This document shows, piece after piece, positions 1 to 63,575 of a DNA stretch of 63,575 bases. The stretch is taken from the NCBI RefSeq assembly GCF_900009135.1, contig NZ_LT797703.1, positions 1 to 63,575 of the forward strand. Direction: 5' to 3'. The translations under genes were made by a program, and so were the position numbers. A model generated the notes under the pieces. It saw only the letters and a list, made by a program, of their open reading frames with translations, had not been told where the DNA came from and ran no database searches. The stretch's first letter is position 1. The number at the start of each line of letters is the position of its first letter. The DNA is from Planktothrix sp. PCC 11201 (GTDB taxonomy: Bacteria > Cyanobacteriota > Cyanobacteriia > Cyanobacteriales > Microcoleaceae).

Positions 1-1
1 T

Positions 2-74
2 TGAAAGCTAAAAGCTGCTCACAGTAAGTATTTACCTATTGCCCATTGCCTATTCCCTATTGCCTCTTGCTATA
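2..74. repeat. Dispersed 73-bp repeat, copy 1
   Basis: This stretch starts TGAAAGCTAAAAGCTGCTCA and ends TTGCCTCTTGCTATA. It recurs base for base at 28103-28175 and, with a few changes, at 34268-34341. It forms the entire visible upstream region of the gene at 81, so that gene's promoter and ribosome site would lie in repeat DNA. Its internal CCTATTGCCCATTGCCTATT units resemble short heptamer-type tandem repeats of filamentous cyanobacteria. Confidence 0.85.
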
Positions 75-80
75 TAAAAT

Positions 81-866
81 ATGACAGCAAATTCTGATAT
101 TTTAAGACGAGCAGAAATAGCAATTACTGAGTTTGAAGATTCAAAAATTTCTGGAGTTTGGACGGGATTAGATCAACAACAAATTATTACGGAATTGCGA
201 TCGCGTCTGGTTAATCCGTTTAATATTAATCAAGGCACTCAACCCTTTTGTGGCCCGGCTGCAATTATTTTTGAACTGATTAGAAAAAATCCTCTAGCTT
301 ATATTCAACTTTGTCGAAATCTGTTTCAAATTGGAGGATTTCATACCCAAACCAATCGCTGGATTTCTCCGCCTCAATGGTTACAAGAAAGTCCCTTAAA
401 TTTACAAATTCCGCAAGTAGATTGGATGGTATTATCTACCCTCAGAGAGTCGGAAAATATGATTTTTCCTGTTGATCCGAATTCCCCTCAACTCTTAAGA
501 AATTTAGCTGGAATGACTAAACCTTGGGAAATTGCAGGATGGATTAAAGAAATTTTAGGCTATCAAACCGTTAATTATAGAAATGCTTACTTATTTGGAG
601 ATTTAGAAGCCATTGAAACGGCAAATCAGATGATTCAATCCGGTGGTGTTGCCTTTGCTTTAATTAATGATTCTGGTTTACTCCTAAATCAACCGCCCGT
701 TTTTTCCTATCCTAATCATTGGGTGGCATTATTAGGTGAAATAGAGATTAATCAAAACAGTAACTTGATTAATTTCAAGGTCTATACTTGGGGAAAGGAA
801 ATGCAAATTACTGTTGATTTAAAAACTTTTAAAACCCATTTTTGGGAAGTGGTAACTGGAATTTAG
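81..866 (+). CDS. Hypothetical protein, possible papain-like cysteine peptidase fold
   Basis: A 261-residue cytoplasmic protein with no signal peptide or membrane segment; I do not recognise the family with certainty. It has a Cys in a QPFCGPAA context (C57) at the start of a likely helix and a His in an NHWVALLG strand context (H213). That order and setting are those of papain/C39-like cysteine peptidases or transglutaminases, so a catalytic Cys-His pair is possible (inference). The ATG at 81 is the first good start, but no clear ribosome site is visible because a dispersed repeat ends at 74. The 3' end overlaps the convergent GDPD gene by 4 bases. Confidence 0.7.
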   Translation: MTANSDILRRAEIAITEFEDSKISGVWTGLDQQQIITELRSRLVNPFNINQGTQPFCGPAAIIFELIRKNPLAYIQLCRNLFQIGGFHTQTNRWISPPQWLQESPLNLQIPQVDWMVLSTLRESENMIFPVDPNSPQLLRNLAGMTKPWEIAGWIKEILGYQTVNYRNAYLFGDLEAIETANQMIQSGGVAFALINDSGLLLNQPPVFSYPNHWVALLGEIEINQNSNLINFKVYTWGKEMQITVDLKTFKTHFWEVVTGI

Positions 867-1606
867 GTTTTATGTTGATTGATTTCAAGATTCCCAATTA
901 ATGAATTAGTAATAATCCGTTTTACCCCCAGATTAACTAACTTTTTAAAATCCTCTAAATCATCCACCGTCCAAGCCACAATATCTACCCCCTGATTTCG
1001 ACTCTGGGTAATTATTTCGGGATGTTCTAAAATCACAGGATAATCTACGGTTAAAATAGCATTTCCCTGATTAATTGCTGTTTGTAATTGTTGTTCAAAT
1101 TCCTTAAAATCAATTAAAAAATATCCCAAGGTGATTTCGGGACAATAATTCCGAATTTGGTCTAAAAATCCTTGATTAAAGGAAGTCATAATAGATTTTT
1201 TTAGGAGGTTATTTTGAATTAATAATTCTCCTAACTGTTGGATTTCCTGATCTGACCATTGATGATCGGGTTTAACATCAAAATATAAAAAATCTTTAAC
1301 CGCTTGAAAGGTTGCGATCGCATCTTCTAAGGTCGGAATACTTTCCCCCGCAAATCTTTCTGCAAACCACCCACCCGCATCTAATTCTTTTAATTGCGCA
1401 ACGGTTTTTTCAGAAACTTTACCCAATACTCCGGTGATTCGGTTTAACTCTTGATCATGAAAAATAACCGGAATTCCATCCGCAGAAATTTGTAAATCAA
1501 ATTCTAGGGAATTTGCCCCCTGTTGCAACGCAGCATTAAACGCGACCAGAGTATTTTCAGGTGCCATCACCGAAAAACCCCTATGGGCAATAATTTCTAA
1601 ATCCAT
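863..1606 (-). CDS. Glycerophosphodiester phosphodiesterase (GDPD family)
   Basis: A 247-residue protein, normal length for bacterial GDPD/UgpQ. These enzymes hydrolyse glycerophosphodiesters to glycerol-3-phosphate and an alcohol, recycling phospholipid headgroups. The family active site is visible: HRG with H8, the metal pair E35 and D37 in the LEFDL strand, and the HD motif at H50. The C-terminus has the usual TIM-barrel WTVDD and GV..IITN segments. No signal peptide, so a cytoplasmic form. It lies 25 bases downstream of the alpha/beta hydrolase on the same strand, and the two may be co-transcribed. Confidence 0.9.
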   Translation of the reverse strand: MDLEIIAHRGFSVMAPENTLVAFNAALQQGANSLEFDLQISADGIPVIFHDQELNRITGVLGKVSEKTVAQLKELDAGGWFAERFAGESIPTLEDAIATFQAVKDFLYFDVKPDHQWSDQEIQQLGELLIQNNLLKKSIMTSFNQGFLDQIRNYCPEITLGYFLIDFKEFEQQLQTAINQGNAILTVDYPVILEHPEIITQSRNQGVDIVAWTVDDLEDFKKLVNLGVKRIITNSLIGNLEINQHKT

Positions 1607-1631
1607 AATTTTACCTCTATTTTTATTATTG

Positions 1632-2495
1632 TCATTTTACCACAATTTGATTATTTAAAAACCTTTCAACCGTTTGATTAAAATGTTCAGCTTCGACTAG
1701 AAATGACCAATGATTTCCCGCCACACGCTGAATTTCTAATCGAGTTAAATACTGTTTATAGGGTTTTAATTGCCAGTCCATACGATTTACACCTTTTTCC
1801 GGTTGAATTAATAATGTAGGAATATCAATATTTTCGGTTAACCCAGGAACTTCCATCACCTGTTCAAAAATTTCATTTCTAGCAGCACTTCCAAATTTAC
1901 TTCCCCAACTTCCATCGGGTTTTTGTTCCATTCCCGATATAAATAATTCCTGTTGTAAATCACTCCATCCCGAAAATTGAGCTAATTGTTTAGCCAGATT
2001 TTCCGCCTGTTCAAAACTGGTAAATGGCCCCATTAATTTTAAGCAATCTAACTGACGATATAGAATTGGTAGAGTTAATTTAAACAAACCCGGAAGTTTC
2101 ATAATAAAAATTGGATCAACTAAGATCAGACTATTAAACCGTTCAGGATTTTGTTTTGCCCAAATTGCTGCCAGTTTCCCTGTCCAAGAATGCCCTAAAA
2201 TATGGGCTTTTGACCAGTTTAGATGCTCCATTAAGGCTGCTAAATCTTCAATAACTTCGGTGAAAGTATAGCCGTGGTCGGGTTTACTACTTTCCCCATG
2301 TCCGCGCATATCAGGTGCTATAATATGATAGTGATCGCTTAATTTTTCCCCTAATTTTTTCCAGACTAATGCCTGATCTGCTAACCCATGTAATAACAAA
2401 ATATTGGTATCCGAGGAACTTTCAATAACAGAATTCCATTCTAAATAAGATAAATTTATTTTTGATAACGATAAATTTTTTCTAACACAACTCAT
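1632..2495 (-). CDS. Alpha/beta hydrolase
   Basis: A 287-residue alpha/beta-hydrolase-fold protein. The oxyanion-hole strand LLLHGLAD is at residues 33-40, the PDMRGHGESS loop follows at 61-70, the nucleophile elbow is GHSWTG with S103, and the C-terminal histidine is H262 in VAGNHWSFL. The substrate cannot be told from sequence; relatives include esterases, haloperoxidase-like proteins and epoxide hydrolases. It is probably the first gene of a two-gene unit with the GDPD gene. Confidence 0.87.
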   Translation of the reverse strand: MSCVRKNLSLSKINLSYLEWNSVIESSSDTNILLLHGLADQALVWKKLGEKLSDHYHIIAPDMRGHGESSKPDHGYTFTEVIEDLAALMEHLNWSKAHILGHSWTGKLAAIWAKQNPERFNSLILVDPIFIMKLPGLFKLTLPILYRQLDCLKLMGPFTSFEQAENLAKQLAQFSGWSDLQQELFISGMEQKPDGSWGSKFGSAARNEIFEQVMEVPGLTENIDIPTLLIQPEKGVNRMDWQLKPYKQYLTRLEIQRVAGNHWSFLVEAEHFNQTVERFLNNQIVVK

Positions 2496-3091
2496 GTTTT
2501 ATCCTCTTAAAATCATTAATCAGTTGACTGGATATAGCACAATTTCTGACCCAATTGTTCTAATATATTTTAATTTGGTATCCAATCCTTTTCTTCTCTG
2601 TTTTGAAGCCCGTACCATTTCCGCAATTCCGTCGGTAAAGATGCCATAATATTTTCCTGAAACAAGCCATAACTTTTATTGTATAATAATACTACTGGGA
2701 TTTCACATAACCCCCTCCTTCCCCGAATCTGTAACACGCCGTTGATTATCTTTTGTTGCGGTGTTGCGGTGTTGTGGTGTCGCCCGTTCCGGTGTTCCCT
2801 TTTGATCCTAAATTTTGGATATAACTCAAATAGGATTGCCATATATTGAAATTAATGCTTGTAGGGATGATCCCCTTCTGGTAAAATCAGAAACAAAAGT
2901 TAGTATTAAATACTTAGCTTGCCTAAGTGCAAGGCCTTCTGTCAGTTGGGAGTCTGTTCACTACCACAAAGTTGAGGTTTACTCCACCTTCGGATCAGGT
3001 GAAGACTCGACGGTTCTGGCATTGGTCAAGGTTTTAATGCTCTAAATTCAATGATCTAAGTTGTCAACAGTTTCTTTTAGGGTAGAGGAAG
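2496..3091. other. Intergenic region upstream of prk with a doubtful minus-strand ORF
   Basis: This 596-base gap separates the divergent hydrolase and prk genes, so both promoters should be here. A 90-codon minus ORF (2570-2842) ends in a plausible segment, LPTELRKWYGLQNREEKDW, but its first half crosses a low-complexity 8-mer tandem tract (GTGTTGCG-type, about 2755-2784). I treat it as at most a gene remnant. A 76-codon plus ORF (2815-3045) looks like chance. The prk ribosome site is the GTAGAGGAAG just before 3092. No recognised riboswitch was seen. Confidence 0.5.
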
Positions 3092-4096
3092 ATGGGAAAT
3101 AAGCCGAATCGCGTGGTTTTAATTGGTGTTGCTGGAGATTCTGGGTGCGGAAAATCAACATTTTTACGTCGGATAACAGACATCTTTGGAAAAGATTTTG
3201 TGACGGTTATCTGTTTAGATGACTACCATTGTTTAGATCGTAAGCAACGCAAAGAAACCGGAATTACTGCTCTTGATCCTAGAGCTAATAATTTCGATTT
3301 AATGTATCAGCAAGTTAACGCTCTTAAAAATGGTATATCCGTTGATAAACCCATTTATAATCATGAAACTGGCGAGTTAGATCCCCCCGAACGGATCGAT
3401 CCCAATCATATTATTGTGATTGAAGGGTTACATCCGTTATATGACGAACGGGTGCGATCGCTGCTTGATTTTAGTGTTTATTTGGATATCAGCGACGAAG
3501 TTAAAATTTCCTGGAAAATTCAGCGCGACATGGCGGAACGGGGACATCGTTATGAAGATGTTTTGGCGGCAATTAATGCTCGCCGTCCCGATTTTGAAGC
3601 CTATATTGACCCTCAAAAGCAATATGCTGATGTGGTGATTCAAATTCTGCCCACGAACCTGATTGCTGAAGACAAGGAACATAAAGTCCTGCGAGTGCGT
3701 TTGGTACAGAAAGAAGGTGTGGAAGGACTCGAACCCGCCTACTTATTTGATCAAGGATCAACCATTTACTGGACACCTTGCGGACGTAAACTGACCTGTT
3801 CCTATCCGGGTCTGAAAATGTATTATGGCCCCGATAACTACTACGGAAACGAAGTGTCTATCCTCGAAGTTGATGGTCAATTCGATAACCTCGATGAAAT
3901 GATCTACGTCGAAGGACACTTAAGCAATTTGTCTACGAAATACTATGGAGAAATGACCCATCTCCTCCGTGAACGCCAAGAGTATCCCGGTTCCAATAAT
4001 GGTAGCGGATTATTCCAGGTGTTAGTTGGTCTGAAAATGCGAGCGACCTACGAGCGCTTAGTCGGGGCTAACGAAAAAGTTGCAGCAGCGGTCTAG
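3092..4096 (+). CDS. prk: Phosphoribulokinase
   Basis: Calvin-cycle kinase that makes ribulose-1,5-bisphosphate from ribulose-5-phosphate and ATP. The 334-residue length matches cyanobacterial PRK. The P-loop GVAGDSGCGKST is at residues 12-23. The regulatory cysteines C19 and C41 (in VICLDDYH) are both present, as is the second pair in YWTPCGRKLTC. Thioredoxin and GAPDH-CP12 control is therefore expected, as in other cyanobacteria. The start is supported by a GAGGAAG ribosome site. A strong hairpin terminator follows, so it is monocistronic. Confidence 0.97.
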   Translation: MGNKPNRVVLIGVAGDSGCGKSTFLRRITDIFGKDFVTVICLDDYHCLDRKQRKETGITALDPRANNFDLMYQQVNALKNGISVDKPIYNHETGELDPPERIDPNHIIVIEGLHPLYDERVRSLLDFSVYLDISDEVKISWKIQRDMAERGHRYEDVLAAINARRPDFEAYIDPQKQYADVVIQILPTNLIAEDKEHKVLRVRLVQKEGVEGLEPAYLFDQGSTIYWTPCGRKLTCSYPGLKMYYGPDNYYGNEVSILEVDGQFDNLDEMIYVEGHLSNLSTKYYGEMTHLLRERQEYPGSNNGSGLFQVLVGLKMRATYERLVGANEKVAAAV

Positions 4097-4129
4097 TTTT
4101 TAGCGGTTAGCTGTTCAATTAAACTCGGG

Positions 4130-4163
4130 TAACGCGGGATCGGCAAATCTCGCGTTATTTTTT
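4130..4163 (+). terminator. Rho-independent terminator of prk
   Basis: The inverted repeat TAACGCGGGAT / ATCTCGCGTTA (11 bp with one G-T wobble, loop CGGCAA) is followed directly by a run of six or seven T. It lies 33 bases after the prk stop codon. Confidence 0.85.
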
Positions 4164-4208
4164 ATGTTTTTGCCCGTTGTTGTGCTTTTTGCACACCTCG
4201 TGAATGAA

Positions 4209-4249
4209 TTATATGTAGGGGTAAATTCATGAATTACCCTTACATATAA
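4209..4249. repeat. 41-bp near-perfect palindrome (REP-like)
   Basis: The arms TTATATGTAGGGGTAA and TTACCCTTACATATAA flank a central TTCATGAA. Apart from one inserted base the whole element reads the same on both strands. There is no T run, so it is more likely a REP-type repeat than a terminator. It sits between convergent prk and the minus-strand cluster. Confidence 0.75.
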
Positions 4250-4260
4250 CTGCGATACAT

Positions 4261-4593
4261 TTAAACATTGGAGCGGTTCAAAAAGTGTGAATCTAAAACT
4301 TTTTTAACAGAATCACTTAAGATTTGAATTTGATTTTCCTCCAAGTTTTCAGCCGCATTAAGTTCAGGTTCCGAGGCAATTTCTGTTAATTTAGAATTGA
4401 TTTGAGGGTTGACATCACAAAACTCAATAATAGCTTCCGATATAGATTCAATTCGATCAGAATCCGATTCCGTCTCGGAGTTATCCAAAACCATTTCTAA
4501 TCGAGTTAAATCATTTAAAACTTCTGCCGAAAATAGTTCGGGTTTTTGGGTGACAATTTCAGAAAAAAAGGTAATCATCTGTTGAGATTTCAT
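4261..4593 (-). CDS. Small acidic hypothetical protein
   Basis: No recognised family. About 110 residues, strongly acidic and helical (many E, D, N, S), no membrane segment or Cys cluster. The start chosen is the internal ATG at 4593 (MKSQQMITF), which has AGGA about 11 bases upstream; an ATG at 4635 would add 14 residues that look like translated leader. It is the last gene on the minus strand of the cluster that runs from 8426, but a 138-base gap to the coiled-coil gene leaves co-transcription uncertain. Confidence 0.6.
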   Translation of the reverse strand: MKSQQMITFFSEIVTQKPELFSAEVLNDLTRLEMVLDNSETESDSDRIESISEAIIEFCDVNPQINSKLTEIASEPELNAAENLEENQIQILSDSVKKVLDSHFLNRSNV

Positions 4594-4731
4594 AGCAATC
4601 GGTATCCTGACTAAGATTGACAAAGATATTTTCATCCTAGAGTATCAAAAATTGCTCAAAAATGCCAATAATAAATTCCTCCGTTAGTCAAACTCAATCA
4701 AATTCAGACTTTCTCCCCATAGCAAGATTGC

Positions 4732-5808
4732 CTATTTGCCCTTATTGGGGTTTTTAGCCTGTTCTAAAGCAATTTCTTTTACCGCTTGGAACGAACTCAC
4801 ATTAGAAGCTCCTTCTATAGCTTTTACTGCTAAATCTTGAACCTGTTTTAAGGCAGAATCCAATTGTTTTGATAGGGTTTGTAGACGAGTATCTTGACTT
4901 TGGATGGTTTCTATTAAGGACTTAACCCGCAATTCATAATATTGTTTCTGACCTTCTACTTCTTTTGCCAGTAAATCTGATTTAATTTTAGCTTGATAAT
5001 TGCCAATATTCCTTCCCAGGTCTTTCCCCCGTTTGATATTATCTTCCAACTTTTGAGGAAATTCTGCTACTTTTGCTTTAACTTCTGCATAAAGTTTTTC
5101 TCGTTCAGCAATGGTTTTTTCTCGTTCTGACCATTGTTTTTCCTGTTCTTTTTGTAAATCTTCAAGCTGTTTATACAGGGTTTTCTGGGTTTGGGAATAG
5201 GTATCGCTATCAATATTTCGTTGTAATTCTAAGTTATAATTGTAGGTTTCTTGATCCCGCGATCGCGATTTCTTATAAGTTTCATTGCGTTCCTTAATTG
5301 TCCGTTGATATTCTTCCTGTTCTTTTTGCCATGCTTTTTGCTGTTCTTGAAATTCCTGTTCTAAGGTTTCTCGTCGTAGACTTAACTCCTGATCAAAGGT
5401 TTTTGCACTGGTTTCATAGCGTTGAACTAAAGTGTCTAAGGTATCATCTTCAACGGTTTCTAAATCATGTAATTCTGCCAATTGTTGCAATTCCTGGGTC
5501 ACATTTTGACGCAATTCTCCCAGTTTTATCGCTTCAGAGGTTAGTTGTTCTGATAATTCATTGATCGCACTCCCAAACCCAGTTTGTAATAGCAATAAAT
5601 GATCAATAGTTTGCTGCATTTTAGGTTTTTGGACAACGGGTGTAGGGGTCATGGGTTTAGTCTTTTCTTCACTAATAGGTTTAACTTCTTTGGGGGTAGA
5701 ACTCAGTTGTTTAATCTGGGTTTCTAAATCATTTTTTTCTTGAGCTAACTCTTGATAGGCTTCTAATAGTTCGGCTTTAGTATTGCGATCGCTTACTTTT
5801 TTAGTCAT
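4732..5808 (-). CDS. Long coiled-coil protein, paralogue A
   Basis: A 358-residue protein that is almost entirely charged, Gln/Glu/Lys-rich heptad-type coiled coil from about residue 100 to 330, with no transmembrane segment or enzymatic motif. It is a clear paralogue of the next upstream gene. Both begin with a KxxLLxAxQxxxxE segment and a predicted globular stretch, and both contain the block SDLLAKE....K..YEL.V.SL..TIQ.Q before a C-terminal QLxxxLKQxQDLAxxA. A filament, scaffold or phage-tape-measure-like role is conceivable but unproven. The ribosome site AAAGGAAAA precedes the ATG. Confidence 0.8.
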   Translation of the reverse strand: MTKKVSDRNTKAELLEAYQELAQEKNDLETQIKQLSSTPKEVKPISEEKTKPMTPTPVVQKPKMQQTIDHLLLLQTGFGSAINELSEQLTSEAIKLGELRQNVTQELQQLAELHDLETVEDDTLDTLVQRYETSAKTFDQELSLRRETLEQEFQEQQKAWQKEQEEYQRTIKERNETYKKSRSRDQETYNYNLELQRNIDSDTYSQTQKTLYKQLEDLQKEQEKQWSEREKTIAEREKLYAEVKAKVAEFPQKLEDNIKRGKDLGRNIGNYQAKIKSDLLAKEVEGQKQYYELRVKSLIETIQSQDTRLQTLSKQLDSALKQVQDLAVKAIEGASNVSSFQAVKEIALEQAKNPNKGK

Positions 5809-5865
5809 TTTATTTTCCTTTATTTGAGGTACGGGTAAGAACTAAAATCAGCTAAATTCTAGGGT

Positions 5866-6867
5866 TTATTTCGTCCCACTATTAGAACTATTTGAACTCG
5901 AAAAAGCCCGCATTGCTAAATCTTGAGCTTGTTTTAATGTTTCTTGTAACTGAGTAGTAATTTGAGTGATTTGTTCATTTTGTCGTTGAATGGTTTGCTC
6001 CAAAGATTGAACTTGTAACTCATAACCCTGTTTATTAGATTCCCATTCTTTAGCCAATAAATCTGATTTAACTTTTGCTTCTCTTGTGGCTTCTTGAATC
6101 GCTTCTTCCTTCGCCTGATCATGGGTTCGTTTCAGTTGATCTTCATAGCCGGAAACTTGCTGTTGATTTGCTTCAAATTCAGCCTGATTTCCCGTTATAA
6201 TTTGTTCTCTTTCTGTCCAATTTTTATCTTTTTCTTCGTTTAATTCTAATAAGTCCCGTTCTAATTTACGTCTGACATCTTCATATTCATCCGTTTCAAT
6301 TCTTCGAGTTCTTTCTAACTCATAATTATAATCAGCTTCCCCTTGTTCACGATTGCGGGTTAAACGTTCGGTTTCTTCCTCAACCGTAGTATCAAATTCC
6401 TGCTGTTCTTTTTCCCAGATTTTGCGTTTTGTAGTAATATCTTTTTGTAAAACTTCTTGACCCAGGGTGGCATTCTGTTCTAATAAACTTAATTTTTCCT
6501 GATGTTCTTGGGTTAAAATATGTAAAGCATCAGCCACAATCCGAATTTTATGAATTTGCTTAAAGTGCTGATTTTCGACCTCAATTCCTCGGTTTAATTC
6601 CTCTAATTTTGTTGATTCCGTTCGTAATTTTTCCGTTAATTCTAGGATAATAGAGCCAAAATCTAATTGTAAATCCGCCAACCCTTTAACAATACTATCG
6701 ACGGTATAAGTTGCCGCAGTTTCTAAAATTTGTTTGCCCTTTTCTTGCTCCGCTTCCTGTTCCTTGGTGGCAACTTTTGACTCGATGCGTTTTTGTTCAG
6801 CTAAAATTTGTTGAAAGGCGGCTAAAAGTTGGGTTTTGCTAGTGGGGACAAAAGGGGAATGGGTCAT
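5866..6867 (-). CDS. Long coiled-coil protein, paralogue B
   Basis: A 333-residue coiled-coil protein paralogous to the gene 57 bases downstream. The shared parts are the N-terminal KTQLLAAFQQIL segment, an LQLDFGSIILELTEKL helix matching LLLQTGFGSAINELSEQL in the partner, and the SDLLAKEW..NKQGYELQVQSLEQTI block. The start at 6867 (MTHSPF) is preferred over the ATG at 6882 because GGAG lies about nine bases before it and it aligns with the paralogue's start. The two probably arose by tandem duplication and may form a heteromeric coiled coil (inference). The C-terminus is a Ser/Asn tail. Confidence 0.8.
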   Translation of the reverse strand: MTHSPFVPTSKTQLLAAFQQILAEQKRIESKVATKEQEAEQEKGKQILETAATYTVDSIVKGLADLQLDFGSIILELTEKLRTESTKLEELNRGIEVENQHFKQIHKIRIVADALHILTQEHQEKLSLLEQNATLGQEVLQKDITTKRKIWEKEQQEFDTTVEEETERLTRNREQGEADYNYELERTRRIETDEYEDVRRKLERDLLELNEEKDKNWTEREQIITGNQAEFEANQQQVSGYEDQLKRTHDQAKEEAIQEATREAKVKSDLLAKEWESNKQGYELQVQSLEQTIQRQNEQITQITTQLQETLKQAQDLAMRAFSSSNSSNSGTK

Positions 6868-6931
6868 GATCAGTTTCTCCATTTACAACATCAGCTAGAC
6901 TAACAAGAATGAGTAGATATCCCGTTAAAGG

Positions 6932-7297
6932 TTAATTTTGTTTTCGTAGTTGAGTAACAATATCTTGATATTTTTCAGTCGGTACTGGATCAAGATGGGT
7001 GGGATTTTTAGCGATCGCTTGTAGAATCTTTTGACAATTCTGACAACGATTTCCTTCCCAACAATAGCAATTTTTAACTGAGTTTAGCAATAAACTTTGC
7101 AGGTGTTGATTTTGGTCTAACAACGCCTGATAATTGCGCTGAACCGATTGAATTACTAAAGATAAATGCTTAATATCTTCACCGATATTTTCCAAATCGT
7201 GCATCGTATCTTGACGAACTTGATAGGTTAATTCTCCGGTTTGAATAAATTGATGTTCAAGTGAATCACCAGGTTTCAAGTGAATTATTTTTTTCAT
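6932..7297 (-). CDS. Hypothetical protein with a Cys-cluster motif
   Basis: A 121-residue protein of unknown family. Residues 1-70 are helical (HDLENIGEDIKHLSLVIQSVQRNYQALLDQNQHLQSLL). They are followed by a compact cysteine cluster CYCWEGNRCQNCQKI at about residues 78-92. The C-X-C-X5-C-X2-C spacing suggests a zinc or Fe-S knuckle. It lies between the 231-residue gene and the coiled-coil pair with short gaps (64 and 49 bases), consistent with one transcript. The function is unknown; a structural or nucleic-acid-binding adaptor is possible. Confidence 0.72.
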   Translation of the reverse strand: MKKIIHLKPGDSLEHQFIQTGELTYQVRQDTMHDLENIGEDIKHLSLVIQSVQRNYQALLDQNQHLQSLLLNSVKNCYCWEGNRCQNCQKILQAIAKNPTHLDPVPTEKYQDIVTQLRKQN

Positions 7298-7361
7298 ATT
7301 TTCCTAGAACAAAAAAATAGGAGGCGGGAAAATATCCAGATATTCACCCGCCCTCAATAAC

Positions 7362-8057
7362 TTACACAGAAACGGCATCTACAGCCGGAGGTAATGCTAC
7401 CTCTTGCACGGAATTTAACATTAATTTAGAATGTTCCTCTCCTTTCGCATAAGCCGCCATTAAACAGGCAATTTCATGGGGAGGTAAATTATCTAAACAG
7501 ACCATTTTTCGAGTTCCTTCTAAGTCAATCATCCGTGATAAATTACTCGGATCGGATAAAACCGCCGCCGCTTGTTCGACAATCGACCAATCCGTGCGTT
7601 CCTGCCAAGACCATTTTAAACTATAATAATTAATGGGTTTTACAACTCCATTTTCATCAGGTTTCTGGCCGGAATGTTTGCTGAATTCAGGGATAAAAAT
7701 TCCCGTTGCAGGTTCCACCCCTCGGGCTTGAACCGAAGCCACTAAACGGTTGAAATCACTTAATCCCCGAGATTTTAAATAAGTGACCATGACGACACCT
7801 TTCGGTAATTCTCCCGATTCAGCAACCCACCAAATTTGTCCCCATAAAGTGTGTTCTGTTTGTCCTAAACTGCCAAAAAATTTGCTAAATTTCAAGATAG
7901 TCATGGAACATTTAGAACCATAATCCGTGTCTCCAATTGTCCACTGTCCCGACTGACAATTATTGCGAACAGCAATTGGAATTTCAGGCACTAATAGGGC
8001 TTCTTTCGGTTTTGCACCAAAGACAGTAAACGTCGCTCTTTCTAAGGTTTTAGTCAT
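7362..8057 (-). CDS. Hypothetical 231-residue protein of the XRE/ImmA-linked cluster
   Basis: I do not recognise a family. The protein looks globular and Trp/aromatic rich in the middle (TEHTLWGQIWWVAESGELPKG, YYSLKWSWQERTDW), with no signal peptide and no obvious catalytic triad. A helical segment (PPHEIACLMAAYAKGEEHSKLML) precedes a hydrophobic C-terminal tail. The ribosome site AAGGAAAAG is eight bases before the ATG, almost the same leader as for coiled-coil paralogue A, which supports common regulation. A replication, recombination or plasmid-type accessory role is only a guess. Confidence 0.75.
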   Translation of the reverse strand: MTKTLERATFTVFGAKPKEALLVPEIPIAVRNNCQSGQWTIGDTDYGSKCSMTILKFSKFFGSLGQTEHTLWGQIWWVAESGELPKGVVMVTYLKSRGLSDFNRLVASVQARGVEPATGIFIPEFSKHSGQKPDENGVVKPINYYSLKWSWQERTDWSIVEQAAAVLSDPSNLSRMIDLEGTRKMVCLDNLPPHEIACLMAAYAKGEEHSKLMLNSVQEVALPPAVDAVSV

Positions 8058-8165
8058 TTTCTTTTCCTTAATAATTCAGAATTTTTGCACTAATTTTCCC
8101 TATCAAGGCGAGTTGAGAAGGATCTCAATTTTCTCGCCTAAATTTTAATTAATTTGGAAAATATC

Positions 8166-8426
8166 CTATCGAATTAAATGGGATTGTTTTTCCGGTTCGG
8201 GATAGGTATATAAAGGCTGTTGTTGAGCTTTGAGAAGGTTTAAAACTCCTAACAAATGCTCTAACAAATGGGTATGGGCGGTGGTAAAATGAATACTAAA
8301 TCCTTCCCCATCCCTGGCATAACCTGGACAGACTAAGGATGCAGAACTTTGTTCTTCATGGATGGCAATATAAAGCCAATCCTCGTCTTCTAATTTGTAG
8401 TGAGTATCTGTCCAAGTTCTGAGCAT
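8166..8426 (-). CDS. Small hypothetical protein, first gene of the cluster
   Basis: An 86-residue protein with no recognised family. It carries an acidic start (YKLEDEDWLYIAIHEE), a central GYARDGEGFSIHF strand pair and a Leu-rich helix (HTHLLEHLLGVLNLLKAQQQ). It is the promoter-proximal gene of the minus-strand cluster and faces the XRE regulator across a 320-base region with two matching inverted repeats. By position it is the gene most directly controlled by that regulator (inference). Confidence 0.65.
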   Translation of the reverse strand: MLRTWTDTHYKLEDEDWLYIAIHEEQSSASLVCPGYARDGEGFSIHFTTAHTHLLEHLLGVLNLLKAQQQPLYTYPEPEKQSHLIR

Positions 8427-8559
8427 GGCATTTTCCTCCGGTATGGATTTTGGTTTTTTTACTAAAACCTCAATCCCTAATTAATCGGGTGTTTTAATCA
8501 CTCAATTCAGGTTGAATCATTAGACCTTTACGACAAAAGCGGTTTGTGGCTTTTGGGTA

Positions 8560-8575
8560 TTGAACTTTTATTCAA
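8560..8575. promoter_or_regulatory. Candidate XRE operator 1 (TTGAA-N6-TTCAA)
   Basis: The 16-bp sequence TTGAACTTTTATTCAA is an inverted repeat with 5-bp arms and a 6-bp AT-rich spacer. A second site with the same arms and nearly the same spacer lies at 8697. Both are in the region shared by the XRE gene and the minus-strand cluster, where a repressor of both directions would bind. A related TTCA..TGAA element occurs near 8505-8517. Confidence 0.55.
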
Positions 8576-8696
8576 CTTCCCCTATCTTAGCCAATGTTGA
8601 TGTAATCGTCAAGTCCCAGAGGAAAAATTTTTTTGATCCCGATTTCCCCATCTCTACCCCTTGGTGACTCGTAAGGAGTAGACTGGTGGTAGTGGG

Positions 8697-8712
8697 TTGA
8701 AATTTTATTCAA
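8697..8712. promoter_or_regulatory. Candidate XRE operator 2 (TTGAA-N6-TTCAA)
   Basis: TTGAAATTTTATTCAA differs from operator 1 by a single base in the spacer. It lies 35 bases before the XRE start codon, a position suited to autorepression. Confidence 0.55.
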
Positions 8713-8746
8713 ACCAGAGTATTATCGGAATCGGGAGGAATGTACT

Positions 8747-9085
8747 ATGGAACAAACCTTTGGAAATCTAATTCGCCAAGCGCGGAAAGAGAAATTCTAC
8801 TCACAGCGTCAGTTAGCGGCATTGCTGGAAGTGGATTTCACCTATTTATCCAAGCTAGAGAATGACCGCGCAGACTACTCTCCTAAAGAAGATGTAATTA
8901 GGGGTTTAGCAAGAAATTTGGGTTTAGATGAGGAGGAATTAATCTTTTTGGCGGGGCGAATACCTCAGCATTATGAGACATTTCTCAAAGAAAATAATAA
9001 GAGTATGACGGCACTATTCCGCCGAATGCAAGAAAATCCAAACTTTGCCCAGCAAATCTTTGAGGCAGCGCGGGAGGTTGAATAA
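8747..9085 (+). CDS. XRE-family helix-turn-helix regulator
   Basis: A 112-residue regulator. An XRE/Cro-CI type HTH covers about residues 6-60 (IRQARKEKFYSQRQLAALLEVDFTYLSKLEND). The C-terminal half (residues 65-112) is helical and ends AREVE, the usual short tail of repressors paired with ImmA-like proteases. A GGGAGGAA ribosome site precedes the ATG. The stop codon is followed immediately by the GTG of the metallopeptidase gene, so the two are co-translated. By analogy with ImmR-ImmA it is probably a repressor inactivated by its partner. Confidence 0.9.
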   Translation: MEQTFGNLIRQARKEKFYSQRQLAALLEVDFTYLSKLENDRADYSPKEDVIRGLARNLGLDEEELIFLAGRIPQHYETFLKENNKSMTALFRRMQENPNFAQQIFEAAREVE

Positions 9086-9721
9086 GTGAGTATCCTGAAA
9101 CCCTATCGCTTTTATCGTCGAGAGTCGATTGAGCGGCGGGCAAATGAGATTTTGCGACGGATGCAAGCCACACCCAATTTTGCCCCAGAGTGGCCGTTTG
9201 AGGCTTCTTTGGTGGCAGATTTCCTGGATTTAGGGGTGGTTTGGGATTGCATTCAACCCGATGAGCAGGGAGCGATCGCAGCTCGAATTTTGCCAACAGA
9301 ACGACTAATCGAAATTAATGAAGAAATTCAAGAGAAACCCAAGGGCTTTATTGAGTCTACTATTGCCCATGAAATCGGTCATTGGGTCTTACATATTAAT
9401 CATGATCAATTAGAGTCTGGAGGGTCAGAAACTGCGGACAATCTATTAGATGAACCCTTTGTTTGTCGAGCTACTATTGAAGATACCCATTTAGCATCTA
9501 TTGAATGGCAAGCCCAATATTTTGCCAGTTGTTTATTAATGCCTCGCCCGATTTTAGAAGCCAAACGAGTCGGCCGAGATTTAACTAATTGGCAACATCT
9601 TTATACCATTAAAGATGAGTTGGGGGTGAGTATTTCTAATTTAACCAATCGTTTACAGGAATTAGGTTGGATTTCTATTCCTAAAGGAGAACGCACGATT
9701 TACCCGGGAAAAGCTGCCTAA
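9086..9721 (+). CDS. ImmA/IrrE-family zinc metallopeptidase
   Basis: A 211-residue protein with the gluzincin motif HEIGH at residues 95-99 and a downstream E140 in EWQAQYFASCLLMPRP, the ImmA/IrrE metal-ligand pattern. Known members cleave a cognate XRE repressor (ImmA of ICEBs1, IrrE/PprI of Deinococcus) and so switch on mobile-element or stress genes. The GTG start directly abuts the XRE stop codon. The C-terminus (VSISNLTNRLQELGWI) is the typical small helical domain. The divergent coiled-coil cluster is the likeliest regulated target besides the pair itself (inference). Confidence 0.92.
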   Translation: MSILKPYRFYRRESIERRANEILRRMQATPNFAPEWPFEASLVADFLDLGVVWDCIQPDEQGAIAARILPTERLIEINEEIQEKPKGFIESTIAHEIGHWVLHINHDQLESGGSETADNLLDEPFVCRATIEDTHLASIEWQAQYFASCLLMPRPILEAKRVGRDLTNWQHLYTIKDELGVSISNLTNRLQELGWISIPKGERTIYPGKAA

Positions 9722-9773
9722 AATATCGACCATTTTAGCTGATTATTGACAGTTATTAAATCCCAATACGACC

Positions 9774-10025
9774 ATGCCCAATCTGTCCCTTCCCTATCCC
9801 GATGATTTGCTCGTTACTTCTGGTAAATCTCCCGAAAGCTTAGAAGCTGAATTGCTCTTTTTGCTGGCAGTAAAGCTATTTGAGTTACGGCGACTATCTC
9901 TCGGAAAAGCCGCCGAATTTTGTCGAATGAATAAACTGCAATTTATGTACGAAATCGGACGATTACAAGTTCCAGTAATCAACCTAGATGATGACCAAAT
10001 TGCTGACGAATTACGGGATGATTAA
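9774..10025 (+). CDS. UPF0175 family protein (antitoxin-like HTH)
   Basis: An 83-residue protein typical of UPF0175. It has an N-terminal PDDLL...G.SPE strand-turn, a long ELLFLLAVKLFELRRLSLGKAAEFCRM segment with an HTH, and an acidic tail. Family members are commonly the DNA-binding antitoxin of a pair whose second gene is a PIN-like DUF3368 toxin. Here the next gene is not DUF3368 but an unrelated 101-residue protein. It follows the ImmA gene by 52 bases on the same strand. Confidence 0.82.
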   Translation: MPNLSLPYPDDLLVTSGKSPESLEAELLFLLAVKLFELRRLSLGKAAEFCRMNKLQFMYEIGRLQVPVINLDDDQIADELRDD

Positions 10026-10094
10026 TCAGATTATTATTGCCGATAGTAGTCCTCTGATATCCAATAAATACTTGAATTAAGGATAATATCAATC

Positions 10095-10400
10095 ATGGCT
10101 CGAAAAGTCTTAGGTATTCATTTTGTTTGTAGAAATGGGCTTAATATTGAAGAATTAGGAGACGGTCGATTCAAAAGTGGGGATTGGAAAGTATCGGAAG
10201 AAACGGCTAATACCGCACTCTATTTAGCACTTCACGACCATAAAAACAGTTCATCTTATAAACAAGGAATAATTGAACGTTGGGAACACTATGACGGTGA
10301 CGGAGGCAGAATCATTTTTTATGTAAAAGAATTTGATAGACCGCTAGAATGGGTTGGTGATGGAACAGGAGAAAAAGGATATTGTTGGTCAGAGAACTAA
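10095..10400 (+). CDS. Hypothetical 101-residue protein next to UPF0175
   Basis: No family recognised. The protein is Gly/Asp/Trp rich with several beta-type segments (VLGIHFVCRNG, GDGRFKSGDWKV, GGRIIFYVKEFDRPLEWVGDG) and one helix (SEETANTALYLALHDH). AAGGA lies ten bases before the ATG. Its place between an orphan UPF0175 antitoxin-like gene and a VapBC pair makes it a possible toxin or accessory of the first, but nothing in the sequence proves this. Confidence 0.65.
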   Translation: MARKVLGIHFVCRNGLNIEELGDGRFKSGDWKVSEETANTALYLALHDHKNSSSYKQGIIERWEHYDGDGGRIIFYVKEFDRPLEWVGDGTGEKGYCWSEN

Positions 10401-10453
10401 GGTGATAAGAACATAAAGTAACAGTGTAGAATGGTAGAAAGGAGGAACACAAG

Positions 10454-10681
10454 ATGAACATTTCTATCATCGATGAAGTTGTTGAACAGCTAAAAGTCAT
10501 GCCGGAGGATTTGCAATGGCAGGTACTGGAATTTGCGCGAACATTAGTAAAAACAGAACTTCGAGGGACAACAGGGCAGAAATTGCTGTGTTTTGCTGGC
10601 TCTATTCCTCTTGATGACCTTGAATTTATGCGTCAAGCTATTGAGCAAGATTGTGAAAGGGTAGATATTAATGAGTGGTAG
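10454..10681 (+). CDS. VapB-type antitoxin (DUF2281-like)
   Basis: A 75-residue antitoxin. The N-terminal half (DEVVEQLKVMPEDLQWQVLEFARTLV) is the DUF2281 signature of cyanobacterial antitoxins. The C-terminal half (GSIPLDDLEFMRQAIEQDCERVDINEW) is the toxin-neutralising tail common in VapB partners. A good AAAGGAGG ribosome site lies upstream, and the gene overlaps vapC by 11 bases, which couples their translation. Confidence 0.85.
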   Translation: MNISIIDEVVEQLKVMPEDLQWQVLEFARTLVKTELRGTTGQKLLCFAGSIPLDDLEFMRQAIEQDCERVDINEW

Positions 10682-11060
10682 ATATTTGTTGGATACTAAT
10701 ATCATTATTGCTCTTTTTGCCGATGAAACTGTAATCAAAAATAACCTGGCTCAATCCAATGAGGTTTTTATTGCCAGTATTACTATTGGCGAATTGTATT
10801 ATGGTGCTAGAAAATCAGGACGAATTCAAGCAAATTTGATCAGAATTGAGCAGTTAGTTTCCAGCAGTACAGTGCTGGTATGTGATAGTGAAACTGCTCA
10901 GAAATATGGCGATATTAAAAACAGGTTAAGACTTAAAGGTCGTCCTTTGCCTGAAAATGATATTTGGATTGCTGCCCTTGCACTACAACATCAGTTGATT
11001 TTAGTAACACGGGATGCCCATTTTCAAGAAGTTAATAACTTGCAAACAATAGCTTGGTGA
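10671..11060 (+). CDS. vapC: VapC-type PIN-domain toxin
   Basis: A 129-residue PIN-domain ribonuclease. The acidic metal-binding residues are in their expected places: D8 in LLDTNIII, E41 in TIGELYYGA, D97 in ENDIWIAA and D115 in VTRDAHF. VapC toxins cleave RNA, often tRNA, when the antitoxin is degraded. It seems intact, so the pair may be functional. The start overlaps the antitoxin gene. Confidence 0.92.
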   Translation: MSGRYLLDTNIIIALFADETVIKNNLAQSNEVFIASITIGELYYGARKSGRIQANLIRIEQLVSSSTVLVCDSETAQKYGDIKNRLRLKGRPLPENDIWIAALALQHQLILVTRDAHFQEVNNLQTIAW

Positions 11061-11085
11061 TTTCTCTCCGTCGTTTGCAATTCTT

Positions 11086-11238
11086 TCATGGAGGCTCCGC
11101 CTCTTTTATATGGGTGTCGGTTGTTCCCGCCATTGCATAGATTTCACCCTTAATATATTCATGTTTGATGGTGTTTTTAGTTTCGATTTCTAGGTATTGT
11201 TCTGGAGTTAGATAATTAGGGTCAGAAAGAGCAATCAT
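11086..11238 (-). pseudogene. Truncated Uma2/DUF820 family nuclease (N-terminal remnant)
   Basis: On the minus strand an ATG at 11238 opens a 50-codon frame reading MIALSDPNYLTPEQYLEIE, then KHEYIKGEIYAMAGTTDTHI. That is the typical N-terminus of Uma2-family (DUF820) putative endonucleases, which are normally about 190 residues. After the AMAGTT motif the frame runs into EAEPP and a stop, so the catalytic PD-(D/E)XK core is missing. It is a remnant, next to the toxin-antitoxin patch. Confidence 0.75.
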
Positions 11239-11286
11239 TGTTTTAATATCCCTATTTTAATTTAAAATTAACGTTAGTAATCTTAA

Positions 11287-11802
11287 TTAAACAACGGGTT
11301 CAATAAAGCGTTGATTCGCTCGAACAAAAAACGCTCCCCCCTGATAGGAAACCACTAACCAAGGTTTACCGACTTGATCAAATTTAATCGGATAACGATA
11401 CTCAGGATGGGGGATTAATACCGTACCCGTGGGAAAACTCGTATCAATATTATAATTAAATCCTGGGCCGCTACGAGCATTTAATTTTTTAGCAGAAATT
11501 ACTTGCCATTGTTGCCAATTTCCATTAATAAAATCCCCTAATTCATTGGGACTGGGAGACGGTTCAGATTGAATGGGATTAGAACTTTTAATCGCCGCTA
11601 TTGCTTGTTTGATTTTCAGGACAGTAGCCTCCCCAATTACCCCATCAATCGGTAATTCCATTTCCTCTTGAAAAGCTTTAATAATAGTTTCCAAATTCTG
11701 ATCAAAAGGCATTCCCAACCGACCAATATTATAGCCCAACTGTTCTAACTGACCTTGAATTTCTCGAACCTTAGCCCCAGGTTCACCACGTTTTAAAATC
11801 AT
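11287..11802 (-). CDS. Peptidoglycan-binding domain protein with C-terminal SH3-like region
   Basis: A 171-residue protein. Residues 1-70 form a PG_binding_1 domain (GEPGAKVREIQGQLEQLGYNI...DGVIGEATVLKIKQA). After a Ser/Pro linker (about 74-87), residues 95-170 look like a bacterial SH3 domain (KKLNARSGPGFNY). Together these suggest binding to cell wall or polysaccharide. No classical signal peptide is visible, so export is uncertain, unlike typical periplasmic members. It stands alone, divergent from the DUF1501 gene. Confidence 0.82.
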   Translation of the reverse strand: MILKRGEPGAKVREIQGQLEQLGYNIGRLGMPFDQNLETIIKAFQEEMELPIDGVIGEATVLKIKQAIAAIKSSNPIQSEPSPSPNELGDFINGNWQQWQVISAKKLNARSGPGFNYNIDTSFPTGTVLIPHPEYRYPIKFDQVGKPWLVVSYQGGAFFVRANQRFIEPVV

Positions 11803-11939
11803 GTTTAACTTCTCCTCTCAATCTTCCGGTTTTATGTTAACCTATAGGAATACTAAATAACCCTTAATATTAAATCATTCTCTCGACTCAGTTAACAAGA
11901 TGTATCCCTATTTTTAGTTCTATCAATCAGGTTAACACA

Positions 11940-13166
11940 ATGGATAGACGGCAATTTTTAAAATTTGTAGGAATTTCAGGTACATCAGCGATCGCAACTT
12001 TAGGCACTCACGGATGGATTGCCAAAAGCCTGGCTGCTTCCCCCTGCTCAAAACGCTTAATTGTGGTTTTTCTCCGAGGTGGAATTGATGGTTTAAATGT
12101 GGTAGTTCCTTATGCTGAACCCGGATATTATGCCGCCCGTCCGATAATTGCCATTCCCAAACCCGGAACCGAAAAAGGGGCGTTAGATTTAGATGGTTTT
12201 TTTGGGGTTCACCCAGCTTTATCCCCCCTAATACCTCTTTGGAAGCAAAGTAATTTAGCCTTTGTTCATGCAGTCGGTTCTCCGATTTCCAACCGTTCCC
12301 ACTTTGAAGCCCAAGATCAGATAGAAGCTGGAACCCCCAATACTCAGAAAACCTCTGATGGCTGGATGAACCGTTTATTGGGTGTTTTGCCCGGAAAAAC
12401 TCCCGTTGAGGCCGTCAGCGTGGGTATGGTGATCCCCCGGATCTTGTCCGGTTCCCAGTCCGTCGCCAATATTACCCTCAATTCCAATAGTACCAGGGAA
12501 CTCCCCATTGATGGGGATCAAGTTAAAGCCGCCTTTGACCAACTTTATGCCAGTAACGATGCCCTCAGTTTAGCCTACCGAGAAGGGAGAACCGCCCGAG
12601 AACAACTCCTGAAGGAATTAGACGCGGAAATGCAAGCCGCCAACCAAGGAGCACCCTTACCCAAGGGATTTGCGGGGGAAGCTCGACAATTGGGTAGTTT
12701 GTTGGTGCGAGATCCGAGTATTCAACTGGCATTCATGAATCTGGGGGGCTGGGATACCCACGTTGGTCAGGGGGGATCTACCGGACTGTTAGCGAATCGT
12801 TTAGCTTTTTTATCAGAGGGTTTAGTGGCACTGGTGGAACGGTTGGGGGATGTTTATGGGGATACAACAATTGTGGTGATGTCGGAATTCGGCCGCACAG
12901 TTCAGGAAAATGGTAATGGGGGGACGGATCACGGCTATGGGAACGTGATGTGGCTCTTGGGCGGGGCGATCCAAGGGGGAAAAGTTTATGGTAAATGGCC
13001 GGGTTTAGCTAAGTCGGAGTTATTTGAACAACGGGATTTAAAGGTGACAACGGATTTTAGAGAGGCGATCTCTCAGATTTTAGCGAGTCAGTTTAAACTC
13101 AATTCTCAGCAGATAGGTCGAGTTTTTCCCGACTTTACTCCGACTCAAACCGTGAGTCTACTCTGA
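11940..13166 (+). CDS. DUF1501 family protein, Tat-exported
   Basis: A 408-residue DUF1501 protein (sulfatase/alkaline-phosphatase-like fold). The N-terminus is a twin-arginine signal, DRRQFLKFVGISG, followed by a hydrophobic stretch and an Ala-rich cleavage region near residue 33. Family signatures include LIVVFLRGGIDGLNVVVPY, SHFEAQDQ, NLGGWDTHVGQ, MSEFGRT and GTDHGYGNV. The substrate and role of DUF1501 proteins are poorly known; the fold suggests metal-dependent hydrolase activity in the periplasm or outside. Confidence 0.9.
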   Translation: MDRRQFLKFVGISGTSAIATLGTHGWIAKSLAASPCSKRLIVVFLRGGIDGLNVVVPYAEPGYYAARPIIAIPKPGTEKGALDLDGFFGVHPALSPLIPLWKQSNLAFVHAVGSPISNRSHFEAQDQIEAGTPNTQKTSDGWMNRLLGVLPGKTPVEAVSVGMVIPRILSGSQSVANITLNSNSTRELPIDGDQVKAAFDQLYASNDALSLAYREGRTAREQLLKELDAEMQAANQGAPLPKGFAGEARQLGSLLVRDPSIQLAFMNLGGWDTHVGQGGSTGLLANRLAFLSEGLVALVERLGDVYGDTTIVVMSEFGRTVQENGNGGTDHGYGNVMWLLGGAIQGGKVYGKWPGLAKSELFEQRDLKVTTDFREAISQILASQFKLNSQQIGRVFPDFTPTQTVSLL

Positions 13167-13284
13167 AATTGAGATTCAAGGTTAGAAAGTCAGCAAAATT
13201 TGGTAGATTACTAAAATATTCTAAAAATACAGGATTATCTGCTAAATTGCTGATTTCTGTTTTAAACTTATACACTTGGGTTTC

Positions 13285-14490
13285 ATGGCGAAAAGTTCGT
13301 GGCGATATGGTCTTTCAAAAAGCACAAAACAAATACTAAAATCAATTTCTCTGATGATTTTAGGTCTGGGATTAATAGTTTTGTTATCCGCCCACCCTGG
13401 TATGGCGAATACTCCCAAAATCTTTCCAGAAATTAGAGGGGTTTGGGTGACAACAAATGATACAGATATTGTTAGAGATCATGCTAAATTACAGGAAGCA
13501 GTTAATCAACTAGCACGACTCAATTTTAATACAATTTATCCGGTGGTTTGGAATTCGGGTTATGTGTTTTATCCAAGTAGAGTAGCTCAAGCAGGAGGGT
13601 TTCAACCGTTTATTCGTAAAGGATTACAGGGACAAGATATTTTAGCAGATTTAATTAATTTGAGTCATCAAAAAGGGTTATTAGTAATTCCTTGGTTTGA
13701 ATTTGGATTTATGACCTCGCCATCTTCGGAATTAGCCTTAAATCATCCCCAGTGGTTAACTAGCCGCCAAGATGGAATTCAGACCTGGGAAGGCGCCGCC
13801 GGAGAGGTAGTTTGGTTAAATCCCTTTCATCCAGAAGTCCAACAATTAATTACTAATTTAGTGTTAGAAGTCATGACCCAATATCAAGGTGATGGTATTC
13901 AATTTGATGATCATTTGAGTTTACCGATTGAATTTGGTTATGATCCCTATACGGTTAAGTTGTATCAGCAACAAACGAATTCACTCCCCCCGAAAGACCC
14001 AAAAGATCCTGCTTGGGTGCGTTGGCGTGCGAATAAAATTACAGAATTTGTGGAAAAATTGCATAAAACCGTAAAAGCAAAAAATCCCAAAGCGATTTTT
14101 TCTGTTGCTCCTAATCCCTATCATACCGCTTATAATAGTCATCTTCAAGACTGGGTAAGTTGGGTGAAAAAAAATCTAGTTGATGAGTTAATTGTGCAGA
14201 TTTATCGACCCGATTTACCAAGTTTTGTGAGAGAATTAGTTAAACCAGAAATTCAAGAGGCGCGGGGCAAAATTCCGACCGGAGTAGGAATTCTAACAGG
14301 GTTAAGAAATCGACCGATAGGGATGCAACAAATTCAAGCTAAGATACAAGCAGCGCGTCAAAATGGCTTAGGGTTTTCGTTCTTTTTCTATGAAAGTTTA
14401 TGGGATGAAGCACCTGAACCTGCCAATGAAAGACAAGCAAAATTTCAATCCCTATTCTATTATCCAGCTTCGCGGGCATTTTTGCGATAA
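13285..14490 (+). CDS. Family-10-like glycosyl hydrolase (GHL10/DUF187)
   Basis: About 401 residues. After a positively charged start and a membrane/signal segment (ISLMILGLGLIVLLSAHPGMA, ends near residue 42), the GHL10 domain begins with IRGVWVTTNDTDI and includes FNTIYPVVWNSGYVFYPS, VIPWFEFGFM, GIQFDDHLSLP and FSVAPNPYH. Such proteins are secreted TIM-barrel hydrolases thought to act on polysaccharide or peptidoglycan-linked glycans. ATG 13285 is preferred; a TTG at 13276 would add three residues and has no better ribosome site. Confidence 0.88.
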   Translation: MAKSSWRYGLSKSTKQILKSISLMILGLGLIVLLSAHPGMANTPKIFPEIRGVWVTTNDTDIVRDHAKLQEAVNQLARLNFNTIYPVVWNSGYVFYPSRVAQAGGFQPFIRKGLQGQDILADLINLSHQKGLLVIPWFEFGFMTSPSSELALNHPQWLTSRQDGIQTWEGAAGEVVWLNPFHPEVQQLITNLVLEVMTQYQGDGIQFDDHLSLPIEFGYDPYTVKLYQQQTNSLPPKDPKDPAWVRWRANKITEFVEKLHKTVKAKNPKAIFSVAPNPYHTAYNSHLQDWVSWVKKNLVDELIVQIYRPDLPSFVRELVKPEIQEARGKIPTGVGILTGLRNRPIGMQQIQAKIQAARQNGLGFSFFFYESLWDEAPEPANERQAKFQSLFYYPASRAFLR

Positions 14491-14499
14491 TATTTCAAA

Positions 14500-14587
14500 G
14501 GGGAAATAGGTAATGGGCAATAGTGATTGATTTTTCAAGTGTTCTAAGATGCTTAACAGCTTATATCTTCCCCATTACCCATTACTT
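14500..14587. repeat. Short imperfect tandem/inverted repeat tract
   Basis: GGGGAAATAGGTAATGGGC near 14500 and CTTCCCCATTACCCATTACT near 14568-14587 are rough inverted copies of the same (T)AATGGG heptamer-type unit. They lie between the convergent GHL10 and M50 genes. The same units occur at 35475-35511 and in the 73-bp dispersed repeat. Confidence 0.5.
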
Positions 14588-14589
14588 AC

Positions 14590-16065
14590 TTAATAATTAA
14601 ACCATTGAGCAACAACCGAAGGCATCGGGAGGATTAATAATAATAATAATCCCAAGGTTGATAACCCAATAACATCTCGAATATTATTGAGTTCACTGAC
14701 ATCATTTAAGGCGGGTTCGTCCTGTAAGGGAAAAAAGAATAATAATAGGGCTAAGATGATAAATTCACTGTGAATTAAGGCTAAAATTAAGATTAAAAAT
14801 CGAGCTACTTGACCGATGATTAGACTGATTTTTTGACCGAACATAGCATGAACAATATGACCGCCATCTAGTTGTCCGATGGGGATTAAATTAAATGCTG
14901 TTATCATTAATCCTAAATATCCCGCGATCGCCACCGGATGTAAATGGATAGCGTGTTCAGAAGTTAACCCAGCACCTAATATCAACTTACTCAATACCGT
15001 TAGTAAAAATGAAAAACTAGGATTCAAAGATTCAAAATTTAGAAATCCTGAAGTTTTGGGATCAAAGGGAACAACCGTTGACTGACTTAACCCCCAAATC
15101 AATAGCGGTAAGCTCATGATCAATCCAGCTAAAACTCTAACAACACTAATATCAAATAATGCTTGGCGATGGGGAAAAGGCGAGCGCATTTGAATAAAAG
15201 CACCCAAAGTTCCTAACCAAAAAGGAATTGGGATAAAATAAGGTAAAGTCGTCTGCATTTGATACCGACGAACCGCCAAATAATGAACCGATACATGAAT
15301 TCCTAAAATTCCCATTAAAGCGATACTATAGGGTAATCCTGCTAATAATAAACCTGGGTGATCTTGCCAAGCATCCAGAGGAATATTTGCCATTTCGACA
15401 CCCGCCGCCGTGGTTGTAAATAGGGTAATTAAAAATAAACAGAAAGCCAAAATAGGACGGGTTAAGGGTTCAGATTGAAGGGGATTATCAGCCTTTTCTT
15501 TATAGGGATTGGGGACTAAAGCAAAGAACGGTTTATCTTGAAGATCCTGTTGAAAAGCAATTAAAAAGCGATCGCTAAATTTAGCCTGAATATTATCTCG
15601 AATCGTCTGATAAGCCCGATCAGGATTAGACCGTAACTGACCCCGACAAATCACCGCTTGTAAGCGATATTCAATATTATGTAAGGGAAAGACTGTCCAA
15701 GGAAAACAACTGCGAAGAATGTCTTCTTCCTGTTGATCCAGAGGGCGGGGGAAACTGGGTTTTTCCAGGGGAAGAATCGGTTTTGTTGCAGTGGCGATAT
15801 CTGATTCCGGTGATGGTGGAGGGAGACGACCCCACTGCACTAAAAACCAATATAAACAGGGACAAACAATAAAGGGAATAATCACTAACCCGGCGGGAAT
15901 GGGTTTTTGATCGTAGATCCAGATCCAAGTCCCCCAAATGAACGCCGGAGTCATCATCACCAACCACAGCAACCAAACCGGAGTCCGGGTAATTTGAGCT
16001 ACACCCCTTTGTAGTAGCCAGTAGGTCATCAACCCCAAAATTATTAACCAAAATAACATGATCAT
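14590..16065 (-). CDS. M50 (site-2 protease) family membrane protein, probably catalytically dead
   Basis: A 491-residue polytopic membrane protein of the cyanobacterial/plastid EGY-type M50 family. It has two N-terminal membrane helices, a cytoplasmic region near residues 95-200, then a core of six or more helices. The second metal motif LDGGH (in NLIPIGQLDGGHIVHAMFG) and the TLPYFIPIPFWLGTLGAFIQMRSPFPHRQALFD block are intact. The first motif reads HVSVH instead of HExxH, so both histidines remain but the catalytic glutamate is Val. The usual SIAGP motif is also altered (ISVVRV). This resembles plant EGY3 pseudoproteases. Confidence 0.88.
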   Translation of the reverse strand: MIMLFWLIILGLMTYWLLQRGVAQITRTPVWLLWLVMMTPAFIWGTWIWIYDQKPIPAGLVIIPFIVCPCLYWFLVQWGRLPPPSPESDIATATKPILPLEKPSFPRPLDQQEEDILRSCFPWTVFPLHNIEYRLQAVICRGQLRSNPDRAYQTIRDNIQAKFSDRFLIAFQQDLQDKPFFALVPNPYKEKADNPLQSEPLTRPILAFCLFLITLFTTTAAGVEMANIPLDAWQDHPGLLLAGLPYSIALMGILGIHVSVHYLAVRRYQMQTTLPYFIPIPFWLGTLGAFIQMRSPFPHRQALFDISVVRVLAGLIMSLPLLIWGLSQSTVVPFDPKTSGFLNFESLNPSFSFLLTVLSKLILGAGLTSEHAIHLHPVAIAGYLGLMITAFNLIPIGQLDGGHIVHAMFGQKISLIIGQVARFLILILALIHSEFIILALLLFFFPLQDEPALNDVSELNNIRDVIGLSTLGLLLLLILPMPSVVAQWFNY

Positions 16066-16121
16066 CGGCAGTTTTTATTGGCTAAAATCGACAATTACAC
16101 CGTAAAAATTAATCTAATAAT

Positions 16122-16796
16122 ATGTCACAGGAGCGTTCTGTTCCCAAATCCCCCCGGCTTGTGCTGGAAAATATTTATGCTTTCCCGCCTAACAGGGAAA
16201 CCTTGGGCGGAACAGCCTATTTCATTGTGGAGAACCAGACAAACATCTTGATTGATGCTCCACCTTGGAATCCGACGAATCAGCAGTTTATCGAGCAGTT
16301 AGGGGGCGTTCAGTGGTTATTGATTACCCATCGGGCGGCTATTGGGTCATCCCGAGAAATTCAAAAACCCACCGGATGCAATATTCTGATCCAGGAACAA
16401 GAAGCTTACTTACTACCCGAGTCCAAGGTAACCACTTTTGAGACTGAGTTAAAATTGAGTTCCCAGAGTTCAGTTTTTTGGACACCTGGACATTCCCCTG
16501 GTTCATCCTGTCTTTATTTTAGTGGGCATGGGGGGGTATTGTTCACCGGACGCCATCTATTACCCAATCTCCAAGGCCAACCGGTTCCCCTACGCACGGC
16601 CAAAACCTTCCATTGGCCCCGACAATTAAACAGTATTCGATTAATCTTGGAGCGCTTTAATTCCCATACCCTGAACTATATTTGTCCGGGGGCTAATACC
16701 GGAGCCTTACGGGGAGAACGTTTGATTAATCAAGCCTACGACAAATTGGCAATTCTGGATTTAGAAGCCTGTCGGTTGACCGAAGCGATTTTTTAG
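16122..16796 (+). CDS. MBL-fold protein with degenerate metal site
   Basis: A 224-residue metallo-beta-lactamase-fold protein. GGTAYFIVENQTNILIDAP and VFWTPGHSPGSSCLYF are the strand and GHSPGS motifs (H124). The HxHxDH loop is reduced to LITHRAAIGSS (only H70 is retained), and the later metal Asp in TGD is replaced by Arg (FTGRHLL, R144). Normal dinuclear zinc catalysis is unlikely; it may bind another ligand or be regulatory. It is divergent from the M50 gene across 56 bases. Confidence 0.82.
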   Translation: MSQERSVPKSPRLVLENIYAFPPNRETLGGTAYFIVENQTNILIDAPPWNPTNQQFIEQLGGVQWLLITHRAAIGSSREIQKPTGCNILIQEQEAYLLPESKVTTFETELKLSSQSSVFWTPGHSPGSSCLYFSGHGGVLFTGRHLLPNLQGQPVPLRTAKTFHWPRQLNSIRLILERFNSHTLNYICPGANTGALRGERLINQAYDKLAILDLEACRLTEAIF

Positions 16797-16958
16797 TCCA
16801 GAGGAAGTGTATATAGATGCTGACTCCCCTGACTCGCAGTAAAAATTAACAAAAACTAAACTCCCCCAAATGCAAACCGTATCCCCCCCTCTGATAGACT
16901 AAAACACTGGGAGTGTCTAATAATTCGGCAATCTCAGTTCTTGGGAGGAAATAATTCT

Positions 16959-17996
16959 GTGGATAATGTTATTGGGTTAGAGATTATTGAAGTCGTCGAG
17001 CAAGCTGCGATCGCATCGGCTCGTTTAATGGGGAAAGGCGACAAAAATGAAGCCGACCATGTGGCCGTGGAAGCCATGCGTAAACGCATGAACCAAATTC
17101 ACATGAGAGGTCGGATCGTAATTGGGGAAGGGGAAAGAGACGAAGCCCCCATGCTTTATATCGGTGAGGAAGTGGGGATCTGTACCCAGGAAGATGCAGC
17201 TAAATTCTGTAACCCCGACGAACTGCTGGAAATTGATATCGCCGTTGACCCCTGCGAAGGAACTAACTTAGTCGCCTATGGTCAAAATGGCTCCATGGCT
17301 GTCTTAGCGATTTCCGAAAAAGGTGGTTTATTTGCGGCTCCTGATTTCTACATGAAGAAATTAGCAGCCCCGGCGGTGGCGAAGAATCACGTTGATATTA
17401 ACAAATCCGCCACCGAAAACCTGAAAATTCTCTCTGACTGCATGAACCGCGCCATTGAGGACTTAGTGGTGGTGGTGATGGATCGTCCCCGCCACAAAGA
17501 CCTGATCAATGAAATTCGCACCGCCGGCGCCCGGGTGCGTTTGATCAGTGATGGAGATGTTTCTGCCGCGATTTCCTGTGCCTTTTCAGGAACCAATATT
17601 CACGCACTCATGGGAATTGGGGCTGCACCAGAAGGGGTGATTTCTGCTGCTGCGATGCGGGCTTTAGGTGGTCACTTCCAAGGTCAGTTAATCTATGATC
17701 CCGAAGTGGTGAAAACCGGATTGATTGGGGAAAGCAGAGAAGGTAATCTGAATCGCCTCAAAGAAATGGGAATCAATGATGCTGATAAGGTCTATGATGC
17801 CCATGAATTAGCCTCCGGTGAAACGGTGTTGTTTGCGGCTTGTGGGATCACACCAGGTACCTTGATGGAAGGAGTGCGCTTCTTTAGTGGTGGCGCTCGG
17901 ACACAAAGTTTAGTCATTTCTTCTCTGTCTAAAACTGCTCGTTTTGTCGATACTGTTCATATGTTTGGCGCACCCAAAAATATTCAGTTGCACTAA
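16959..17996 (+). CDS. glpX: Class II fructose-1,6-/sedoheptulose-1,7-bisphosphatase
   Basis: The cyanobacterial bifunctional FBPase/SBPase of the Calvin cycle. With the GTG start at 16959 it has 345 residues and begins [20 protein letters not shown], the usual start of the family. GGGAGGAA lies about 12 bases upstream; an upstream TTG in the same frame lies before that site and is not the start. Visible motifs: [16 protein letters not shown] (metal-binding Asp/Glu), [12 protein letters not shown] and [12 protein letters not shown]. Intact; it follows the MBL gene by 162 bases, which should hold its promoter. Confidence 0.96.
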
Positions 17997-18004
17997 AATT
18001 TAAG

Positions 18005-18105
18005 CGATCAGTAATCAGTAATCAGTTTTAGATTTTGGTTTTTTTGGCTAACACTTGAAAACTATTAGCAATTTACTGATTACTGATTACCAATTACTGA
18101 TTTTT
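18005..18105. repeat. ATCAGTA short tandem repeats, opposed
   Basis: GATCAGTAATCAGTAATCAG (18005-18024) and TTACTGATTACTGATTACCA (about 18071-18090) are tandem heptamer-type units in opposite orientation. They can fold into a long imperfect hairpin between glpX and hemA. The same units recur at about 53056-53208 and 59838-60004. Confidence 0.7.
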
Positions 18106-18131
18106 GAAACCATATTTATAACAACTGTTCT

Positions 18132-19430
18132 ATGAATATTGCTGTTGTAGGTCTGAGTCATAAGACCGCACCCGTTGAAGTTCGTGAAAAATTGAGTATT
18201 CCCGAACCCCAATTAGAGGCTGCGATCGCTCATTTATTAAGTTATCCCCATCTCGAAGAAGTTGCGATTCTTAGCACCTGTAACCGCTTAGAAATTTATT
18301 TAGTAGCAACAGAAACTCAACCTGGAATCAGGGAAGTTACTCAATTTTTATCAGAAAAAAGTAAATTACCTTTACAACAATTACGCCCCCATTTATTTAC
18401 CCTGATTCATGATGATGCCATCATGCACTTAATGCGAGTTGCCGCCGGGTTAGATAGCCTAGTTTTAGGGGAGGGACAAATTTTATCCCAAGTTAAACAA
18501 ACCCATAAATTAAGCCAACAACATAAAGGGATTAGTCGCATTCTCAACCGTTTATTTACCCAAGCCTTAACCGCCGGAAAACGGGTGAGAACCGAGACCA
18601 GCATTGGTACAGGGGCGGTTTCTATTAGTTCGGCTGCGGTGGAATTAGTGCAGATGAAAGTCCAGAACTTAAGTAATTATCGAGTTGCCATTTTAGGCGC
18701 GGGCAAAATGTCTCGGTTATTGGTTCAGCATTTGTTATCAAAAGGTGCGAACCAAATTTCTATTTTAAATCGGACACTAGGACGGGCGAAAGAATTAGCA
18801 AATCAATTTCCCGATGCTGATTTACGGATTTATACCATGTCGGAAATGATGTCTGTAATGGCAAATTCTGATATTGTATTTACCAGTACCTCCGCTACGG
18901 AACCCATTATAGACCGAGCTAAATTAGAAACGATTTTAACCCCATCTCAACCCCTAATGTTAGTGGATATTTCTGTACCTCGAAATATCGCTACCGATGT
19001 CACCGAATTAGCCAATGTTCAAGCCTATAACGTCGATGATTTAAAAGCGGTTGTAGCCCAAAACCATGAAAGTCGTCGTAAAATGGCACAGGAAGCCGAA
19101 GTTTTATTAGAAGAAGAAGTCCAAGCTTTTGAGGTCTGGTGGCGCAGCTTAGAAACTGTTCCTGTGATCAACTGTTTACGCGATAAAATTGAAACGATTC
19201 GAGAACAGGAATTAGAAAAAGCCCTATCTCGCTTAGGTTCAGAATTCGCCGACAAACATCAAGAAGTAATTGAAGCCCTAACCCGGGGAATTGTCAATAA
19301 AATTCTCCATGACCCCATGGTACAACTGCGCGCCCAACAGGATATAGAAGCCCGACGTCGCGCCATGCAAACCCTACAAACCCTATTCAACTTAGAACCG
19401 GAAAAGAATTCGGGTCAGCAATACAGTTAG
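18132..19430 (+). CDS. hemA: Glutamyl-tRNA reductase
   Basis: The first committed enzyme of the C5 tetrapyrrole pathway, reducing glutamyl-tRNA(Glu) to glutamate-1-semialdehyde with NADPH. The 432-residue length is standard. The catalytic Cys is C50 in [10 protein letters not shown]. The [21 protein letters not shown] start, the [17 protein letters not shown] loop, the NADPH-binding [13 protein letters not shown] and the C-terminal dimerisation helix are all present. It supplies both chlorophyll and bilins. A hairpin terminator follows 38 bases after the stop. Confidence 0.97.
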
Positions 19431-19467
19431 GTTTGTTCTGTTTTTCCTGAATTTTTCCCACCAATAA

Positions 19468-19506
19468 CGCGGTCATAAATAACTATTACTGATGGCCGCG
19501 TCTTTT
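19468..19506 (+). terminator. Probable terminator of hemA
   Basis: CGCGGTCAT / ATGGCCGCG form a 9-bp stem with one wobble around a 15-base loop. TCTTTTCATT follows, a weak T tract. Confidence 0.6.
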
Positions 19507-19860
19507 CATTCTTGCGCCGTTGTTGCGCTTCAGCGCAATCTTGTAGTCTAAAGCCCAACAACCCGCTTACCAAGAGACTTGTAGACCCATCTAACCTTAA
19601 AAGTGGGTGATTGCAAAAGACCTCTTGCAATCGGTTGGCAAGGTTGCAATAATAATAAACAGAAAGGCACATTACGAGGGTTTCAAGGAGCTGGAGGTAA
19701 TGTGTTTATGGGAGCACCATACCTCCAGCGTTCTTGCTTTCTTTTAAGGAAACCCCAAAAAACAACCGAGTGTTCTCACTCTGGAAGTTCTAAAGATTGA
19801 ATAGACTCAAGTGTGAATTGATCACAAACACACTCAGCTAAATAAATTATACACAACAAT
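19507..19860. other. Structured non-coding region between hemA and trpA
   Basis: This is about 350 bases with no convincing ORF but several strong plus-strand hairpins. They are ATTGCAA/TTGCAAT near 19609-19631, GCTGGAGGTA/TACCTCCAGC near 19690-19730 (10 bp, perfect) and GAGTG-TTCT-CACTC near 19770-19783. The density of stems suggests a structural RNA or remnant of a structured element. I could not match it to 6S RNA, tmRNA, SRP RNA or RNase P by their conserved motifs. Confidence 0.4.
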
Positions 19861-19949
19861 TGTTTAAAAGGCTATATCGTCCTTGAAAAATTACGGAAAT
19901 AGTTACATTTAATACCCAAACGGGGGACTTGGCATACAAGTCCTGTATT

Positions 19950-20753
19950 TTAGTGTTGAATTGCCGATTTTAGGGATTGACAAAACTGACCAATATCCGC
20001 CAAACCCTGTTCCGGTGTTCCTTCCGCCAATCGTTTAACGAAAGCACTCCCGACAATCACCGCATCTGCACCCCAGTCTCGCATTTGGGTCGCTTGTTCC
20101 GGTTGAGAAATCCCGAACCCAACCCCAATGGGTTTATCCGTTAGACCTCGCATTTCCTTGAGGATATCTTCAACCCGGGTTTGGACTTGGGTACGCATCC
20201 CCGTAACCCCGGTAACACTCACTAAATAAATGAACCCCTGGGACTGACGGGCGATTAACTCAATCCGTTCTTTCGGACTGGTTGGCGCCACTAACAACGT
20301 CACTTCTATGCCAATTTGACGGGCGGGTTCCAATAAAGTTTCCGCTTCTTCCAAGGGTAAATCTGGGACAACTAAACCCCTCGCCCCGGCTTGATAAATC
20401 TGTTCTAAAAAGGGTTTAATCCCTCGATGTAAAATGGGATTATAGTAAGTGAATAAAATAATTGGGGCTTTCAAGGTTGGGCTAACCGTTGTCACCATTT
20501 CTAATACTTGATCTAAACGGGTTCCCTTTTGTAAAGCGCGAGTGGCTGCGGCTTGAATTACCGGGCCATCGGCTAAGGGGTCAGAATAAGGAACTCCCAA
20601 TTCAATTAAATCAGCCCCATTTTGATCCAGAATTTGTAAGGCTTTCGCGGTTGTTTCTAAGTTCGGATCACCGGCGGTAATAAAAGGGATTAAAGCACAG
20701 TTTTTTTTGTCCGAAGTTCTTAAGGATTCAAAGCACTGAGAAACAGAAATCAT
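19950..20753 (-). CDS. trpA: Tryptophan synthase alpha subunit
   Basis: Converts indole-3-glycerol phosphate to indole and glyceraldehyde-3-phosphate as the alpha partner of TrpB. With the start at 20753 ([11 protein letters not shown]) it has 267 residues, the usual cyanobacterial length; an ATG at 20768 adds five residues. The catalytic Glu and Asp are in [20 protein letters not shown], and phosphate-binding [11 protein letters not shown] and [12 protein letters not shown] are present. It is the last of three closely spaced minus-strand genes after ndhL and DUF3007. Confidence 0.96.
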
Positions 20754-20816
20754 TAAAATTAAACTCAAATAGACTAACTAATTATCCAATAATTAAGCAG
20801 AAAAAAAGTAAAATTT

Positions 20817-21122
20817 TCAATTATTTTTTTCTGCTTCAACTTCCGCTTGCAATTGAGCCAATTCTTCTGGAGTCATTTCTTCCAGTCGTTTTTGAAAAAC
20901 CGCATCTTCGTAGTTTTTCAGTTGTTGGTTATAGGTCATATTTCGACTTCCCACCCGGAATAAATAAGTGAGTAACCAAATAAATAAACCACCGACTAAA
21001 AAAGTCTGACTCCAGATGCCAGCATCAACGCTATTCAGACCCGCCCATTGTAAAATTAGGTAGATCGATCCACCTATCAAAAAGACGAGCATTCCAATAG
21101 CAATAACATCAATTCGTCGCAT
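20817..21122 (-). CDS. DUF3007 family membrane protein
   Basis: A 101-residue protein with two membrane helices (about residues 5-27 and 40-58) and an acidic cytoplasmic tail (LEEMTPEELAQLQAEVEAEKNN). This is the cyanobacterial/plastid DUF3007 pattern. Its ATG overlaps the ndhL stop codon (TAATG), so the two are translationally coupled. That arrangement suggests a role linked to NDH-1 or thylakoid membranes, but no function is shown by the sequence. Confidence 0.85.
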   Translation of the reverse strand: MRRIDVIAIGMLVFLIGGSIYLILQWAGLNSVDAGIWSQTFLVGGLFIWLLTYLFRVGSRNMTYNQQLKNYEDAVFQKRLEEMTPEELAQLQAEVEAEKNN

Positions 21123-21340
21123 TAGCTGGCAATTTTTCTAGGTTGAGGACGGAAATTAAAGAAGGGAGCTAGAAGAATTAATCCAGGGAAAAAGAAGAAG
21201 ACTAAAAAGTACATAAATGCGCGTTCAAAAGAACTGGCCACATACCAACGAGCATTCATATAGGCATATAAGGCAGCCGGAAGCACTAACAAATAAGCAC
21301 CTGCCAAGGCAGCATAGAGTAATAGGGTAATCAGTAGCAT
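21122..21340 (-). CDS. ndhL: NAD(P)H-quinone oxidoreductase subunit L
   Basis: NdhL is a small membrane subunit specific to cyanobacterial and chloroplast NDH-1, needed for respiratory and cyclic electron flow and CO2 uptake. The 72-residue protein has two hydrophobic helices around a [19 protein letters not shown] segment typical of NdhL. It is the first gene of the ndhL-DUF3007-trpA group. Confidence 0.92.
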
Positions 21341-21640
21341 AATTCGGGTTTAAAAATAAACAGCCACTTAACATCAGACAATTTTAAACTATAGCACCCA
21401 GTGGCGGGAATCGGGACAGGGCCGTTTGATTTTCTCCAAAAACGGCTGTGACCTCTCCCCCGACCCATCTGCTTCGAGGTGTTGTTACAATAGTTCTCAA
21501 AGTCAAGATATTTGTCGAGCTACGGAGTGCAGAAAACACAGTTTGGGGGAGTTAAATGGGTATGATCGTCATGACTATATTTGAGTTCAGGGGGTAATCT
21601 ATTTAATTATAGTAAATTTGATTATCCTCAATCCTCCGGT
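21341..21640. other. Intergenic region, ndhL promoter side
   Basis: No gene is visible. The ndhL promoter should be in the first 100 bases (minus strand). A hairpin GCCGTTT...AAACGGC lies near 21421-21447 without a T run. The rest is AT-rich and leads into the REP palindrome. Confidence 0.4.
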
Positions 21641-21668
21641 GTAGGGGCGAGGCGCGCCTCGCCCCTAC
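21641..21668. repeat. 28-bp perfect REP palindrome, 5' of RAYT
   Basis: The half-site GTAGGGGCGAGGCG is followed exactly by its reverse complement CGCCTCGCCCCTAC. It is much more GC-rich than its surroundings. It lies 63 bases upstream of a REP-associated transposase gene, and the same palindrome occurs downstream at 22443. Confidence 0.88.
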
Positions 21669-21731
21669 GGGTGCGAATACTTTCAACTTAAACCTCGAAT
21701 GTAGATTATCTATTTTTATCATCAAAAAAAT

Positions 21732-22370
21732 ATGCCCTATAATCCACAAATTCATCATCGGCGTTCTATTCGTTTAAAAGGATACGATTATACTCAACCT
21801 GGAGGATATTTTGTTACGATTTGCACGAAAGAAAAACAATGTTTATTTGGAGATATTGTTCAAAGGGAAATGCGATTTAATTCTTTAGGGGCGATCGCTT
21901 TTAATACCTGGCAACAAATTGCTGAAAAATTCCCTCATGTTGAATTAGACTATTTTATCATCATGCCGAATCATATTCATGGGATTTTAATTTTCCATGA
22001 AATCATTGCCGATCCTCAATTCCCCGTAGGGGCGAGGCGCGCCGTCCCCCTACACCAAACATCATTATCAGAACAAGAAATATCTTCAGAATCAACACAA
22101 CGACCTCATGGTGCTGCTCCAAAATCCTTGGGTGCTGTTGTGGGTTGGTATAAATCTTCTGTGTCTAAATCTATTAATAGAATTTGTAATAATTCCGGTC
22201 AAGGATTAATTTGGCAACGAGATTATTATGAAGAAATTATCAGAGATGAAACCGCTTTAAATGCAATTAGAAAATACATTATTGAAAATCCCTTACGTTG
22301 GGAAGATGATCCAGAACATCCGCCTTTAAATAAAATTAAAAGTGAATTACTGATTGATCTTCCCTTTTAA
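21732..22370 (+). CDS. REP-associated tyrosine transposase (RAYT, Y1_Tnp family)
   Basis: A 212-residue single-strand transposase of the IS200/Y1 superfamily type that mobilises REP palindromes. The start RRSIRLKGYDYTQPGGYFVTICTK is diagnostic. The HUH motif is HIH at 81-83 (MPNHIHGIL), and the candidate nucleophile Tyr is Y165 or Y166 in WQRDYYEEIIRDE. Residues 99-108 (VGARRAVPLH) are encoded by a REP-like sequence inside the gene (22026-22053). REPs flank the gene on both sides. It looks intact. Confidence 0.93.
   Translation: MPYNPQIHHRRSIRLKGYDYTQPGGYFVTICTKEKQCLFGDIVQREMRFNSLGAIAFNTWQQIAEKFPHVELDYFIIMPNHIHGILIFHEIIADPQFPVGARRAVPLHQTSLSEQEISSESTQRPHGAAPKSLGAVVGWYKSSVSKSINRICNNSGQGLIWQRDYYEEIIRDETALNAIRKYIIENPLRWEDDPEHPPLNKIKSELLIDLPF
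22026..22053. repeat. Imperfect REP palindrome inside the RAYT coding sequence
   Basis: The left half GTAGGGGCGAGGCGCGCC matches the flanking REPs exactly. The right half (GTCCCCCTAC instead of TCGCCCCTAC) has diverged, which spoils the palindrome but keeps the reading frame open. It encodes residues 99-108 of the transposase. Confidence 0.82.
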
Positions 22371-22372
22371 AT

Positions 22373-22490
22373 TTTGATCATCCCGAATTATATTGATGGG
22401 GTTTTAATCTTTTATGAAACTATTGCTGATCCTCAATTCCCCGTAGGGGCGAGGCGCGCCTCGCCCCTACACCGGACATGATTATTGCTC
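22373..22490 (+). pseudogene. Duplicated internal fragment of the RAYT gene
   Basis: Right after the RAYT stop codon, about 115 bases repeat the gene's own segment 21960-22075 at roughly 80-85% identity. They read ATCCCGAATTATATTGATGG (gene: ATGCCGAATCATATTCATGG) through GATCCTCAATTCCCCGTAGG and into ACATGATTATT. The HIH motif is lost. Its REP (22443-22470) is perfect, unlike the one inside the intact gene. Confidence 0.8.
22443..22470. repeat. 28-bp perfect REP palindrome, 3' of RAYT
   Basis: Identical to the palindrome at 21641-21668 and in the same family as the imperfect copy inside the transposase gene. It lies within the duplicated RAYT fragment. Confidence 0.88.
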
Positions 22491-22543
22491 AACTTTCGAT
22501 TAAGATCCTCATCTTTTTTATTGTTACCAACCTTACACATCTA

Positions 22544-23104
22544 TTATCTTTCAACCTCTGAATAACCAGGGGGACAACTATTAGCATCTTCGTGTCTTGG
22601 GGGAAAATCTCTCGTAGGTTGATTACTTTCACAAAGTATCGATGTTGAAGAATAGTTCCCTGATGTCCCTTGCAAACCAACGATTGCTGTGTAAGTTCTT
22701 AACTCATCTCTTTTGCTTAAAGCTACCATTTGAACAAATTTCTCTTTATTAATCTCAATAATGCTGTAAGAATAGTTATCTGTTTCTGATTTTAGACCTA
22801 TACCTAAGTATTGTAACCCTTCTAACCTAGATGCAAAGAAAGAGTTTTCCACATAAAATACTTGCTGCCCTTTGCTCATTGACGAGAGATACTGTTTTGC
22901 TTCAGACTGTTTAGCTTGATTTGCCCTTTCTTGAAAAATCTGTGTAGCTTTGTTTAAATCATCTACCAATTCTGCTGGTGTTTCTTCCGCCATCAGCCAT
23001 TTTGAACCGGATGGCAACACCATATTATTTGTAAATTTGAAGTTAAAAAACGGCAAAAAGGATAAAATAGTTAGACTAAAATACAAAGTTTTTTGTGAGA
23101 CCAT
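22544..23104 (-). CDS. Type IV pilin-like G/H family protein, probably secreted
   Basis: A 186-residue protein. The first 25 residues are a hydrophobic signal-type segment (LYFSLTILSFLPFFNFKF). The domain from about residue 68 has the cyanobacterial Pilin_GH pattern: AKQYLSSMSKGQQVFYVENSFFASRLEGL, then LGIGLKSETDNYSYSI, a variable AIVG segment and SILCESNQP. The type III prepilin cleavage motif is not obvious, so it may be a secreted relative rather than a pilus subunit. It is a lone gene facing the STAND ATPase gene. Confidence 0.78.
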   Translation of the reverse strand: MVSQKTLYFSLTILSFLPFFNFKFTNNMVLPSGSKWLMAEETPAELVDDLNKATQIFQERANQAKQSEAKQYLSSMSKGQQVFYVENSFFASRLEGLQYLGIGLKSETDNYSYSIIEINKEKFVQMVALSKRDELRTYTAIVGLQGTSGNYSSTSILCESNQPTRDFPPRHEDANSCPPGYSEVER

Positions 23105-23365
23105 GATAACTTAACCTTAATTATTTATTTGGCTTTGAGTTTTAACAGTTGTTATACTTTTTACATAGTGAGTATTTGATTTTATTACTATAGAGCATCT
23201 TTCTGATTTTTGCAAGGTGCAAAATATAGGATTTTGTACAATATATGTTAATATTTATTCAAGGTAAAACCTAAAATGAGTATATAAATATAATTTTGTA
23301 GGAAAAAGTTGCAAAAAATCGGAAAATGTGAAATAATAGTTAATCATTTGTAATATTTAAGTCAG

Positions 23366-24769
23366 ATGGACTTTGATGAAATGCTGACATGGGCTGACCA
23401 AGTGGTATTTGAAAAAACCGGGAAACACTTAAGTAGTCTGCAAGAAGCAATTTTAATGGGGGTGTTGAGTAGTCAGAAATACGGAGATATTGCTAACCAA
23501 TACAACTGTACCGAACCTCATGTTAGAAAAGCTGCATCGGAATTATGGCAGGTGATATCGGAGGAAGTTGGGGAAGTTGTTAATAAATCTAATTTACGCT
23601 CTACATTTGGAAGAATTCAATTAAATAATAGTATTCATTCTGCTTACTTTTGGAAGGATGTTAAAATCGAAAATATTAGTTATTGTGGAAACTCAACAAA
23701 ACCCCCAAAAGCGAAACAAAACGCCCCACCAACAGCAACAAAAAATCAACAATATTCGATTATAAAACCGCAAATTGATTTAAGAGATGCACCGGAATTA
23801 GCAACATTTGATAATCGCACTTCTGAACTCAATACTCTAAAACAATCAATCCTAGAAAAACAATCTCGAATGATTGCTATTTTAGGAATAAGCGGAATGG
23901 GAAAAAGTGCGATCGCCCGTCATCTAGTTGAACAGATAAAAACAGAATTTGATTGTATTATTTGGCGGAGTCTTCGTAGCTTTTCTTGTTTAGAAACAAC
24001 CTTAAAAGAGTTGATTCAATTTTTATCAAACCACACGGAATTAAATCTTCCTGATGATCTCGATGGTCAATTAGCAATTTTATTAGAATGTTTACGCGAT
24101 CGCCGTTGTTTAATTATCTTAGATGATGTTCAGTGTCTATTTAAAGACGGTCAACTGGTGGGCAATTATCAACCGGAATATCAAAACTATAGTAAATTCT
24201 TTAAACTGATCGGAAAATTAACCCATAATAGTTGTTTACTATTCAATAGTTGGGAACCGCCCTTAGAAGTCGTTACCTTGAGTGGAGAGAGTGGTTTAAC
24301 TCAAATTTTCTCCTTAACAGGTTTAGGACAAAAAGCAACGCAAATATTGAAAAACCAAGGATTACAGAATGAGGAAAATTACCCAGAATTAATTAATCTA
24401 TTTCGAGGAAATCCCCTTTATTTAAAATTAGCTAATCATTTGATCAAGCAATTATTTGGAGGTAAAATCAGTCAATATATCAGTTATAAACCTGTATGTT
24501 TAGGAGATGAATTAACCCAAATTTTACAACAACAGTATCAGCGATTATCGGAATTAGAAAAAGAAGCGATCGCTTTTCTGTCTTCCCACCCTCAACCTGT
24601 TCTACTATCACAATTATTAGGACAATTTTCTGATACTCCAAATCAACTATTTAAAGTGCTGCTTTCCTTAGAAAGACGGGGATTAATTGAAAAACAAAAT
24701 TTAGATAATGAAATGGTTTTTACAGTTGATTCTGTGATGCAAAACTATATTCTATCTGGCTGTGATTAA
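23366..24769 (+). CDS. STAND NTPase with N-terminal vMAP-type HTH and NB-ARC domain
   Basis: A 467-residue protein. Residues 1-90 are the HTH-like domain found at the start of many cyanobacterial NB-ARC/WD40 proteins (GKHLSSLQEAILMGVLSSQKYGDIA...HVRKAASELW). After a Lys/Pro-rich linker, the NTPase has its P-loop GISGMGKS at 174-181, Walker B CLIILDDVQ, and an NB-ARC-like winged-helix region to the end. It stops where WD40 or TPR sensor repeats usually begin, so it is a short, sensor-less form. STAND proteins act as signalling or immune switches; the role here is unknown. Confidence 0.85.
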   Translation: MDFDEMLTWADQVVFEKTGKHLSSLQEAILMGVLSSQKYGDIANQYNCTEPHVRKAASELWQVISEEVGEVVNKSNLRSTFGRIQLNNSIHSAYFWKDVKIENISYCGNSTKPPKAKQNAPPTATKNQQYSIIKPQIDLRDAPELATFDNRTSELNTLKQSILEKQSRMIAILGISGMGKSAIARHLVEQIKTEFDCIIWRSLRSFSCLETTLKELIQFLSNHTELNLPDDLDGQLAILLECLRDRRCLIILDDVQCLFKDGQLVGNYQPEYQNYSKFFKLIGKLTHNSCLLFNSWEPPLEVVTLSGESGLTQIFSLTGLGQKATQILKNQGLQNEENYPELINLFRGNPLYLKLANHLIKQLFGGKISQYISYKPVCLGDELTQILQQQYQRLSELEKEAIAFLSSHPQPVLLSQLLGQFSDTPNQLFKVLLSLERRGLIEKQNLDNEMVFTVDSVMQNYILSGCD

Positions 24770-24791
24770 AATATTAAAATTATCCCAAAAT

Positions 24792-24949
24792 GTAGGGGCG
24801 GGTTCGGGTCAATCTTTGACATCCCACCAATAACCTCTCTAAACCCGCTCTAAACCCGCCCATCTTTGCCAAAATATGTTAATAGAAAGAGGACGGGTTT
24901 ATTAAGATTTAGGGTAGGATTTTTTAGAGCTATTAGAACCCGCCACTAC
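24792..24949. mobile_element. MITE-like 158-bp element
   Basis: It is bounded by 14-bp inverted repeats: GTAGGGGCGGGTTC at the left, and at the right GAACCCGCCACTAC, whose complement differs from the left arm by one base. The interior has more AAACCCGC-type partial copies and no ORF. A small hairpin AGGGGT/ACCCCT follows at about 24972-24988. Confidence 0.55.
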
Positions 24950-25008
24950 AGTCTATAAGTTGACAGTAATAGGGGTCGCCTCCACCCCTACCTCTTAACA
25001 ATCAAAAC

Positions 25009-26070
25009 CTAAGTTAAAGCGAAAACAGAGACTTTTCCGGCGATGCGTTGGGCGATCGCCGTTAACTCTAAAGCAGCCGCAGAGTTAGGATCAGAGATGA
25101 CAATGGGAACCCCGATATCTCCCCCTTCTCGGACGGGCATTTCCAAAGGAATAGACCCCAGTAAAGGAACACCTAACTCCTGGGCCGTTTTTGCCCCGCC
25201 CCCGGAACCAAAAATATCGTATTTTTTCTCCGGGGCATCGGGAGGGATAAAATAACTCATATTTTCCACAATTCCCAACACCGAAACCCCCAACTGTTGG
25301 AACATTTTTAACCCCTTACGGGAGTCTAGCAGGGACACTAACTGGGGCGTGGTGACAATTACGACCCCGGACATGGGAACAGCTTGGGCGAGGGTGAGTT
25401 GAGCATCTCCGGTGCCGGGCGGCATATCCACCAGTAAATAGTCTAATTCACCCCAATTGACTTGATAGAGAAATTGACGAATAACCCCATTTAACATCGG
25501 GCCTCGCCAAATTACAGGTTGGTCTTTATCAATCAAGAAGGCCATAGAAACCAACTTCACCCCATGATTAAAAGCAGGTTCTAGGAATTCTCCCTGGGGA
25601 CTTTGCTGTACCACAACCTGAGCATCGGCTAACCCTAACATCGTGGGGTCATTAGGGCCATAAATATCGGCATCAATTAACCCAACTTTAGCCCCCATTC
25701 TAGCCAGGGCAACGGCCACATTCACCGCCACGGTACTTTTTCCCACGCCCCCTTTGCCACTAGAAATAGCCAGAATATTTTTAACCCCTGGAATGCCTTG
25801 ACGGTCTGGTAAAGCCTTTTGTTGAGGAGTTTCGGCCGTAACATCAACAACAACCGTTTCCACCCCAGGTAGCTGTTTAACTGCTTTTTGACAATCTTCA
25901 ACGATAAATTCCCGCAAGGGACAGGCGGGGGTAGTGAGAACTAAGGTAAAACTAATCTCCCCTCCTTTGATCTGAATGTTACGAATCATGTTTAACTCCA
26001 CCAAACTCTTTTGGAGTTCGGGGTCTTGTACAGGTCGTAATACCTCTAATACTGTATTGATATCAAGCAT
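25009..26070 (-). CDS. mrp: Mrp/NBP35-type Fe-S cluster carrier ATPase
   Basis: A P-loop ATPase that assembles or carries Fe-S clusters. With the start at 26070 (MLDINTVLEVLRPVQDPELQ) it has 353 residues, normal for cyanobacterial Mrp. The N-terminal 90 residues are an MIP18/DUF59 domain. The deviant Walker A SSGKGGVGKST, the VGLIDADIYGPNDPTMLG and LDYLLVDMPPGTGD motifs follow. The alternative upstream ATG at 26100 adds ten leader-like residues. Confidence 0.94.
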   Translation of the reverse strand: MLDINTVLEVLRPVQDPELQKSLVELNMIRNIQIKGGEISFTLVLTTPACPLREFIVEDCQKAVKQLPGVETVVVDVTAETPQQKALPDRQGIPGVKNILAISSGKGGVGKSTVAVNVAVALARMGAKVGLIDADIYGPNDPTMLGLADAQVVVQQSPQGEFLEPAFNHGVKLVSMAFLIDKDQPVIWRGPMLNGVIRQFLYQVNWGELDYLLVDMPPGTGDAQLTLAQAVPMSGVVIVTTPQLVSLLDSRKGLKMFQQLGVSVLGIVENMSYFIPPDAPEKKYDIFGSGGGAKTAQELGVPLLGSIPLEMPVREGGDIGVPIVISDPNSAAALELTAIAQRIAGKVSVFALT

Positions 26071-26229
26071 ATTGGATAAGAGTGTTCCCAGTTTGAGCAA
26101 TGGACGGAAGGCTATTTTGGCGAATAGAGCATTTATCCCTCCCCCTTATTATTAAAGAATTGGGTGATTCAAAAGTTCTTAATATTTTGGGGAGAAGTCT
26201 GAAAAAAGCTTAAGGTAACTTAAAATTAA

Positions 26230-26246
26230 TGTAAACAAGATTTACA
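26230..26246. promoter_or_regulatory. Inverted repeat upstream of hemF
   Basis: TGTAAACAAGATTTACA is a TGTAAA-N5-TTTACA dyad. It lies about 130 bases before the hemF start and close to a possible -10 element (TACACTATT). A regulator site is possible; the binding protein is unknown. Confidence 0.35.
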
Positions 26247-26374
26247 CTATTAGGGTTTGATTGCAGAAGTTCCCGTTAGTCACTTGACTCAGGGGACACA
26301 ATGCAGACATGATCATAACGCTTGGTGAGATTACAACCAATTGTTTGCGATCGCGAAATAGGTTAAAAAAAATT

Positions 26375-27418
26375 ATGACAGCTTCTCAGGTATCGGAAAC
26401 TACTACGCCCCACTTGATCCCTGCGACTGACTCTCAAACCCGTGTCAGTCAGTTTATGAAACAACTCCAGGATGAAATTTGTCAAGGCTTAGAACAGCTT
26501 GATGGCCTGGGCAAGTTTAGAGAGGACGCTTGGGAGCGTCCCGAAGGAGGTGGCGGTCGATCTCGTGTGATCCGAGAGGGCGATGTCTTTGAACAAGGCG
26601 GGGTGAACTTCTCCGAGGTTTGGGGCGAAACATTGCCCCCCTCGATTCTGGCCCAACGCCCAGAAGCCGCCGGATATGGATTTTATGCCACGGGAACTTC
26701 CATGGTCTTGCATCCTCGCAATCCCTATATTCCCACGGTACACCTGAATTATCGCTATTTTGAAGCCGGGCCCGTGTGGTGGTTTGGGGGCGGTATTGAT
26801 TTAACCCCCTATTATCCCTTTGCCGAAGATGCCCACCATTTCCATCAAACCTTAAAAGAAACTTGCGATCGCCACGATCCACACTATTATCCTGTATTTA
26901 AATCTTGGTGCGATGAATATTTCTATCTGAAACATCGGCAAGAAACCCGGGGGGTAGGCGGTATCTTTTTTGACTATCAAGATGGACAAAGCCAACTCTA
27001 TAAAGGCCCTGATCCGAAAGGAGCAGCCGCCCTGTATAGTGATAAGGTGGGAATCCCTAATCCAAAAGATTGGGACTCTTTGTTCAGTTTTGCACAAGAC
27101 TGTGGAGGAGCTTTTCTACCCGCTTATGGGCCGATTGTAGAACGCAGGCGTTCTAATGACTATGGAGATCGAGAACGGCAGTTCCAATTATATCGGCGGG
27201 GTCGATATGTGGAATTCAATTTGGTTTATGATCGGGGAACAATTTTTGGTCTACAAACCAATGGTCGTACTGAGTCAATTCTCATGTCTTTACCGCCTCT
27301 GGTAAGATGGGAATATGGCTATGAGCCAAAACCAGGGACTCCAGAAGCAGAACTGTATGATACTTTCTTGAAGCCTCAAGATTGGGTGAACTGGACTGCT
27401 CCCAACTCACAGGTCTGA
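26375..27418 (+). CDS. hemF: Oxygen-dependent coproporphyrinogen III oxidase
   Basis: Converts coproporphyrinogen III to protoporphyrinogen IX using O2, a step in heme and chlorophyll synthesis. The start at 26375 ([10 protein letters not shown]) gives 347 residues, the family norm; an ATG at 26309 would add 22 untypical residues. Conserved blocks include [55 protein letters not shown] and [16 protein letters not shown]. The STAS gene follows 60 bases downstream on the same strand. Confidence 0.96.
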
Positions 27419-27478
27419 GTTAAACTACAGATCAGATAAGCAACCAAAGCAATATCAAAAATTCCGAGGGGACGGTCA

Positions 27479-27841
27479 GTGATTCATATCGATCAAAAAG
27501 AACATACGACCCAGGATGGCACAAAGGTCATTGTCTTGGCACCAACAGGACGCCTAGACATCACAACAGCTTGGCAATTCCGCCTCAAGTTGCAGGAATG
27601 TATATCTAAATTGAGTCGCCATGTCGTGGTAAATCTAGGTCAAGTGAACTTTATTGATAGTTCAGGTCTGACTTCACTGGTTGCTGGAATGCGAGATGCT
27701 GACAAAGTGAAGGGCAGCTTCCGAATTTGTAATGTTCATCCCGAAGCCAAGTTGGTATTTGAGGTGACCATGATGGATTCTGTATTTGAGATTTTTGAGG
27801 CAGAAGATGAAGCCCTTGAAGGCGGGGTAAGAGCCAGTTGA
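27479..27841 (+). CDS. STAS-domain anti-sigma factor antagonist-like protein
   Basis: A 120-residue single STAS domain protein. The phosphorylation loop is NFIDSSGLTSLVAG with S61/S62, as in SpoIIAA/RsbV. The GTG start is preceded by GAGGGGA. Cyanobacteria use such proteins in partner-switching control of sigma factors or other outputs. No kinase or phosphatase partner is adjacent, so its target is unknown. Confidence 0.9.
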   Translation: MIHIDQKEHTTQDGTKVIVLAPTGRLDITTAWQFRLKLQECISKLSRHVVVNLGQVNFIDSSGLTSLVAGMRDADKVKGSFRICNVHPEAKLVFEVTMMDSVFEIFEAEDEALEGGVRAS

Positions 27842-27887
27842 AGTTAAAATATCCTGGGTTTCTCACCCCAAAGGTCACCTTTCATCG

Positions 27888-27915
27888 GTGGGGACGTGCT
27901 TGGGTGCGTCTCTAC
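27888..27915. repeat. Degenerate REP-like palindrome
   Basis: GTGGGGACGTGC ... GCGTCTCTAC is a decayed version of the GTAGGGACGTGC-type palindrome. A related copy is at 62792-62819. Confidence 0.5.
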
Positions 27916-27942
27916 CCGGGGCTGACCGGTAGGTTTTGGGGT

Positions 27943-28101
27943 TTAAGTGGGATTTTCAGGTAACATTGTCGCAAAACAACAGCGTTTTTGAAATTGAAAT
28001 GGCCCTAACAGAGCTCCCCATAATGCCTTTCCCGTGCCAGGGTCAATCCCTTTGTCATAGCTGAAAAAATGATCCGCCGTAGCTTCAAAGCCCAATTCAA
28101 C
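27943..28101 (-). pseudogene. C-terminal remnant of a CpcT/CpeT-family chromophore lyase
   Basis: The minus strand reads, without a start codon, VELGFEATADHFFSYDKGID, PGTGKALWGALLGPFQFQKR, then CCFATMLPENPT and a stop at 27943. This matches the C-terminus of CpcT/CpeT bilin lyases, whose hallmark is F.SWDRG.DP.T...WGS.AGPF.F. Full-length members have about 200 residues; only the last 53 codons remain. Upstream the frame is cut at 28102, exactly where the 73-bp dispersed repeat begins, and a stop follows within the repeat. Confidence 0.78.
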
Positions 28102-28102
28102 C

Positions 28103-28175
28103 TGAAAGCTAAAAGCTGCTCACAGTAAGTATTTACCTATTGCCCATTGCCTATTCCCTATTGCCTCTTGCTATA
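28103..28175. repeat. Dispersed 73-bp repeat, copy 2
   Basis: Base-for-base copy of 2-74. It abuts the broken end of the CpcT/CpeT remnant and lies about 125 bases upstream of thf1. Confidence 0.9.
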
Positions 28176-28300
28176 GTGTTTTTTTCCACGATAGTCGAAT
28201 CTAATTCCCGACTTCAACGAATTAGCATGAGTGACGGGAAAGCGTTACAATCCGACCGCCAAAAATTAGAATAATATTTAGTCCCTTTTAAGATTGGCTT

Positions 28301-28999
28301 GTGAACAACATCCGCACGGTTTCAGATACAAAGCGTACTTTTTACAGTCTACATACTCGTCCCATCAACTCGATCTATCGTCGTGTGGTTGAGGAGTTGA
28401 TGGTGGAAATGCACTTGCTCTCGGTCAATGTTGATTTTAGCTATGACCCCATTTATGCCCTGGGTGTTGTAACGGCTTTTGATCGCTTCATGCAGGGGTA
28501 TCATCCCTTATCTGATCAAGAATCGATTTATAATGCTCTGATCAAAGCTGAACAAGATGACCCCCAACGGTATCGGGGTGATGCTGAACGCTTACAGGCA
28601 TTGGCCCAAAATCTATCGATTAAAGACTTAATTGCCAGTTTAAAATCTCCTAATTATGGGGAGTCAGATCAGGAGTTACAAGGGCATTTTCAAAGGATTA
28701 TCAATAATTCCAAGTTCAAATACAGTCGTTTATTTGCCATTGGTTTATTTACCCTTTTAGAACAGGCTGATCCCAAAAGCATTCAGGACAAGGCGACCAG
28801 GGAACAAATTTTAGGTCAAATGGCCGAAGTCCTAAATTTACCCCAAGACAAACTGCTCAAGGATTTAGATCTCTATCGCAGCAATCTGGAAAAACTAGCC
28901 CAAGCTCGGATTATGATAGAAGAAATGACCCAGGCCGAACGCAAGAAGCGGGAACAGCGTGCCAATCAAGCCGTCGGGATTTCCCAACAAGATACCTGA
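28301..28999 (+). CDS. thf1: Thylakoid formation / PSII biogenesis protein Thf1 (Psb29)
   Basis: A 232-residue protein matching Thf1/Psb29, which associates with FtsH proteases and supports photosystem II repair and thylakoid biogenesis. The start NNIRTVSDTKRTFYSLHTRPINSIYRRVVEELMVEMHLLSVN is diagnostic; it uses a GTG codon. The mainly helical body and the charged C-terminal coil (MTQAERKKREQRANQAV) fit the family. The upstream region carries a 73-bp repeat copy, which may affect its promoter. Confidence 0.95.
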   Translation: MNNIRTVSDTKRTFYSLHTRPINSIYRRVVEELMVEMHLLSVNVDFSYDPIYALGVVTAFDRFMQGYHPLSDQESIYNALIKAEQDDPQRYRGDAERLQALAQNLSIKDLIASLKSPNYGESDQELQGHFQRIINNSKFKYSRLFAIGLFTLLEQADPKSIQDKATREQILGQMAEVLNLPQDKLLKDLDLYRSNLEKLAQARIMIEEMTQAERKKREQRANQAVGISQQDT

Positions 29000-29090
29000 T
29001 ATCCTTGAGGTTTTTAAGCCATTGGAGAGTGTGTGAGACTGATTAGGGCTGAGATTCAAAGCATCTATCAATAAGCGCAAAAATAGAAAT

Positions 29091-29119
29091 CCCCTGCTGT
29101 ACCCTCAAGGGAAGCGGGG
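29091..29119. terminator. Hairpin between convergent thf1 and comFB
   Basis: CCCC-T-GCT pairs with AGC-GGGG around an inner CCCTCAAGGG hairpin. There is no T run on either side, so it is a structured end rather than a textbook terminator. Confidence 0.35.
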
Positions 29120-29156
29120 GAGTCTTGACCAGAACTATCGGTCTTAATCGGTGGTT

Positions 29157-29693
29157 CTAACTGCTGGTGCGTTCGTAGTTTTGGGCATAGGTTTGTAACA
29201 AGGCACTCACTTGGGTTAATACTGTGTCGCCACCGGCCTTACCCAGAACGGTTTGATGTTGGGCAACGCTGTTAATGTTGCGTTCAATAGCAGCTTTGAT
29301 CTGACCAGAAATCAGGGCTTGCAGTTCTTCTTTAGCCCTTGAACGTTGGAATTGCGCCCCTTCTTCCGTGGTGGCATAAAGGGGTGGAAGACGGTTGAGG
29401 GCATAGGCGGCAATATCTCCCACATCTAGGGTTTGCTCGCTGTTTTCTTCGATTTCTGCCACCTTGGCGATCGCTTCACTGAGGACTAATTCCTCCATGA
29501 CATTAATAAATTGTTTGCGGGGCAAAACAACGACTTCACCCGTTAACAAAGCACCCATCAACCGATCCAAAGCCATATATTCTTCAATAGACAGTTCTGA
29601 AGCGGTGTTACAAATTCTTCCAACCTCTGCCTCCATCGAAGGGGTCAGATACCCGTCTCCTAACGCTTGCTCAACAATCTTTTCAATACTCAT
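29157..29693 (-). CDS. comFB: ComFB-family protein, likely c-di-GMP receptor
   Basis: A 178-residue cyanobacterial ComFB-domain protein starting MSIEKIVEQALGDGYLTPSMEAEVGRICNTASELSIEEYMALDRLMGALLTGEV. The middle matches the late-competence ComFB domain (VMEELVLSEAIAKVAEIEE...DIAAYALNRLPPLYATTEEGAQFQR). Cyanobacterial members of this family have been reported to bind c-di-GMP and influence cell size, motility or competence. ATG 29693 is chosen; the 21 upstream residues from an ATG at 29756 do not belong to the family. The REC-GGDEF-EAL gene at 58 kb is a possible source of the ligand. Confidence 0.88.
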   Translation of the reverse strand: MSIEKIVEQALGDGYLTPSMEAEVGRICNTASELSIEEYMALDRLMGALLTGEVVVLPRKQFINVMEELVLSEAIAKVAEIEENSEQTLDVGDIAAYALNRLPPLYATTEEGAQFQRSRAKEELQALISGQIKAAIERNINSVAQHQTVLGKAGGDTVLTQVSALLQTYAQNYERTSS

Positions 29694-30266
29694 AATGCTA
29701 TTGCACTTCGTATAATTTTTATTTTTAACGACTATGCGCCTCAATATTCCCGCCAAAAAGGCTTTTTGGTTTCTTCACCACTGCAATTCACAGCAATAAA
29801 GCGGGAAAACGAGAGTCTCCTAAATCTTTAAATAGTTAGAAAAACCATAGACAAATATCTCAGGTCTTACTTGGCCGGGGTGAACCGGACTGGGTGAACT
29901 ACAACACCCCCTATCCCATAGCTGTAAAGCATTTGGGACTGCTTTTTTCCTTCAACTCTTTTTTAATTACCTCTTGTTAAACCCTTTTGCTTGTCCTAGA
30001 CAATAGGCGCAGTCCTTTTAGTAACCGATTAGGTAAGGACGCTTGTGTGACCGGATTTTCAAGGGCTTTTTAACCGTCTTTGGCTTTTAAGTCATACTCC
30101 ATACTACTCCATAGGGAAAGCCGAGGCAATCCGTTTCGCTAATCTCTTTTGTTAACAAAATACTATTCCTGAGAATATTCAACCAGAAGTTGAGTGAAGT
30201 TTTACAATACTGAGGGAATTAAGCCTAACCCACCCACAATCAGTTTATGGTTTTCGACACATCCGT
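29694..30266. other. Intergenic region upstream of comFB
   Basis: A 573-base gap between the M23 peptidase gene and comFB (both minus). No convincing ORF: the plus-strand frame at 30194-30430 is a shadow of the peptidase gene. A perfect 14-bp palindrome TTTTGTTAACAAAA is at 30147-30160. The comFB promoter must be here. The length leaves room for a small RNA, but none is recognised. Confidence 0.4.
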
Positions 30267-31151
30267 TCACTCAATGGCTGCATAGCGCCAGGGAACCGGA
30301 TCAACAGCTTGGCCCTGAACATAGAGACCCCAATGTAGGTGCGGCCCAGTTGATGCTCCCGTTGCTCCCACCGCCCCAATCACTTGACCGGGTTGGACAA
30401 AATCCCCCTCCCGCACATCAATCCGGCTGAGGTGCATGAAAATACTTGCCACCCCCTGACCGTGATCCAAACCAATGACATTGCCGTGAATTTCAAATCC
30501 CTCGGATTCTCGTCCCACCAGGGCAACTCGTCCGGCTGCTGGGGCAACTACGGGCGATCCCATTTCCCCTGCATAATCTACGCCCCGATGGTAATAGTCT
30601 TTGGCAAACTCGCCATTGTAGTAACGGCGGACGCCATAAATGGTAGTAATTTCTCCGGCATTGGGACGTAAAAATGGGCCTTTCCAGTATTTTTCGGGAG
30701 TCACCAAGGCTTTAAACGCATCCACCCGATCAAATTCCTTATCCGTACCGTTGAGTTCTTCTTTATCGGGGGGAAGCCAAATGGACTGGGTGGGAAAGGA
30801 GCGATCGCGCAACTGTACCGTTAAGTTCTGTCCCTGTGTCCCATCATTAATTTGTAGGGATTTAGTTCCCGGCTGATCCAAAGGTGTCGTCGGTAATAAG
30901 GCCCGCATCCGGTTTGGGGCAGTGGTAAACATCGGGTAGGTTTTGCCCTGCCAAGTAACCGTGGGGGTGGCGGAAGTGGGGGACTCCAAAACCACAGACA
31001 AGGTATTCCCCAACTCCGGGGCGGTAGGATTGACCCTTACCTGGGCAGCCATTCCTGGCACGGCAAGAACCACCCCAACGGTGATTAGGGCTAAAACCAA
31101 CGATTTGATCCCCCGAGGGATTTTTATTCTCATCTTCTGTTTTGTCTCCAA
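30267..31151 (-). CDS. M23-family metallopeptidase, exported
   Basis: A 294-residue murein-hydrolase-type protein. A signal peptide covers about residues 1-35 (SLVLALITVGVVLAVPGMAAQ). An Ig-like N-terminal domain (LGNTLSVVLESPTSATPTVTWQGKTYPMF) precedes the LytM/M23 domain, with YYHRGVDYAG (first zinc ligands H and D), GNVIGLDHGQGVASIFMHLS and TGPHLHWGLYVQG (HxH). All M23 ligands are present, so it should be an active glycyl or D-Ala endopeptidase of peptidoglycan. The ATG at 31133 is an alternative start. Confidence 0.92.
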   Translation of the reverse strand: METKQKMRIKIPRGIKSLVLALITVGVVLAVPGMAAQVRVNPTAPELGNTLSVVLESPTSATPTVTWQGKTYPMFTTAPNRMRALLPTTPLDQPGTKSLQINDGTQGQNLTVQLRDRSFPTQSIWLPPDKEELNGTDKEFDRVDAFKALVTPEKYWKGPFLRPNAGEITTIYGVRRYYNGEFAKDYYHRGVDYAGEMGSPVVAPAAGRVALVGRESEGFEIHGNVIGLDHGQGVASIFMHLSRIDVREGDFVQPGQVIGAVGATGASTGPHLHWGLYVQGQAVDPVPWRYAAIE

Positions 31152-31266
31152 TGTTGAGGGGTCACCCCCCTAAAATTTTAGGACTAATCCCAGAATCTTA
31201 ACAATTCTAGTATCTTAAGAATTAGTAATATAATTTTACATTGAGTTATTTAACCTAAAATTAACC

Positions 31267-33567
31267 GTGCCAGAAGACTTTCGTTTAATTGTAGATTTAG
31301 TCCTTGTCCTTGCCGCTGCGACTGTTGGAGGACTTTTAGCCTCCTTACTGCGACAACCGGCGATTTTAGGGTATTTGATTGGTGGGATCATTGTTGGCCC
31401 GGGTGGATTAGGGGTGATTAAAGAGTTAATTCAAGTCGAAACCCTCGCTCAATTTGGAGTAGCATTTCTGCTTTTTGCTTTGGGGGTAGAATTCTCTTTT
31501 GCGGAGTTAAAAAAAGTCCAGGGAATTAGTTTAGGAGGTGGCGGGTTACAAATTATATTTACGATATTAATTACCGCCCTAACTATGGGGATTTTAGGTT
31601 GGGATACTTCTCCAATTCAAGGCATATTTTTAGGAGCAATTTTATCCCTATCTTCGACAGCCGTTGTTCTGAAATGTTTGATGGAACGCAATGAAATGGC
31701 GAGTCCTCAAGGACAGGTAATGTTAGGGATTTTAGTGGTACAGGATTTGGCTTTGGGATTAATGTTGGCGGTATTACCGGCTTTAAATCAACCCCAGGGC
31801 GGGGTGATTTTTGAAGCGGTGGGACGATCGCTTTTATTAATTGGATTATTTGCATTAGGGGCAGTTATTGCCGGAATTTGGGTAATTCCTAAGTTATTAC
31901 AATTTTTAGCAAAAACTGAAAGTAAAGAACTATTTTTATTGGGGGTTGTCGCCTTATGTTTGGGAATTGCTCTGTTAACAGAACATTTGGGTTTTTCGAT
32001 TGAAATGGGAGCATTTGTGGCCGGGTTAATGATTTCTGAAGTGGAATATGCCGATCAAACCTTAACCTATGTTGAACCGATCAGGGATATTTTTGCCGCT
32101 TTATTTTTTGTGGCGGTAGGGATGTTAATTGATCCGATCTTTCTCTGGGAACATTTAGAATTGATTATTGGTTTAATGTTGCTGATTGTAGCTGGAAAAA
32201 CCTTAATTATTATTCCGATAGTTAAATTATTTGGCTATTCTTGGCGAACCTCAATTATCACCGGATTAGGATTAGCTCAAATAGGAGAGTTTTCTTTTGT
32301 TTTAGCCAGTGCTGGACAGGGATTAGGGTTGGTTTCTCGACGGGTTTATTTATTAATTGTGGGGACGACAGCTTTAACATTAATGATTACCCCGTTTATT
32401 TTGCAATTTGCTCCGAAATTATTAGATTGGATTGAGGAAAAATGGGATTTATCTAATCTTTTAGAAAACAGTAAAAAAATCACGAATATTTCCGAAGATT
32501 TACCTCAACAAAACCATATTATTGTCTGTGGATATGGTCGGGTTGGTCGTAATTTAGTTCAGCTTTTACAAGCTCATAATTATGCGGTGGTTGTGATTGA
32601 TCAATCTGAACAAACAGTACAGGAATTAAGAAATAATCAGATTCCTTATTTATATGGAAATGCAGCTAGTTTGCACGTTTTAGAAGCTGCCGGGGTGGAT
32701 CGGGCAGCATCCATGGCGATCGCCCTTCCTGACCCCATGAGTACCCGATTATGTTTAAGAAGATCCTTAGAATTTTCACCAAATTTAGATGTAATTGTCA
32801 TAGCAGATCGGGATAAGGATATTGAATTACTATATCAATTAGGGGCGAAAGAGGTAGTGCAACCAGAATTTGAAGCCAGCTTAGAATTATCAAATCATGT
32901 ATTAACAAAAATGGGGTTAGGAGGGGATAAAATTCAACAGGAAATACAGAAAATTCGTCAAAGTCAGTATTCTGATTTTCGCCTGAAACAATCGGCTCAA
33001 GAAGTGGCGCGGGATTTACAGCAGGCTACTCAAGAAATGAATAGTAAATGGTATACTTTACCTGTGATTTCTCCCTTGATAGGAATGACGTTAGAAGAAA
33101 GTAATATCCGTCCGATGACGGGAATTAGTGTGATGGCTATTCGACGGTTTACAGGAGAAGAAATTGATTATCCCGATGGTCAAGTTCGTTTAGAAAAGGA
33201 TGATAAGTTATTAGTGGTGGGAGAAGCAGCCGCCTTAGAAACTTTAGATCAATTGGCAAAAGGAGAAGTGACGATTCCGGCGGAAAGTATTTCTTGTCAA
33301 TGGTTAAATATTCCCGAAAATAGTCCGGTAATTGGTAAATCTTTATCTAAATTAGATTTAGCAAATCGGTTTCGGGTACAAATTCAAGCCCTACGTCGAG
33401 AGGATAAATTTTATCGCTGGCCGAATCGAAGTTTGGATTTAGAAGCAGGCGATCGCTTATTATTATGTGGGAGTTTTCATGATTTAAACCAAGCTAGGCG
33501 AGAAATGATTCCAATTAATATTCCTTCCCTGAAAATTTTAAAGGAAATTGAGATAGTTGAAGGTTGA
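31267..33567 (+). CDS. CPA2-family cation:proton antiporter with TrkA domains
   Basis: A 766-residue KefB/NapA-like transporter. Residues 1-385 form 12 or more helices of a Na+/H+ (K+/H+) exchanger, including LLRQPAILGYLIGGIIVGPGGLG and SLSSTAVVLKCL. Residues 410-530 are a TrkA_N nucleotide-binding domain (IIVCGYGRVGRNLVQLL), followed by two TrkA_C domains (about 600-680 and 685-755). The GTG start at 31267 keeps the family's N-terminal first helix. Probably plasma or thylakoid membrane ion and pH homeostasis, gated by the cytosolic RCK-like part. Confidence 0.92.
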   Translation: MPEDFRLIVDLVLVLAAATVGGLLASLLRQPAILGYLIGGIIVGPGGLGVIKELIQVETLAQFGVAFLLFALGVEFSFAELKKVQGISLGGGGLQIIFTILITALTMGILGWDTSPIQGIFLGAILSLSSTAVVLKCLMERNEMASPQGQVMLGILVVQDLALGLMLAVLPALNQPQGGVIFEAVGRSLLLIGLFALGAVIAGIWVIPKLLQFLAKTESKELFLLGVVALCLGIALLTEHLGFSIEMGAFVAGLMISEVEYADQTLTYVEPIRDIFAALFFVAVGMLIDPIFLWEHLELIIGLMLLIVAGKTLIIIPIVKLFGYSWRTSIITGLGLAQIGEFSFVLASAGQGLGLVSRRVYLLIVGTTALTLMITPFILQFAPKLLDWIEEKWDLSNLLENSKKITNISEDLPQQNHIIVCGYGRVGRNLVQLLQAHNYAVVVIDQSEQTVQELRNNQIPYLYGNAASLHVLEAAGVDRAASMAIALPDPMSTRLCLRRSLEFSPNLDVIVIADRDKDIELLYQLGAKEVVQPEFEASLELSNHVLTKMGLGGDKIQQEIQKIRQSQYSDFRLKQSAQEVARDLQQATQEMNSKWYTLPVISPLIGMTLEESNIRPMTGISVMAIRRFTGEEIDYPDGQVRLEKDDKLLVVGEAAALETLDQLAKGEVTIPAESISCQWLNIPENSPVIGKSLSKLDLANRFRVQIQALRREDKFYRWPNRSLDLEAGDRLLLCGSFHDLNQARREMIPINIPSLKILKEIEIVEG

Positions 33568-33629
33568 TCGGCGGGTGTTTTAAGATATTGAAAAGGGTGC
33601 GGGAGAGAAGCTCTTATGCACCCTAAAAC

Positions 33630-34067
33630 TTAAAATAATTGTCCCCCTCGAAAACGCCAGTAAGGAAATAAAATTCTCATTATACTTTGGGAAGCAATAA
33701 AAATAGCAACCCAAACGCAACTATAGTGGAAAATAAATAGTCCCAAATTAAATTCTGAAGCAGAAAGACCGGGTAAACCGATTGTTTTGATCAGAGTTAC
33801 TAAAAATAAGCCTTCCCAAATTCCGGCTAAGAGTTGAAAAACACCTGGCCAATCTCGATCCCAGCGAAATTGTTGCATTTTGATATACAGAATATCCCAA
33901 AAAAAGCCAAAACAGGTAATATATCCTAAAACCCAAAAATAAATTGATCGGGGTTGATCATTAATTTTTAACCCCAAAAAGGCTAAGGTTACTAAAATAC
34001 CAATAGTTGCAAATAGAAATAGACGAGTTTGACACCGTCCGATTAATGTTGGAGTCATGGAAGTCAC
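33630..34067 (-). CDS. Hypothetical membrane protein with four predicted helices
   Basis: A 145-residue protein with hydrophobic segments at about 15-32, 43-60, 80-95 and 107-128 and charged loops (KMQQFRWDRDWPGVFQ, FPYWRFRGGQLF). No family or catalytic motif is recognised. It is convergent with the antiporter gene. Confidence 0.75.
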   Translation of the reverse strand: MTSMTPTLIGRCQTRLFLFATIGILVTLAFLGLKINDQPRSIYFWVLGYITCFGFFWDILYIKMQQFRWDRDWPGVFQLLAGIWEGLFLVTLIKTIGLPGLSASEFNLGLFIFHYSCVWVAIFIASQSIMRILFPYWRFRGGQLF

Positions 34068-34150
34068 AATTAAAAGTTTTGGAGAATATTATTGTTAATT
34101 TTTATTAAAAATCCCGATCCGATATGGTTATGATCAACTATAATATGATA

Positions 34151-34208
34151 TCAGAATATTGATGGTATTGCACCCTGATTTAGCGCCCATTAGGATGGGC
34201 GTTTTTTT
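34151..34208 (+). ncRNA. Candidate small RNA ending in a strong terminator
   Basis: A perfect -10 box TATAAT lies at 34139-34144 and a textbook terminator at 34184-34208: CGCCCAT-TAGG-ATGGGCG, then seven T. No plus-strand gene lies within 580 bases upstream, and the region between the two is too short for a protein. A transcript of about 55-60 nt is predicted. No good -35 is visible. The alternative is that it terminates read-through from the antiporter gene. Confidence 0.4.
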
Positions 34209-34209
34209 G
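34183..34209 (+). terminator. Strong rho-independent terminator
   Basis: A 7-bp perfect GC-rich stem (CGCCCAT/ATGGGCG), a TAGG loop and a T7 tract, oriented to the plus strand, although both neighbouring genes are on the minus strand. Confidence 0.85.
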
Positions 34210-34267
34210 TTTTTAAATATTTTTTAAGATTAAAATATAGCAGTTGCCGCATCTATTAGAACATTCT

Positions 34268-34341
34268 TGAAAGCTAAAAGCTGCTCATGGTAAGTATTTA
34301 CCTATAGCGAGATTGCCTATTCCCTATTGCCTCTTGCTATA
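34268..34341. repeat. Dispersed repeat, copy 3 (diverged)
   Basis: TGAAAGCTAAAAGCTGCTCA then TGGTAAGTATTTACCTATAG; the middle differs from copies 1 and 2 (AGCGAGATTGCC for TGCCCATTGCC), while the end TTGCCTCTTGCTATA is the same. A partial relative, ATAGCAAGATTGCCTATT, occurs at 4719-4736. It lies just downstream of potA. Confidence 0.85.
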
Positions 34342-34357
34342 TATAATAATTCAGTTT

Positions 34358-35473
34358 TTAATTGTCAATTATCCGAATACTATTCGGTGAAATAACGACG
34401 TTAACCCGGTCGCCAATTTTAAATTGTTGCAAATCATCTTGATACCAATTTTGCAGGCGAATAATGATTAAAATTTTATCAGTTAAACGCACTCCATAAC
34501 GGGTATCAGTTCCCAAATAAACAGATTCTTCAATAGTTCCTTCCCAGGTTTGTGCATTTTGATAATTTCCCAGATTTTCATGGGTCTTAGGATAGATAGT
34601 TAATTTTTCTGGACGGATGACTAAATTGATTATTTGTCCTAGTATAATAGGTTGAGATGCTGTCAGATGAATCGGGAGTTTTTCATCAATTAAAAGGGTA
34701 ATTTCTTGTCCTTGGGTTTCGGTTACTTTTGCCTTTAAAAAGTTGGTTTCTCCAATAAAATCAGCGACGAATTTAGTCTGAGGATATTCATAAATTTCCA
34801 TCGGGTTTCCTACTTGTAATAATTCTCCATAATTCATAATCCCAATTCGATCAGACATGGTTAGAGCTTCTTCTTGATCATGGGTGACATAAACAAAAGT
34901 AATCCCTAATTGTTTCTGCATTTTTTTGAGTTCTAACTGCATTTCTTTTCGCAATTTTAAATCTAAAGCCCCCAAAGGTTCATCAAATAATAACACTTTT
35001 GGTTGTTTAACTAATGCTCTAGCTAAAGCTACCCGTTGTTGTTGTCCACCGGATAGTTGACGGGGATAACGAGTTTGAAAATCGGTTAATTTAACTAAGG
35101 ATAATACTTCTAAAACTCTACTTTTAATTTGGGGACGGGGCAAATTTTCCATTTCTAGTCCAAAGGCAACATTTTCCGCAATAGTTAAATGGGGAAATAA
35201 GGCATAATTTTGAAAGACGGTATTAACGGGACGATGAAAGGGAGGATAATTTTTCATCGGTTGTTGATGAATTAAAATTTCCCCTGAAGTCGGATGTTCA
35301 AATCCAGCAATCATTCTTAATGTTGTGGTTTTTCCACAACCAGATGGCCCTAATAAGGAGAAAAATTCTCCAGTTTTGATTTGTAAATTCAGTTGATTAA
35401 CAGCCAAAAAATCCTGGCTATTTAATCCTTTAAATAATTTAGAAACGTTCAATAATTCAACAGCAGCATTCAT
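34358..35473 (-). CDS. potA: Polyamine ABC transporter, ATP-binding protein
   Basis: A 371-residue ATPase of a spermidine/putrescine importer. Walker A GPSGCGKTT, signature LSGGQQQRVALARAL, Walker B VLLFDEPLGALD and the switch His in YVTHDQEEA are intact. The C-terminal TOBE domain (LVIRPEKLTIYP) is normal. I start at 35473 (MNAAVELLNVSK); the ATG at 35482 lies within a heptamer repeat and adds only MGN. Last gene of potB-potC-potD-potA. Confidence 0.95.
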   Translation of the reverse strand: MNAAVELLNVSKLFKGLNSQDFLAVNQLNLQIKTGEFFSLLGPSGCGKTTTLRMIAGFEHPTSGEILIHQQPMKNYPPFHRPVNTVFQNYALFPHLTIAENVAFGLEMENLPRPQIKSRVLEVLSLVKLTDFQTRYPRQLSGGQQQRVALARALVKQPKVLLFDEPLGALDLKLRKEMQLELKKMQKQLGITFVYVTHDQEEALTMSDRIGIMNYGELLQVGNPMEIYEYPQTKFVADFIGETNFLKAKVTETQGQEITLLIDEKLPIHLTASQPIILGQIINLVIRPEKLTIYPKTHENLGNYQNAQTWEGTIEESVYLGTDTRYGVRLTDKILIIIRLQNWYQDDLQQFKIGDRVNVVISPNSIRIIDN

Positions 35474-35474
35474 G

Positions 35475-35511
35475 TTACCCATTACCCATTACCTATTACC
35501 TATTACCCATT
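35475..35511. repeat. Heptamer short tandem repeat (ACCCATT units)
   Basis: Five near-identical units ACCCATT/ACCTATT lie head to tail across the potD-potA junction. They cover the last codons of potD and the leader of potA, and create an extra in-frame ATG before potA. Confidence 0.8.
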
Positions 35512-36585
35512 CCCCACACCCGCTTTAATTTCTGTCCAAGCTTGATCATATAATTGGGTGGCTTCTCCTACATCTTGGAGATATTGGAGTTTTTCAAAAA
35601 CTTCTGGAGGGGGATAAATACCGGGATTTTTTAAGTTTTCAGCGTCAATTAATTTCTGATCAATAGCAACTTTATTTGGGGAAGCAAAATCGATAAAATT
35701 AGAGATTTTGGCACTATTTTCTGGTTCCAAAATAAAGTTAATAAAGGTTTCTGCGAGTTTTTTATTAGGCGCGCCTTTGGGAATCACCATATTATCCATA
35801 CCAATAATACTGCCTTCTTTGGGAATAACATATCGTAAATCAGGATTTTCTGCCATAACTTGAAAAATATCGCCACTATATTCCATGGTTAAATTAACTT
35901 CACCTTGATTTAACAATTGTTGACCTGTGTCGGGAGCAAAAGCGGCAATATTATCTTTATTTTTAATTAGGAAATCTTGGGCTTTTTTGATTTCTTCAGG
36001 GTTTTTTGTATTGGGACTATAGCCTAAATACATTAAAACTGCCCCCATTGTATGGCGCATATCATCTAATAAAGCCACTTTACCTTTATATTTAGGATCA
36101 ATTAAGGCTGACCAACTATTAATTTCTTCTCCGGTTTTTTTAAGATTATAGCCAATTCCTAAAGTGATCCATTGATAGGGAATACTATATTTATTTCCTG
36201 GGTCATAGGGAGGATTTAGAAATTTAGGCTCAATGTTTTTAATATTAGCAATATTAGCCGGATCTAATTCTTCTAACATTTGTTCTGTAGCCATGATTTT
36301 AACCATATAATCCGGGGGAAATGCCACATCATAACCTGGGTTTCCGGCTTTCAATTTAGCATAAAGACTTTCGGCACTATCATAGGTATCATAATTAATT
36401 TTAACTTGATATTTTTCCTCAAAGGCTTTAAGCACTTCGGGGTCAATATAGGTTGACCAGTTATAAAGATTCAGAACATTTGCTGTAGGCGTGGTCGGGG
36501 GTGTGTTAGACTGATTTTCTGTGCACCCAAAGGGTAAAAATACACCCAAACAGAATAGCAGAATTAAGGTTAAAATTCGTTTCAT
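35503..36585 (-). CDS. potD: Polyamine ABC transporter, substrate-binding lipoprotein
   Basis: A 360-residue periplasmic PotD/PotF-type protein. The N-terminus is a lipoprotein signal (LTLILLFCLGVFLPFGC, lipobox FGC with Cys about residue 21), followed by a Thr/Pro linker and the NLYNWSTYIDPEVLKAFEEKY start of the binding domain. GYDVAFPPDYMV, LTMEYSGDIFQVM and NMVIPKGAPN are typical ligand-pocket blocks. It binds spermidine or putrescine and delivers it to PotBC. Its stop codon overlaps a tandem repeat. Confidence 0.94.
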   Translation of the reverse strand: MKRILTLILLFCLGVFLPFGCTENQSNTPPTTPTANVLNLYNWSTYIDPEVLKAFEEKYQVKINYDTYDSAESLYAKLKAGNPGYDVAFPPDYMVKIMATEQMLEELDPANIANIKNIEPKFLNPPYDPGNKYSIPYQWITLGIGYNLKKTGEEINSWSALIDPKYKGKVALLDDMRHTMGAVLMYLGYSPNTKNPEEIKKAQDFLIKNKDNIAAFAPDTGQQLLNQGEVNLTMEYSGDIFQVMAENPDLRYVIPKEGSIIGMDNMVIPKGAPNKKLAETFINFILEPENSAKISNFIDFASPNKVAIDQKLIDAENLKNPGIYPPPEVFEKLQYLQDVGEATQLYDQAWTEIKAGVGNG

Positions 36586-36683
36586 GTTCTATAAATTAAT
36601 ATCAAAGTTTAGGGTGAGTTATGGATTGATTAATTTTAAACTTAATCGGTTATAAATACAAGTAGTGCGAGGGTCACCGCTCG

Positions 36684-37553
36684 CTATTTTAGCTTAACTC
36701 CATCTTGTAATTTTAAAGATGATATTACCAAAAAAAGAGAAGCGAGTAACATTAAGGTTGAAATGGCATTGATAACTGGACTGACGGATAATTTAATCAT
36801 TCCATATACAAATAAAGGTAGGGTAGTTGCGCCTACTCCAGTGGTAAAAAAGGTAACAACAAAATCATCCAAGGAGAGGGTAAAAGCTAATAATGCGCCA
36901 CTTAAAATAGCGGGAAAAATTAAGGGAAAGGTAATTCGCCAAAAGGTTTTCCATTCATTTGCTCCTAAATCTAATGCGGCTTCTTCTAAAGCTGGATCTA
37001 AGTCGGATAAACGCGCTCTGACCGTAATAGTAATGAAGGCAATACTAAAGGTGGCATGACTAATAATTACCGATGGTAAGCCTAAAGTCAAGCGAATTCC
37101 GGTGAGATTTTCTAGGATTCTAAAAATTAAGGTAAAAAAGACTAATAGGGAAACGCCTAATGTAATTTCAGGAATAATAATAGGTAATAATAATAATGCT
37201 TCTAGTAATTTAGATCCTGGAAACCGAAAGCGCTCTAAAGCTAAGGCTACCATGGTTCCTAAAATGGAGGCTATTAAGGTGGAAGCGATCGCAATAATCA
37301 AGCTATTTTGTAAGGAATTCCAGAGACTTTGGGTAGAAATATCGGCGGTACTTTCTGTTAAGCCACTAAATAACTTTTGATACCATTTTAACGTAAATCC
37401 CGTCCAATTTGAATTAAATCGAGAAGAATTAAAGGAATAAATGATTAAAATTAAAATCGGTAAATAAAGAAAGGAAAAAACCAAGGTAGCCTGTATTTTT
37501 AATCCGGTTTTTCCCCAAGTATGAATAAAATTATCTAGGGTTTTAATGTTCAT
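36684..37553 (-). CDS. potC: Polyamine ABC transporter, permease
   Basis: A 289-residue permease with six membrane helices. The EAA loop that docks on PotA reads EEAALDLGANEWKTFWRITFPLIFPAI. It starts four bases after the potB stop, so translation is likely coupled. A short GC hairpin (GCGAG/CTCGC) lies in the 98-base gap to potD, a possible mRNA processing or attenuation point that would favour differential expression of potD. Confidence 0.93.
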   Translation of the reverse strand: MNIKTLDNFIHTWGKTGLKIQATLVFSFLYLPILILIIYSFNSSRFNSNWTGFTLKWYQKLFSGLTESTADISTQSLWNSLQNSLIIAIASTLIASILGTMVALALERFRFPGSKLLEALLLLPIIIPEITLGVSLLVFFTLIFRILENLTGIRLTLGLPSVIISHATFSIAFITITVRARLSDLDPALEEAALDLGANEWKTFWRITFPLIFPAILSGALLAFTLSLDDFVVTFFTTGVGATTLPLFVYGMIKLSVSPVINAISTLMLLASLFLVISSLKLQDGVKLK

Positions 37554-37557
37554 GGTT

Positions 37558-38442
37558 TTAATATAAATTATCAGTATTAGAACTTCTAAAATAAATCATA
37601 ACAGGAATTAATACTAATCCCATTAATCCCATTGATAACGCCGAGCCAAAAGGCCAATCCCGGGCTTGTAAAAATTGATTTTGAATTAAGTTTCCCACCA
37701 TAACTGTTTTTGCGCCTCCGAGAATATCTGGGGTAATAAATGCACCTAAAGCCGGAATAAAAACCAGAATAGATCCGGCAATAATTCCAGGTAAAGTTAA
37801 GGGTAAAATAATTCTGAAAAACGTTCTAATATGGTTTGCACCTAAATCTTGAGCCGCTTCGACTAAAGAAAAGTTTAATCGTTCAATGGTGGCATATAAT
37901 GGTAGAATCATAAAGGGTAAATAACCATAAATTAAACCGACAATAACGGCAAAGGGAGTAAATAGTAAATTCAGAGGTTCTGAAATTAAATTCAAACTTT
38001 GTAAAAAAGTATTAATCATACCTTCAGAACGAAGAATAATCATCCACGCATAGGTTCTAACTAGAAAGTTTGTCCAAAAGGGAATAATTACTAAAAACAA
38101 TAACAGGTTTCGCCAACGGGCCGTAGATGTGGCAATAAAAAATGCTAAGGGATAACCAATAATTAAACAAATTAAGGTAGTTAAAGAGGCAAGTCCTAGC
38201 GATCGCCAAAAAATATTTAGGTATAAATCATTAGCTAATCGTTGATAATTTTTTAGGGTAAATTCCCAGGTAACTCCCCCATAGGTTCCCCGTTCTAAAA
38301 AACTATAAACTAAGACAATAATCAGAGGAATAATAAAGAAAATTAGTAACCAAATTGTAGCCGGAAGTAATAGGATTAATAGGTTTCTGGCCTTTCGAGT
38401 TTCTAGGGTATAAAGGGACTGTTTTTTTTGTAAAAAATCCAT
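37558..38442 (-). CDS. potB: Polyamine ABC transporter, permease
   Basis: A 294-residue permease, first gene of the pot operon, with six membrane helices. The EAA loop is VEAAQDLGANHIRTFFRIILPLTLPGIIAGS. The cytoplasmic N-terminus (FLQKKQSLYTLETRKARN) is basic. It pairs with PotC to form the channel. Confidence 0.93.
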   Translation of the reverse strand: MDFLQKKQSLYTLETRKARNLLILLLPATIWLLIFFIIPLIIVLVYSFLERGTYGGVTWEFTLKNYQRLANDLYLNIFWRSLGLASLTTLICLIIGYPLAFFIATSTARWRNLLLFLVIIPFWTNFLVRTYAWMIILRSEGMINTFLQSLNLISEPLNLLFTPFAVIVGLIYGYLPFMILPLYATIERLNFSLVEAAQDLGANHIRTFFRIILPLTLPGIIAGSILVFIPALGAFITPDILGGAKTVMVGNLIQNQFLQARDWPFGSALSMGLMGLVLIPVMIYFRSSNTDNLY

Positions 38443-38584
38443 AAATTAAAATAAATAATATTGAATTAAATGGGCTGGGATCTCAACAAATAATGAATAA
38501 AGGTTCAAGAGTTGATTTTAGATCCAAGATCAGCTATGATGCAACCGGAAAACACTATCCAGCTAAAATTTGCTGTGAGTTGCC

Positions 38585-39253
38585 GTGCAAACGCTTCAAA
38601 TACCCGAATCAGGCCATACACTGGTCAAATCCCTATTTCATCATAAAGACCAGGAATTGTTAACTCTGTTTCAGAATTATCCTGATCAGGGGAAATACTT
38701 TGTTGCTATTTTCTGCCGTTATGGTTTAATTGTCTATACTTTAATTCGTCATTCAGTGCGATCGCCTGTACAAGCGGATTATTTATTCTCTCAAACCTGG
38801 CGACATATTTTTTATGAAATGCGCCCGTTAAATTTAAGAGAACAAGACAGCACAGAGGGGGGAAATACGCTACAAAATTGGTTAATTAATATTACCGCAG
38901 TTTGTATTAATCAAGCGGATTTACCCCCGGTTGAATCTATCCAATATTCCTTATCAGCAGCGCCTCCTCCTCTGTGGTGTTATGTGGGATTAGTATTAGA
39001 TCGGATGGAACCTTTATTGAGGTTAATTCTGGTGATGGCCCAAACATTTCATTGGAGTGAAACTCGAATTTCTGCTTATTTACAAGCCGAGGGAGAGTCG
39101 GTTTCTCCGAATGAAGTAAAAGAACTATTAAAAGGAGCATATCGCACTTTAGAGGAGAATTTACCTGCTGATATTCGTCAAATTTATTTCAATGAAAATG
39201 GCTTAGTTTCTGGATTAGATCCAGATGTCGATCAACAGATTTTAAAGCCTTAA
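38585..39253 (+). CDS. Sigma-70-like conserved cyanobacterial protein
   Basis: A 222-residue protein beginning at GTG 38585. The middle (YLFSQTWRHIFYEMRPLNL) resembles sigma region 2, and the C-terminal part (LRLILVMAQTFHWSETRISAYLQAEGESVSPNEVKELLKGAYRTLEENLP) resembles the HTH of sigma region 4 with its RTLE helix. It is likely a diverged ECF/group-4-like sigma factor or sigma-derived regulator. No anti-sigma gene is next to it, so the assignment is moderate. Confidence 0.65.
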   Translation: MQTLQIPESGHTLVKSLFHHKDQELLTLFQNYPDQGKYFVAIFCRYGLIVYTLIRHSVRSPVQADYLFSQTWRHIFYEMRPLNLREQDSTEGGNTLQNWLINITAVCINQADLPPVESIQYSLSAAPPPLWCYVGLVLDRMEPLLRLILVMAQTFHWSETRISAYLQAEGESVSPNEVKELLKGAYRTLEENLPADIRQIYFNENGLVSGLDPDVDQQILKP

Positions 39254-39281
39254 ATTTAGAGGTGCGGTAGTCGAATTAAAA

Positions 39282-39788
39282 TTAATTTAAAAATACCGAT
39301 CCCGCTTCCGTAATATTCAGGGATCTTGTATCGAGACTAAAATTATTTGTTACCTCAAATTGCACTTCTAAAACTCCAGGGGAAGTTTGCTTAGGTCTGA
39401 CCAATAATGATCCCCCATCCTGGCGTTGATAGGTAAGAGTAATTGGGGGTGAACCTTGGACTTGAATTGTGGCATTTTTGGCTAATAATTCTTGACGAGT
39501 TCCTCCAATTAGTTGATATTGAATCGGGACATTACTATTATTAATTAATTTAATAGTGACGATTCCATTCACCGCACCAACTCTTGCACTTGGTAGGGGA
39601 AATCGAGGGGGAAGATCATCTTTTTCTGAATTAGAGTTAGGATTAGGTTGGGTGGTTGCGGGTGCGGCTTGAGGTCGTGCTGGCTTACCTGGAGGGGGGC
39701 CACCTGCTAAGGCGATCGCCGATAAACCTGTAAACACTTCACCAATAGCAAGTAGTAAGATGATCAAACGGGATACAGTTGCTTTCAT
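39282..39788 (-). CDS. Hypothetical secreted protein
   Basis: A 168-residue protein with a signal peptide (LIILLLAIGEVFTGLSAIALAGG, cleavage near residue 28), a Pro/Ala/Asn-rich linker (about 30-60) and a beta-rich domain (VGAVNGIVTIKLINNSNVPIQYQLIGGTRQELL, GVLEVQFEVTNNF). The family is not recognised by name, but the pattern is common in cyanobacterial exported proteins. It is the only gene on the minus strand here, convergent with the sigma-like gene. Confidence 0.75.
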   Translation of the reverse strand: MKATVSRLIILLLAIGEVFTGLSAIALAGGPPPGKPARPQAAPATTQPNPNSNSEKDDLPPRFPLPSARVGAVNGIVTIKLINNSNVPIQYQLIGGTRQELLAKNATIQVQGSPPITLTYQRQDGGSLLVRPKQTSPGVLEVQFEVTNNFSLDTRSLNITEAGSVFLN

Positions 39789-39965
39789 GATTCATTTTCC
39801 TTTAATATTTACAAAATTTATGATCAGTTGATCTAACCCAGTTTAAGCTAAATTTTCAATTTCAGGATGGAATATTGAAACTTGTTCTATAATAAATGTA
39901 TCATCCTGATCCGATTTTCCCAAATAGGTAACAGGTTAAAACACAATATTGTGATCTTTTTAGCT

Positions 39966-40268
39966 ATGAAATTGCTCAAAAAATTCCCGATTTTTATTCT
40001 AGCATTGAGTGTTTTTATGATCTCGGTTTTGACACTCACACAACCGATGTTTGTCTCTCGCCAGACCCATAGGTTAATCGCTCAATTGACCCCCATTATT
40101 CCTACTAGAATTGCATTTTTAACCCCTAAAATTTCTCCTCAAACCCTGATTAAACCTGCCTTGAATCTCAATCAAATATCCCCAGTCTTAGCCTCAAATT
40201 GGACAACAGATCACAGTAAAACCCCCATTACAGGATGTAATTGTCCCCAGTGTCAATTAACGGTTTAA
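39966..40268 (+). CDS. Hypothetical small exported protein with a CNCPQC motif
   Basis: A 100-residue protein starting at ATG 39966 with a hydrophobic segment (FPIFILALSVFMISVLTLT) that looks like a signal or anchor. It ends TGCNCPQCQLTV, a compact Cys motif that could bind metal or form disulfides. The longer frame from 39882 would add 28 residues before the hydrophobic part and is less likely. No family is recognised. Confidence 0.55.
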   Translation: MKLLKKFPIFILALSVFMISVLTLTQPMFVSRQTHRLIAQLTPIIPTRIAFLTPKISPQTLIKPALNLNQISPVLASNWTTDHSKTPITGCNCPQCQLTV

Positions 40269-40336
40269 TTTAACTCTATTCAATACTTCTGGTGTTCACA
40301 AACAACATCGGAAGTTTTCTTTTAAAACCAGAGAAT

Positions 40337-40915
40337 CTACAAAAACTCCTTTGCGGTTTTAATCCAAAGTTCAATTCCTTTTTGAGTCGGTTTCCCTGTG
40401 GTAGTAAATGTCCAAATATCGCGTTTATGTTGGAGGCCATAACTAATATGAATCGGTCGATTTTTACCATAAAAATAAAGAGAATCAAAGGGAAGACGTT
40501 GTTTTAAAATCCAATCCACTAATTGATCACTATCTAAATCTAAAATTAGGAAATCACAAGCCGCACCTAACCTTTGACAGTAATATTCTCCATTTTTTTT
40601 AACTTCATGGGCAATATGTTGATCCAATTTAGGGGCTACGCGACCATTTTTTATTCCGGTAGTCGGATCTTTTCTGTCTAAATAAATCCTTAATTCATCA
40701 GAACAAAAACCATAGGTAAGTTTAAATTTAGCCAAACCAAAATAATCAATAACCGGATCAACAATATAATAATTTAGGTTTTTTAATGCCTGAATAGATG
40801 CTGCTGAATTAGGATAGGGATTAATTTTATCGGAATATTTTTGATAAGTGTTTGTACAAGTACAAAAATCATTTAAGCTAAGATATTTTCCTAATTTAAC
40901 ATTTTTCATAGACAA
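40337..40915 (-). CDS. Peptidase M15-like protein
   Basis: A 192-residue protein with weak but ordered similarity to M15 (D-Ala-D-Ala carboxypeptidase-like) domains. The YGFCSDEL segment stands for GYRS.E, the metal-site pattern is DQH with H100, a downstream ACDF with D121, and PIHISY with H156. There is no signal peptide, so it acts in the cytoplasm or is exported another way. Peptidoglycan or a small amide is a possible substrate (inference). Confidence 0.6.
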   Translation of the reverse strand: MSMKNVKLGKYLSLNDFCTCTNTYQKYSDKINPYPNSAASIQALKNLNYYIVDPVIDYFGLAKFKLTYGFCSDELRIYLDRKDPTTGIKNGRVAPKLDQHIAHEVKKNGEYYCQRLGAACDFLILDLDSDQLVDWILKQRLPFDSLYFYGKNRPIHISYGLQHKRDIWTFTTTGKPTQKGIELWIKTAKEFL

Positions 40916-41023
40916 TTGACTAGAATTTTGACTATCATATAATTAATCTTAGCCGAATCCGAAACGACGGGAGCTAGTTTTGTAGTTAACTAAAATCACG
41001 TTATCTTCCAACCCTAAACGATT

Positions 41024-41614
41024 ATGTCTAACCGAACTGAAACATCACTGACTCAGGAACTCAAAAGCCATATCCTAATTTTAGGGGGAATTGTTGCTTT
41101 CCTGTGGATAATGGAAATTATTGATTTTTTTGTATTTAGAGGTAGTTTAAATCGCTTAGGAATTCGTCCCCATCATATTCAAGGGTTACAAGGTATTTTC
41201 TTTGCTCCTTTTTTACATGGAAATTTCAACCATTTAGCTGCTAATACCTTACCCTTGATTATACTAGGTTGGTTTGTGATGTTGCGGGATGTTAAAGACT
41301 TTTTTATTGTCACATTCATCACCATGATTTTCAGTGGTTTGGGGGTGTGGTTATTTGGTTCGCCTAACACAATTCATATTGGAGCAAGTGGAGTTATTTT
41401 TGGATATTTAGGATTTCTCCTATTAAGAGGATTTTTTGAACGCAGTTTTGCTTCTATTGCCTTATCCTTAGTTGTCGGTTGGCTTTATGGGGGCTTAATT
41501 TGGGGTGTTTTTCCCTCACAATATGGGATTTCTTGGCAGGGACATTTATTTGGATTTATCGGTGGTGTCTTCGCTGCACAAATGCTTGCCAAATCCTATC
41601 GAAATAAAGCATAA
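41024..41614 (+). CDS. Rhomboid-family intramembrane serine protease
   Basis: A 196-residue, six-helix protease. The catalytic dyad is S122 in HIGASGVIFGYLG and H174 in SWQGHLFGFIGG. The HGNFNHLAANTLPL loop of the rhomboid core is at residues 65-78. Substrates are unknown. A hairpin terminator follows. Confidence 0.93.
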   Translation: MSNRTETSLTQELKSHILILGGIVAFLWIMEIIDFFVFRGSLNRLGIRPHHIQGLQGIFFAPFLHGNFNHLAANTLPLIILGWFVMLRDVKDFFIVTFITMIFSGLGVWLFGSPNTIHIGASGVIFGYLGFLLLRGFFERSFASIALSLVVGWLYGGLIWGVFPSQYGISWQGHLFGFIGGVFAAQMLAKSYRNKA

Positions 41615-41660
41615 TTAGACCTGCCCAAAATTCCTAAATTTAGGTATAATTAGTATAAAT

Positions 41661-41697
41661 CCCTCTATAACAGGGTCAAAATTCTGCTCATAGAGGG
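41661..41697. terminator. Hairpin after the rhomboid gene
   Basis: CCCTCTAT/ATAGAGGG is a perfect 8-bp stem with a 21-base loop, followed by TATTAATTTTA. It lies 46 bases after the stop codon. Confidence 0.5.
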
Positions 41698-41736
41698 TAT
41701 TAATTTTATGTCAAAATAACAATTATAAAAAATTAA

Positions 41737-42501
41737 ATGGACTGGCTTTCTATTTCAGGAAATTGGGTGTTGCTTCCTCCCCGCCCTCAAGCAATTGTGC
41801 ATTTTTTGGGGGGGGCTTTTGTGGCAACTGCACCCCATTTAACCTATCGTTGGTTACTTGAAGAACTGGCTCATCAGGGTTATGCAATTGTGGCGACTCC
41901 TTTTATCAATACCCTAGATCATACTGCGATCGCTCAAGAAGTTTTCGAGATATTTGAAGATGGATTATATGATTTATATGATTTGCAATTATTAAAACGG
42001 CGAGGCTTACCCATTTATGGATTAGGACATAGTATGGGGTGTAAAGTTCATTTATTAATCGGTTCTTTATTTCCCATAGAACGTTCGGGAAATATTTTAA
42101 TGTCTTTTAATAATTATCCCGCCCGTCGGTCAATTCCTTTAGTGGAACAACTGTCTCAAATTATGGATGTAGAGTTTACACCCTCTCCCGAAGAAACTAA
42201 TATTTTAGTCAGCGATCGCTATCGAATTAGAAGAAATCTTTTAATTAAATTCTCTAAAGATACTCTCGATCAAACTTCTAATTTACATCATATTTTAGAT
42301 CAAAAGTTCCCCGGGTTAACCACCTTACAAAAATTAAATGGCGATCATCAAACTCCCCTGGGTCAAAATGTTAGCTGGTCAGTGGGAGAAACCTTTACCC
42401 CCTTAGATGCTATTGGTCAGTGGATTAAACAAGCGGTTTATCAAGATTTAAACCAACTTAAAAAACAAATTTTGTATTGGTTAAATCCTTTATTAAAGTA
42501 A
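41737..42501 (+). CDS. DUF1350 family protein (alpha/beta-hydrolase-like)
   Basis: A 254-residue DUF1350 protein, conserved in cyanobacteria and plastids. The start WVLLPPRPQAIVHFLGGAFVATAPHLTYRWLLEELAHQGY is diagnostic, and GLGHSMGCKVHLL is a GHSMG nucleophile elbow. A hydrolase role is likely, the substrate unknown. Confidence 0.88.
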   Translation: MDWLSISGNWVLLPPRPQAIVHFLGGAFVATAPHLTYRWLLEELAHQGYAIVATPFINTLDHTAIAQEVFEIFEDGLYDLYDLQLLKRRGLPIYGLGHSMGCKVHLLIGSLFPIERSGNILMSFNNYPARRSIPLVEQLSQIMDVEFTPSPEETNILVSDRYRIRRNLLIKFSKDTLDQTSNLHHILDQKFPGLTTLQKLNGDHQTPLGQNVSWSVGETFTPLDAIGQWIKQAVYQDLNQLKKQILYWLNPLLK

Positions 42502-43196
42502 CCACAAAGACAATAAGACAATAAGTTAAGATGATTGGGGAACTAATTGGAATTAATTCAGTCTGTGGCGGAAGATTCTTTGGGTTAAGGTTGGTTTTTG
42601 ATGCCTATATTTTTACAAATAAGTTAAGAAAAAATTAATCTTTTTTTCATCTTTAATCCGGTTCAGGAGTCATTTAAACTAAGTTTGCCCTATCCAGTCA
42701 GATCAGGAAGATTACCTAAAAATAGAATACCTGATCATCACGGATTTCCTGAAAATTATTCTTAATTAATCAAGATTTTTAGTCTTGTTTGCAACAAGTT
42801 ATAGATCGGATTACTGTTCATTTATACAAAACCATAAATTTTCATTATTCTTGGGTATTTGTTTATATAAATTGTTTTGGTGGCAATCCTGATCTTTGTT
42901 TAAATACTGGTATGTAGGGGTAGCAGTTTTCAGAAAACTCTAACCTGAGATCCCAAATAACGATAGGGCTTCCAGGGGGATCAAGAGTTACTGAACAACG
43001 ACAACAACTTAACCCCCCGAAATTAATCATGATCCTCATAATTTGCCCCCTAACCAAAGACAAGCTAATACCCTTATCTTTGACTTGTCTCCAGTCTCTC
43101 TCTAAAAGGCTCAGGGTTGAAACTTTAAAAGGTCGAAATTTCAACTTCAAAAACCTATTGGTTTATCGCCCCATCATCACACATTAGGTTATTACT
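42502..43196. other. Long intergenic region before the RTX gene
   Basis: 695 bases without a convincing gene. A 95-codon minus frame (42863-43150) has no family-like features and poor composition. A hairpin CAAGA-TTTTTAG-TCTTG near 42770 may end the DUF1350 transcript. The remainder is AT-rich and should hold the RTX promoter. Confidence 0.45.
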
Positions 43197-44213
43197 ATGT
43201 CTTTACCCTGTCAAAATCCAACGGAACCCAACCTAATACAACCCATCCCTGACTCCAAAGATGGAGGGTTTATTATAGAAGGGTTTGCCGATAAATCTAA
43301 TAGTCTAATTGGTTCTAATGGCAGCGATAAAATTATTCTGGGTAATCAGGATGATGGAGTCTGTGCTGGTGATGGAGATGATGTTATCCTGGCGTACCAA
43401 GGGAATGATCTCCTATACGGAGGAGAGGGAAACGATACCATCTATGCCGGAAAAGGTAACGATACGGTCGATGGCGGTGGAGGAGATGATCTTATCTTTG
43501 GAGATGAAGGAGACGACCTGATATTTGGCGGAACTGGCAATGATGTTCTGTTTGGTAACCAAGGCAATGATTCCATTATCGCTGGTTCGGGCAATGATAC
43601 CGTCTACGCTGGACAAGACAATGACACCGTAGATGGGGGAGAAGGCGATGACTGGTTATTTGGAGATCTCGGTGATGATGTTGTTTCCGGTGGAGTCGGA
43701 AATGATTTGATCTACGGAGGTTTAGGTCAGGATAGTCTCATCGGTGGAGATGGGGAGGACACCTTCTATGGTGGTCAAGACAATGACACGATCATCGGTG
43801 GAGATGGAAATGACTACCTAAGTGGGGATAAAGGTAATGATAGTTTGATTGGCGGTTTAGGTTCAGATACTTTCAGCTTTGTCTTTACAGGTCAATCAAC
43901 ACCCAATAGCATTACAGACGAATTTGGGCTAGATACCCTCACCGACTTTAGCGTGACAGAAGACAAAATTTTCCTAGATGCAGATTTATTTAATGCTATC
44001 AGTACAAAAACAGATGGCTCTCTTGAGTCTGGAGAACTGACTGTCATTGGAAACTTTGATCCGAATAATACTTTAGTAGCAGGTAGCGCCAACCTAGTCT
44101 ATGACAATGTAACGGGAACATTGTATTACCTCGATAAACAAGGACAAGCAACTCCTATGATTCAAATGGGTGCAAACTTGAACCTTAATGACAATAACTT
44201 CCGCTTAATTTAA
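43197..44213 (+). CDS. RTX-type calcium-binding repeat protein
   Basis: A 338-residue protein. Residues 38-215 are about 18-20 nonapeptide repeats of the GGxGxDxLx type (for example GGEGNDTIY, GGTGNDVLF, GGDGNDYLS) that form calcium-filled parallel beta-rolls. The C-terminal domain (GSDTFSFVFTG...LDTLTDFSVTEDKIFLDADLF...GTLYYLDKQGQA) is the usual cap and type I secretion signal region. It is probably exported and may coat the cell or trichome surface, as do oscillin-like RTX proteins (inference). No type I exporter is adjacent. Confidence 0.9.
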   Translation: MSLPCQNPTEPNLIQPIPDSKDGGFIIEGFADKSNSLIGSNGSDKIILGNQDDGVCAGDGDDVILAYQGNDLLYGGEGNDTIYAGKGNDTVDGGGGDDLIFGDEGDDLIFGGTGNDVLFGNQGNDSIIAGSGNDTVYAGQDNDTVDGGEGDDWLFGDLGDDVVSGGVGNDLIYGGLGQDSLIGGDGEDTFYGGQDNDTIIGGDGNDYLSGDKGNDSLIGGLGSDTFSFVFTGQSTPNSITDEFGLDTLTDFSVTEDKIFLDADLFNAISTKTDGSLESGELTVIGNFDPNNTLVAGSANLVYDNVTGTLYYLDKQGQATPMIQMGANLNLNDNNFRLI

Positions 44214-44249
44214 GCAAGAATTAACCCATTTGTGCTCATCCCATCTCCC

Positions 44250-45212
44250 ATGAATAATCGTCCTATTAATAACACAAAATTATCGGACAATCCTCCTGTG
44301 TTACTATCTTTTGATGTCAAGAAAATACATCCATCTGCGGGAAGTCAAGGTTCATCCCTAGCCCTGTCAACAATAGGGATTTCAAATCACCAATTACGGA
44401 GGGAAATTGAACGCTATCAACAGGACGTGATTCAAGATCCTGATTCCGATTTAGCCTATTATAATCTAGCGGTTGCGCTACAAAAACAGGACTTAATCGA
44501 TGCAGCCGAGGAAAGCTATCAAATCGCGATTCGACTGAATCCTGAAGCTCCTAATGCCTATATTAATTTGGGATTAATTTGGGTTCAGAAAGAGAATTGG
44601 GAAGCCGCGATTCAAACCTTTAAACAGGGGTTAATTCATTGTCCACAGTCAGCCAAACTCTATCATAACCTTGCCCATACTTATTTTAAACAAGGCAATT
44701 TTGATGGAGCGATCGCCGGTTATTTACAAGCGATTCAACTGCAACCGGATTTAAAAGAAGCCTACTTAAATTTAGGTAAGGCTTTTCAGAAACAAGGGTT
44801 GCATGAAGTAGCTATTCAGTATTTTAAACAACTGATTCAGTTTGAACCGGAATCAATTTCTGCCCATAGTGAATGTGTAAACTCACTCTTAAAACAGGAT
44901 CAACTGGCAGAATCCCTATTTCATTTGCAAAGAATTATTGAGTTAGAACAACCTTTTATGACTGCTTACTGTCAGAATGTTAAACAGTTAAAAGGGGATA
45001 ACGAACTTGATCAAGCGAGAATTACCTGTGGAAAATTAATTGAGGGTTTACAACAGAATCCCCAATCCCTAGAGGTTTATCACGATTTTGCTAAGGTTCA
45101 TTTTCATCTGGGAAATACTTTAGCAGAATATCGCAATTATTCGCAAGCAGAATATTATTATCAACAGTCTATTAAAGCCGACCCGAATTGGATTAAGCTG
45201 TTGTGCATTTAA
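44250..45212 (+). CDS. TPR-repeat protein, N-terminal fragment of a split TPR-GT61 gene
   Basis: A 320-residue ORF (start ATG 44250; GTG 44232 is an alternative). After a 60-residue leader it has tetratricopeptide repeats (DSDLAYYNLAVALQKQDLIDAAEESYQIAIRLNP...). It ends abruptly as ADPNWIKLLCI because an 87-bp element is inserted at 45196. Removing 89 bases (element plus one TA) joins this frame to the downstream GT61 frame as DPNWI-NPYLQLAESF. It is therefore the N-terminal part of a larger protein, perhaps still translated as a truncated TPR protein. Confidence 0.88.
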   Translation: MNNRPINNTKLSDNPPVLLSFDVKKIHPSAGSQGSSLALSTIGISNHQLRREIERYQQDVIQDPDSDLAYYNLAVALQKQDLIDAAEESYQIAIRLNPEAPNAYINLGLIWVQKENWEAAIQTFKQGLIHCPQSAKLYHNLAHTYFKQGNFDGAIAGYLQAIQLQPDLKEAYLNLGKAFQKQGLHEVAIQYFKQLIQFEPESISAHSECVNSLLKQDQLAESLFHLQRIIELEQPFMTAYCQNVKQLKGDNELDQARITCGKLIEGLQQNPQSLEVYHDFAKVHFHLGNTLAEYRNYSQAEYYYQQSIKADPNWIKLLCI

Positions 45213-45282
45213 ACTGCATATTTTAGAGGCTGAAACCCCTTGCTGGCTTGGATAGCCTCGAAAATTTAGATAATTAACAGCT
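45196..45282. mobile_element. 87-bp MITE with TA target duplication
   Basis: TA precedes (45194-45195) and follows (45283-45284). The ends are inverted: AGCTGTT at the left, AACAGCT at the right. The arms continue imperfectly (GTGCATTTAAA against AATTATCTAAA), and an inner GAGGCT/AGCCTC stem is present. With the flanking TA and matching host bases the visible perfect inverted repeat is 13 bp (45190-45202 / 45276-45288). A TA duplication and no ORF fit an IS630/Tc1-mariner-derived MITE. Confidence 0.8.
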
Positions 45283-45547
45283 TAATCCCTATTTACAATT
45301 AGCAGAATCCTTTGTCCAGCAAAAAAAGTTTGTTTCTGCGGCAATTTATTATCATCAAGCATTAGGAATTAATCCAGAACAGCCGGAAATCTATCAACGG
45401 TTAACGTGGGTATTAGAACAGCAAAAACCAGACCACAAAAAGCAGAAATTAGCGGGTTTAAAAGTTAAACTAAATGCTAATTTTGATCAATCGGATTCTA
45501 ACCATCCCCAATGTCAGGGTTTAGACTGTCCGATCTGTTTAAATCGA

Positions 45548-48500
45548 GTGTTCAAACTTTTAAATCCCACTCGTTTAGATGATGGAATTTATGACTGTTC
45601 TCAACCCAGAGATCTGCCCAGGGATAGTCCACCCCCATCTATTACTATTATCCCCCATGGAAAAGCATGGATTGCCCCTCAGAAAAGTTGGTGGAATGTT
45701 TGTAATGCGATTGCAATTCTCAACTCCAAAAATGAACTTTTAACCGATTTATCCCGATTTTATCCCACTCCCTTACCCGGATCAGATCCAATTGATTGGA
45801 AACAACATCAAGTCTTTTCTTTAGAGGAATTTCCGCCTTTAGAAAAAGTTTCCGGTTCCGTTGCTGTGTTATCGGGATTATCAGGAAATGTCTATTTTCA
45901 TTGGATGGTTGATATCATGCCTCGCTTTGCAATTTTACAGCAGGAAAAACCAAATTGGCAAGGAATTGATTGGTTTTTAATTAATAGTATTAAAGCTGCT
46001 TTTCAGCGAGAAACCTTACAAAAGTTAGGGATTCCTGCATCTAAAATTATAGAAAGCGATCGCCATCCTTATATCCAAGCCAAACAACTGATTATTCCGT
46101 CCTTTACCGGGTCGGTGGGATGGGTTACTCCTGAAGTAATCAACTTTAACCGTCAGTTATTTACTGAAGTGATTATACCCTCTAATAATCCCTATCCAGA
46201 ACGCATTTTTATTCGTCGAAACCAAGCCAAATATCGGCAGGTTTTGAATGAAAATGATGTGATTACTTATTTAAGTGAATGGGGAGTTGTTCCTGTTGAA
46301 TTAGAAACCCTATCTGTTGCAGAACAAGCCCGTTTATTTGCCCATGCTAAAGTTATTATTGCTCCCCATGGTGCGGGGTTGACAAATTTGATGTTTTGTT
46401 CTCCTGAAACCATTGTTATTGAACTGGTTTCTCCCCATTATATTCGTCACTATTACTGGGTAATTAGTCAACAATTAAAACTCAAACATTATTATATCAC
46501 GGGGGAAGTTTTTAAATGTTATCCTTTGCGAAAGTTAATGTATCAATCTCCCTTAATTGAGGATATTTATGTTAAAATAAATCAGTTAGAAAAAATCCTC
46601 AAAATCTTGGATTTTGAACTTCAGAATCAAACCGCAATCTCCTCTGCTTCTCCCCCAATTAAAGCCAGAGATCAACCCTTAATTAATCCCGCTGAAATTT
46701 CGTTAAAACTACAACAAATTCCATCCCCCAATCATCACAGGAGTTCGAGAGTTAATATGGTTACTACTTCTTCTCATAAAAATGGACATCATCACCCCTC
46801 GGGAGAATTGACGGTGATCGAAGCTAATTCTTTCGGTAAAAATCCGACTTCTTTAGAGTTATTTCGCCTCTCTAAACAGGAAAATACAACAATTGAAGCA
46901 TCCAATTTAATTGAAATAGAAAATAGCATTAAAACAGCTGAAACTTACTTTGAACAGAAAAACTATCAACAGGTTGTTCAGGAATGTCAAAAAGTGATTC
47001 AACTTTACCCGAATACCGTTGAGGCTTATCACTTGTTAGGAAAAGCTTTACAGGGTTTAGGTAAACCGGAAGAAGCCTTAAAATGGTATCAATATATTGT
47101 TAATTTTAAACCGAATGAAGCTATTGTTCATGCCAATTTAGGGAATTTATATGCCCAACTCAAACAGTGGAAACCTGCTATTCATTCCTATCAAAAAGCG
47201 ATAAAATTACAACCCGATTTAGCCCTAGCTCATCGAAATTTAGGAAAGGTTTGGAGTAAAATTGGTAAACCAGAACTAGCGGCTTCTTGCTGGTATCAAG
47301 CCTTTAGTTTAGAACCTCAAAATATCAAACCAGAGGAACATCTTTCCCTGGGTAATATTCTATTCCGTCAAGGCAGAATTGATCAAGCCGAAATTAGTTA
47401 TCGTCGCGCCCTGGAAGGCAATTCTAACCCCATTGAAGTCTATCATAATTTGGGAGAATTATTCGCAGCCCAAGGAAAATTAGTAGAAGCGGAAAGTTTT
47501 TATCAACAAGCGATTCATTTAAATCCTAAATTCTTTGAATCCTATAATAGTTTAGGAAAGGTATTAGTCTCCCAGGGAAAATGGGAACAGGTAGTTTCTT
47601 GCTATCGTCAAGCATTGGAATTAAACCCTCGGTTACTATTAGCATTACAGAACCTAACTCAAGCCCTTTTACATCAGAGTAAAGGCATTACGGGAAGTTC
47701 TGACTATCGGCAAATTCTCTTATTAATGGCGGGGAATTTACCCACTCAATCTGTCCTAACAATGGGAGTATCTTCTGCAACTATAATTTCAGAAAATCCT
47801 GTTAATCCTACCATAACCGAACCGATTTCTCTACAACAAGCCCAGATTTATTATCAGCAACAAAAATATGAATCCTGTTTGCGTTTATGTCAAAAACTTT
47901 TACAACAAACTCCTAAAGATGTGGCTATTTATCAACTGTTAGCCAAGGTATTTGTTGAACAAAAAAACTGGGAAAAAGCTAAATTTTGTTACCAAAAAGC
48001 AATTTCTCAACAGCCCAAAAACGAAAGATTGTATTTAGAATTAGGGGATATTTTTGCTCAACAACAACAATGGCAACAAGCGATCGCCTGTTATCAACAA
48101 GCCATTTTAATTCAACCCCAGCCCCAAGCTTACCATCAACTTTCTCACCTGTGGCAAACAGTAGGACGTTCAGAAAATGCTGAAGATTGTCTGTATGAAG
48201 CCCTGCAATTAGCCCCAGAAAAAGCCACCTTAGAGGATTATTTCAGTTTGGGAAATGCCCTCTGGAAACGGGGACAAATTAGTCAAGCGATGATCTGTTA
48301 TCGGCGGGTATTGGAGCGTGACCCCCAGCACGTTATTGCCCATCAACGGTTAGCCCAGGGGTTACAACAGCAAAATCAATTAGAAGCGGCGATCGCCCAT
48401 TATAAGCAAGCCTATCAAGTGGCAATTCAACAACTCAATCCCACCCATTTATTATCGGGAAATACTGATTTTTCAGCCTCGAATGAAACAGGTTGGTTAG

Positions 48501-48814
48501 CAGAAACTCAAGCGTTATTGGGAGATATTTACTTACAACAGCAACAATGGCAAGCAGCGATTATCTGCTATCAAGAAGCGGTGAAATTAAATCCTAAATT
48601 AGTTTCAATTCAAGAAACATTAGGGGATATTTGGTTTGAATCTCAAGACTGGGAATCTGCGATTAATTGTTATCGCCAAATTATCCAATTAGAACCGAAT
48701 GCTTGGCAAGTTTACCATAAATTAGGTGATGCTTTACGAGAACAGGGTGATCTGAAAGAAGCGATTAAAGCCTATCGTCAAGCAACGGAATTAGCTAAGA
48801 AATTAGTCAGTTAA
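45548..48814 (+). CDS. Glycosyltransferase family 61 with C-terminal TPR repeats, severed from its N-terminus
   Basis: A 1088-residue frame. Residues about 50-340 are a GT61 (DUF563) domain: SGNVYFHWMVDIMPRFAIL, ERIFIRRNQAKYRQV and AKVIIAPHGAGLTNLMFCSP. After a linker, at least 14 TPR repeats follow to the end. The reading frame is open back to 45285 (NPYLQLAESFVQQKKF..., C..GLDCPICLN), so the GTG at 45548 is only a forced start. The intact ancestor, from 44250 to 48814 without the MITE, would have 1491 residues. Polysaccharide or protein glycosylation is the likely role; the split may abolish or alter it. Confidence 0.88.
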   Translation: MFKLLNPTRLDDGIYDCSQPRDLPRDSPPPSITIIPHGKAWIAPQKSWWNVCNAIAILNSKNELLTDLSRFYPTPLPGSDPIDWKQHQVFSLEEFPPLEKVSGSVAVLSGLSGNVYFHWMVDIMPRFAILQQEKPNWQGIDWFLINSIKAAFQRETLQKLGIPASKIIESDRHPYIQAKQLIIPSFTGSVGWVTPEVINFNRQLFTEVIIPSNNPYPERIFIRRNQAKYRQVLNENDVITYLSEWGVVPVELETLSVAEQARLFAHAKVIIAPHGAGLTNLMFCSPETIVIELVSPHYIRHYYWVISQQLKLKHYYITGEVFKCYPLRKLMYQSPLIEDIYVKINQLEKILKILDFELQNQTAISSASPPIKARDQPLINPAEISLKLQQIPSPNHHRSSRVNMVTTSSHKNGHHHPSGELTVIEANSFGKNPTSLELFRLSKQENTTIEASNLIEIENSIKTAETYFEQKNYQQVVQECQKVIQLYPNTVEAYHLLGKALQGLGKPEEALKWYQYIVNFKPNEAIVHANLGNLYAQLKQWKPAIHSYQKAIKLQPDLALAHRNLGKVWSKIGKPELAASCWYQAFSLEPQNIKPEEHLSLGNILFRQGRIDQAEISYRRALEGNSNPIEVYHNLGELFAAQGKLVEAESFYQQAIHLNPKFFESYNSLGKVLVSQGKWEQVVSCYRQALELNPRLLLALQNLTQALLHQSKGITGSSDYRQILLLMAGNLPTQSVLTMGVSSATIISENPVNPTITEPISLQQAQIYYQQQKYESCLRLCQKLLQQTPKDVAIYQLLAKVFVEQKNWEKAKFCYQKAISQQPKNERLYLELGDIFAQQQQWQQAIACYQQAILIQPQPQAYHQLSHLWQTVGRSENAEDCLYEALQLAPEKATLEDYFSLGNALWKRGQISQAMICYRRVLERDPQHVIAHQRLAQGLQQQNQLEAAIAHYKQAYQVAIQQLNPTHLLSGNTDFSASNETGWLAETQALLGDIYLQQQQWQAAIICYQEAVKLNPKLVSIQETLGDIWFESQDWESAINCYRQIIQLEPNAWQVYHKLGDALREQGDLKEAIKAYRQATELAKKLVS

Positions 48815-48852
48815 AAGTCTACTAATTGAATTTCACAATATAATTATCAACC

Positions 48853-48893
48853 AGCACACACCCTACAATTTAAACATAGGGTGTGCTTTTTTA
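48853..48893 (+). terminator. Rho-independent terminator of the TPR-GT61 gene
   Basis: ACACCCTA pairs with TAGGGTGT (part of GCACACACCCTA / TAGGGTGTGC) around CAATTTAAACA and is followed by six T. Confidence 0.85.
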
Positions 48894-48959
48894 TTGGAAA
48901 TATGTTATTATCCTATATCCTAATAGACAAAGCCCTAAAGGGCTTACTACAGTTTTTTT

Positions 48960-50297
48960 TTAAGAAGCATCAAACCTTAACGCCTGACCGCGAACTTCTG
49001 AATTAACTTTTCCATTTCCATAAACCACTTTTCCCCCAACTAGGGTATATTCTGGCCATCCAGTTAACTCCCATCCTTCAAAGGAACTCCAACCACATTT
49101 ACTTAATATTTCTTCTCGCAAAACCGGACGATAATTGCTTAAATCTACTAACACTAAATCCGCATCATAACCCACTTCTATTTTCCCTTTATTGGGAATT
49201 TTATAGGCTTTTGCCACGGCGGTAGACATCCAATTTGATACCTGTTGAACCGTACATTTTCCGGCGATCGCTTGTGTTAACATTAAGGGTAAAGAAGTCT
49301 CAACTCCTGGCATTCCCGAGGGTGTATTCGGATAGCCTTTCGCCTTTTCTTCTAAGGTATGGGGGGCGTGATCGGTAGCGATAAAATCAATTACTCCATC
49401 TAATAATGCTTGCCATAATATCTGATTATCTTGGGGCGATCGCAAGGGGGGATTCATTTGGGCTAAGGTGCCAATTTTATCATAATCTGTTATATTTAAT
49501 AACAAATGCTGAGGTGTGACTTCTGCTGTTACCCAGTCTGGTTTTTCTTGACGTAATAACTCCGCTTCTTCCCCCGTTGACAGATGCAGAATATGTAACC
49601 GTCGTTGATATTTTTTAGAAAGTTTTAACGCGAGTTGAGTGGCTTCTAATGCCGCTTGATTATCTTGAATGGTAGAATGAATTGCCGGATCTGTGATTTC
49701 CGCAAATTCTTGACGACGTTGATTAATTCGAGCTTGATTTTCCGCATGAACCGCAATTAACCGATCGCCTTTCGCAAAAATACTCTCTAATATTTCTTCT
49801 TGATCAATTAATAAATCTCCGTGCATCGACCCCATAAAAATTTTAATTCCCGGGGTGGGATTAGCTTCTAATAAATCCGGTAAATTTTCCGCCGTCGCCC
49901 CAATAAAAAAGCCATAATTAACAATACATTTTTCCGCCGCCCGTCTTAATTTATCATCTAAAAGGGCTTGGGTGGTGGTTAAGGGGCGGGTATTTGGCAT
50001 TTCTAAAAAAGAAGTCACTCCCCCTTTGGCACAGGCACAACTAGCTGTATATAAATCTTCTTTATATTCTAAACCCGGTTCTCTAAAATGCACCTGGGGA
50101 TCAATCACACCTGGCAATAAAGTCAACCCTTGGGCATCAATAATTTCCCAGTCATCTTCCCCTAGGGTATGATGATCAATTTCTGGAGCTATCTCAACAA
50201 TTTTACCATGAATAATAGCAACATCTCCGAGTAAAAAATCACCATTGGGTAACAAAATTCGGGCTTGATTAATTAATACACTATAAAATTCAGACAT
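48960..50297 (-). CDS. pyrC: Dihydroorotase (type I)
   Basis: A 445-residue amidohydrolase of pyrimidine synthesis, converting carbamoyl-aspartate to dihydroorotate. Motifs: HFREPG (residues 70-75), FIATDHAPHTLEEK, LHILHLSTGEEAELLR and GMPGVETSLPL. The first metal motif reads DPQVH instead of DxHxH, so one zinc-ligand His is Gln (Q68). I recall this variant in cyanobacterial dihydroorotases, so it is probably not a defect. Confidence 0.92.
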   Translation of the reverse strand: MSEFYSVLINQARILLPNGDFLLGDVAIIHGKIVEIAPEIDHHTLGEDDWEIIDAQGLTLLPGVIDPQVHFREPGLEYKEDLYTASCACAKGGVTSFLEMPNTRPLTTTQALLDDKLRRAAEKCIVNYGFFIGATAENLPDLLEANPTPGIKIFMGSMHGDLLIDQEEILESIFAKGDRLIAVHAENQARINQRRQEFAEITDPAIHSTIQDNQAALEATQLALKLSKKYQRRLHILHLSTGEEAELLRQEKPDWVTAEVTPQHLLLNITDYDKIGTLAQMNPPLRSPQDNQILWQALLDGVIDFIATDHAPHTLEEKAKGYPNTPSGMPGVETSLPLMLTQAIAGKCTVQQVSNWMSTAVAKAYKIPNKGKIEVGYDADLVLVDLSNYRPVLREEILSKCGWSSFEGWELTGWPEYTLVGGKVVYGNGKVNSEVRGQALRFDAS

Positions 50298-50426
50298 AAT
50301 TACCTTGATCTAATCTGCTATAAAACTATTTAACCGCAAATTTGTCACCGCAGGGAACTATCAACCCCCAATTGTAGACAAATTTGATATGATGAATGTA
50401 GTTTTTTGTTCTGTGACCACCCGCTT

Positions 50427-51029
50427 ATGAGCAGCCTACCCAATCAAGAACCAGATCCCGTTAAATCTTCCTCTCAACCGGAAGAAAACCCCTGGGTAGA
50501 AATCCTGAAAACCATTAGTTTGAGCATCTTTTTAGCCCTGGGGATTCGGACATTCGTTGCCGAAGCCCGCTATATTCCCTCTGGGTCAATGTTACCGACT
50601 TTAGAAATTAATGATCGATTGATTATTGATAAGGTCGGCTATAAGTTGGTTAGCCCCCATCGGGGGGATGTCGTGGTCTTTAACCCCACAGATGAACTGA
50701 AAAAACAATATAAGGACGCCTTCATCAAACGAATTATCGGTTTACCTGGTGAAACGGTAGAGGTGAAAAACGGTTCCGTATTTATCAATGGTCAACCTCT
50801 CCCGGAAAAGTATATTGCGGAACGACCCGAATATAACTGGGGGCCGGGAACAGTTCCCGAAGGCCAGTATTTGGTTTTAGGAGATAACCGCAACAATAGC
50901 TACGATAGCCACTATTGGGGTTTTGTCCCCCGGGAGAATATTATTGGTCGGGCAACGGTGCGGTTTTGGCCCCCTGACCGGATGGGTGGACTCGGCGATC
51001 CTGATTATCCCCTAAATGAACGGCAATAG
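50427..51029 (+). CDS. lepB: Signal peptidase I
   Basis: A 200-residue type I leader peptidase starting at ATG 50427. One N-terminal membrane helix ([17 protein letters not shown]), the catalytic Ser S54 in [11 protein letters not shown], the catalytic Lys K101 in [16 protein letters not shown], and the [17 protein letters not shown] box are intact. The upstream TTG at 50406 is not needed. It cleaves Sec and Tat signal peptides of exported proteins. Confidence 0.95.
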
Positions 51030-51141
51030 CCACAATTTTTGATCTTTTCCTCCAGTGTTGCCTGTCAAATTCTCAATCCTGGGGGATTGACAAGTTTTAG
51101 AATCTATGGCAGGATTAATAATTGTGCAATTAAATAAAAAA

Positions 51142-51225
51142 GCGGAACTGGCGGAATTGGTAGACGCGCTAGATTCAGGTTCTAGTGTTTGCAAAGACTT
51201 CCGGGTTCAAGTCCCGGGTTCCGCA
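51142..51225 (+). tRNA. tRNA-Leu (CAG)
   Basis: An 84-nt class II tRNA. The acceptor GCGGAAC pairs with GTTCCGC, then discriminator A. The anticodon stem CTAGA/TCTAG encloses loop TTCAGGT with anticodon CAG. The long variable arm (TGTTTGCAAAGACTT) is as expected for Leu, and the T-arm is CCGGGTTCAAGTCCCGG. CCA is not encoded. Confidence 0.96.
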
Positions 51226-51282
51226 TTGAACGGTTAGGGGTGTGATTTTCGCGCCCCTATTGTTGTTTATCCATCAGGTCTT

Positions 51283-52056
51283 ATGTTAACGAGTCTGCAA
51301 AATCCATTGGTAAAGCAAATTCGCAAACTGCATCAAGCCAAGGGACGCAAAGAACACCAGTTATTTTTAATCGAAGGAACCCACTTAGTAGAAGCCGCCT
51401 GTGAGGTAGGTTATCCCCTAACCACGGTGTGTTATACCTCCTCCTGGCAAGGGCGTCATCAACCGCTGCTTGAACGTTTAAGCCAAGATACCCCCCGATG
51501 CGAATGGGTGAGTCCTGAAGTATTGGAGGCAATGGCGACAACCGTTCATCCCGATGGCGTGATTGCCCTCGCACCTCGAATTCCTTCTAAACCCCAAACC
51601 CTTCAAGGTTTAGGCATTGCTTTAGAAACCCTGCAAGACCCAGGTAACTTGGGAACCATTATTCGGACAGCTGCGGCCACGGGGGTAGAGGGGTTGTGGT
51701 TGAGTGCCGATAGTGTCGATTTAGACCACCCGAAAGTATTAAGGGCTTCTGCGGGGGCTTGGTTTCGTTTAAATAAAACCGTTAGCCCTAACTTAGCCAG
51801 GGATATCAGCCATTTTCAGCAACAAGGATTACAAATTGTAGCGACAGTTCCCCAGGCTTCGATGTCCTATTGGCAATTAGATCTGACCCGGCCAACTCTC
51901 CTGGTATTTGGGAATGAAGGGGCTGGACTTTCTCCCGATATTCAAGCCCTAGCAGACCATCAGGTTCAAATTCCATTACAGGGAGGGGTGGAATCCCTGA
52001 ATGTGGGGATTTCCGTCGCCCTGATGCTCTATGAAGCCCAACGCCAAACTATTTAG
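51283..52056 (+). CDS. TrmH/SpoU-family RNA 2'-O-methyltransferase
   Basis: A 257-residue methyltransferase. The N-terminal RNA-binding segment (NPLVKQIRKLHQAKGRKEHQLFLIEGTHLVEAA) precedes the SPOUT domain with ALETLQDPGNLGTIIRTAAATG, LLVFGNEGAGLSPDI and QGGVESLNVGISVALMLYEAQRQ. These are the SpoU knot motifs that bind SAM. The target is probably rRNA (RlmB-like) or tRNA; it cannot be set from sequence. It follows tRNA-Leu. Confidence 0.9.
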   Translation: MLTSLQNPLVKQIRKLHQAKGRKEHQLFLIEGTHLVEAACEVGYPLTTVCYTSSWQGRHQPLLERLSQDTPRCEWVSPEVLEAMATTVHPDGVIALAPRIPSKPQTLQGLGIALETLQDPGNLGTIIRTAAATGVEGLWLSADSVDLDHPKVLRASAGAWFRLNKTVSPNLARDISHFQQQGLQIVATVPQASMSYWQLDLTRPTLLVFGNEGAGLSPDIQALADHQVQIPLQGGVESLNVGISVALMLYEAQRQTI

Positions 52057-52062
52057 AACAAG

Positions 52063-52329
52063 TCATTCTGGGGACTCGTCCGAAGTTGCAATATGTTGAT
52101 CATGTAGATATTGTTCAATATCCGAGATCGCAGCTTCCAAATCCGATAAGCTAATGGCTTCGCGGACTTTGGGGGGAGGGGGAACGGAGACCTTTTGTTC
52201 TGGAGGTGCAGGCTGTGGGTTAGGAGTCACTGCCTCCGACTCTTGGAATGCGCGTAATAATTCTTGATCAAAAGACTCAATAAATTTTTCGGCGGCACTA
52301 CGACGAAGATCCTGGGGTTTTTGATTCAT
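52063..52329 (-). CDS. Small hypothetical protein
   Basis: An 88-residue protein starting MNQKPQDLRRSAAEKFIESFDQELLRAF. The start at 52329 has AGGAGT upstream. A helical N-terminus is followed by a Pro-rich linker (PNPQPAPPEQKVSVPPPPK) and an acidic C-terminus (SDLEAAISDIEQYLHD). I do not recognise a named family. The frame from 52407 would add 26 residues that are not convincing. Confidence 0.65.
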   Translation of the reverse strand: MNQKPQDLRRSAAEKFIESFDQELLRAFQESEAVTPNPQPAPPEQKVSVPPPPKVREAISLSDLEAAISDIEQYLHDQHIATSDESPE

Positions 52330-52662
52330 GACGGGGTGACTCCTGAAACGGTGAATCTTTGCTGCTACAAAAAACAACCCGATTAACTCAGATTCCGAAA
52401 GATACAACGGTCGGGGAACAGCAAGGCTAGGGAAATAGGAACAAGCATATTGCCTAAAACTAACCTAGCACGTTTATCAGGGCAAATTCATTTTGTGGGT
52501 ATTTCAAGATGATACCGATATCCAATTGGGGGTAAGGGCGAGGGGAAAAATCCTCGATTTCTTAACAATTGAGCTTTTTGTTGTCCGTGTTACTCTGATG
52601 TCTGTTGGATTAGAATGTTGATCTGAACCCGTGATATTCAATTTGGATGGAGCCGTTTATTC

Positions 52663-53052
52663 ATGGATGAGAAAACTCCGGCAATTATTAGACCGAAACC
52701 GGTGGCGGAGATTCGACTCACACCCGCCGGAAGTGAAAAGTCAGTCCGCCGCGCTAATTCGCCATCTGATCGGGATAAACCTTCGTTTAGTAGGCCCCGT
52801 CGCCCCGATGTGACCCCGCCTAAACCTTGGGTTGAACTCGAAGAAGCTCAAAATCAAGGGGGTGAAGTGTTTCATTTGGGGGATCTGATTGAGGTGAGAG
52901 CGCCTTGGGGAGACGTGGCGATCGCAGAAATTCAAAATTTCTATGAAGTTTCTCCGGGAAGCCTATGGGCCTGTTTTGTCCCCACCGAAGAACGGGAGGA
53001 CTGGACATGGAAAGGCGGCTCAATTCGGGCAGAACTCTTAAAAAAAGCCTAG
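52663..53052 (+). CDS. Conserved cyanobacterial hypothetical protein
   Basis: A 129-residue protein. A disordered basic N-terminus (about 1-60, with PRRPDVTPPKPW) is followed by a small beta domain (EVFHLGDLIEVRAPWGDVAIAEIQNFYEVSPGSLWACFVPTEEREDWTWKGGSIRAELL), which I expect to be conserved. GGATGGAG precedes the ATG. No function is known to me. Confidence 0.72.
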   Translation: MDEKTPAIIRPKPVAEIRLTPAGSEKSVRRANSPSDRDKPSFSRPRRPDVTPPKPWVELEEAQNQGGEVFHLGDLIEVRAPWGDVAIAEIQNFYEVSPGSLWACFVPTEEREDWTWKGGSIRAELLKKA

Positions 53053-53055
53053 AAT

Positions 53056-53208
53056 CAGTTATCGGTTATCAGTCAACAGTTATCAGTTCCAGAGTCGATC
53101 ACTGATACCTGATGACTGGCACAGATGCGCCAATAGCAGAAGCAGCAACATTGCCACCCTCACCGCACGTCCAACTGATAACTGATAACCGATGACTGAT
53201 AACCGATT
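53056..53208. repeat. Short tandem repeat array before the hybrid kinase
   Basis: Units of GTTATCAGT/TTATCGG and their complements ACTGATAAC/CCGATGACT cluster on both sides of a unique core. The left half and right half are roughly inverted, and the last unit (CTGATAACCGATT) abuts the start codon at 53209, so no normal ribosome site is seen there. Confidence 0.75.
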
Positions 53209-56200
53209 ATGGATGCTACTGAATATCAAGCACTTAATATCTTAATTATTGACGATTCTCCGATTAACCTGAAATATTTGGGGAAACTTCTAACGTTGCA
53301 GGGGTATCAAGTTCAATTGGCGAATTCTGGGGAATTGGGATTAAAGATGGCTGTAGAGACTTTGCCCAATTTAATCATATTGGATATTATGATGCCGGGT
53401 TTGGATGGGTATGAAGTCTGTCAACGCTTGAAAGCGGATATGACTACTCAGCATATTCCCGTTATTTTTGTGAGTGTAATTGAGGAAGTATCGGAAAAAG
53501 TAAAAGCGTTTCAAAGGGGCGCGGCGGACTATATCACCAAACCGTTACAAAAAGATGAAGTTCTAGCTCGAATTCACCATCAACTAACAATCCAAGGTTT
53601 ACATCATCAATTCAAAATTCAAAATCTTCAACTGAAAGCTGAAATAGAAGCTCGTCAACAACGGTCAGAAAAATTTTCTAAAGTTTTTTTAAACAGTCCG
53701 AATCCAATTACCTTAAGAACATACAAAGAGGGATGTTTTTTAGATGTTAACCCTAGTTTTCTCAAGACCTTTGGCTATCAAGAATCTGAAGTGATTGGTA
53801 AACGAGCGATAGACTTAAATTTGTGGCTGAATCCTCAAGATGAACAGGAGTTAATCCAAAAAATTCAACAGGGAAAACCCATTCATAATCAGGTCGTTGG
53901 GCAACGAACCAAAACCGGGGAAATTAAACAATTATTATTGTCAGAAGAACTGATTGTTTTAGAAACAAAAACTTATATTTTATCAATTTTTAATGATATC
54001 AGCGAAAAGAAAATATCGCAAAAAGACAAGAAAAAAATTGAAGAAGCATTAATCAAAAGTGAAAATAAATATCGGAATTTAGTTGAAACGTCTCAGGATA
54101 TTATTTGGTCAGTGAATTTACAAGGATATTATACCTTTGTGAGTCCGGCGGTGAAAACAATTATGGGATATGAACCGGAAGAAGTGATCGGGAAACTATT
54201 TTCCTATTTTGTCCCCCTGGATCAAGTCTCTTATGTTCAAAAGATATTTCAACCTATTTTAGCAGGTCAATCCTTAGTTAGAAATCATGTGATTAGTATA
54301 TCTAAAGAGGGAAAATGGGTGCATTTATTAGTGAATGCTTTTCCTGTTTATAGTTCCGAGGGAGATTTAATTGGGATCAGAGGTACAGCATCGGATATTA
54401 CGGAACACAAAACAACGGAACGAGCTTTACAACTAATTGTAGAAGGAACGGCTGCAAAAACAGGTCAAGAATTTTTTCGTTCCTGTGTTTACTATTTAGC
54501 TGAAGTTTTACAAGTGAATTATGCTGGCGTTTTTAAACTTTTAAAATCATCCCCGCCCCAATTAACTACCTTGGCGTTTTGGAATGGAAAAAACTGGCAA
54601 GATCATAGGGTTTATGAATTATCGGGAACCCCTTGTGATCAGGTGATTAAAATGGCTCAACCCTGTCATTTTAGTGAAAATGTCCAGATTTTATTTCCGA
54701 ATGATCCAGAGTTAGCTGAATTACAAGCTCAAAGCTATTGGGGAATTCCTTTATTTGATTCTAATCGAGACGTGATTGGGATATTAGTAATAATAGATAC
54801 CCAAAATAAACAACTGAATCTGAGTCAAGAATCCATTTTAAAAATTTTTGCAGAGCGGGCGGGTGCCGAACTAGAGAGGCAATTAGCAGAGGAATTACTG
54901 CAATATCGATCCCGCATGGATAACCTGCTGACCCATATTTCTCGGCTATTTATTAATGATACTATAGAAAATGCCATTCGTTATACCCTGCAAGAAGTTT
55001 GTCAGTTCCTTGACTGTGATTGGGCATTTATTTTTAATTCTAACTCTGAATTTGTGCCTTGGAAAATCACGGCCCAATGGTGGCAAACGGAACAACAAAG
55101 TGAACAGAATTATTGTCCAGTTTTATCCGGTCAAACTATTCCAGCTATTCATCAAAAATTACAACTGAAAAAAACTGAAATTCTAGCAATTTCCGATCTG
55201 GATCAGTTTCCCGATTTACTTTCCCAGGATCAAAGAACTCTAAGGCGTCTCAATTGTCAATCCCTGATTTTCATTCCCTTAATTAAAGGTGGAAAAGCTA
55301 AGGGATTTATGGGGATTATGAACTTCCATCGATGTACTGAATGGACATTAGAAATCCAGAATTGGTTGAAACTGGTGGGGGAATTAATTGCCATTCGTCA
55401 AACCACGGAAGAAACCCAACAGGCATTAGAACGGAGTAAAACCCGCTATCAAAATTTAGCGGATAATATACCCGGGATGATTTATCAATTTGTCTTACAT
55501 CCTGACGGTTCTATGAGTTTACCCTATGCCAGTTCAGGATGTTGGGATTTATATGGTTTATCTCCCGCCCAGGCGATGATTAATGTGCATCAATTATTTG
55601 AAAAAGTTCATCCTGAAGATTTTCAAGGAGTGTTCAATTCCATCTGTGATTCGGCTGAAAGTTTAAAGCCATGGAGTTATACCTGGCGGATTATTAATCA
55701 GGATGGTCAAATTAAATGGTTGCAGGGAAATGCCCGTCCTGAATCTCAACCAGATGGCAGCGTTTTATGGGATGGTTTAATTATTGATATTACCCAAACT
55801 AAACAGGCAGAAACCATACTGCGGGAAACAGCCCAGCGTCAACAAACCCAAGCGCGAATTATTGGTCGAATGCGTCAAACTCTGGATGCGGAGACAATTT
55901 TTGCCACGGCGACTCAGGAACTCCGTTATGAACTAAATAGTGATCGTGTGGGAATTTATCAGTTTAATTCCGATGGTCAAGGTCAATTTGTGGCAGAATC
56001 CTTGACATCAGGTTATCAACCCTTAATCTATCAATCGATTCAAGACTTACACTTTGATCCGAGCAGTTTTGAACCGGAAAATTGCGTTTTATCGAGTTTA
56101 AATCAGGAAGATAAAATTCAAGATACCTATCTTCGAGATATTCAAGAAGGAGTGCATCGTGATGGCTTGAGTTATTTGTGTATTTCTGATATTTACCAAG

Positions 56201-58053
56201 CTGGATTTCCCGATTGTTATTTACATTTATTGGAACAGATGCAGGTTAAAGCCTATTTAATTGTCCCGATTTTTTGTCAAATGGTGTCACCTACGGTGGA
56301 CGTTACACTCGAAAGTTCTACCACGGTTCGGGCTAAGTTAAAATTATGGGGACTGTTAGCGGTCTATCAACATTCAAGTCCCCGTCAGTGGCAAGCATCA
56401 GAAATTAATTTAGTGGTACAAATTGGTGCCCAATTGGGAGTGGCATTGCAACAAGTGGCTTTATTAACCCATACTCAACAACAATCAGAAGAACTTTCTC
56501 AAGCTAAGGAAGCTGCCGATGCTGCGAACCGGGCTAAAAGTGAATTTTTAGCAAATATGAGTCATGAATTACGCACTCCTCTGAATGCAATTTTGGGATT
56601 TACACAACTGATGAATCTTGATTCTAGCCTAGGTTCTGAACAACAAGAACAGATTGGGATTATTCATCGGAGTGGTAAACATTTATTAGCCTTAATTAAT
56701 GATATTCTGGAGATGTCTAAGCTAGAAGCCGACCAGATCAGCTTAAATCCGACTCGCTTTGATTTATTTCAAGGGTTAGATTATATTCAAGATTTACTCA
56801 AAACAAAAATTAAAGCATTAGGATTAGGATTTGAATTAGAACGGGCTGAAAATCTTCCTCAATGGATTATTACCGATGAAAATAAACTCAGACAAATTCT
56901 GTTGAATTGTTTGGGACATTTGATGAGTTGGACAGAATCGGGGACGCTTCGATTTCGAGTTAAACCCTTATTCCCCCCTTGGGAATCCTCGGGTTTGGAG
57001 TCCAATTATTCTACCCAAAATATTCGACTGGAATTTGAAATTGAAACCACTGTATCAAATAGACAATCCTGGGAAGTTCAGGATTTATTTAAACCCTTTA
57101 CATCGATTCAACGCAGTCTCACCTTCCACCATACAGAACAATTAAGTTTACCCATTAGCCAACAATTTCTGCACCTGATGGAAGGAACAATTATGATAGA
57201 ACATTCCTCAAATCAGGGGATAAAATTAAAGTTGGTAATTCCTGTCCAACTCCCCGAAATTTCACCGCAATCTCCGGTATTTTCCTCGGGAAAAATTATA
57301 GGTCTATCCCCGAATCAACTCAACTATCGTCTGTTGGTGGCTGAGGATCAAATTTCCACGGCTGCCCATCTGACTGAATTTTTGGAACAGATGGGTTTTA
57401 CCGTCCAGGAAGCAGAAAACGGGGATCAAGCTTTGACCCTTTGGCGGGTGTGGAAACCTCACTTAATTTTGATCAAAATGCGGATGCCGATTTTGAATGG
57501 TTATGAGGCGATTCAAAAAATTCGTCAGGAGGAATTTCCCTGGGAAAATCCCGTGGAGGGGTCGATCAATTCTGACGCCGAATTCGAGGGTGTCAACCCC
57601 CATCAAACGATTATTCTAGGGATGATTCCATCGGGGTCGGAGACGGATAAACAGTTGGCTTTATCGGTGGGTTGTGATGACTTTTTATATACTCCTTTTC
57701 CAGAGGATGAACTTTTAGACAAAATAGGTGAATATTTAAAGGTGCAGTATCAATATGCGCCCCCATTTTTATCTCAATCATCGGGATTACTTACCCAGTC
57801 CGATAGTGCTACTATGACTCAACCTCCGGTTTCTGCCACTCCCTCACAGATGATGCCGCTCGAATGGGTGGAACAACTCTATCATGCGGCGGCTCAATGT
57901 AGCGATCGCTTACTACTCCAGTTAATTAGTCAAATCCCTCCTGAATATGAAGCAACGGCTGAATATTTGAACCATTTAGTGGATAATTTTCGCTTTGATC
58001 AAGTGATGGAATGGGCAAAAAAACCTGAAGATTCTGCGAAAAACATACAATGA
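53209..58053 (+). CDS. Large hybrid sensor histidine kinase/response regulator, degenerate catalytic domain
   Basis: A 1614-residue cytoplasmic sensor. Domains by approximate residue: receiver 9-125 (phospho-acceptor D59 in [10 protein letters not shown]), PAS 155-270, PAS 283-402, GAF 410-560, GAF 575-725, PAS 740-865, GAF 885-1095, HisKA 1110-1175 with H1119 in MSHELRTPL, an ATPase-like domain 1215-1350, and a receiver 1370-1510. The ATPase lacks a recognisable N box (NCLGHL) and G boxes. The last receiver has K1423 where the Asp should be (LILIKMRMP). It overlaps the GGDEF-EAL gene by 4 bases. Confidence 0.9.
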
Positions 58054-59840
58054 TTGAGAACCAAACTGAGATTTATAAAGGCAATATTTTGATTATCGAC
58101 GATAATCCTGAAAATTTGCGTTTACTATCGAGAATGTTGATCCGCCGCGGCTATGAAGTCCGTCAAGCTTTAAATGGAATCATTGCCTTGAGGGCGATTG
58201 AAATTCAACTACCTGATATTGTTTTATTAGATATTATGATGCCCCAGATGGATGGGTATGAGGTGTGTAAACAGATTAAAAATAATCCTGAAACCGCCGA
58301 TATTCCAGTGATTTTTTTAAGTGCTTTAGATGAAGTTCAAAATAAAATTAAAGGCTTTGCGGCTGGGGGGGCTGATTATATTACTAAACCGTTTCAATTT
58401 GATGAGGTTTTAGTCCGGGTTCAAAATCAATTATCGTTACAATTTGCTCGACAAAGAATTGTGAAATTGAACACAGAATTAGAACAACGGGTGAAAGAAC
58501 GTACCCAAGAACTGGAAAATGTTCATGCTCAATTACTGAAAAAAGCCCTTTATGATGAGTTGACGACCCTGCCCAATCGAGTCCTATTTATTCAACATTT
58601 GGAATCGACTATTAAACAATTACAAGATCATCCCAATCATCTCTTTGCGGTGTTATTTTTGGATTGCGATCGGTTTAAAGTGATTAATGATTCTTTGGGA
58701 CATTCCGTTGGGGATCAATTATTAGTTGCTATTGCCCAACGGTTAAAATCTACCCTATCCCATACTGATATTTTATCCCGGTTTGGGGGAGATGAATTTG
58801 CGATTTTATTAACGGATTTAACCGAACCTGAAATCCCTATTCAAACGGCGGAGAAAATTATTGCTATTTTGGCGGAACCCTTTTCTATTCTATCCTATCC
58901 AATTTATATTAATGCCAGTATTGGAGTGGCTTATAGTCAACCGGAATATACCCGACCGGAACAAATTTTACGCGATGTGGATACGGCTATGTATCGGGCA
59001 AAATCCCGAGGTATTTCCTGTTATCAAGTTTTTGATCCTAGTATGTATAAAAATGCCCTATCTTTTTTACAGCTTGATGCGGATTTACGCACGGCAATCA
59101 AAGAACAACAACTGGGAGTCAATTATCAGCCGATTATTGCGTTGAAAACCGGTAAAATTGTGGGATTTGAAGCCTTGGTTTGTTGGGAGCACCCCCAACG
59201 GGGTTTAATCTCTCCTAATGAGTTTATTCCTGTAGCTGAAGAAACGGGTTTAATTACGGAAATTGGTAATTTTGTTTTGCGACAAGCTGGAGAACAGATC
59301 TATCATTGGCAACAACGATTTTCGGAAATTCCCTTAACTATTAGTATTAATCTCACCCCTCGACAATTTAGCCAAAACAACTTAATTTCTCAACTGGATC
59401 AAATTGTTGAACAAACCCATCTGAATTATAACTGTTTAAAATTGGAAATCAAAGAAAGTGCCATTATGAATAATGTTAAAACCGCACAAATTATATTAAA
59501 TCAGTTACGACAACGGGAAATTCAAATCAGTTTAGATGATTTTGGCACGGGATATTCTTCTTTGAGTTATCTGCATTCATTTCCCGTTGATACCTTGAAA
59601 ATTGACCGTTCTTTTATTGGGGAATTAGACGAAGATCCTCAACAATTTGGCCTGGTTCCCGTGATTATTAATATTGCTCAAAAAATGGGAATGAATGTTA
59701 TTGCAGAAGGCATAGAAACCGCCCAACAACTAAAAAAATTAAGACAGTTAAATTGTGATTTTGGCCAGGGTTATTTCTTCTGCGCCCCACTCAACCCGGA
59801 ACAAGCTGTTAACCTACTCCTATCATCGCCCCAATGGTAA
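58050..59840 (+). CDS. Response regulator with GGDEF and EAL domains
   Basis: A 596-residue c-di-GMP protein. Residues 10-128 are a receiver with D61; 136-165 is a coiled-coil linker; the GGDEF domain has an intact motif at 246-250 ([11 protein letters not shown]); the EAL domain has EAL at 374-376 plus [10 protein letters not shown] and LKIDRSFI. Both enzymatic sites look usable, so it may synthesise or degrade c-di-GMP. The inhibitory RxxD site before GGDEF reads SHTD, so product feedback may be absent. Translation is coupled to the kinase gene (ATGA overlap). Confidence 0.95.
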
Positions 59841-60004
59841 TCGGTGATCAGTAATCAGTGATCAGTCATCAGTGTAGAAGGTAAAATTTATCAGTCTGTT
59901 CCTAATTAGTAATTAGTAATTACTATCAACTCTGATACTGATCACTGATTATGGTTGACCGATCATTGATCAACTCTTACACTGATAACTGATAACTAAT
60001 AACT
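59838..60004. repeat. Short tandem repeat array after the GGDEF-EAL gene
   Basis: Repeated TCAGTGATCAGT, TAGTAATTA and ACTGATAACTGATAACTAAT units fill the space up to the TnpB element. They are the same repeat family as at 18005 and 53056. Confidence 0.7.
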
Positions 60005-60085
60005 GTAAAGTCTGGGGAATTTATTCCCCGTGAATATTTCTCCAATTTATGCTAACATAAGGTAGGTCGAAAAAAGGAGATTTCT

Positions 60086-61300
60086 ATGATAGTTCTGGAA
60101 TATAAGTGCCAAGGCAAACCCAATCAATATAAAGCGATTGATGAAGCAATTCGCACCACCCAATTCATTCGCAATAAAGCAATTAGATATTGGATGGATA
60201 ATTCAAGAGAATTAAAGATTGATAGATTTGCCTTAAATAAATATTCTACAACTCTTAGAAATGAATTCCCCTTTGTTGCCGACTTAAATTCAATGGCAGT
60301 CCAATCCGCCACCGAGCGAGGATGGTCTGCCATTAGTCGTTTTTACGACAATTGTAAGAAAAACATTTCCGGCAAAAAAGGATATCCCAAATTCCAAAAA
60401 GATTGCCGTTCCGTTGAATATAAAACATCGGGATGGAAATTACACCCAACCAAAAGACAAATTACCTTAACGGATAAAAACGGGATTGGTAAACTCAAAT
60501 TATTGGGTAAATGGGATATCCAAACCTACAATATTAAGGACATAAAACGGGTGCGTTTAATTCGTCGTGCCGATGGATATTACGCACAATTTTGTCTGAA
60601 TATTAATGTCACCGATATTCAACCCAAAACCGGAAAGGAAATAGGACTTGATGTTGGTATTGAGTCGTTTTACACAGACTCCAATGGATATCAAGAAGTT
60701 AATCCTAAGTTTTTGAGAAAAGCTGAACAATCAATTAAGCAATCTCAGAAACAAATCTATAAAAAAGTTAAAGGTTCATCGGGGAGACGGAAAGCTAGAA
60801 AAGTTTATGCAAAAAAACACTTAAAAGTAAGTAGACAACGGAATGAACACGCAAAGAGAATTGCGCGTAACGTATGCACATCTAACGATGTAGTAGTCTA
60901 TGAAGATTTAAGTGTTAGAAATATGGTTAAAAACCATTGTTTAGCTAAATCAATTAGCGACGCAAGTTGGTATTTATTTCGGCTATGGATAGAATATTTT
61001 GCGTCTAAATTTGATAAATTAGCAATTCCGGTTGCACCCCATTACACTTCACAGAAATGTTCTAATTGTGGGGTAATAGTGAAAAAATCTCTATCAACCC
61101 GCACCCATGTTTGTAATTGTGGATGTGAGTTGCATAGAGATACAAATGCTGCAATTAATATTCTAAATCTTGGTAAACAAGCTAGGGGAGGGCATCCCCA
61201 AAGTAACGCTAATGGACTGGAAACCTCTACTCCTCTTGATGAAAGTCTGGTCGAGCAAGTGTCCAGGTTGAAGTTAGAATCTCAGTGTATTCAGACCTGA
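60086..61300 (+). CDS. tnpB: TnpB, RNA-guided RuvC nuclease of an IS605-type element
   Basis: A 404-residue TnpB with an intact RuvC triad: D189 in EIGLDVGIESF, E273 in VVVYEDLSVRN and D352 in CELHRDTNAAINIL. The zinc finger CSNCGVIVKK...HVCNCGC is complete (C325, C328, C343 and C345 or C347). AAGGAGA precedes the ATG. TnpB proteins use an omega RNA copied from the right end of the element to cut matching DNA. No tnpA is present, so transposition would need a partner elsewhere. Confidence 0.94.
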   Translation: MIVLEYKCQGKPNQYKAIDEAIRTTQFIRNKAIRYWMDNSRELKIDRFALNKYSTTLRNEFPFVADLNSMAVQSATERGWSAISRFYDNCKKNISGKKGYPKFQKDCRSVEYKTSGWKLHPTKRQITLTDKNGIGKLKLLGKWDIQTYNIKDIKRVRLIRRADGYYAQFCLNINVTDIQPKTGKEIGLDVGIESFYTDSNGYQEVNPKFLRKAEQSIKQSQKQIYKKVKGSSGRRKARKVYAKKHLKVSRQRNEHAKRIARNVCTSNDVVVYEDLSVRNMVKNHCLAKSISDASWYLFRLWIEYFASKFDKLAIPVAPHYTSQKCSNCGVIVKKSLSTRTHVCNCGCELHRDTNAAINILNLGKQARGGHPQSNANGLETSTPLDESLVEQVSRLKLESQCIQT

Positions 61301-61309
61301 GAGTGTCAA
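61150..61309 (+). ncRNA. Predicted omega RNA region of TnpB
   Basis: In known TnpB systems the omega RNA scaffold is the 3' part of tnpB plus the right end, and its guide is the flanking host DNA. Here the scaffold would end at about 61309 after the CTCAG/CTGAG stem. The guide would be the phoD-derived sequence starting TATCAAGTTACG at 61310. The 5' limit is arbitrary. Confidence 0.4.
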
Positions 61310-62776
61310 TATCAAGTTACGGATGCCAGTCAAAATCAACTCTCGGGTAAATTTCAAACCTCCGATCCCCTAGGAACCCGCAATGGTTTACGGTTTGGGG
61401 TATCCGGCGACCTACAGGGCAATTTAGCCCCCTTTGTTTCTCTGAAAAATGCCGATCAACGCAATTTAGACTTTTTTGTCCAACTCGGAGATATGTCGGA
61501 GGCAGATGCAGTTTCCTCCGCTATCCCCGGGGTCACTCAAGCCAAAACCCTAGAGGAGTTTCACCTCAAACAAAATGAAATCTACTCTCAACGCTATGGG
61601 TTAAACCCTTGGGCTGATTTACGGGCCAGTACGTCGGTTTATGCCACCTGGGATGATCACGAATTAACCAATGATTTCGCAGGTGGTGCTACCCCGGCAA
61701 AATCCCCCCAGAAACAGGATATTTTTGGTAAGGAGACCACTGGATATGTAAACGATACTCCCGTGTTTGATGCTGCGTTACAGAGCTTCCAAAACTATTT
61801 CCCCGTGCGAAATGAATATTATGGCAATACCAACGATCCTCGCACCGCAGAAGAACGGAAACTCTATCGTAACAATAACTTTGGCAGTGATGCGGCTACT
61901 TTTGTTTTAGATGTGCGATCGTTTCGGGATGCACCCTTACCCTTTGTAGCTGAAGATGCGGATCAAACCAAAATTGATCAAACCTTGAGTGATGCTTTTG
62001 ATCCTAACCGGACGATGTTAGGAGAAGCTCAGTTTAAACAGTTAAAGGATGATTTACTCGTGGCTCAAAATGACGGAGTGACCTGGAAATTCGTGATGTC
62101 AACGGTTCCCATGCAGCAATTTGGGATTCCGACTATTGGAGAACGTTGGGAAGGGTTTGCCACCGAAAGACGAGATTTACTCAATTTTATTCAAGAAAAT
62201 CAGATTAAAAATGTCGTGTTTGTCACCGGAGATTTTCATGGCAATGTGGTGAATAATGTCATGAATCAACAGGCGGTGGATCAACCCGTAACCCCAACGG
62301 GGGTGTTTGATGTGATGATTGGCCCCGTGGGAATTCAGTTAACGGTTCCGTTTCTTCCTGCACCCTTTAATCAAACCTTTGCAGCACCCTTTGGCCCCGC
62401 GACGATTGGGTTTACACCCGCGAGTTTATTAGCCAAACAATCGAAATCCCAGGCGGAATATTTAGCATTGACCGACCGAGAAGAAAAGGATCAATATGTG
62501 CGGGATGTTTTGGACTATCGCACCGAAACCCTGTTAAATTACGATCCGATGGGTTTGGAAAATTCCCCGATTGATGAAACCTTACTACAGGGGAGCTACG
62601 TTAACACCCATACCTACGGTTGGACGGAGTTTGAGATTGCCCCTAATACGGGTGTTTTAACCGTTACTAGCTATGGGGTTAATCCTTACAGCGAAGCTCA
62701 ACTTTTAGCCAATCCTAACCCGATTCTGAGTTCTGAACCCTTTATTGCCAGTCAGTTTCAGGTTAAGCCCTTTTAA
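61304..62776 (+). pseudogene. phoD: 5'-truncated PhoD-like alkaline phosphatase
   Basis: The frame is open from the end of the TnpB element (YQVTDASQNQLSGKFQTSDP, then GLRFGVSGDLQGNLAPFVSLKNA) to 62776, about 490 codons, and matches PhoD from the end of its N-terminal domain onward. The metal-binding FFVQLGDM, WDDHELTND, VLDVRSFRD and FVTGDFHGNVV motifs are present. The signal peptide and first domain are missing and not found upstream of the element. The first usable ATG (61493) lies after the LGD motif, so a product from it would lack that metal ligand. Phosphorus scavenging by this copy is probably lost. Confidence 0.82.
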
Positions 62777-62791
62777 TATCCCTTGACTCCC

Positions 62792-62819
62792 GTAGGGACG
62801 TGCCATAGCACCTCTCTAC
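62792..62819. repeat. Degenerate REP-like palindrome
   Basis: GTAGGGACGTGCCATAGCAC then CTCTCTAC: an imperfect dyad between convergent phoD and folB, related to 27888-27915. Confidence 0.6.
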
Positions 62820-62825
62820 CAGGGA

Positions 62826-63176
62826 CTAACGGGTGATATCAATTTGGATTTTGCCACTAAAATCGGGAATGGGGGGGGCGGGTTTGGTTAACTGTACCCG
62901 CACTTTTTCCACTCGGGGTTGTTGTAATAGGGTGTCGGTAATTTCTGTGGCTAATCGTTCTAAGAGGGCGAATTTGCTGGTTTTAATCACGTTCTCAACG
63001 GTTCTGATGGTCTGGCGATAGTCGAGGGTATCGGCGATCGCATCACTACTCCCCACGGGTCTTAGATCTAACCACAGGGTGATATCGGCTTCAAACCATT
63101 GTCCCAAAACCTGTTCTTCGGGTAAATATCCGGTATAACCGTAGCTGCGAATCCCTGAAATGTGGATTGAGTCCAT
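62826..63176 (-). CDS. folB: Dihydroneopterin aldolase
   Basis: A 116-residue FolB of folate synthesis, cleaving dihydroneopterin to 6-hydroxymethyl-dihydropterin and glycolaldehyde. It starts MDSIHISGIRSYGYTGYLPEEQVLGQWFEADITLWLDL, with the family's Tyr and Glu positions. SDAIADTLDYRQTI and LLERLATEITDTLL follow, and VEKVRVQLTKPAPPIPDF closes the active site. ATG 63176 is chosen over 63206. Confidence 0.93.
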   Translation of the reverse strand: MDSIHISGIRSYGYTGYLPEEQVLGQWFEADITLWLDLRPVGSSDAIADTLDYRQTIRTVENVIKTSKFALLERLATEITDTLLQQPRVEKVRVQLTKPAPPIPDFSGKIQIDITR

Positions 63177-63231
63177 AATTCCCAAAATAAAATGATATTT
63201 TCTCAAGAATATGCTACATTAATAAAAGTGT

Positions 63232-63304
63232 GGGTATGTAGCTCAGTGGATAGAGCATCAGGTTCCGGTCCTGAGGGTCGGGGGTTCGAGTCCCTCCATA
63301 CTCG
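63232..63304 (+). tRNA. tRNA-Arg (CCG)
   Basis: A 73-nt tRNA. The acceptor GGGTATG pairs with CATACTC (one G-T), discriminator G. The anticodon stem TCAGG/CCTGA encloses TTCCGGT with anticodon CCG. The T-arm is GGGGGTTCGAGTCCCTC. A T6 run follows immediately. CCA is not encoded. Confidence 0.95.
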
Positions 63305-63327
63305 TTTTTTTAAAGTCGCTTGTAACT

Positions 63328-63399
63328 CGTATACAGAGGGATTCTCACCCCGACCCTCAGCATCAAAACCTGATGCTCTATCCACTGAGTTATCCAGAA
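63328..63399 (-). pseudogene. Decayed tRNA-Arg-like copy in inverted orientation
   Basis: The minus strand contains AACTCAGTGGATAGAGCATC, then AGGTTTTGATGCTGAGGGTC and GGGGTGAGAATCCCTCTGTA. That is nearly the D-arm, anticodon arm and T-arm of the adjacent tRNA-Arg. The anticodon loop has changed (TTTTGAT), the lowest stem pair is G-G, and the acceptor ends (TTCTGGA and TGTATAC) do not pair. It is therefore a pseudo-tRNA, not a second gene. Confidence 0.7.
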
Positions 63400-63437
63400 T
63401 CTATCCATTCCCATGATATTCGATAGGATTCTGGATA
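63391..63437. repeat. 11-bp inverted repeat beside the pseudo-tRNA
   Basis: TATCCAGAATC (63391-63401) and GATTCTGGATA (63427-63437) are perfect inverted copies, with partial CTATC/GATAG continuation inside. The left arm overlaps the 5' end of the pseudo-tRNA. Confidence 0.7.
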
Positions 63438-63519
63438 GATTACTTTTTACCTATCCATACAAACATTTAATCTAAAACCCTAAATAATTAATTTTTACTT
63501 ATACCCTCAAAACTTAAAA

Positions 63520-63558
63520 ATCCCATTAACACATAAATTTAAAAGTGTCAAATGGGAT
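63520..63558. repeat. Inverted repeat near the window end
   Basis: ATCCCATT-AACAC ... GTGTC-AAATGGGAT forms a stem with 8 plus 4 pairs around an AT loop. There is no flanking gene in view; it could be a terminator for something beyond the window. Confidence 0.5.
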
Positions 63559-63575
63559 AAATAGAAAATTATATA

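Follow-up and report, generated by a model that had tools for sequence, protein, structure and literature searches.

We propose that Planktothrix sp. PCC 11201 carries a filament operon that is, on balance, probably induced by DNA damage or invasion under the control of a CapH-CapP-type switch. The operon lies in the 63,575-nucleotide stretch analysed here (the window), where an XRE repressor gene and an ImmA protease gene on the plus strand face six minus-strand genes, two of which encode paralogous coiled-coil proteins (Table 1). It is well supported that the switch regulates the operon; three operators overlap both predicted divergent promoters. We infer that the trigger is ssDNA and that the operon has a role in defence.

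Table 1. Genes, operators and predicted promoters of the locus, with positions in the window
Feature	Position	Strand	Description
acid124	4261..4635	-	small acidic protein, pI 4.3; operon accessory gene; dN/dS 0.21-0.46
ccB	4732..5808	-	coiled-coil protein; counterpart of Alr4505 by synteny; dN/dS 0.10-0.11
ccA	5866..6882	-	coiled-coil paralogue of ccB; counterpart of Alr4504 by synteny; dN/dS 0.11-0.15
cys121	6932..7297	-	small protein; invariant C-x-C...C-x2-C cluster (C77, C79, C85, C88) in alignments
p231	7362..8057	-	fold unassigned; common to viral contigs and plasmids; dN/dS 0.06-0.07
p86	8166..8426	-	small protein; promoter-proximal gene of the operon
Operator O1	8560..8575		TTGAACTTTTATTCAA; just 3' of the operon -10 box, spanning the inferred start of transcription
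Operon promoter (predicted)	8584..8612	-	-35 TTGACG (8612-8607), 17 nt, -10 TAAGAT (8589-8584)
Operator O2	8597..8612		TTGATGTAATCGTCAA; contains the operon -35 box
Operator O3	8697..8712		TTGAAATTTTATTCAA; contains the XRE-promoter -35 box
XRE promoter (predicted)	8697..8725	+	-35 TTGAAA (8697-8702), 17 nt, -10 TATTAT (8720-8725)
XRE	8747..9085	+	CapH-like repressor; HTH_3 1.2e-10, capH 8.5e-10, alignment
ImmA	9086..9721	+	ImmA/IrrE-family zinc protease, CapP-like; Peptidase_M78 3.2e-10, capP 3.8e-17, alignment

The switch and its operators

All eight genes lie where the initial annotation had placed them, and the GTG start codon of ImmA immediately follows the XRE stop codon, as it had described. 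The best PADLOC match of ImmA was capP and the second-best match of XRE was capH; a solved-structure search with XRE returned one immunity repressor, and the HEXXH zinc-protease motif is intact, as HEIGH, in all 15 aligned ImmA sequences. With an XRE-type HTH repressor adjoining an ImmA/IrrE-type metalloprotease, the locus has the arrangement of a CapH-CapP pair, and we assign the switch to this type by profile match. CapP is reported to be an ssDNA-activated protease that cleaves CapH, and such regulators govern CBASS and other immune operons (PMC13373217). As in those systems, the repressor and protease adjoin the operon that they would regulate, and defence genes lie beside the switch family in relatives; unlike those systems, the cargo in the window is a coiled-coil pair with small proteins and no known immune effector, and activation by ssDNA and cleavage are presumed here by analogy. 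In the ImmR-ImmA system of ICEBs1-type elements an ImmA-type protease likewise removes the repressor, and the likeness to this system that had been suggested holds for the repressor-protease arrangement; however, the profile matches are to CapH-CapP, and the genes of the locus include no integrase, conjugation or excision gene.

The locus and its right flank, ten proteins in all, yielded no integrase, structural or conjugation gene; the prophage and ICE readings were set low. The 47 other window proteins matched 79 Pfam families, of which the 25 listed include housekeeping, signalling and TPR families and no integrase or phage family. PADLOC identified no known defence gene beside the switch in the window.

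Three sites of the form TTGA-N8-TCAA occur in the regulatory region between the switch and the operon. The initial annotation had described two TTGAA-N6-TTCAA sites; these are O1 and O3 and do differ by a single spacer base, but O2 had been missed, and the motif common to all three is the looser one. Taken alone the window is weak evidence, as at least two TTGAA-N6-TTCAA sites arose in five of 100 shuffles. The genome scan that had been suggested for this motif gave no enrichment (24 sites in the window's genome against 33 for the reversed control), and the same was true of TTGA-N6-CGTCAA, with 11 (4 + 7) against 34 (19 + 15), so a wider regulon cannot be claimed from this genome. The case for the operators therefore rests on their conservation. 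Each of 25 distinct orthologous intergenic regions contains three or four TTGA-N8-TCAA sites, in total 85 against 0.21 expected, where the regions are mutually related sequences and not independent. The starts of O1 and O2 are 37 bp apart in 24 of these regions and 38 bp in one, O3 starts 50-56 nt upstream of XRE, and the 17-nt spacing between the -35 and -10 boxes is kept in 24 of 25 orthologues at each of the two divergent promoters.

Distribution and modularity of the cargo

XRE and ImmA adjoin a relative of p231 in 42 of 58 genome loci, with all seven core genes present in 30, which together with the conserved operators bears out the earlier proposal that this gene cluster goes with the switch. 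The remaining 16 loci comprise five cassettes cut by a contig end, ten solitary p231 paralogues and a 3 kb locus (L103) that is cut on its upstream side and has no cassette gene downstream. p86 adjoins XRE-ImmA in all 13 genomes that have it, with one gene between them in one case; an extra, broken copy of p86 lies beside a weak XRE match in one genome (G008). All eight Planktothrix-group cassettes fetched contain acid124, as does a single Lyngbya locus (L057). Outside the host's family, ccA-ccB occurs without a cassette-type switch in 19 of the 34 loci examined; XRE-ImmA facing ccA-ccB is present without p231 in other families, and minimal loci consist of just XRE(-ImmA) and ccA-ccB. Related genomes carry the cassette at differing positions, one Planktothrix genome has lost the entire cargo (L225), and another locus lacks ccA and retains a fragment of ccB (L045). 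The cluster is therefore modular, with p86 at the switch in all 13 genomes, ccA-ccB often apart from a cassette-type switch, and p231 also carried by viral contigs and plasmids; the question raised in the initial annotation, whether homologues occur mostly without an XRE-ImmA neighbour, receives a mixed answer. It combines, under a single switch, a filament pair that is widespread, a protein of mobile-element type and, as partners, small proteins.

Searches of Pfam, NCBIfam and PADLOC placed none of the six cargo genes in a curated family. Family-profile and solved-structure searches gave no convincing match for p231, p86 or cys121; the structure search returned no relative of p231, p86 or ImmA, and a single chance-level match for cys121, whose Cys cluster suggests a zinc-finger-like protein. 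Across all eight genes dN/dS was 0.03-0.46, and p231 had the lowest values of the cargo. The earlier statement that no phage, conjugation or toxin gene is recognisable holds for toxin families, to which there was no match, but p231 occurs on viral contigs and plasmids and ccA/ccB match phrog_29668.

The coiled-coil pair, whose members are 31% identical and paralogous as had been stated, forms a cyanobacterial family found in 58 of 386 genomes. In family f25, which we take to be Nostocaceae, the pair adjoins response regulator, histidine kinase and PhoU genes (Pfam assignments from one locus, L196), and 15 of 16 loci agree in the gene sizes of the neighbourhood. The Anabaena genes sphR, sphS and phoU are all4503, all4502 and all4501 (PMC7564538). 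By synteny ccA-ccB would correspond to Alr4504/Alr4505 of Anabaena, an assignment drawn from the f25 neighbourhood and locus tags. We take Alr4504, the counterpart of ccA, to be ZicK and Alr4505, the counterpart of ccB, to be ZacK, and the role reported for the filament pair in family f25 is in trichome shape. alr4504/alr4505 are also listed as NtcA-regulated. At the 16 f25 loci neither the switch nor the operator adjoins the pair, and p86, p231 and cys121 are also absent. Since the f25 pair lacks switch and operator, has a reported role in trichome shape and is listed as NtcA-regulated, a defence function does not necessarily follow for ccA-ccB. The window pair resembles ZicK/ZacK in that both members are present as neighbouring paralogous coiled-coil genes, probably of one family by synteny, and differs in lying behind the switch with its operators and partner genes.

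Among the 34 loci outside the host's family, TTGA-N8-TCAA lies near ccA in 14 of the 15 in genomes with a cassette-type XRE (the sole exception being L209) and in none of the 19 in genomes without one, where the line drawn between cassette-type and distant XREs is in part built in, because the profile (A12) includes many of the XREs that it ranks top. In two of the genomes with the cassette-type XRE (G038, G254) the operator is found at ccA though the switch sits on a separate contig.

The same switch family is adjoined, divergently, by genes for a Cas4-like nuclease and an Argonaute (pAgo) in 12 of 16 further loci. TTGA-N8-TCAA sites occur at the two of these that have close XREs (L230 and L231), and the motif is absent from the intergenic region in the other 10 of the 12. 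SeAgo and a Cas4-like nuclease are reported to act against plasmid RSF1010 in Synechococcus elongatus (PMC10653904). The switch family is thus common to the filament operon and SeAgo-type loci, and the operator motif to the filament operon, with its three sites, and two Argonaute loci, whereas the window locus has no Argonaute or nuclease gene.

Proposed function and alternative readings

In the mechanism that we propose, the XRE protein would bind the three sites and silence both its own gene and the operon. A build-up of ssDNA, following DNA damage or the entry of a phage or plasmid, would activate ImmA, which would cleave XRE and release the operon. ccA and ccB would then co-assemble into an intermediate-filament-like heteropolymer, if the presumed identity with Anabaena ZicK/ZacK holds, and p86, the Cys-cluster protein and p231 would act together with this polymer. 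ZicK and ZacK are reported to be interdependent heteropolymers (PMC7766704), and the rise of Alr4505 and RecA in BMAA-treated Nostoc, given below, fits this mechanism as well. Of these steps the purpose is the least certain: the operon probably serves to confine invading or damaged DNA, or to help the cell survive it. We favour defence over plain stress repair on account of the switch's other cargo and the link of p231 to mobile elements. A tentative extension, which we consider rather doubtful, is a filament-based immunity in which the ZicK/ZacK-type heteropolymer, with p86, the Cys-cluster protein and phage-exchanged p231, traps invading replicating DNA or walls it off; p231 of phages and plasmids would be a target or counter-measure, and Nostocaceae-like lineages without the switch would use the filament for trichome shape.

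The operon could instead be a DNA-damage-induced checkpoint of cell shape or division and not an immune system, its filament proteins stabilising or arresting the trichome during repair in a SulA-like manner. This is a possible but not a likely reading. SepJ is reported to interact with elongasome-associated ZicK and ZacK (PMC8262864), and in BMAA-treated Nostoc Alr4505 rose 3.6- to 20-fold together with RecA, which rose 3.0- and 3.7-fold in two of the studies (PMC8147232, PMC7354497); the minimal loci of XRE(-ImmA) and ccA-ccB alone also suit a checkpoint. It would, however, leave unexplained why viral contigs and plasmids carry p231, why the same switch family stands at Argonaute loci and why one Planktothrix genome has lost its entire cargo. 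That loss, the broken cargo of L045 and the operators at both promoters would suit a device for abortive infection, or a toxin-like one, with the pair or p231 becoming toxic upon derepression, but with no toxin family match and a pair resident without the switch in family f25 we regard this as very improbable.

p231 has relatives on ten IMG/VR viral contigs (59-79% identity over the best segment) and on four cyanobacterial plasmids, two of them of 11-14 kb. Matches among 67 proteins from four of 17 viral contigs include phage lysozyme, DnaB and Bro-N, and the p231 tree has at least four virus/host label changes, two of them forced, although bootstrap does not settle them. These data and the differing cassette positions point towards a domesticated phage or plasmid fragment, with XRE-ImmA a former lysogeny-type switch and p231 a leftover replication gene. 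Against this, the locus has no integrase or structural gene, XRE-ImmA facing ccA-ccB occurs without p231 in other families, dN/dS is low, and none of XRE, ImmA, p86, cys121, ccA and ccB was found at the 17 viral p231 loci in the stretches fetched (up to 8 kb each side); we consider this origin improbable. The host operator was not found within the up to 500 bases tested upstream of p231 at the 17 viral loci, so that viral p231 is apparently not under the switch. For most genes that adjoin p231, whether in Okeania or on viral contigs, no informative family emerged, and the cassette provides a first functional context for this unannotated gene.

A filament operon under a CapH-CapP-type switch would join two fields that were not connected in the literature found, that of defence-type switches responding to DNA damage and that of the intermediate-filament-like cytoskeleton of bacteria; no paper combining cyanobacteria, ImmA, XRE and coiled-coil was found in the open-access literature searched. 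It suggests that a protein pair known from trichome shape may have originated as a response, or may double as one, that foreign or damaged DNA induces. Scanning viral sequences with the alignment of the coiled-coil proteins returned no relative. Slr7083, Fm7001 and similar filament proteins may be candidate relatives of ccA/ccB, and gp268 of Bacillus phage G is a distant relative (ccB HMM, 3.8e-26; the best of 100 shuffles reached 9.9).

Gene content and conservation of the cassette

The window spans bases 1-63,575 of its contig in a genome of 6.0 Mb, and gene calls bear out the places and layout of the eight genes proposed in the initial annotation (see table). Only the XRE repressor and the ImmA protease were named by family searches, the former matching HTH_3 and capH and the latter Peptidase_M78 and capP (Pfam and PADLOC). 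None of the six cargo proteins passed a curated threshold of Pfam or NCBIfam, and their PADLOC scores were weak. The paralogous coiled-coil proteins ccA and ccB share 31% identity, have a high content of E, K, Q and R (41%) with little G or P, and both match phrog_29668, a PHROG family of unknown function (9.4e-21 for ccB). Right beyond ImmA lie a UPF0175 gene and a toxin-antitoxin-like ORF pair, the latter judged by eye (window 9774-11060); in three of the seven other Planktothrix-group loci the cassette likewise has the UPF0175 gene and the 101-aa ORF with it.

Features of the window and of the fetched loci (L numbers)
Feature	Place	Size or motif	Direction	Remark
XRE	window	112 aa	rightward	stop abuts ImmA start
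ImmA	window	211 aa	rightward	start abuts XRE stop
p86, p231, cys121 (Cys-cluster), ccA, ccB, acid124 (small acidic)	window		leftward, in that order	gaps ~50-110 nt
O1	window 8560-8575	TTGA-N8-TCAA
O2	window 8597-8612	TTGA-N8-TCAA		holds -35 box of predicted operon promoter
O3	window 8697-8712	TTGA-N8-TCAA		holds -35 box of predicted XRE promoter
RF00029 match	L049 10821-10897		minus
RF00029 match	L104 8925-9001
RF00029 match	L106 7420-7496
RF00029 match	L109 4388-4464
RF00029 match	L123 2568-2644
Okeania repeated unit	L115 159-3225
Okeania repeated unit	L117 6188-9609
Okeania repeated unit	L122 6603-9624
Argonaute-side loci (n=12)	L226, L227, L229-L237, L240
Non-Argonaute further locus	L225			orphan switch
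Non-Argonaute further locus	L228
Non-Argonaute further locus	L238			broken ImmA, three sites
Non-Argonaute further locus	L239			GmrSD-like gene, weak XRE and ImmA

Scanning the p231 alignment against genome contigs via one peptide pattern gave 58 loci, the closest named relative of the window's p231 being that of Planktothrix paucivesiculata PCC 9631 (97%). XRE and ImmA adjoin p231 in 42 of these, and all seven core genes (all but acid124) are present in 30; the switch occurs in genera such as Planktothrix, Microcoleus, Tychonema, Kamptonema, Arthrospira, Lyngbya, Okeania and Trichodesmium. The other 16 comprise five cassettes whose upstream part is missing because the contig ends there (L086, L091, L096, L097, L123), ten p231 paralogues standing alone, eight from Okeania, and L103, a 3-kb contig cut upstream and carrying no cassette genes downstream, whose p231 groups with that of viral contig L124. 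Between the window and three relatives, dN/dS was 0.03-0.46 across all eight genes.

The position of the cassette varies. It adjoins phosphoribulokinase in the window, L043 and L045, oriented the other way round in L045, and in five other Planktothrix-group loci phosphoribulokinase is absent from the fetched stretch. Cargo has also been lost: L045 is missing ccA and retains a fragment of ccB, and a Planktothrix-group genome of the same genus (locus L225) has lost p86 to ccB while keeping XRE-ImmA and all three sites, similarity to the window beginning ~30 bases ahead of the p86 start codon. At L225 8168-8321, where the six-gene cargo is missing, the end of a DUF3854-domain gene lies right beside the operators. 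In an Okeania cassette the cys121 gene shows up as a row of five open segments (L092 3208-4363), and in a metagenome-assembled genome of Microcoleus a dense array of 20 tRNA genes lies a little past the cassette (L106 11358-13832).

Candidate operators and probable control by the switch

Both sites previously noted between p86 and XRE are present, but the set is three, O1-O3, and the motif is TTGA-N8-TCAA. The p86-XRE intergenic region was taken from 26 loci; after exclusion of L055 (1,527 bases, above 700), the remaining 25 were all distinct. Each holds at least three sites and at most four, which adds up to 85 where a first-order Markov model predicts 0.21; the genomes concerned are related (the window's family with L026 and L028), and the regions are hence not independent. 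The starts of O1 and O2 are 37 bp apart in 24 regions and 38 in one, and O3 starts 50-56 nt ahead of XRE. A promoter spacing of 17 nt was found in 24 of 25 regions for XRE and likewise for the operon. Since a simple promoter scan of the region showed no excess over shuffles (16 vs 14.6), the case for the promoters rests on conservation. The site is not enriched genome-wide in the window's genome.

Among 386 sampled genomes of the phylum (ImmA E <= 1e-20, XRE E <= 1e-22), ccB was found in 58, p86 in 13, ImmA in 35 and XRE in 43. In all 13 genomes with p86 it lies beside XRE-ImmA, with one gene between in genome G038. The ccB genomes comprise ten of the window's family, one with the full cassette (G042) and 47 others, for which 34 ccA-ccB loci were fetched. 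XRE-ImmA stands beside ccA-ccB in six of these loci, which have no p86, p231 or cys121; XRE alone does so in seven, including L203, where ORF calling had masked the gene; in two genomes, G038 and G254, a separate contig carries the switch; and 19 are from genomes with no cassette-type XRE (E <= 2e-51). These 19 include G055 and G376, whose sole XRE is distant and Argonaute-side (E about 1e-40), and L186, with a weak XRE match (2e-5) adjoining ccA. TTGA-N8-TCAA occurs near ccA in 14 of 15 loci from genomes with a cassette-type XRE, both unlinked cases included, versus 0 of 19 from genomes with none; the sole exception, L209, has stops within its ImmA frame. Before L203 and the unlinked cases were reassigned, the scripted classification gave 11/12 vs 3/22 (Fisher P 1.3e-5, the loci not being independent). 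This co-occurrence is the strongest evidence that XRE would control ccA-ccB, and it is very likely that the switch controls the operon.

An ImmA search found 39 places, 19 of them in known loci; 16 of 19 further loci were fetched (genomes G146, G277 and G124 excluded). In 12 of the 16 the switch adjoins, in divergent orientation, genes for a prokaryotic Argonaute (assigned to class II by PADLOC) and a Cas4-like nuclease, as identified by PADLOC for five, Pfam for three and protein comparison for all twelve. Two of these, L230 and L231, have close XREs with TTGA-N8-TCAA upstream, twice in the former and three times in the latter; the motif is absent from the corresponding intergenic region of the remaining ten. 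In Synechococcus elongatus Argonaute and a Cas4-like nuclease are reported to act against a plasmid (PMC10653904); the main text of that paper yielded neither the word XRE nor ImmA, and the twelve loci represent a regulatory link without mention there.

The coiled-coil pair and the possible role of the operon

In family f25, taken to be Nostocaceae, the near neighbours of ccA-ccB are a His_biosynth gene and genes for a response regulator, a histidine kinase and PhoU (Pfam, one locus, L196), and neighbour gene sizes agree in 15 of the 16 loci. The Anabaena genes sphR, sphS and phoU are given as all4503, all4502 and all4501 (PMC7564538). Because the f25 neighbours fit all4501-all4503, ccA and ccB should be the counterparts of alr4504 and alr4505. 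The products of these are presumably the proteins named ZicK and ZacK in a FEBS J paper, and we consider membership of ccA and ccB in the ZicK/ZacK family likely, with good confidence. A distant relative is gp268 of Bacillus phage G.

We propose that XRE would bind O1-O3 and repress both promoters, as the geometry suggests. Single-stranded DNA from damage or invasion might activate ImmA, leading to removal of XRE, by analogy with the CapH-CapP pair that regulates immune operons, in which CapP is reported to be activated by ssDNA and to cleave CapH (PMC13373217); such a CapP-like trigger is reasonably probable. The derepressed operon would then supply the filament pair with p86, cys121 and p231.

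Two uses of such a filament can be considered, steadying the trichome during repair and protection against invaders. ZicK and ZacK are described as heteropolymers in which each strictly depends on the other and which could give the linear trichome stability (PMC7766704), and as elongasome-associated, with SepJ interacting with both (PMC8262864). Proteomics of BMAA-treated Nostoc offers hints: Alr4505 was 20-fold and Alr4504 4.35-fold up, both being listed as NtcA-regulated (PMC8147232), and elsewhere Alr4505 was up 6.67- and 3.57-fold and RecA 3.03 and 3.7 (PMC7354497). We moderately favour protection against invaders, and put forward a defence role for the operon tentatively. Neither the switch type nor the filament family is new; searches of an open library of papers did not find the two combined, nor the operator code, the module of p86, p231 and cys121 or the sharing of the switch with Argonaute loci. 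Should the filament turn out to act as an immune effector, a larger claim would be possible.

p231 in viruses, plasmids and split genes

Family and solved-structure searches found neither a known family nor a relative of solved structure for p231. Its relatives occur on 17 IMG/VR contigs, ten at 59-79% identity over the best segment and several near-identical to one another, and none of the other cassette genes is present in any of the 17 fetched viral stretches. Among 67 proteins from four of these contigs, some belong by match to the phage lysozyme, DnaB, helicase, Bro-N and DNA methyltransferase families. We propose for p231 a role linked to DNA replication. More distant relatives are on four cyanobacterial plasmids, two of them of 11-14 kb. 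The p231 tree has at least four virus/host label changes, two forced by well-supported branches, the bootstrap being unsettled, which suggests that p231 has probably crossed between virus and cassette at least twice.

In five genomes p231 is split at the same site, codon 40, with an insert of ~2.4 kb in the three measured; the group II intron model RF00029 (Rfam) matches at the 3' end of each insert, adjoining the second p231 part. On viral contigs L124, L131 and L132 p231 is preceded by a gene family of 547-748 aa that differs from the one in Okeania. The Okeania paralogues lie in a repeated unit in which a gene of ~600 aa and then one of 146-267 aa precede p231, all three lacking a confident family match.
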